DNA of 22,379 bases, from the IMG/VR virus record IMGVR_UViG_3300010354_000738, positions 1 to 22,379 of that record; one strand, written 5' to 3'. Shown in pieces: positions 1 to 22,379 of the stretch (positions are counted from its first letter, which is position 1; each line of letters begins with the position of its first letter). The notes beneath the pieces were generated by a model. That model had not been told where the DNA came from. It searched no databases and was given only the letters and a program-made list of their open reading frames with translations. The stretch is from a virus. The translations under genes were made by a program, and so were the position numbers.

Positions 1-1
1 A

Positions 2-3000
2 ATGAATCTTGAATCTAATATGAGCGGCAATAAAGCTATATTAGATACACAAACTGGACCTTTCCCATTCATACGCAATAGCTCTCAACCTAATTTTGCA
101 GCAGCTATTTCTGATCATGGTGGGTTAAATAATGCTTTAGGAGATTCATTAAGAAATCAAAAGAATGCAGGTTTGATGAACAAGGGATATGTACCAAATT
201 TTGCTCCTTTAAAAAAGCAATTATTATCATTTAAAAATCCATCATCAGGAGTTACTGTCACAAGCGAAGCAGATTTAACTACTGAAGCTCAAAAAAAATT
301 ATATAAAGCAATAAACGATCAAGTTAGATTATATGCTCAAGGTAGAATAAATCTAACTCAATTAAATGAAGCAACAAATAAATTAATTAAAGCTGAGAAT
401 TTAACTGCCGCTTCTGAAAAACAATTAAATGCTTTTATAGAAAAAAGAATTCCGGCTGAACAAAAAGCAGCTCAAGCAGCAGCTCAAGCAGCAGCACAAG
501 CATCAGCACAAGCTGCTAAAGAAGCTAAAGAAGCTAAAGAAGCTACTAAACAGAAAACTTTAGATAGAGCTAAAAATAGACAGCAACAAAGAGTGATTCC
601 TATTGATGAAAGAATTGGATACGCTATGTCAAAATTTATGAATCCTAATAAACCATTAGGAGGTAGACAAGGATTGAAATCCGCAAGAAGTTTTTCAAAT
701 AATTTTGCTGGTTTTTCTAATAATATTGGTTTTCAATTAGCTGCTCCAATTCTTGGTGGTGTTTTAGAAGAAGCAGTTACAGGTGGAAAAGATAGAAGCG
801 AATTATCTGGACTTCAAAGATTTGGCGGTACTGCTGCAAGCGGTATATTGACTGGATTATCAACAGGAGCTGCAATAGGTAGCGCAATACCAGTAATTGG
901 TACAGCAGCTGGTGCTGCTGCTGGCGCTTTAATTGGTTTCACTAACGCAATTATAAGAGCTGGAACTACTTTAGATGATTATCAAAAACAACAACAAAAT
1001 TACGCATCTAAAACTCAAGAAATAGGATCAGCTGCTGAAAAATTTAAAGCATTAAAATTTGCTACACCCGCTTCGTCATTAGCAGAAAAAAATAGAAGAG
1101 CAGTCGAAATGGCTGATGCTTTTGATAAAATTACAGATCCTGTATTAGCAAGAAAATTATCAAGGGCAAACACAACTGATGCTTTCAATGATGCGATAAA
1201 TAATTTTTATAATGAAAGACTATTAGTTGGCTTAGTACAAAGTTTAAAGGTTCAAGCAGCTTCTAGGGAACAAAACGCATCTGAAAGAGATATTATTCTT
1301 GCAGGATACGATAAAGGGAATGTAAACACAATATTCGGTAATAGTTATCAATCAATTGGAGGTATAGGTGGTATCGGAATCGCGCCTAAATCATCGCTAG
1401 GTCCTATTGCAGAGACTCTTCCTTCTTTACAAGCGTCAGCAGAAAGATTTAATTCGTTTTTTGAAATTGTAAAACAAAAAATACCCGATAAAGAAAATGC
1501 AATTAAATTCGTAACCGAATTTAGAAAAGAAATTCTTAGTCCTATTTATACTAGTGAAACAGACTTAAAAAATATAGCTAAAAAATATAATATTCCAGAA
1601 GAATTAGCAAAACAATTAGCTGAATATGGAGATGATGTTTTAACAAAAAATGACACTGAAACAAGATTTTTTGTCAATAAAATGATTAATTTGACAGAAA
1701 GATTTTATGATACTACTTTTATAGGATTAAAAACATTAGGTGAAAAAGCTGCTATTATTCAAGAAGATTTAGTTGCAGAGACTAATAAAATTGCTGATGA
1801 TAGTTTAAAACAAATATACGCTACAGAAAAACAAGCTGCTATTTTAAGCGGTGCAATGCAAAGGACTCAAATATATGAAAATTATCAACCTCTGTTTCGT
1901 CAAAAAGGTGGAATAATCACAGCTCAATCAGGAACTTATATACCTGGATTTGCAAATGGTGATATCGTTCCAGCAATGCTTGAGCCCGGTGAAATTGTAA
2001 TTAATAAAAAAGCAGTAAAAGCATATGGCGCTAAGAATCTATTGAATTTAAATAATTCTTTTCCTAGATTTGGAACAAAAAAACAAAGGGGTGGAATAAT
2101 TGGTTTTCAATCTGGTGGACTAGCTGGTAATAAATACATTTCTAATTCTAATATAGATAATTTATTAAAACAATTAAGTGATGAATTAAATAAAATTTCA
2201 TTATTAAATTATCAAGTTGCTAATGAATTTTTATCTCCTATTGAAAAAGCATTATTGAATGTTAATAATTCAATTAATCAATTAAATGCAACAACGCAAA
2301 AAAATAGCTCAGATTTAATATTATCATTTCAAAAAAATCTTGGCGGTAATATTATTCAGACTTTAGGTAAAAGCAATACCCAAGCTAGAATAGCGCAACA
2401 AAAATTTTTAAATCCTATAGAGAGTGTAAAAAATATTAACGAGTTTTTACCTGTTATTAAAGAATTAGTTAGAATAACAAGCAATCCAGCAATAGCACAG
2501 GCCGAAGGTTTTTCAAATATAGATGCGGCGCAACTTACCTCTTTAAATAATTCAATCAAGTCTTTTGTTAGTGAAATCGGGCTTTTCAATTTAAATACAG
2601 AAATAGCACAAGATAACTTAAAGAGACAAAATTATTTAATGCTTGAACGAGAAAAAATAATGCAGCAACAAGCAATAAGAGAAAGAGATTTAACGAATGC
2701 CTATCGCGCACAGAACAGAGAAATAGAGACGCGACAATCTTTATTAGAAAGAGAAGCGTTGATAAGGCAAACAAGTTATCAATTTGCTGGATTTGGATAT
2801 GGTAGATCTCCTGTAGATATTCAGTCACAAAAATATTCTGAAGATTTTTCTTCGTTGAATAAAGTATTAAAGACCGAAAGAGATGAACTTGATAAAGATT
2901 TTCAGAAACAATTCAGATCACAAATCGGTAAATATCAAGATGAATTAAATAATAGTATTATTAGAACTAGATCAGCATTGCAGCAAAATCTAGAAATTAT

Positions 3001-5377
3001 TTTACCTTTAACGTTTGAAGATATTTATAAAACTATAGACGCTAAAAAATCTCCAGAAATATCTATACCTTTAACATTTGAAGATCTTTATAAAAATTTA
3101 GACACATCTTTATTTAGTATGGAAAAGTTAGAACGTCGTGTTTCTGAATTTGGTTCACCAGAATTTTTAAAAAAACCATCTTCAGATTTTAGATTTTTTG
3201 ATGTTGATAAGAAACAATATGATTTTTCAAAAAATTTCAGATTTTTTAATGTTGATACAAAACAAATTTCTCAACTTGAAGAATTAAAAGATTTACAAAA
3301 GAGAATTTCTAAAGCAGCAATTACTCCATTCCCTTCTGTTATAAACGTTGATTCTTTAGAACAATATAAAAATAGCGTTTCAGGTTTGTTGGATGTTTTC
3401 AATAAAACTAATGACCCTAATCAGGTAATGGTTAATTTATTGCAGGATCAATTGGATAGAATTGAAAAATTAAAAAATTCACAAACAGATCGCGTTGTAA
3501 AACTACAACTTGAAAATGATTTGCGTATGGAATCTGCAAAAATAGAAGCAGAATCAAATAAATATTTTGTTAATAGATTGCAATTAACTTTACAGCAGTT
3601 AGACGCTGAACAAAAATTAAATGATGAATATGAATACGGATTACAATCTTTAGATATTAAAACCGCTCGCGAAGAAAATTTTTATGGTCTTGGCGTCTTC
3701 GGTAAAGCGCAAGCTCAAGTAGATTTAAATAATCAAAAATTCTTAATTAAGCAGGATCAGCTCAGATTAAAAGGTTTAAATCAAACACGCGATGTTGCTG
3801 CATCAATAGCGGAGTATAGAGTTCGTTTGAACAATATGACTCAAACAAATCCTCAACAAACAATAGTAAAAGACGCTTTGAATTCATTAAATTTAGATCC
3901 TTTATCTATTAAATCTTCTGCTGATGCTGAAAAAGTTGCAGATTTAATAAGGGATCGAAGGCTTCAATTAGATCAAAGCTCTAACGCAGCAAAAGAATTG
4001 CTTGGATTTGAAGGTAAAATTCGTGAAATTTTACAAACTAATACAAATGAATTAGATAAACAATTAAAGCTACAAGGGTTAATAAATGATCAAGTTATTC
4101 AAGAACCTTATGATCGTACATCTATGCGTCAAGGTTTTAGATCTGGATTTGATGAATTGAGAGATCAAGCTGATACAATAGGTAGAAAATTAGGTCATGA
4201 TATTCCAATCATGTTTACAGATGGCATGACAAATGCATTGATGGAAGTTGCAAAAGGAACTGCTACAATTGGTGATGCTTTTAGAGATATGGCTATTAAT
4301 TTTGGTCAGCAATTAATGCAACAAGTTTTAAACGCAGCTATTGGTAAGGTTGTCAGTTCAATAGGTTTTAGTTTATTAGGAAGTCAAACTGGAGATGTCA
4401 TCGGAAAACAAAATGGTGGTATTATTCGTGCTGAAAATGGCGCTTATATACCTGGAAATAGAACTGGAGATAGAAATTTAGCGATGTTAGAAGATGGAGA
4501 ATATGTATTAAATAGGGAAGCGGTTGCAGCAATTGGAGTAAGCAATTTAGATAGTTTAAATTATGGCATGGCACCTCGTTTTCAAAGTGGTGGTGGTTTT
4601 GGTTTTGCCGCTCAACAATCTTTAATAGAAGATGAATTAAATTATTCAGGTAATTTAATTGGTAGCGGTATGGACACTAGACCTGTAAGTTTAGATGATT
4701 ATAGTGCGTACGCTTTTGAAAACGATCCTTTCTTTAAAAATATGCGTCAAAAATCGATTGAAGCAGAAAAAGAAAGAGTTAATAAAGAGTTTCAAGCGAA
4801 ACAGAAACGCGCTCAATTAATAAGCAGTATTGTTGGTGGTATCGGAGCAATGGCATTAGGCACAGGTTTAGGTAATTTAGGTAGCTTAAAATTATCACCA
4901 AAAGGTGTAGGAAAAGGCGTGGATGCGCCACCAAGTGGGCCGATTAATTTTTCATCCAATCCAAAAATAATGGCTCAAAGAGGAGGTTTGATCGGTTATC
5001 AATCTGGTGGTTTTATTCCATATGGATCTCGTATTTCTGATAATGTCCCTAGATATATGTCTGGTGGAATGAATGCTATATCAAATGCGGCAAATAATAA
5101 ATATATTTCTCCAAATAACTCTAGAATGCAAGGTGGCGGCAGCAATAGCACCACAAATAATACTAACAACACAAACAATAGCAATATTAATATTGTTGCT
5201 AATGTTGGTAGTTATAATAAATCTGGCCAGTTTGTATTAGGTCAATCTGGAAATAATTACGATTCGAATGAAATGATATTCAGTCAAAATTTAGCCCGTA
5301 ATATTGCAAAAGTTGCTGATAATCAAATACAAAAAGCAAATCGATATGGTGGATTTAATAAACAATCTTATGTATAA
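2..5377 (+). CDS. Tail tape measure protein (lambda gpH-type C-terminus), probably 5'-partial
   Basis: Tape measure protein: it fills the tail tube lumen during assembly, sets tail length and is released at DNA entry. Visible length is 1791 residues. The in-frame ATG at base 2 lies on the window edge, so the true start may be upstream. Two PNFA motifs lie near residues 30-70. An Ala/Gln/Lys-rich, coiled-coil-like stretch spans about 156-182, and a Gly/Ala-rich hydrophobic segment about 275-320, as tape measures often have. A motif of the form GG-(G/A-rich)-VPAMLEPGE-IV followed by a Lys/Arg-Ala-Val helix occurs near 636-672. It recurs near 1472-1512 (LAMLEDGEYVLNREAV) and in degenerate form near 1661-1690. 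Residues about 1373-1460 (GMTNALMEVAKGTATIGDAF) resemble the conserved C-terminal domain of lambda gpH. Helix-rich, Gln/Asn/Lys-rich sequence lies between. It is the first gene of a tail-tip block, as expected. The family call is firm; the 5' end is not. Confidence 0.9.
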   Translation: MNLESNMSGNKAILDTQTGPFPFIRNSSQPNFAAAISDHGGLNNALGDSLRNQKNAGLMNKGYVPNFAPLKKQLLSFKNPSSGVTVTSEADLTTEAQKKLYKAINDQVRLYAQGRINLTQLNEATNKLIKAENLTAASEKQLNAFIEKRIPAEQKAAQAAAQAAAQASAQAAKEAKEAKEATKQKTLDRAKNRQQQRVIPIDERIGYAMSKFMNPNKPLGGRQGLKSARSFSNNFAGFSNNIGFQLAAPILGGVLEEAVTGGKDRSELSGLQRFGGTAASGILTGLSTGAAIGSAIPVIGTAAGAAAGALIGFTNAIIRAGTTLDDYQKQQQNYASKTQEIGSAAEKFKALKFATPASSLAEKNRRAVEMADAFDKITDPVLARKLSRANTTDAFNDAINNFYNERLLVGLVQSLKVQAASREQNASERDIILAGYDKGNVNTIFGNSYQSIGGIGGIGIAPKSSLGPIAETLPSLQASAERFNSFFEIVKQKIPDKENAIKFVTEFRKEILSPIYTSETDLKNIAKKYNIPEELAKQLAEYGDDVLTKNDTETRFFVNKMINLTERFYDTTFIGLKTLGEKAAIIQEDLVAETNKIADDSLKQIYATEKQAAILSGAMQRTQIYENYQPLFRQKGGIITAQSGTYIPGFANGDIVPAMLEPGEIVINKKAVKAYGAKNLLNLNNSFPRFGTKKQRGGIIGFQSGGLAGNKYISNSNIDNLLKQLSDELNKISLLNYQVANEFLSPIEKALLNVNNSINQLNATTQKNSSDLILSFQKNLGGNIIQTLGKSNTQARIAQQKFLNPIESVKNINEFLPVIKELVRITSNPAIAQAEGFSNIDAAQLTSLNNSIKSFVSEIGLFNLNTEIAQDNLKRQNYLMLEREKIMQQQAIRERDLTNAYRAQNREIETRQSLLEREALIRQTSYQFAGFGYGRSPVDIQSQKYSEDFSSLNKVLKTERDELDKDFQKQFRSQIGKYQDELNNSIIRTRSALQQNLEIILPLTFEDIYKTIDAKKSPEISIPLTFEDLYKNLDTSLFSMEKLERRVSEFGSPEFLKKPSSDFRFFDVDKKQYDFSKNFRFFNVDTKQISQLEELKDLQKRISKAAITPFPSVINVDSLEQYKNSVSGLLDVFNKTNDPNQVMVNLLQDQLDRIEKLKNSQTDRVVKLQLENDLRMESAKIEAESNKYFVNRLQLTLQQLDAEQKLNDEYEYGLQSLDIKTAREENFYGLGVFGKAQAQVDLNNQKFLIKQDQLRLKGLNQTRDVAASIAEYRVRLNNMTQTNPQQTIVKDALNSLNLDPLSIKSSADAEKVADLIRDRRLQLDQSSNAAKELLGFEGKIREILQTNTNELDKQLKLQGLINDQVIQEPYDRTSMRQGFRSGFDELRDQADTIGRKLGHDIPIMFTDGMTNALMEVAKGTATIGDAFRDMAINFGQQLMQQVLNAAIGKVVSSIGFSLLGSQTGDVIGKQNGGIIRAENGAYIPGNRTGDRNLAMLEDGEYVLNREAVAAIGVSNLDSLNYGMAPRFQSGGGFGFAAQQSLIEDELNYSGNLIGSGMDTRPVSLDDYSAYAFENDPFFKNMRQKSIEAEKERVNKEFQAKQKRAQLISSIVGGIGAMALGTGLGNLGSLKLSPKGVGKGVDAPPSGPINFSSNPKIMAQRGGLIGYQSGGFIPYGSRISDNVPRYMSGGMNAISNAANNKYISPNNSRMQGGGSNSTTNNTNNTNNSNINIVANVGSYNKSGQFVLGQSGNNYDSNEMIFSQNLARNIAKVADNQIQKANRYGGFNKQSYV
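467..549 (+). repeat. Short in-frame Ala/Gln and Glu-Ala-Lys repeats in the tape measure gene
   Basis: Degenerate 12-nt units coding Ala-Gln-Ala-Ala are followed by three 9-nt units ending in gaagctaaa, coding Lys-Glu-Ala-type triplets, at residues about 156-182. The protein is a charged, alanine-rich helix, probably a coiled-coil linker. Repeat number here may differ between relatives. Confidence 0.6.
3002..3109 (+). repeat. 63-bp imperfect tandem duplication inside the tape measure gene
   Basis: The block LPLTFEDIYK starting at residue 1001 recurs as IPLTFEDLYK exactly 63 nt (21 residues) later. The second copy is shortened after about 15 residues. The DNA copies differ at several third positions, so the duplication is not very recent. 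Confidence 0.65.
3185..3265 (+). repeat. 48-bp imperfect tandem duplication inside the tape measure gene
   Basis: DFRFFDVDKKQ at residues 1062-1072 recurs as NFRFFNVDTKQ exactly 48 nt (16 residues) downstream. It lies just after the 63-bp duplication but has an unrelated unit, so this part of the tape measure has grown by at least two separate local duplications. Confidence 0.65.
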
Positions 5378-5383
5378 TAATAA

Positions 5384-6289
5384 ATGAAAAATGCTATAAC
5401 AAATTATGAGAATACATTTTATTTAAATGGTGTTGCACTTTCGGGTATTACATCTGTTGATGGTTCTTATTCTATTGATTATAAACCAATAAATGTAATT
5501 GGTAAAGGATATACAAAGCAAATAATTGCGTCAGTGCCAACAGCGAGTTTATCTATTGATAGATATTTAATAAATAATGATCCAGCATTTTCTTTAACTG
5601 GAGATGGTAATAATTATATTGCAAAAAGCATAAGCGGCGGTCTTTTTTATAAAAATAAATATTTTTCTTTTGCTGATGCTTATTTAAGCTCTTTTGGTAT
5701 TAGTTGCGCTGTTGGTGAAGTGCCGCAGATTTCTACAAGTTTTGATGTATATGGCAATATTGGGCCAGTTTCAAATCCAACAGGAAGTGGAATTGCTGGT
5801 GGCGTATTCGTTCCTCAAGTTAAACATATTTCAGTAACTTGTCGTAATTCAACTACAAATAGAGTAAAAGATTTTAATATTGATTTTAATTGTCCTAAAT
5901 TACCAATTTATGGTTTATCAAGTGGAAATGCAGAAATACCAATTGAAGTGCAAAATGTTTTTCCGATAGAAGTTGTTAGTTCTTTTAGCCTTGATATTGA
6001 TAATTACGAAACAAAAAAAGTATTTGATGACTTAACAACAAATGGAGACGCAACTTTTATAATTAGTGTCAGTGGCACAATTTTGAAAGACGAACCTTTA
6101 ACAACTGCTGATGGTGACGAATTAACCACTTGGGATGATATTGTTTTATTTGCTTTTACTAAAAGTCAAGAAACAACAGAGATTTTTAATTTCAGCGGTT
6201 CTGGAGCTAAAATAGTATCGGAGCAAGTAAATTCATCTGCTGATGATTTATTAGGTGTAAAATTATCATATAAAACTTATTTAAACTAA
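5384..6289 (+). CDS. Beta-rich tail protein, paralogue of the 264-residue protein two genes on
   Basis: A 301-residue protein without a signal peptide or membrane segment. Its alternating hydrophobic/polar pattern is typical of beta-sandwich or tail-tube-like folds. It starts 6 nt after the tape measure stop. No Shine-Dalgarno is visible; the upstream bases are ataataa. It aligns by eye with the protein at 8032-8826: ASLSIDRYL (Ser55) against GSLSVNFYL (Ser54), ISTSFDVYGNI (about 115-126) against ISTDFDWYGNV (about 107-118), and a later block with a Pro-rich turn and IPIEV against IPFRV. I do not recognise a named family. The position directly after the tape measure suggests a distal tail, tail-tube-like or tip collar role, which is an inference from context only. 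Confidence 0.72.
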   Translation: MKNAITNYENTFYLNGVALSGITSVDGSYSIDYKPINVIGKGYTKQIIASVPTASLSIDRYLINNDPAFSLTGDGNNYIAKSISGGLFYKNKYFSFADAYLSSFGISCAVGEVPQISTSFDVYGNIGPVSNPTGSGIAGGVFVPQVKHISVTCRNSTTNRVKDFNIDFNCPKLPIYGLSSGNAEIPIEVQNVFPIEVVSSFSLDIDNYETKKVFDDLTTNGDATFIISVSGTILKDEPLTTADGDELTTWDDIVLFAFTKSQETTEIFNFSGSGAKIVSEQVNSSADDLLGVKLSYKTYLN

Positions 6290-6293
6290 TTTA

Positions 6294-8030
6294 ATGAAAT
6301 TTACAGATTTACCAGTAATAACAGCAAGCACGATTACTCAAAGCCATGTATTTGCCACTTCAACAGTATCAGCGACTCAACAAATAACACTAAGTGAATT
6401 GCAAAAATGTTTTACTGGTTTAAATGCGCCGAGTTCATCTTCTATTAGTATAGTTGGCGGTACTGTGCCTAGCGGTATAACGGTTGGTTCCAATGGATAC
6501 GTAGGTATTGATAATACAAATCCTCAAGTTGCTTTAGATATTGGAGATATAGGTTCTGCAACTCTTGCCGAAGTTCGATTAGCTTCAAGAGGTGCTGGAA
6601 GACAAGCTTCATTCTCGTTGAAAGATACCGCTGTTACATGGAGAAATACAAAAAAAGCAAGTGATACTGATTTTTACATACAAGCTTCAACTGATGGTAG
6701 TACTTTTACAGATATTGTTAATATTGATACAAATGGAAATTTTGGTATTTTTGATGGTACATCTGCTTTAACAGATAAATTTTTTGTTAAAGATGGTAGT
6801 ATAAAATTTCAAAGCGGAACTTCTGGTATTATGTTTGATCCAGGTGTTTGTGAAATGAAATCAACTGTTGCTGGAGATATTTTATATATAAATAAATCTA
6901 ATGATGATGACGTTGTTTTAGGAAATAATGTTTTATATGTCGAAAATGGAACAAATTCTTATGTAGGAATTAATACGACTTCACCAGCTTATGCTCTTGA
7001 CGTTTATGGATCAGGTGTTTTTACAAGGTTCAATAATACTTTAAGCGCAACATCAAGTTTATTATTTACAAATACTGCAAGAAGCGCATACTTCAATTTA
7101 GTTAACAATAATTTATCGATTGGAGGAAATGCAGGAAATAGTGCATTGAATTTAATATATGATTGCTCAAATAGATATTTAGGTTTAGGAACTACTTCTC
7201 CAAACGCAAAACTTCACGTCAAGTCAAGCGATGAAATACTAGCCACTTTTGAGGCAGAATCAAATGCTAAGTGTGAAATACTACAAGTAAATACTGCAAC
7301 TTCTGGTCCAGCAGCAACTTCATCTTTATACACATTTGCAAGTGGCAGTGTTAGTTCGCCAAGTAAAAAATGGTCGATTGGTTTATATAATGTGTCTCCA
7401 TATAGTGATGCGCTTGTATTTTTAATAGATGGAAGCACAAGCACTTCGGCAGTTAAAGCTTCATTTAATAGAGATGGAGATTTAGATATTAAGGGCAGTT
7501 TGACTACCAATTCTGATTATACTCATGGTAAATTTGTTCAAGTTTATGAAACAAGGGTAACTGGTAACTGTATATATTTTAATCCATTTAGTCCAGATTC
7601 TAATACAAATCCAAGCGGTCATAATGATAATCACGCACCTTTTGGAATAACTTCTTTTGATGGAAAAGTTGAAAAAATTCAAATATTAACATCTGATACT
7701 GATTGTTCTAATTTTTCAGCACCTCGATTTGAAATTGTTAGTGTTACACCTAGTTATAATTCTTCAACACCAAATGGTTTTGTATCAGGATTTTCTATAA
7801 GTCCTCCATCTAATCCTACTAGTTTTCCAAGAAGTGGTATAATTGGATATGCAAGTTTAGGAACTTTTCAACCAAATGAATTAAAAACTTTTACAAGCAG
7901 TCAGTTTAATGGAACAACAGATTTTACTTCAGGAAAATTATTGCAATATAGAATTGCTGATAATGATGGAACTAAAATATTTAATGTGGATTTTACTGTT
8001 GTATCTACTATATCATATACTGTAGTTTAA
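6294..8030 (+). CDS. Tail-fibre-like protein with repeated GxxTTSP motifs
   Basis: A 578-residue protein. The N-terminus (MKFTDLPVITASTITQSHVF, then TQQITLSELQ) resembles the short attachment region seen in many phage fibre proteins. Three copies of a beta-motif follow: YVGIDNTNPQVALDIG from Tyr69, YVGINTTSPAYALDVYG from Tyr223 and YLGLGTTSPNAKLHVKSS from Tyr295. This G-[IL]-x-TTSP-x-LxV pattern is common in trimeric fibre shafts. After about residue 400 comes a different beta-rich C-terminal domain, without the S74 intramolecular chaperone signature that often ends such proteins. This domain may be the binding head. The gene starts 4 nt after the upstream stop with no Shine-Dalgarno. It sits between the two paralogous beta-rich proteins, which may form its attachment site (inference). 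Fibre call likely; receptor unknown. Confidence 0.75.
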   Translation: MKFTDLPVITASTITQSHVFATSTVSATQQITLSELQKCFTGLNAPSSSSISIVGGTVPSGITVGSNGYVGIDNTNPQVALDIGDIGSATLAEVRLASRGAGRQASFSLKDTAVTWRNTKKASDTDFYIQASTDGSTFTDIVNIDTNGNFGIFDGTSALTDKFFVKDGSIKFQSGTSGIMFDPGVCEMKSTVAGDILYINKSNDDDVVLGNNVLYVENGTNSYVGINTTSPAYALDVYGSGVFTRFNNTLSATSSLLFTNTARSAYFNLVNNNLSIGGNAGNSALNLIYDCSNRYLGLGTTSPNAKLHVKSSDEILATFEAESNAKCEILQVNTATSGPAATSSLYTFASGSVSSPSKKWSIGLYNVSPYSDALVFLIDGSTSTSAVKASFNRDGDLDIKGSLTTNSDYTHGKFVQVYETRVTGNCIYFNPFSPDSNTNPSGHNDNHAPFGITSFDGKVEKIQILTSDTDCSNFSAPRFEIVSVTPSYNSSTPNGFVSGFSISPPSNPTSFPRSGIIGYASLGTFQPNELKTFTSSQFNGTTDFTSGKLLQYRIADNDGTKIFNVDFTVVSTISYTVV

Positions 8031-8031
8031 T

Positions 8032-8826
8032 ATGGCTAAATTTTTAAATTACAGAAATATATCTTTTACTATAGAAAATGAAAGATATTATGCATCAGAG
8101 ATTTCTTTGTCTGCTCAAGCTTCGACTTCTGCGGTAATATTAAATGATGGAACATTATTAAATTACGCACCAGAAGGTGCTGTTGTTGGAAGTTTAAGCG
8201 TTAATTTTTATTTGACAGGATCGTTTCCATCTTATTTAAATATAACAGGAACATCTGAATCCGCAATAACTGCTAGATTTGCAAATGTATTGATTACTGG
8301 CTTATATCCAAAATCTGTTAATTTTTCAGTTGAACCGTTTCAGCCTATATCTATCTCTACAGATTTTGATTGGTATGGAAATGTATCTGTACAAAGTTTC
8401 GATGAAAATACAGATGATCAAAAAGCCAATATTCCCGTTCCAGATTATTTTGCTAATGGTTATAAATCATATATAAATAAAAAAGATTTAGAAGGTGTTG
8501 ACAATGTAGTTCAGTTTTCTTATAGCGCGTCTTGTGAAAGACCTGCTTTTTTCAATGTAGAAGATAAGATTCCTTTTAGAGTTGCTAAATTAAATAAAAA
8601 TGTATCTTGCGAGCTTTCCTCTAATGAATTGGGTGATTTATTAAGCATAACAGGTAAAAATGCTGTGTGCGATATAGTTTTAAAAGATTTATACGGAACA
8701 ACATTAAATACTTTCGCTGTTAGTGGTGTATTAAATAGTCAGAGTTATAAAGTTTCAGAAGGCCAATACCTTTTAGCTTCTGCTAAAATAGATCAAGTAG
8801 TCGTTGAGAAGAAAACTTTAATATAA
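8032..8826 (+). CDS. Beta-rich tail protein, paralogue of the protein at 5384-6289
   Basis: A 264-residue protein starting 1 nt after the fibre gene stop. No Shine-Dalgarno is visible. It shares collinear blocks with the 301-residue protein upstream: GSLSVNFYLTG near 53-63, ISTDFDWYGNV near 107-118, then a CERPAFF...IPFRV stretch matching NCPKLPIYG...IPIEV. Spacing between blocks differs by only a few residues, which supports common descent rather than chance. There is no transmembrane segment. The family is not recognised. Its stop codon overlaps the start of the gpM-like gene by one base (TAATG), implying translational coupling and perhaps joint assembly. A distal-tail or tube-like role is plausible but unproven. 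Confidence 0.72.
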   Translation: MAKFLNYRNISFTIENERYYASEISLSAQASTSAVILNDGTLLNYAPEGAVVGSLSVNFYLTGSFPSYLNITGTSESAITARFANVLITGLYPKSVNFSVEPFQPISISTDFDWYGNVSVQSFDENTDDQKANIPVPDYFANGYKSYINKKDLEGVDNVVQFSYSASCERPAFFNVEDKIPFRVAKLNKNVSCELSSNELGDLLSITGKNAVCDIVLKDLYGTTLNTFAVSGVLNSQSYKVSEGQYLLASAKIDQVVVEKKTLI

Positions 8827-10694
8827 TGAGCGCAATATTATCAGGATTAAATATAAAAAATATTTATGAGTATGATGGTACACAATCATATTCTAAATAT
8901 GATATTATTGATTATCAGCTTGTAACAGGAATATCTGTTTATCCTGCGTATACGGGTTTTGGAAACACTGGATTGACGACGTGGTTTAATAATGATTTTT
9001 TAAATAGTTTTGTTACTGATTCTAGATTTAATGTAACAGGATGGCTGAATTCAGTAAGTGGTAGTGGAAATTTGATCCAGATTAGCGATGATGAAAACAC
9101 CAAACCTTTTGTAGATTTTAATGAATATTATTTAAATATTTATGGCGATCAATTTTTAAGCGGTTCTGGATTTGCTTCTGACTCAAGAACATTTATTACT
9201 TTAGTAGACGTTTCAGAAATAAAACTATCGACTGATTCCAGAAAGATATTTCAATTTTGTTCTAGTTATGGAGAAAATTCAGGTAAATTTATAGTAAGCG
9301 GTGTTAGTAATTCAGGCGCAGCAAAAATACTTCTTGATAGTCAACAGTATAATGCGGTTAGTCCTTTATACGATACAAAGAATATTTTTACAATTGTACA
9401 AGACAGTAATTCAAATTCTATAAAAGTCAGGCAGAACGGTTATGAAATCGGAACTTATAGTTCTTTTCCTTCCAATTGGAAAAGCGGAGTATTAATAATA
9501 GGGGATAATCCTCAAACTAGCGGGGTAAAATATTATGAACTAATACATTTCACTGGAGTTTTATCAGAAACACAAATTGATTATTATGAAAAGTATTTAT
9601 ATGAAAAATATTTTGATAATACTCGTTTATACTTTGCTAAAAATAATGTTCCAGCTGGAGAACAATATTCTCCAATCACATTTTCTGGTAGGCTTTATTG
9701 GACTCAAGATATAGACGAATTATTTAAATTGTCTTATGGTTCAAGTGTCAATTTCTCTTCAAATTTGTCAACGCTTGAAATGGGTGATGGTTATAGAAGT
9801 AATGTTGCTAAAAATGTAAACACATTACAAACCACATTTCAATTAAATTTTGACGGTTTGACTGATACTCAGGCTAAATGTTTAATAACATATTTTGAGA
9901 ATACTCCTGAAGCGCAAAATAAAAGTTTATATGAGGGTTTTAAGGGAGTTAATATAGATTTATTTAATCCTTATAAAAATAATGCTGAACTATATTTTAA
10001 AACAATAAGTCATACAACGCCATATAATAATATAAACAATATAAAAATAAATGCTGAATCGTTGTATGATAGCTCTTTGGATTATAAAGGCATGTTGGTG
10101 CAATTAGATGAAGTTTCTATCAAAACTTATAATAGCACTATTTATGATATAAATTATAATGATGTATTTTATTATGGTTCTGATTCTTTTAATTTAAGAG
10201 GATATTATTATTATACTGGAAGCGGTTATAATCAAGGGTCAAGCGGTGTAACTGGTCCATTAATTATAGGACCAAATAATAGTCCTACTGGAGCAGATTC
10301 GTGGTTCACTAAAGATTTTTATTTTAAAGGTGATATAGATTATGGTATTGATTCGGAGATTAGATTAGTTGTTAATGATCAAAAAAATTCAACTATTGAA
10401 TACGAAAAAGATGGTATTAACTATAATTTGATGCAGTTTAATGTTGTTTTTAATAAAAGATCAAATAAAGAGGCTAGAGCTTTATTAAAATTTTTAGATG
10501 AAAAAGCTGGTTTTAAAATATTTGAATATATTTTACCGCAACCTTATAATAAAACTATAAATGTTTATTGTCCTGAATGGAGTCATACTTACAATTTTTA
10601 TGACAATAATGACATTAATATAAAATTAATCGAAGTAAAATCGCCAGTTAGAGCAACTAGCGTCTTTAATACAATTATTTCTTGGTCGTCATGA
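8826..10694 (+). CDS. M: Lambda gpM-like minor tail protein with N-terminal LamG-like domain
   Basis: A 622-residue protein, against about 110 residues for lambda gpM. The N-terminus contains YDGTQSYSKYDII, like the first strand of small carbohydrate-binding modules. Residues about 90-265 look like a LamG/concanavalin-type beta-sandwich. That region ends in the signature YYELIHFTGVLSETQIDYY then YLYEKY, the usual E...L...Y-L-x-x-K-Y helix of such domains. Residues about 287-400 match the gpM family: MGDGYRSNV at 319-327, then FDGLTDTQAKCLITYFEN and a Phe/Pro-Tyr region. A second gpM-like half appears near 498-612 (EARALLKFLDEKAGFKIF, then an ILPQPY turn and PEWSHTY). The protein probably joins the tail tube to the tip, with the N-terminal domain displayed outward (inference). 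Its start overlaps the previous stop (TAATG); its TGA overlaps the next start (ATGA). Confidence 0.75.
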   Translation: MSAILSGLNIKNIYEYDGTQSYSKYDIIDYQLVTGISVYPAYTGFGNTGLTTWFNNDFLNSFVTDSRFNVTGWLNSVSGSGNLIQISDDENTKPFVDFNEYYLNIYGDQFLSGSGFASDSRTFITLVDVSEIKLSTDSRKIFQFCSSYGENSGKFIVSGVSNSGAAKILLDSQQYNAVSPLYDTKNIFTIVQDSNSNSIKVRQNGYEIGTYSSFPSNWKSGVLIIGDNPQTSGVKYYELIHFTGVLSETQIDYYEKYLYEKYFDNTRLYFAKNNVPAGEQYSPITFSGRLYWTQDIDELFKLSYGSSVNFSSNLSTLEMGDGYRSNVAKNVNTLQTTFQLNFDGLTDTQAKCLITYFENTPEAQNKSLYEGFKGVNIDLFNPYKNNAELYFKTISHTTPYNNINNIKINAESLYDSSLDYKGMLVQLDEVSIKTYNSTIYDINYNDVFYYGSDSFNLRGYYYYTGSGYNQGSSGVTGPLIIGPNNSPTGADSWFTKDFYFKGDIDYGIDSEIRLVVNDQKNSTIEYEKDGINYNLMQFNVVFNKRSNKEARALLKFLDEKAGFKIFEYILPQPYNKTINVYCPEWSHTYNFYDNNDINIKLIEVKSPVRATSVFNTIISWSS

Positions 10695-12118
10695 ATGTTT
10701 ATTATACAGGAAAAATATTGGATCAAACGCCTACTGGTTTAGGCGGATATACAGGTTTGGTTCTTACTAATTCTGGAAATTTTACTGTTACGTATAATGC
10801 TGTTATTGGAGATACAACATTATATAAGAATGGCAATACAACTATTGTTCCTTCAAGCGATATTAAAAATGGAGCTAATACAAATACAATATTTATTACT
10901 GAAGATATTTTAGCTAACAATGTTAATGATTCTACATTATCATTAACCGTTGATCCAAGTAGTTCTGGTATATTCTATGTTTTGCATAGACCTTTTAGTG
11001 AATTTACAGCTGGCAATGAATCAACAGGCTATGAAGTGGCTAGGCTTACAATAAATACTGTCTCTAGCGCCGGTGACACAGATGATCCAATTTTAGTAGA
11101 TATTAGTGGTCAAAGAGTTTATGATAATCCATCGCCATCAAGAATAGGTAAATTTTATGCTGTTAAAAGTTATTCTGAAGCTACATCTTATCAACTAGAA
11201 TTTTTTTGGAATACTTTATCTCCAACAAATTACGTAAAAAGATTCGTTATTGATTTATCTACTGATGCAGGCTTTACTACTGTTATTTATTCATATACTG
11301 GAGATATTGTTTTAGGGAATGACTCAGATAAACCAAGATTCGGTGATTATGATGGCTTTATCAATAAAACTTTTTCTGCAAAATTAATTAATTTATCTGT
11401 TGGTCAAGATTATTACGCTAGAATTCGAGGATTTAATTTTGATAATGAGCCGGGTCCTTATTCTTATCCTACAGGTTATTCGTATAATAATCCAATTTTA
11501 ACTCCTACGGGTATTTCGGGTTTATTTGAAGCTCCAGGAGCCAATCTCAAATCTAATGCTTCCATATTATATTTAAGCAAAACAGATGATTATGAAGAAA
11601 ATTTTAATATTTATGACTTTATAAAACAAAATAATAATAATTCTTCTGATTTTAGATTTTATTCGGGAGTCAATATAAAATTCAATTCTTCTTCTGATTC
11701 TTTAGCGAAATATATAGCTACTACTGTAAATAGCGGTGGAATGAATTTTGTAGTTCCTAATTCAGATAATTTTAAATATTCTGTTAATGGAAATAACATT
11801 TTTACTATTGAATTAGAATTTAATAATATTGCAGTTTTAGGAAGAGGTGGTGAAGGCGTTAAATGGCAAACAAATGGAACTTTTGTTAATGCTAAAAACG
11901 GAGGTCCATGTATTAATTTTGATGCATACGTTTATGATTCAAAGCCAATTGAGTTCAGGATGTATAAAGATTTAAGTAGTTTGTTTTATGGAGGGCCGGG
12001 AGGAGGTCAAGGTTGGGTAGTAACAGATACAACTACAACTGACACAAATCAATTAAAAATAGATGGCGCTGAAATTGAATCTTTTGATGGTTTTGATTTA
12101 AGACAATTTATACCTTAA
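10691..12118 (+). CDS. Adhesin-like tail protein with FN3-like domain and Gly-rich C-terminal segment
   Basis: A 475-residue protein. I chose the ATG at 10691 because it forms a four-base ATGA overlap with the upstream TGA; an in-frame TTG at 10682 is less likely. The N-terminal 140 residues are Thr/Asn/Ser-rich beta sequence. Residues about 147-265 resemble a fibronectin type III domain, with a YYARIRGFNFDNEPGPYS ending typical of its last strands. Near the C-terminus, GRGGEG begins at Gly384. An AKNGGPCINFDA block follows, then GGPGGGQGW. That order, GRGG-G, NGG, GG-GGG, resembles the glycine-rich tip segment found at the ends of some phage host-specificity proteins and gp38-type adhesins. 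It is therefore a candidate receptor-binding protein carried as a separate gene between the M and L homologues. Function is inferred; the exact family is not recognised. Confidence 0.65.
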   Translation: MNVYYTGKILDQTPTGLGGYTGLVLTNSGNFTVTYNAVIGDTTLYKNGNTTIVPSSDIKNGANTNTIFITEDILANNVNDSTLSLTVDPSSSGIFYVLHRPFSEFTAGNESTGYEVARLTINTVSSAGDTDDPILVDISGQRVYDNPSPSRIGKFYAVKSYSEATSYQLEFFWNTLSPTNYVKRFVIDLSTDAGFTTVIYSYTGDIVLGNDSDKPRFGDYDGFINKTFSAKLINLSVGQDYYARIRGFNFDNEPGPYSYPTGYSYNNPILTPTGISGLFEAPGANLKSNASILYLSKTDDYEENFNIYDFIKQNNNNSSDFRFYSGVNIKFNSSSDSLAKYIATTVNSGGMNFVVPNSDNFKYSVNGNNIFTIELEFNNIAVLGRGGEGVKWQTNGTFVNAKNGGPCINFDAYVYDSKPIEFRMYKDLSSLFYGGPGGGQGWVVTDTTTTDTNQLKIDGAEIESFDGFDLRQFIP

Positions 12119-12123
12119 TTATT

Positions 12124-13566
12124 ATGGGCTTAACAATGTATCAAGGCAGAAATCCAGCACGACCAGTGTCTGTTGTTGTGGTAAGTGGTAATCCTGTTCC
12201 TACCGCTCCTGTTGCAGGAGTGGGGCCTCCGAAATCTAATCAATCGGGCGCTGTAAGTCCTACGCCTACAACCACTGCTTCTAGTAGTGATGGTCAGGGT
12301 TCAGGCAATACAAATGCTCAATCTCAAGGCGAAGCTGGTCAAGCGGGTGGTGTTTCTGCAACCAATAATTTACCTAATATATATTTTAATTTTAAAAATT
12401 TTTCATATAATAATTTAAATTTAAAATTTAAATTTTCAACAGATTCTTTAAATTCAGGAAGCACTGCTACTAATACATGGCAATGTGACCCATCTATAAA
12501 AGCGGGTAATGCTAATCTTGTTGGTCCAGCGGGATGTTTAACGCCAGCATATGCTTATGGAAAATATTTTTATGAACTTGCTTATAATACAAGCATAACT
12601 AATTCAACGTTCTTATTAACTCCATCTTTTTCACCTAGTTATGCTGTTTTAGTTTTTGCTATTGCAAATACAAATACTTCGGGTTCTATGTATCAAGATT
12701 TTGCAAATTTAACTAAAACTTCAAGTATACATAAATTTATTGCGGCAGATAGCACTAATGCTAGTAATGATATTTTTAATTTTAATTCATTTAAAAAAAC
12801 AGTTTCTCAAGATGGTGCAACGAGTCAACAGGACATTGTAAAAGCTATATTTACAGGGGGAACGCTTAATTCGTCACAATTTATAAGTTCTTTACCTGCA
12901 AGTACTTATCTTGATAGAGCTGGAAATAAAATTAACATTATAAGCATTAATCCTGATCAAACTTTTTCACAGACTGTTGGTTCTGCTAGAAATCAACCAG
13001 TTACCGCACAATTAAATTTATATGATTTATTTCCTTTTAATGGTTATAATTTGCCAACGAATTTAAATAACCCAACTGCTCCAGTAGATTTTCAGATAAC
13101 TCAAGGCGGATCAACTGTAAATTATAAAAACTTTTGTTTGTTTTTTGTAGAAATGAGATGTTATATGTCTCAAACGTATTTAAACGTGAATTCAAATCAA
13201 GCGTTTTTTGAAACATACGTAAATGGAATCCTTACTTCTAGCTCGTATCTTGTCGTTGATAAAACATTAGACAGTTCCACATTGAAAAATTATATTATAA
13301 GCCTTTCTAATAAAACTTTACCTGGAATTACTAATCCTAATAATAAGTTATTTTTATTTGATTATTTATATGCTTCTACTTATAATAGAAATGAAATGGA
13401 AATTCAATCTAGAAATACTGTTACTAGTTTAGTTTCTAAATATAAAAATTTATTAATAAAAAGCACATCTGATTTGCAGATTGCGGATTCTTCTAAGAGT
13501 TTGGCTTTTCCGGTTAAATTTTCTCATCCTTTTTTGAATTTATTTTTATCATCGAAAACTGTATAA
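12124..13566 (+). CDS. Unrecognised tail-block protein with low-complexity N-terminus
   Basis: A 480-residue protein that I cannot assign to a family. Residues about 1-20 are followed by a Pro/Ser/Thr/Gly/Gln-rich, probably disordered linker to about residue 85 (for example SPTPTTTASSSDGQGSGN). The remaining 395 residues are Asn/Ser/Phe/Tyr-rich with a beta-strand-like pattern and a few scattered cysteines (near CDPSIKAG, AGCLTP, FCLFFVEMRCYM). There is no signal peptide or clear membrane helix. It starts 5 nt after the adhesin-like gene and ends 1 nt before the gpL-like gene, with no Shine-Dalgarno. Its position in an unbroken tail operon argues for a virion or tail-assembly role. The flexible N-terminus could tether a globular C-terminal domain to the tip (inference). 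Confidence 0.62.
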   Translation: MGLTMYQGRNPARPVSVVVVSGNPVPTAPVAGVGPPKSNQSGAVSPTPTTTASSSDGQGSGNTNAQSQGEAGQAGGVSATNNLPNIYFNFKNFSYNNLNLKFKFSTDSLNSGSTATNTWQCDPSIKAGNANLVGPAGCLTPAYAYGKYFYELAYNTSITNSTFLLTPSFSPSYAVLVFAIANTNTSGSMYQDFANLTKTSSIHKFIAADSTNASNDIFNFNSFKKTVSQDGATSQQDIVKAIFTGGTLNSSQFISSLPASTYLDRAGNKINIISINPDQTFSQTVGSARNQPVTAQLNLYDLFPFNGYNLPTNLNNPTAPVDFQITQGGSTVNYKNFCLFFVEMRCYMSQTYLNVNSNQAFFETYVNGILTSSSYLVVDKTLDSSTLKNYIISLSNKTLPGITNPNNKLFLFDYLYASTYNRNEMEIQSRNTVTSLVSKYKNLLIKSTSDLQIADSSKSLAFPVKFSHPFLNLFLSSKTV

Positions 13567-13567
13567 T

Positions 13568-15517
13568 ATGTCTGATTTATTTTTATTAAAAAATTCTGAA
13601 GTTCTCGATCTTTTTGAAATAAAAATTAATGATTACGAAGGGTATTTTAGGTTTCATGGCTCGAAAAATTTCAATAAAGATATAGTTTTTCAAGGCTACT
13701 CTTATATATATATTCCTTCAGAAATATCTAATTTAGAATATACTTCTCAATCGCAACAGAATAGACCCACTCTAACTATTGCAAATATAAATAATTTTAT
13801 AACTAATTTTATAAAAGATAGAAATGATTTGTTGGGTAAAAGATTTTTTAGAAAGAAAATATTAGCGAGAGATTTAGATGCTATTAATTTTGGTGGTGAA
13901 AACAAAAACCCTTTGGGTCAAAGTTCTTTTACTTCATATATAGCTTCAGACACATTTGTAATAAATAAAAAAAATTATGAGTCAAAAGAAAAAGTTGAGT
14001 TCACGCTTGCTAATATTTTAGATATTGAAAATATTACAATTCCAGCAAGAAAAGTATATAATGATTTTTGCTCATGGCAGTATAGAGGTTGTGGTTGTAA
14101 TTATGGAAAAATTAATGGATATAAAGGACCGATTGTACAAAGCAATAAAACTAATTATTTAAATTTACAACAAATAAACGAAGAAGATACAAATAATAAT
14201 TTAACCAGTTATTTAAGAGTTTGGCTACGTCCAGAAGGAATACAAACTTCAGGGGATATAACTATGAAACGTTTGGGTCCAGGTCCCGAAGAGTTTCTAA
14301 AATTCCAAAGGGTTACTGCTTGGACAAATGAAGGAACTTCTTCATCTCCAACAGTTGTTCAGCCTGATTTTTTATCAACATCTCCTAAAAAAATTATTGG
14401 CACAGCAAATCAAGAAAATTATTATTCTAATGCTGGCAGAATGAATAATCAATCGGGTGTATATTTTTCTCATAATCTAAGCACTAATATATTTGATAAA
14501 CTGAAAATTAATGAAAACTTTTCTTCATCAGAAACCACTATATTTTATGTTGCTGAAATGACAAATTTATTATATAGAAAAGGTACAGAAGGTGGATTTT
14601 TTGGTTGGGGTCAGGGAGGTGTAACTAGAAGAGGTTTAACTTCAGATGTAACTAATACTTGGATAGGTTGGGAGGTAAGAAACTCAGGCGCTAGTGAAAA
14701 AAGACAAGACGTTTGTTTGATAAATAATTTTCTAATGTTTGGTAATAATGCTGATGCGCATCAACATTTAAATGTTCCAAGAATATATACTTTAACATGT
14801 TCAACATCCACTTCATTGCCTACAATTTGGATGAAAAATGGTAATCTAATAGCTAAAACTTTTGCATACACAGGAGGCGGACCTGGTAATTTAGTTTTAA
14901 ATATAAATTCAGCTGGAGCAAGTGAAATTATAATTTATGAAATAATAGTATATAATAAAGTTTTAGATGAACAAAGCATCGCCAAAGTAAATAGTTATTT
15001 ATCGGCAAAATACAATATAATGATTCCAAAACAAATAAGAAGAATAGAAAATAAATTTAGCTCTTCTTATTTTTCGAGTTCTGATGGTAATTTAGGAGTT
15101 CCTGTTGCAGATGAGAATAATAAAATATTTTTAAAAGACACAAGCCAAGAAGCAGAAAGTTATACGAATTATGAATCTTATAATCTTTTAAGCATGGAAT
15201 ATAAATCTGGATATAATCCTAATTATAATTATAAGCAGGGTGATTTTGTCAAAATTGATGCGAATATTGATTATGATTTTAATGAAAAATCAGTACTCCA
15301 AAATAATGAATTTCCTTCTAGATTTTTTGTTTGTATTGATCCTAATGGCTCTTTTAATCAACATCCATTGAATTATACAGATGTTTGGAAAGAAGATAAA
15401 TGTTCAAGAAATTTAAATGGATGTTTAATAAGATTTAATGATCCGAGCGTAAATATTCCATTTGGTGGATTTCCGGGTACAGTAGGCTATGATTACAAAT
15501 TACCAGGTGGAAGCTGA
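13568..15517 (+). CDS. L: Lambda gpL-like tail tip protein split by a LamG-like insertion
   Basis: A 649-residue protein; lambda gpL is about 230 residues. Residues 1-180 follow the gpL pattern: a YFRFHGSKNFNKDIVFQGY strand region, then RPTLTIANI, LLGKRFFRKKILARDLDAIN, and IPARKVYNDF. Next comes CSWQYRGCGCNYG with Cys168 and Cys177 at the family spacing and an extra Cys175. The other conserved pair lies at the far end, DKCSRNLNGC with Cys612 and Cys619, followed by the IPFGGFPGT signature. In this family the four cysteines bind an iron-sulfur cluster (family knowledge). Between the pairs lies a domain of about 270 residues (about 215-486). It starts YLRVWLRPEG and ends EIIIYEIIVYNKVLDEQSI then YLSAKYNI, which is LamG/concanavalin-like. 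A YKQGDFV...FFVC segment (Cys589) precedes the second pair. The gene's 3' end overlaps the gpK gene by 29 nt. Confidence 0.85.
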   Translation: MSDLFLLKNSEVLDLFEIKINDYEGYFRFHGSKNFNKDIVFQGYSYIYIPSEISNLEYTSQSQQNRPTLTIANINNFITNFIKDRNDLLGKRFFRKKILARDLDAINFGGENKNPLGQSSFTSYIASDTFVINKKNYESKEKVEFTLANILDIENITIPARKVYNDFCSWQYRGCGCNYGKINGYKGPIVQSNKTNYLNLQQINEEDTNNNLTSYLRVWLRPEGIQTSGDITMKRLGPGPEEFLKFQRVTAWTNEGTSSSPTVVQPDFLSTSPKKIIGTANQENYYSNAGRMNNQSGVYFSHNLSTNIFDKLKINENFSSSETTIFYVAEMTNLLYRKGTEGGFFGWGQGGVTRRGLTSDVTNTWIGWEVRNSGASEKRQDVCLINNFLMFGNNADAHQHLNVPRIYTLTCSTSTSLPTIWMKNGNLIAKTFAYTGGGPGNLVLNINSAGASEIIIYEIIVYNKVLDEQSIAKVNSYLSAKYNIMIPKQIRRIENKFSSSYFSSSDGNLGVPVADENNKIFLKDTSQEAESYTNYESYNLLSMEYKSGYNPNYNYKQGDFVKIDANIDYDFNEKSVLQNNEFPSRFFVCIDPNGSFNQHPLNYTDVWKEDKCSRNLNGCLIRFNDPSVNIPFGGFPGTVGYDYKLPGGS

Positions 15518-15830
15518 TCTTTTGCAATTTCTAAAGAAAAAATGTATTGAATCAGAGAAAGAAATATGCGGTTTTATTAAGAAAAAAAATAATACTTATT
15601 CTTGGTTTATTGAATCTAAAAATTTACATCCAGATCCAGCTAACTTTTTTTTAATATCGCCAAGAGAATATATTGATAATGAAGAATCTATATTGTTTCA
15701 TAGCCATCCTAGTCATTGTAAAACAAAAGGTTTTAGCGAATGGGATTTAGAAAATCAAAAATATTTTGCACTGACAATGTTGTTATATAGTGTAAATGAT
15801 GATAAGTTTTATTATAGTTATTATGGTTAA
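15489..15830 (+). CDS. K: gpK-like tail assembly protein, JAMM (MPN) metallopeptidase domain only
   Basis: A 113-residue JAB1/MPN/Mov34-type protein. Candidate zinc and catalytic residues are all present: an acidic residue in EKEICGF (Glu23/Glu25), His71 and His73 in HSHP, Ser83, and Asp86. Together they make an H-S-H-P-x8-S-x2-D motif, one residue longer than the usual x7 spacer. Lambda gpK carries a JAMM domain followed by an NlpC/P60 peptidase domain; only the first is here, and no NlpC/P60 gene lies next to it. Homologues act in tail tip assembly and possibly in cell-wall cleavage. The start at 15489 overlaps the gpL-like gene by 29 nt. A TTG 33 nt downstream is an alternative that would nearly remove the overlap but shorten the N-terminal helix. 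Confidence 0.83.
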   Translation: MITNYQVEADLLQFLKKKCIESEKEICGFIKKKNNTYSWFIESKNLHPDPANFFLISPREYIDNEESILFHSHPSHCKTKGFSEWDLENQKYFALTMLLYSVNDDKFYYSYYG

Positions 15831-16347
15831 TGTAACATTACATGGAATTTTAGGAAAAAAACTAGGAAAATTTTGGGAGCTGGAAGTGGAGTCTATTATG
15901 GAGGTTTTTGAGGCTGTTGAGGCAAATTGCTATCAAGTAAATAAATATTTTAATGATTTTAATAAATTTTTTACTCATTTCATAGTTTATATTGATGGAA
16001 AAATTATGCCAGCTCATTTAATAAAAAGTAAAATTTTAAAACCAGATAGTAAAGTTGAAATAGTTCCTGTTGTTCAAGGAGGCTGGTTTATTCTTGTTGG
16101 TGTTATATTAATTGTTTTATCTATTGTGCTGGCTGTTTTATTAAGTCCTAAAGCTCCTAAAGATGTAAAAACTAATTCAACAATTTTAGGTGGAGTAAGA
16201 AATGTGTTAAATAGAAATATTCCTATTCCCATCGGTTATGGAAGAATGAGGTTGGGTAGTGCTGTTATATCGAATGATATAATAATAACTTCTGTGGATC
16301 CTAACAAGAATAATTTTGAAAATGCTTATGGTTCATTAACGTTATAA
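15823..16347 (+). CDS. I: gpI-like tail assembly protein
   Basis: A 174-residue protein from the ATG at 15823, which begins MVNVTLHGILGKKLGKFWEL, the family's usual N-terminus. An in-frame ATG at 15796 would add nine hydrophobic residues and is disfavoured. The N-terminal 80 residues look like the ubiquitin-like beta-grasp domain of the lambda gpI family. It ends in VEIVPVVQGG, and a strongly hydrophobic helix at about 87-110 (GGWFILVGVILIVLSIVLAV) follows. The C-terminus has IPIPIGYGRMRLGSAVIS (about 132-150), matching the PVP-x-x-YG-x-x-x-x-GSAVIS signature of gpI. In lambda, gpI is needed for tip assembly around gpJ. It overlaps the gpK-like gene by 8 nt and lies 5 nt before gpJ, exactly the lambda K-I-J arrangement. 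Confidence 0.87.
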   Translation: MVNVTLHGILGKKLGKFWELEVESIMEVFEAVEANCYQVNKYFNDFNKFFTHFIVYIDGKIMPAHLIKSKILKPDSKVEIVPVVQGGWFILVGVILIVLSIVLAVLLSPKAPKDVKTNSTILGGVRNVLNRNIPIPIGYGRMRLGSAVISNDIIITSVDPNKNNFENAYGSLTL

Positions 16348-16352
16348 TTCAA

Positions 16353-19300
16353 ATGTCTCAAATAGCATATATTTTAAATACAGATCAGACTTTTATTAAT
16401 AATGCGGGTAAAGCATTAGAATCTGATGAGCGGTTGAGTTGTGCGGATTTGATCTGTGAAGGTCCGATTGAAGGTTTAGTTGATAGAGATGGCGAATTGT
16501 TGAAATTTATTACAGATGAAACGAATACTCAAGTTGATAGTCTGATTTTAGGAAAAGGAGTTTATTATAATAATGTACCACTTATTGATTCTAAATTAAA
16601 TAAATTAAATTTTGTTACTGCTGGATTTAATATTTCATATGGTGAAGAGTTTAATCTTTATAAAAATCAATATGCGTCTACAGTTCATAAATATAATCAG
16701 AAACTATATTTGAATGAATCAAATATATTTGATAATGCATTTAATTTAGCTGGCGCTGGTATTTTCGCTTTTTACCAGTCTGATAAGAATGAGTTTTTTG
16801 ATGATTCTGATAGTATTGTTGATAATCCTTTGAAAGGATGGATAAGAAGTAATTCAAGTTATAATATAAACGGTGTTTTTATTGGTTCAAATTTAGCTCA
16901 AACATTAGATGAGGCAAAAAGAAATTGCCAAGAATTTAATCATAAAATAGTTAATAAATATGCTGATCAAATTTCAATTCAGTTAAGAGCTAATCAGCTT
17001 TTTCAAACAGACAATACTGGAAATACTGTTTCTACTTCTGGCGTGATTGCAATCGAATTTAGTCAAGATAATTCTTCTTTTCGTTATTTTGTTTTAGTTA
17101 AGATGATAGGGATATCTAAATCAGGTTTTACAGTTGATATTCCTATTGCTTTACGAATGAATTCAGTTGTTTATAATAATTATTATGTAAAAGTATATTG
17201 TTTATCTTCTAAGATTTCTCCAACTAATGGAACAACTTTTAAAGATTTTAGCGTATCAGCTATTGTAGAAAGAATTAAAGATAAAGGAAATTTTTCTTAT
17301 CCTTTTACGGCACTTGTAAAATCAGCGGTTAGTTCTAGACATTTTAATGAAGATCCTGAAAGAACATTTGATTTAAAACTTCTTAAAATAAAAGTTCCAA
17401 ATAATTACGATCCAGAAATAAGAGAATATTCTGGTAATTGGAATGGTAAATTTGAAAGTTTCCTTAGATGGACTGACAATCCGGCTTGGATTTTTTATGA
17501 TATTTGTACTAATTCTAGGTATGGCGTTGGAAATGGTCTGATATTGGAAAGAGATTTGAATAAATGGGATCTATACAAAATAGGAAAGTATTGCGATGAA
17601 TTAATTAAAATTGCGACACCAAATAAATACGATCCTGATACTTTTTATATTGATAGTCAAAATAAAAATATAATTTATGTGCCCAAAGGAGATAGAACTC
17701 TTGATTCCTTTAAAAATCAATATCCTCCAATTTTTGATTTAGATAAAAAGTTTGCTTATACAAATGGTGGTTATCAAAATTCTGTAATTTATCTATATGA
17801 TTTAGAAAACGATGCGGAAAAATTTGAAAACGCTCATAAAAAATTAATTTGGTCAATTGAAGAGGATGTTGGAAATTTTAAAATTAAATTAATAAACGAT
17901 TTTGGAATTAGAAAATTTTTTGAAAATGATAATACAAATTTAATGCAGTTGTTTTGTGATCAATATATACCGACAGTCGATACAAAAAAATCTTTGAAAG
18001 ATAGAATCAATGAGGGATTAAAAAATACTCAAGCCGGTGCTAAATCTTTTGTTTTGGAGTGTATGTCTAATTCTATTTCCAATTATAGTTCGTATATAGA
18101 AACTCAGATATTTTCAGATGATTATTATTATAATAAATCTGATGAAAATCCAATTTTGTTAAGAGGAAAATGTATGCCTAGGGTTTTTGGTTATAGAGAT
18201 CCATTTGAGAATAGATTTTCTTGTAATGTTGTAATAGATAATGATACAGAAGCTTTAAAAATATTAAATGATTTAGCGTCAATTTTTAGAGGAATTACTT
18301 ATTATAAAAATAACGTTGTGACTTCAACGATAGATGTTGCGAAGCCGATATCTTATATATTTAATAATTCAAACATAAAAAATGGAGCTTTTTCATATTC
18401 TTCCGCTTCTTTAGATGGCAATCATACTGTTGCAAAAGTTTTATACAAAGATAGGTACGAAAATTTTACTGAGCAGGTAGAAATAGTTGAAGATTATGAT
18501 TTAATTAAAAATTATGGTATAGTTATTAAGGAAATTTTAGGTTTCGGAATCACTTCTAAAGATCAAGCAAGAAGAATTGGTCAATGGTTATTGCTTACAA
18601 ATAGATTTGAAAATCAAACTGTAACGTTTTCTACAGATTTGCAGGGCATTTCTCTAAGACCTAGCGATGTAATTCAAATTGAGGATCAGTATAAAAATAA
18701 TAATATTTTACAAGGAAGAGTTGTTGACGTTGATTACGATAACAAATTTATAACTATAGATCGTCAATTAAGTTTAAATTTAACTGGCCAAAAAATTAAA
18801 TTTATATATGATAAAAAAACTAAATCGATTGCTGATCTTAATAATTTAGAAACTGTTACTGATTCTGATTTAGATTCTTTAAATATTAATAATGTTATTG
18901 AATTAAAAATAGCTAGAATAGAAAATAATACAAACAGAATATATTTTGATTCTTCTTATAACTATAGTTTTTTTAATTCTATTTTAAGAACAACTCCATT
19001 TGTTATAGAAGATAATGATAGTAATCAGATTAGTAATTTATATAAAATAGTAACCATTTCTGAAATCGATAATAATGAATATCAGATTTTTTGTATTCGG
19101 TATGAACAAGAAAAGTACGAAGCTTTAACAAAAAATTCTTTTCAAAGCGCGGTAAATTTTTCAGATAATTCTATATCTTATGCAATATCAGATATATTGT
19201 CCGAAATAAAAGTCGATGGTATAAACTTCTATTCAATCTCTAACTATTCTTTAAATCAATTAAGCGGTCTAAATATTGATTTTTATTTCAATGAGCCAAG

Positions 19301-19625
19301 AACATCTTTGATAAAATCATCTCAATTGTCAAAAGATTATTCAGTTTTAAATTTAGATTGTATTAATCTTTTTAATCAAATATCTATCAAAAGCACATCT
19401 AGTTCTTATTATAAAAACATTTTAACAACATTAAACGATGGTGGTGGCATACTTTTTAAGATTGGATTAAGAAATCAAAATATAAAATTTTATGTCAAAA
19501 GCTCATCCGTAGCCAATAAATCAGTTTTTTTGGGTAAATATGGTAATTCATCAGTATCTTTTTATGCAAGTGCTGAAGTAAAACTTTATTTATTTGATAA
19601 AAATAATAAAATAATTGATGTGTAA
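16353..19625 (+). CDS. J: gpJ-like central tail tip protein (host specificity / tip attachment)
   Basis: A 1090-residue protein, close to lambda gpJ (1132). It forms the trimeric central tip that closes the tail tube and leads to the host receptor. Family blocks in order: LICEGPIEGL (about 33-42); SYPFTALVKSA from Ser315; VPNNYDPEIREYSGNWNGKF (about 348-367); WTDNPAWIFYD from Trp373, then RYGVGNG; KWDLYKIGKYCDELI; FENRFSCN; RYENFTEQVEIVEDYDLI; EILGFGITSKDQARRIGQWL; and SLRPSDVIQIED. Compared with lambda, about 186 residues (about 420-606) are inserted between the YCDELI block and the FENRFSCN block, where lambda has only a short turn. After about residue 820 the sequence is Asn/Ser-rich and unlike lambda. 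It lacks the long adhesive tail of some gpJ proteins, so binding may be delegated to the next gene (inference). Confidence 0.92.
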   Translation: MSQIAYILNTDQTFINNAGKALESDERLSCADLICEGPIEGLVDRDGELLKFITDETNTQVDSLILGKGVYYNNVPLIDSKLNKLNFVTAGFNISYGEEFNLYKNQYASTVHKYNQKLYLNESNIFDNAFNLAGAGIFAFYQSDKNEFFDDSDSIVDNPLKGWIRSNSSYNINGVFIGSNLAQTLDEAKRNCQEFNHKIVNKYADQISIQLRANQLFQTDNTGNTVSTSGVIAIEFSQDNSSFRYFVLVKMIGISKSGFTVDIPIALRMNSVVYNNYYVKVYCLSSKISPTNGTTFKDFSVSAIVERIKDKGNFSYPFTALVKSAVSSRHFNEDPERTFDLKLLKIKVPNNYDPEIREYSGNWNGKFESFLRWTDNPAWIFYDICTNSRYGVGNGLILERDLNKWDLYKIGKYCDELIKIATPNKYDPDTFYIDSQNKNIIYVPKGDRTLDSFKNQYPPIFDLDKKFAYTNGGYQNSVIYLYDLENDAEKFENAHKKLIWSIEEDVGNFKIKLINDFGIRKFFENDNTNLMQLFCDQYIPTVDTKKSLKDRINEGLKNTQAGAKSFVLECMSNSISNYSSYIETQIFSDDYYYNKSDENPILLRGKCMPRVFGYRDPFENRFSCNVVIDNDTEALKILNDLASIFRGITYYKNNVVTSTIDVAKPISYIFNNSNIKNGAFSYSSASLDGNHTVAKVLYKDRYENFTEQVEIVEDYDLIKNYGIVIKEILGFGITSKDQARRIGQWLLLTNRFENQTVTFSTDLQGISLRPSDVIQIEDQYKNNNILQGRVVDVDYDNKFITIDRQLSLNLTGQKIKFIYDKKTKSIADLNNLETVTDSDLDSLNINNVIELKIARIENNTNRIYFDSSYNYSFFNSILRTTPFVIEDNDSNQISNLYKIVTISEIDNNEYQIFCIRYEQEKYEALTKNSFQSAVNFSDNSISYAISDILSEIKVDGINFYSISNYSLNQLSGLNIDFYFNEPRTSLIKSSQLSKDYSVLNLDCINLFNQISIKSTSSSYYKNILTTLNDGGGILFKIGLRNQNIKFYVKSSSVANKSVFLGKYGNSSVSFYASAEVKLYLFDKNNKIIDV

Positions 19626-19634
19626 TTTATAAAT

Positions 19635-22379
19635 ATGCCTATAATTACAGGGTCAAATACAAATAGCTATGGAATTTATGAGGTTTTAAGCTTACGAGTT
19701 CCTAATCTAAATGCTTTTTCTAGTTTGGATTATAGTATTAATCCAACACTTTTCGGTCTTTCTCCATCTGCTAAATTAGTTTCTGGTACAATAAATCAAT
19801 CATCATTTGATATTGCTTTATCGATAAAAAATCCAGAAGATGATAAAGTTTTAGCAAATGCAACTATATCGGCTGAGACGTTTTCTGGTTTGAATGTTGA
19901 TGTATATTCTAAAAATAGATCTTTCCTCGGTTCTTATTTTTTAGGTTCTAAACAGACGGATTTTACAATTGATTCTAGTATTTTAGCTTCTTATTTGCAA
20001 AATATAACAGGAGCTTTAAATTTAAATCAGGTTAGAGAAGTTTTTCTTGATTTTAAAACATATGATCGCGCTGGTAATCAAGATGTTTATCATTTTCTTT
20101 TAAATTATCCAAAAGTTGAAATTACAGGTTTGCAAATAAGAAATACTAATCCTATAAATATTGCTCCTTTGGTTAATAATTTTGGTTATTTGAAATCTGT
20201 TGACGTATATTCTGTATATAATAAAAATATACTACCTAATACTACAGGTTTTTTTGATCTTGTTAGTGGATATTATAAAACATCTTTTGATTATGAAAAT
20301 GATAGATACATACAAAATTTGTTGTTAGATGCGCCGTCTTTTATTGATGAGAATCTAGAAATAGTATTGCCAACTAATTTTGTTTTTATACCTAGAGATT
20401 ATTTTAGTACTGGATCTTGGTTTTTAAGTTCTGGCATAAAAACCTCGTATTATGATACATCGCTAGTACCTTTAAAAATATCAAATGTTACTGGTTACAT
20501 TTCTTGTTCTCAGAATGAATACGACAAAAATTTAGATACGCAGGCTATTGTAAAATGGAACGCCATAAAAACAGATAATGCTTTATCTTTTGAAACCTAT
20601 GTTTATGAGGATGGAGTTGATAATGCTAATTATGTATATGCTTCAAATAATCCTCAAGTTCAATCAATAAAACAAATTTTTTATGGTACTGGAAGTGGAA
20701 TAATAAAGAATGCAACTGGTTCATCATATTATTCTGGTTTAGATCCAATTTTTAAGAAATACAGCACTTCGGGAATACAATGGGTTGATCATACTTTATT
20801 TCTAGATAATTATGCTTCATATCCTTTAGGAATTTATAATACGGGTAATGATTTTGATTATATTACAGAGGTAAGAATACCTTCTGGTTATATAAATTCA
20901 CCAGAATTATATTTTATTAATGTTTTTGATACAGGTTCTAATTCTTTAATTATTTTGCCTAGTGGTGGAAAATATACAGGAAGCGTGTATACTGGAGGTT
21001 ATTCTGGTGCAAGATTTATATCTGGAGGTAGGTATTTAGAGTACACATATGATGGAACAGCTATGTCTCCGGGGGATCCTGGAGCAAATAAATTACAGGG
21101 TGATGCGCCATTAGGTTCTAATAGTCTTGGTAAATTATATTTAGATTCTAGTAATCATTTAGGTAATGATGTCGAATTTTTCTTGTCTAGAATAACTGGC
21201 AAAATCAAATTAGAGAAAAAAAATAATTCTCAGTCATACGTTATTTATGATTATTCGAATTATAATTCAAATGCTGGATATTTTGATATAACAGTTGATT
21301 TATTTAAGTCGTCAAGCGCTGGATTAATATCTGGAGGTGATCGTGTTTTATTAAGTAGGTATAGCGATACACCTTCAACTATTGATTATGAGCAAGGTGT
21401 TTTATTCGCAAAAAGAATAACTGGAAATGCTGATTTTATTTTATCTGAATTTGAGCCAAAAATTAAATTTCCAGTAAAGCCGAATAAAAATTATGAAGTA
21501 AAAGTTCGCGCATCTTATCAAGATGGAAGTTTTTCAGATTTTTCAGAAACATTAAGATTTACTTCTGGTCAAATTGTTGATGCTGTTACGGGTATAACTA
21601 GTGGTAAATTTGTAATTGATGGTTCAGGTGTTAGTGGTTATTTAGCTGTATTTAGTGATAAAGACACAATAACAACAGGAACAATACGGTATAGCGGTAA
21701 TAATCAATTAGTATTTAATCAAGTACCGAATACAACCACTACTGCTTCTCAATTTTTAGTTTTAGAAAATAATATACTTAAAATTCAATCAGGGGATTTA
21801 AGTACAGATGCCGAAAGATTAATAAGAAATTTTACACAGGTTGGTCATTCTTTTGCAACAGGAAACCTTTTGGGTTTTAATGATGTTAGTGGTTGGTTCA
21901 AAGCTAACGCTGAGTCAATAAGCACAGCTGAAGTTGTTGGTATTGTTCAAAATGTATATGTTGACAATTTTGATTTAGTATATAATGGTAGAGTTACTGG
22001 TTTAAGTAGTTTAAATGAAGGTAGCGTTTATTTTCTTTCTCCATATACTTCTGGAGCTTATACTGAAACAGAACCTACTTTTATTGGACAAGTAACAAAA
22101 CCTGTTTTATTTGCTTTATCTCCAACAGAGGCAAATTTTATAATATATAGAGGTTTTGAAATAAATGAAGGACAAGCCAGCAGTGGATCTAGCGGTACTT
22201 CTGGATCAAGTGGTTCTTCAGGAACAAGCGGTAGCAGTGGATCTAGCGGTACTTCAGGATCAAGCGGTTCTTCAGGAACAAGCGGTAGCAGTGGATCTAG
22301 CGGTACTTCTGGATCAAGTGGTTCTTCAGGCACAAGCGGTAGCAGTGGATCTAGCGGTACTTCTGGATCAAGCGGTTCT
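19635..22379 (+). CDS. Large tail fibre protein with collagen-like repeat, 3'-partial
   Basis: Open from the ATG at 19635 to the window edge, 915 codons without a stop; the C-terminus is missing. It begins MPIITGSNTNSYGIYEVLSL 9 nt after the gpJ stop, with no Shine-Dalgarno. Residues 1-600 are beta-rich with several repeats of about 90-150 residues that look like Ig/FN3-type modules. The best of these is FPVKPNKNYEVKVRASYQDG near 610-645. A fibre segment GVSGYLAVFSDKDTITTG follows near 665-682. Residues about 730-845 match a module common in phage fibres: AEVVGIVQNVY, GRVTGLSSLNEGSVYFLSP, FIGQVTKPVLFAL and a final YRGFEI. From Gly851 onward the protein is an uninterrupted Gly-X-Y repeat of Ser and Thr. 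It is the likely central or side tail fibre carrying the receptor-binding head beyond the window. Confidence 0.85.
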   Translation, partial: MPIITGSNTNSYGIYEVLSLRVPNLNAFSSLDYSINPTLFGLSPSAKLVSGTINQSSFDIALSIKNPEDDKVLANATISAETFSGLNVDVYSKNRSFLGSYFLGSKQTDFTIDSSILASYLQNITGALNLNQVREVFLDFKTYDRAGNQDVYHFLLNYPKVEITGLQIRNTNPINIAPLVNNFGYLKSVDVYSVYNKNILPNTTGFFDLVSGYYKTSFDYENDRYIQNLLLDAPSFIDENLEIVLPTNFVFIPRDYFSTGSWFLSSGIKTSYYDTSLVPLKISNVTGYISCSQNEYDKNLDTQAIVKWNAIKTDNALSFETYVYEDGVDNANYVYASNNPQVQSIKQIFYGTGSGIIKNATGSSYYSGLDPIFKKYSTSGIQWVDHTLFLDNYASYPLGIYNTGNDFDYITEVRIPSGYINSPELYFINVFDTGSNSLIILPSGGKYTGSVYTGGYSGARFISGGRYLEYTYDGTAMSPGDPGANKLQGDAPLGSNSLGKLYLDSSNHLGNDVEFFLSRITGKIKLEKKNNSQSYVIYDYSNYNSNAGYFDITVDLFKSSSAGLISGGDRVLLSRYSDTPSTIDYEQGVLFAKRITGNADFILSEFEPKIKFPVKPNKNYEVKVRASYQDGSFSDFSETLRFTSGQIVDAVTGITSGKFVIDGSGVSGYLAVFSDKDTITTGTIRYSGNNQLVFNQVPNTTTTASQFLVLENNILKIQSGDLSTDAERLIRNFTQVGHSFATGNLLGFNDVSGWFKANAESISTAEVVGIVQNVYVDNFDLVYNGRVTGLSSLNEGSVYFLSPYTSGAYTETEPTFIGQVTKPVLFALSPTEANFIIYRGFEINEGQASSGSSGTSGSSGSSGTSGSSGSSGTSGSSGSSGTSGSSGSSGTSGSSGSSGTSGSSGSSGTSGSSGS
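22185..22379 (+). repeat. 54-bp tandem repeat coding a collagen-like Gly-Ser/Thr-Ser array
   Basis: Exact 54-nt periodicity: units begin at 22185, 22239, 22293 and 22347, so 3.6 copies are seen before the edge. Each codes GSSGTSGSSGSSGTSGSS, which itself is built from three 18-nt subunits. The few differences between copies (tct/tca, agt/agc, gga/ggc) are all third-base and synonymous. Glycine is at every third position, as in phage collagen-like fibre stalks, but without proline. The array continues past the window. Confidence 0.95.

Follow-up and report, generated by a model that had tools for sequence, protein, structure and literature searches.

What occupies the chain between the two cysteine pairs of a gpL-type tail-tip protein when the pairs lie several hundred residues apart, and what might it do there? 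The question is raised by a gene at positions 13568..15517 of a virus record of 22,379 bases. We refer to this whole stretch as the window; all positions are given within it, and its gpM, gpL, gpK, gpI and gpJ genes, with their domains, are on the plus strand. The record contains a lambda-like tail module that encodes, besides the tape measure and a number of minor proteins, gpM-like, gpL, gpK, gpI, gpJ and fibre proteins, and in which the order M-L-K-I-J is kept with two additional genes between M and L. The region between gpM and gpL includes a 480-aa protein without family match (12124-13566), very variable among relatives (25-54% where aligned, near-copies aside), which on sequence grounds may be counted as another candidate for host contact. 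Downstream of gpL, the gpK-like gene (15489..15830, 113 aa; phrog_30, E 2.5e-9) overlaps both neighbouring genes. Its product matches JAB/Mov34 only (Prok-JAB weakly) and is too short for the NlpC/P60 half found in lambda gpK. It is followed by a gpI-like tail assembly protein (15796..16347, 183 aa; phrog_32, E 5.5e-23) and a gpJ-like central fibre/hub protein (16353..19625, 1090 aa; phrog_31, E 1.2e-107; PF13550; PF24801 FNIII-A_GpJ). The fibre ORF (22060-22379) has GSSGTSGSSG repeats at its end and continues past the edge of the record. A search with two peptide patterns for prophage copies in genome contigs of sequenced bacteria, which could have pointed to a host, found none.

The 649-aa product of the ATG-start ORF is a gpL-family tail-tip protein. 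Pfam PF05100 (Phage_tail_L) matches it with an E-value of 3.2e-34, the best stretch being aa 26-180, and also matches all 44 homologues. Lambda gpL (8iyk_L) is found by phmmer at E 2.4e-16, with a second short match of query residues 604-635 to lambda 198-224, which is the second cysteine pair. The N-terminal HDI, or tail-tube-like attachment, domain (aa 1-165, 13568..14062) has the predicted tube-like fold, matching 8iyk_L with a Foldseek E-value of 1.1e-9, and the homologue L088 matches the same chain with Z 15.0. Residues C168/C177/C612/C619 align to lambda C173/C182/C205/C212, which surround the cluster density in the lambda structure (PMC10721106). The first half of the Fe-S (ion-binding) domain (aa 166-190, 14063..14137) carries C168 (codon 14069-14071) and C177 (codon 14096-14098) as CX8C, and the second half (aa 612-625, 15401..15442) carries C612 (codon 15401-15403) and C619 (codon 15422-15424) as CX6C. 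In the homologue alignment A2, C168 and C177 are kept in 44/44 sequences and C612 and C619 in 42/42, two further rows stopping short of that point; 36 rows also have C589, and positions C175, C383 and C411 are variable. The original prediction that these are the cluster cysteines of the gpL family, with about 430 residues between the pairs, is thus borne out by the lambda alignment and the invariance, and the spacing is counted as 434 (612-177-1). That the four cysteines come together and form a cluster is expected by homology. The predicted model has pLDDT <50 over the cysteine stretch 152-183, and the region is no better defined in the AlphaFold model of a LamG-free homologue.

Residues 196-483 (14153..15016) are predicted to form a real LamG/concanavalin-A-like beta-sandwich. 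The AlphaFold2 model, built on a 44-sequence alignment, has a mean pLDDT of 74, with values mostly of 80-96 in the sandwich region. Its best fold match is the Pan3 tailspike (9vyh; VIA Z 16.1, 212 aligned residues, 3.4 A), followed by AbnA domain 4 (5hon, Z 15.6), trans-sialidase lectin domains (Z about 15) and the PilC lectin (7oa8, Z 14.7). The latter is the only one reached from the insert at the sequence level, by a weak profile match (E 0.006). Pfam LamG models have no match to the gpL sequence at E 10 or less, so the LamG fold assignment is based on one AlphaFold model. A LamG-like domain had been anticipated at about residues 215-486; the sandwich fold was recovered, and only the bounds proved slightly wider. 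LamG folds also have non-sugar roles. AbnA domain 4 was solved in complex with an arabino-oligosaccharide (5hon), and for the PilC lectin glycan binding was seen both in arrays and by calorimetry (PMC9934059), a precedent that supports a glycan role in general and no particular ligand. Clostridial neurotoxins and trans-sialidases also appear in the fold search, which reflects the shared LamG-type lectin fold only and does not suggest a toxin, and matches to KSHV_K1 and CagX are weak and due to chance. Three gpL proteins of 736-743 aa (L072 398-2605, L074 5001-7229, L075 5001-7208) have an extra stretch (ITVTNVASGELAIGQVVSGTNIPSGATITAL...) nested within the LamG, an insert inside the insert.

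The LamG is followed by a conserved connector with DGNLGVPVADENNKIFLK (aa 503-540, 15074..15187), found in alignments A1 and A2 and common to the LamG-free clade, and then by a module at aa 541-611 (15188..15400). The short Y-x-x-GD-x-V module announced behind the LamG is real, reads YKQGDFV at 555-561 (Y555-x-x-G558-D559) and has a signature conserved among homologues. The module that carries it is itself CBM5/12 (chitin-binding)-like, judging from the modelled fold of the equivalent residues 241-314 of the LamG-free homologue L088. These residues match a tail fibre domain of cyanophage A-1(L) (8kec_a) with Z 8.1 and an rmsd of 1.0 over 50 residues; their matches to the CBM of V. cholerae chitin deacetylase (Z 6.4) and to the chitin-binding domain of Serratia ChiB (Z 5.8) would by themselves lie under the usual noise level. 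The Pfam CBM_5_12 model gave no match at E 10 or less in a search made mainly with the L088 piece, the gpL piece being approximate. The end of the module directly adjoins the second cysteine pair (W607-K-E-D-K-C612).

Homologues both with and without the LamG, which the original prediction had proposed to look for, exist. The gap between the pairs is 21-23 residues in nine cultured Cys-bearing gpL proteins. It measures 134-158 residues in an IMG/VR sister clade, where the CBM-like module is present, the LamG absent and the connector shared, and 385-525 residues in the clade of the gpL studied here, which has LamG and CBM-like module. Neither the CX8C and CX6C spacings nor any of the four cysteines varies within the two clades, with inserts of 134 to 525 residues. 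The full arrangement is common to about 30 different long proteins on many contigs with the frame open throughout, and none of the 32 rows of one clade lacks the LamG. A framework-only tree explains its presence by a single change, which fits gain as well as loss. Among cultured phages, 0/307 records cover 80% of the protein, and the LamG alone has no sequence match at E 1. The gpL of the Prochlorococcus phage MED4-117 (L104 3850-4422) is only 190 aa long and lacks the Fe-S domain, and therefore is unusable for comparing inserts; the gene after it seems to be a fusion of gpK-like and gpI-like parts. On contig L063 (5001-6674, 442-2202), gpL ends at aa 558, ahead of the second pair of cysteines, and an internal deletion affects the gpM-like protein; both may reflect sequencing error or decay. 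Two viral proteins of intermediate length from BFVD, A0A7T5QUL0 (435 aa) and G8EY09 (300 aa), rank high among the fold matches to the model and may be gpL proteins with other inserts at the same port.

A related LamG occurs in the gpM/distal-tail-like protein of the same module (8826..10694), where it occupies aa 44-268 (8955-9629). The profiles of the two LamG domains match in hhalign with a probability of 95.8 and an E-value of 6.6e-9, and the gpM-like copy is the less variable. The rest of this protein consists of two PF05939-like halves in tandem, with the LamG N-terminal. By analogy with JBD30 gp49, which forms a trimer and has two sugar-binding domains in each chain (PMC11445458), the fused pair could let a trimer serve as a six-fold ring. 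Seemingly two more Y-x-x-x-D-V ... P...W modules like that of gpL are found at aa ~15-40 plus 270-300 and at ~430-500, the first of which appears split by the LamG.

The LamG of gpL is hypervariable. Among long members, compared in 435 pairs, identity averages 71.5% for the HDI domain and 72.3% for the C-terminal part, against 52.3% for the region of the module and 31.3% for the LamG, and the LamG is less conserved than the HDI domain in every pair (435/435). Nonsynonymous divergence is higher in the LamG than in the HDI domain in 9/9 close pairs, by factors ranging from less than 2 to about 29 (for example, 0.008 in HDI versus 0.201 in LamG for L055/L068, and 0.017 versus 0.226 for L047/L065), values possibly inflated by misalignment of the variable part. 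Synonymous divergence is broadly similar between the two domains in most of the nine pairs. One exchange of the LamG between near-identical backbones is also seen. L014 and L015 share 98.9% identity over aa 1-190 and 46% in the LamG; L014 and L005 share 94.7% and 79.8%, respectively. At the DNA level, L014 and L015 are about 94-100% identical within gpL as far as the LamG boundary, beyond which identity drops to 75 and then to about 63-70%. LamG data reject the L014+L015 pairing (p-AU 3e-8), and the framework rejects L014+L005 (p-AU 0.04). This pair was chosen after the identities had been seen, and L014 stops within the LamG at the contig end; the p-values are therefore optimistic, yet the breakpoint at the domain edge is still plain. 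The complete proteins of L005 and L015 are 94% identical in HDI, 47% in the LamG, 91% in the module and 100% at the C-terminus. Otherwise, the LamG and framework trees largely agree, suggesting that the LamG mainly diverges fast and is more rarely exchanged.

Taken together, we favor a reading, to which we give a probability of about 0.68, in which the gpL cluster domain anchors three exchangeable LamG-CBM lobes that would bind host glycans. In lambda, the last tail ring is made of gpL HDI and gpJ HDII, with the cluster domain exposed on the outer surface of the tip (PMC10721106). Likewise, the N-terminal tube-like domain would here form the last tail ring together with gpJ, and the first cysteine pair would close the N-terminal half. 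The chain would then exit the tip surface through the LamG and the CBM5/12-like module and come back with the second cysteine pair, the cluster fixing the base of the excursion and thereby placing three LamG and CBM lobes round the tip of each virion. Binding of the lobes to glycans of the host surface would be reversible and would precede the engagement of the receptor by gpJ. Diversification of the LamG and the occasional exchange of cassettes would tune host specificity; the domain could diversify fast and sometimes be swapped because the insertion port would be structurally neutral. The earlier image of the cluster as a staple at the base of a lobe is likely by analogy, because RcGTA gp13, the R4C hub and JBD30 gp50 keep metal binding around an insert. 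The idea of gpL as an adhesin is strengthened by the fast LamG evolution and the exchange between backbones, sugar binding being a probable property of the lobes.

An unlikely alternative is that the LamG lobe is a weakly constrained decoration providing stability, spacing or shielding of the tip, with no specific ligand and with variability due mostly to drift. The dN/dS ratio is below 1 in every pair measured, and therefore does not separate diversifying selection from relaxed constraint; the conserved LamG residues are mostly of the fold type (W, G, Y, L), and the sister clade manages without the domain. However, its retention throughout one clade, a confident predicted fold with lectin relatives, the lower variability of the related gpM LamG and cassette exchange at a domain boundary, typical of specificity parts, speak against this alternative.

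It is improbable that the lobe instead binds extracellular polysaccharide, such as mucus, particles or a chitin-like matrix, keeping virions near their hosts rather than setting host range. The resemblance of the CBM5/12-like module to chitin-binding domains and the ability of LamG folds such as AbnA domain 4 to bind polysaccharides are consistent with this possibility, but the tip-hub position and the rapid exchange suit recognition of the host surface better, neither being decisive. We assign a similarly small chance to the idea that a gap of 434 residues precludes an Fe-S cluster, the cysteines being disulfides or zinc ligands and the lobe being held otherwise. The geometry of the cysteines is undefined in both models, and for JBD30 gp50 the published description speaks only of a putative metal ion; against this, the spacings and the four cysteines stay the same across the two clades at every insert length, and RcGTA and R4C retain the cluster around an insert of ~80 residues. 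An artefact of assembly or gene fusion, conceivable in principle for single-contig metagenome data although nothing specific was found, is rejected as having practically no probability, since the same arrangement recurs in many contigs with an open frame.

A broader and more tentative proposal, which we hold to be somewhat less probable than its converse, is that the split Fe-S domain serves generally as a docking port: the metal would staple the base of a loop at which whole lectin lobes can be swapped while the tip is undisturbed. Were this so, host range in the clade would be determined by a fast-evolving gpL besides the fibres, and the still unexplained cluster, the functions of which in lambda gpL are yet to be characterised according to the tail-tip study (PMC10721106), would be the clamp of a receptor-binding cassette. 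A hypervariable, swappable lectin between the pairs suggests that the cluster clamps surface lobes mechanically, an idea made testable by the natural pairs with and without the lobe. In practice, when host specificity is sought in uncultured phages, gpL, which annotation would label a plain minor tail protein, is a place to look.

How does this arrangement compare with known systems? Lambda gpL (8iyk_L) shares the HDI fold, the four cysteines, the CX8C/CX6C spacings and the gene order M-L-K-I-J, but has 22 residues and no module between the pairs, versus 434 residues with LamG and CBM5/12-like module here. Closest in topology are the hubs of RcGTA (gp13; PMC7296036) and roseophage R4C (PMC10276861), in which, according to the available text of these reports, an oligosaccharide-binding domain of ~82 residues lies between the cysteine pairs and the cluster forms. 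Both systems have a saccharide domain inserted between the halves of a four-cysteine ion-binding domain, as here. Unlike the present insert, theirs is ~82 residues long, its fold is similar to the insertion domain of LKA1 gp49 rather than to a LamG, and no hypervariability is described for it in the same text. In our fold search, the R4C and RcGTA hubs align with L088 over the HDI domain only. In the upper baseplate protein gp50 of JBD30, Cys147/156/238/245 bind a metal called a putative metal ion (PMC11445458); the CX8C...CX6C pattern is identical, but only ~81 residues separate the pairs and there is no LamG. PilC of Streptococcus sanguinis (7oa7/7oa8) also displays a LamG/ConA-like lectin on a filament-tip subunit, but is a pilin rather than a phage hub, and its ligand specificity is not transferable. 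In siphophages of Gram-positive bacteria, evolved Dit and Tal proteins with CBM insertions are described, in the available text, as aiding adsorption (e.g. PMC10688798, PMC7291167). Judged from that text, they resemble gpL in having a carbohydrate-binding module in a core tail-tip protein, but the core proteins and the hosts are different. To our knowledge, evolved Dit and Tal proteins lack the cysteine cluster. Thus, an insert between the cysteine pairs is already known as a topology from RcGTA, R4C and JBD30, whereas the LamG cargo, the ~5x larger insert, the CBM5/12-like tandem, the hypervariability and the cassette exchange are new with respect to the collections and papers searched.
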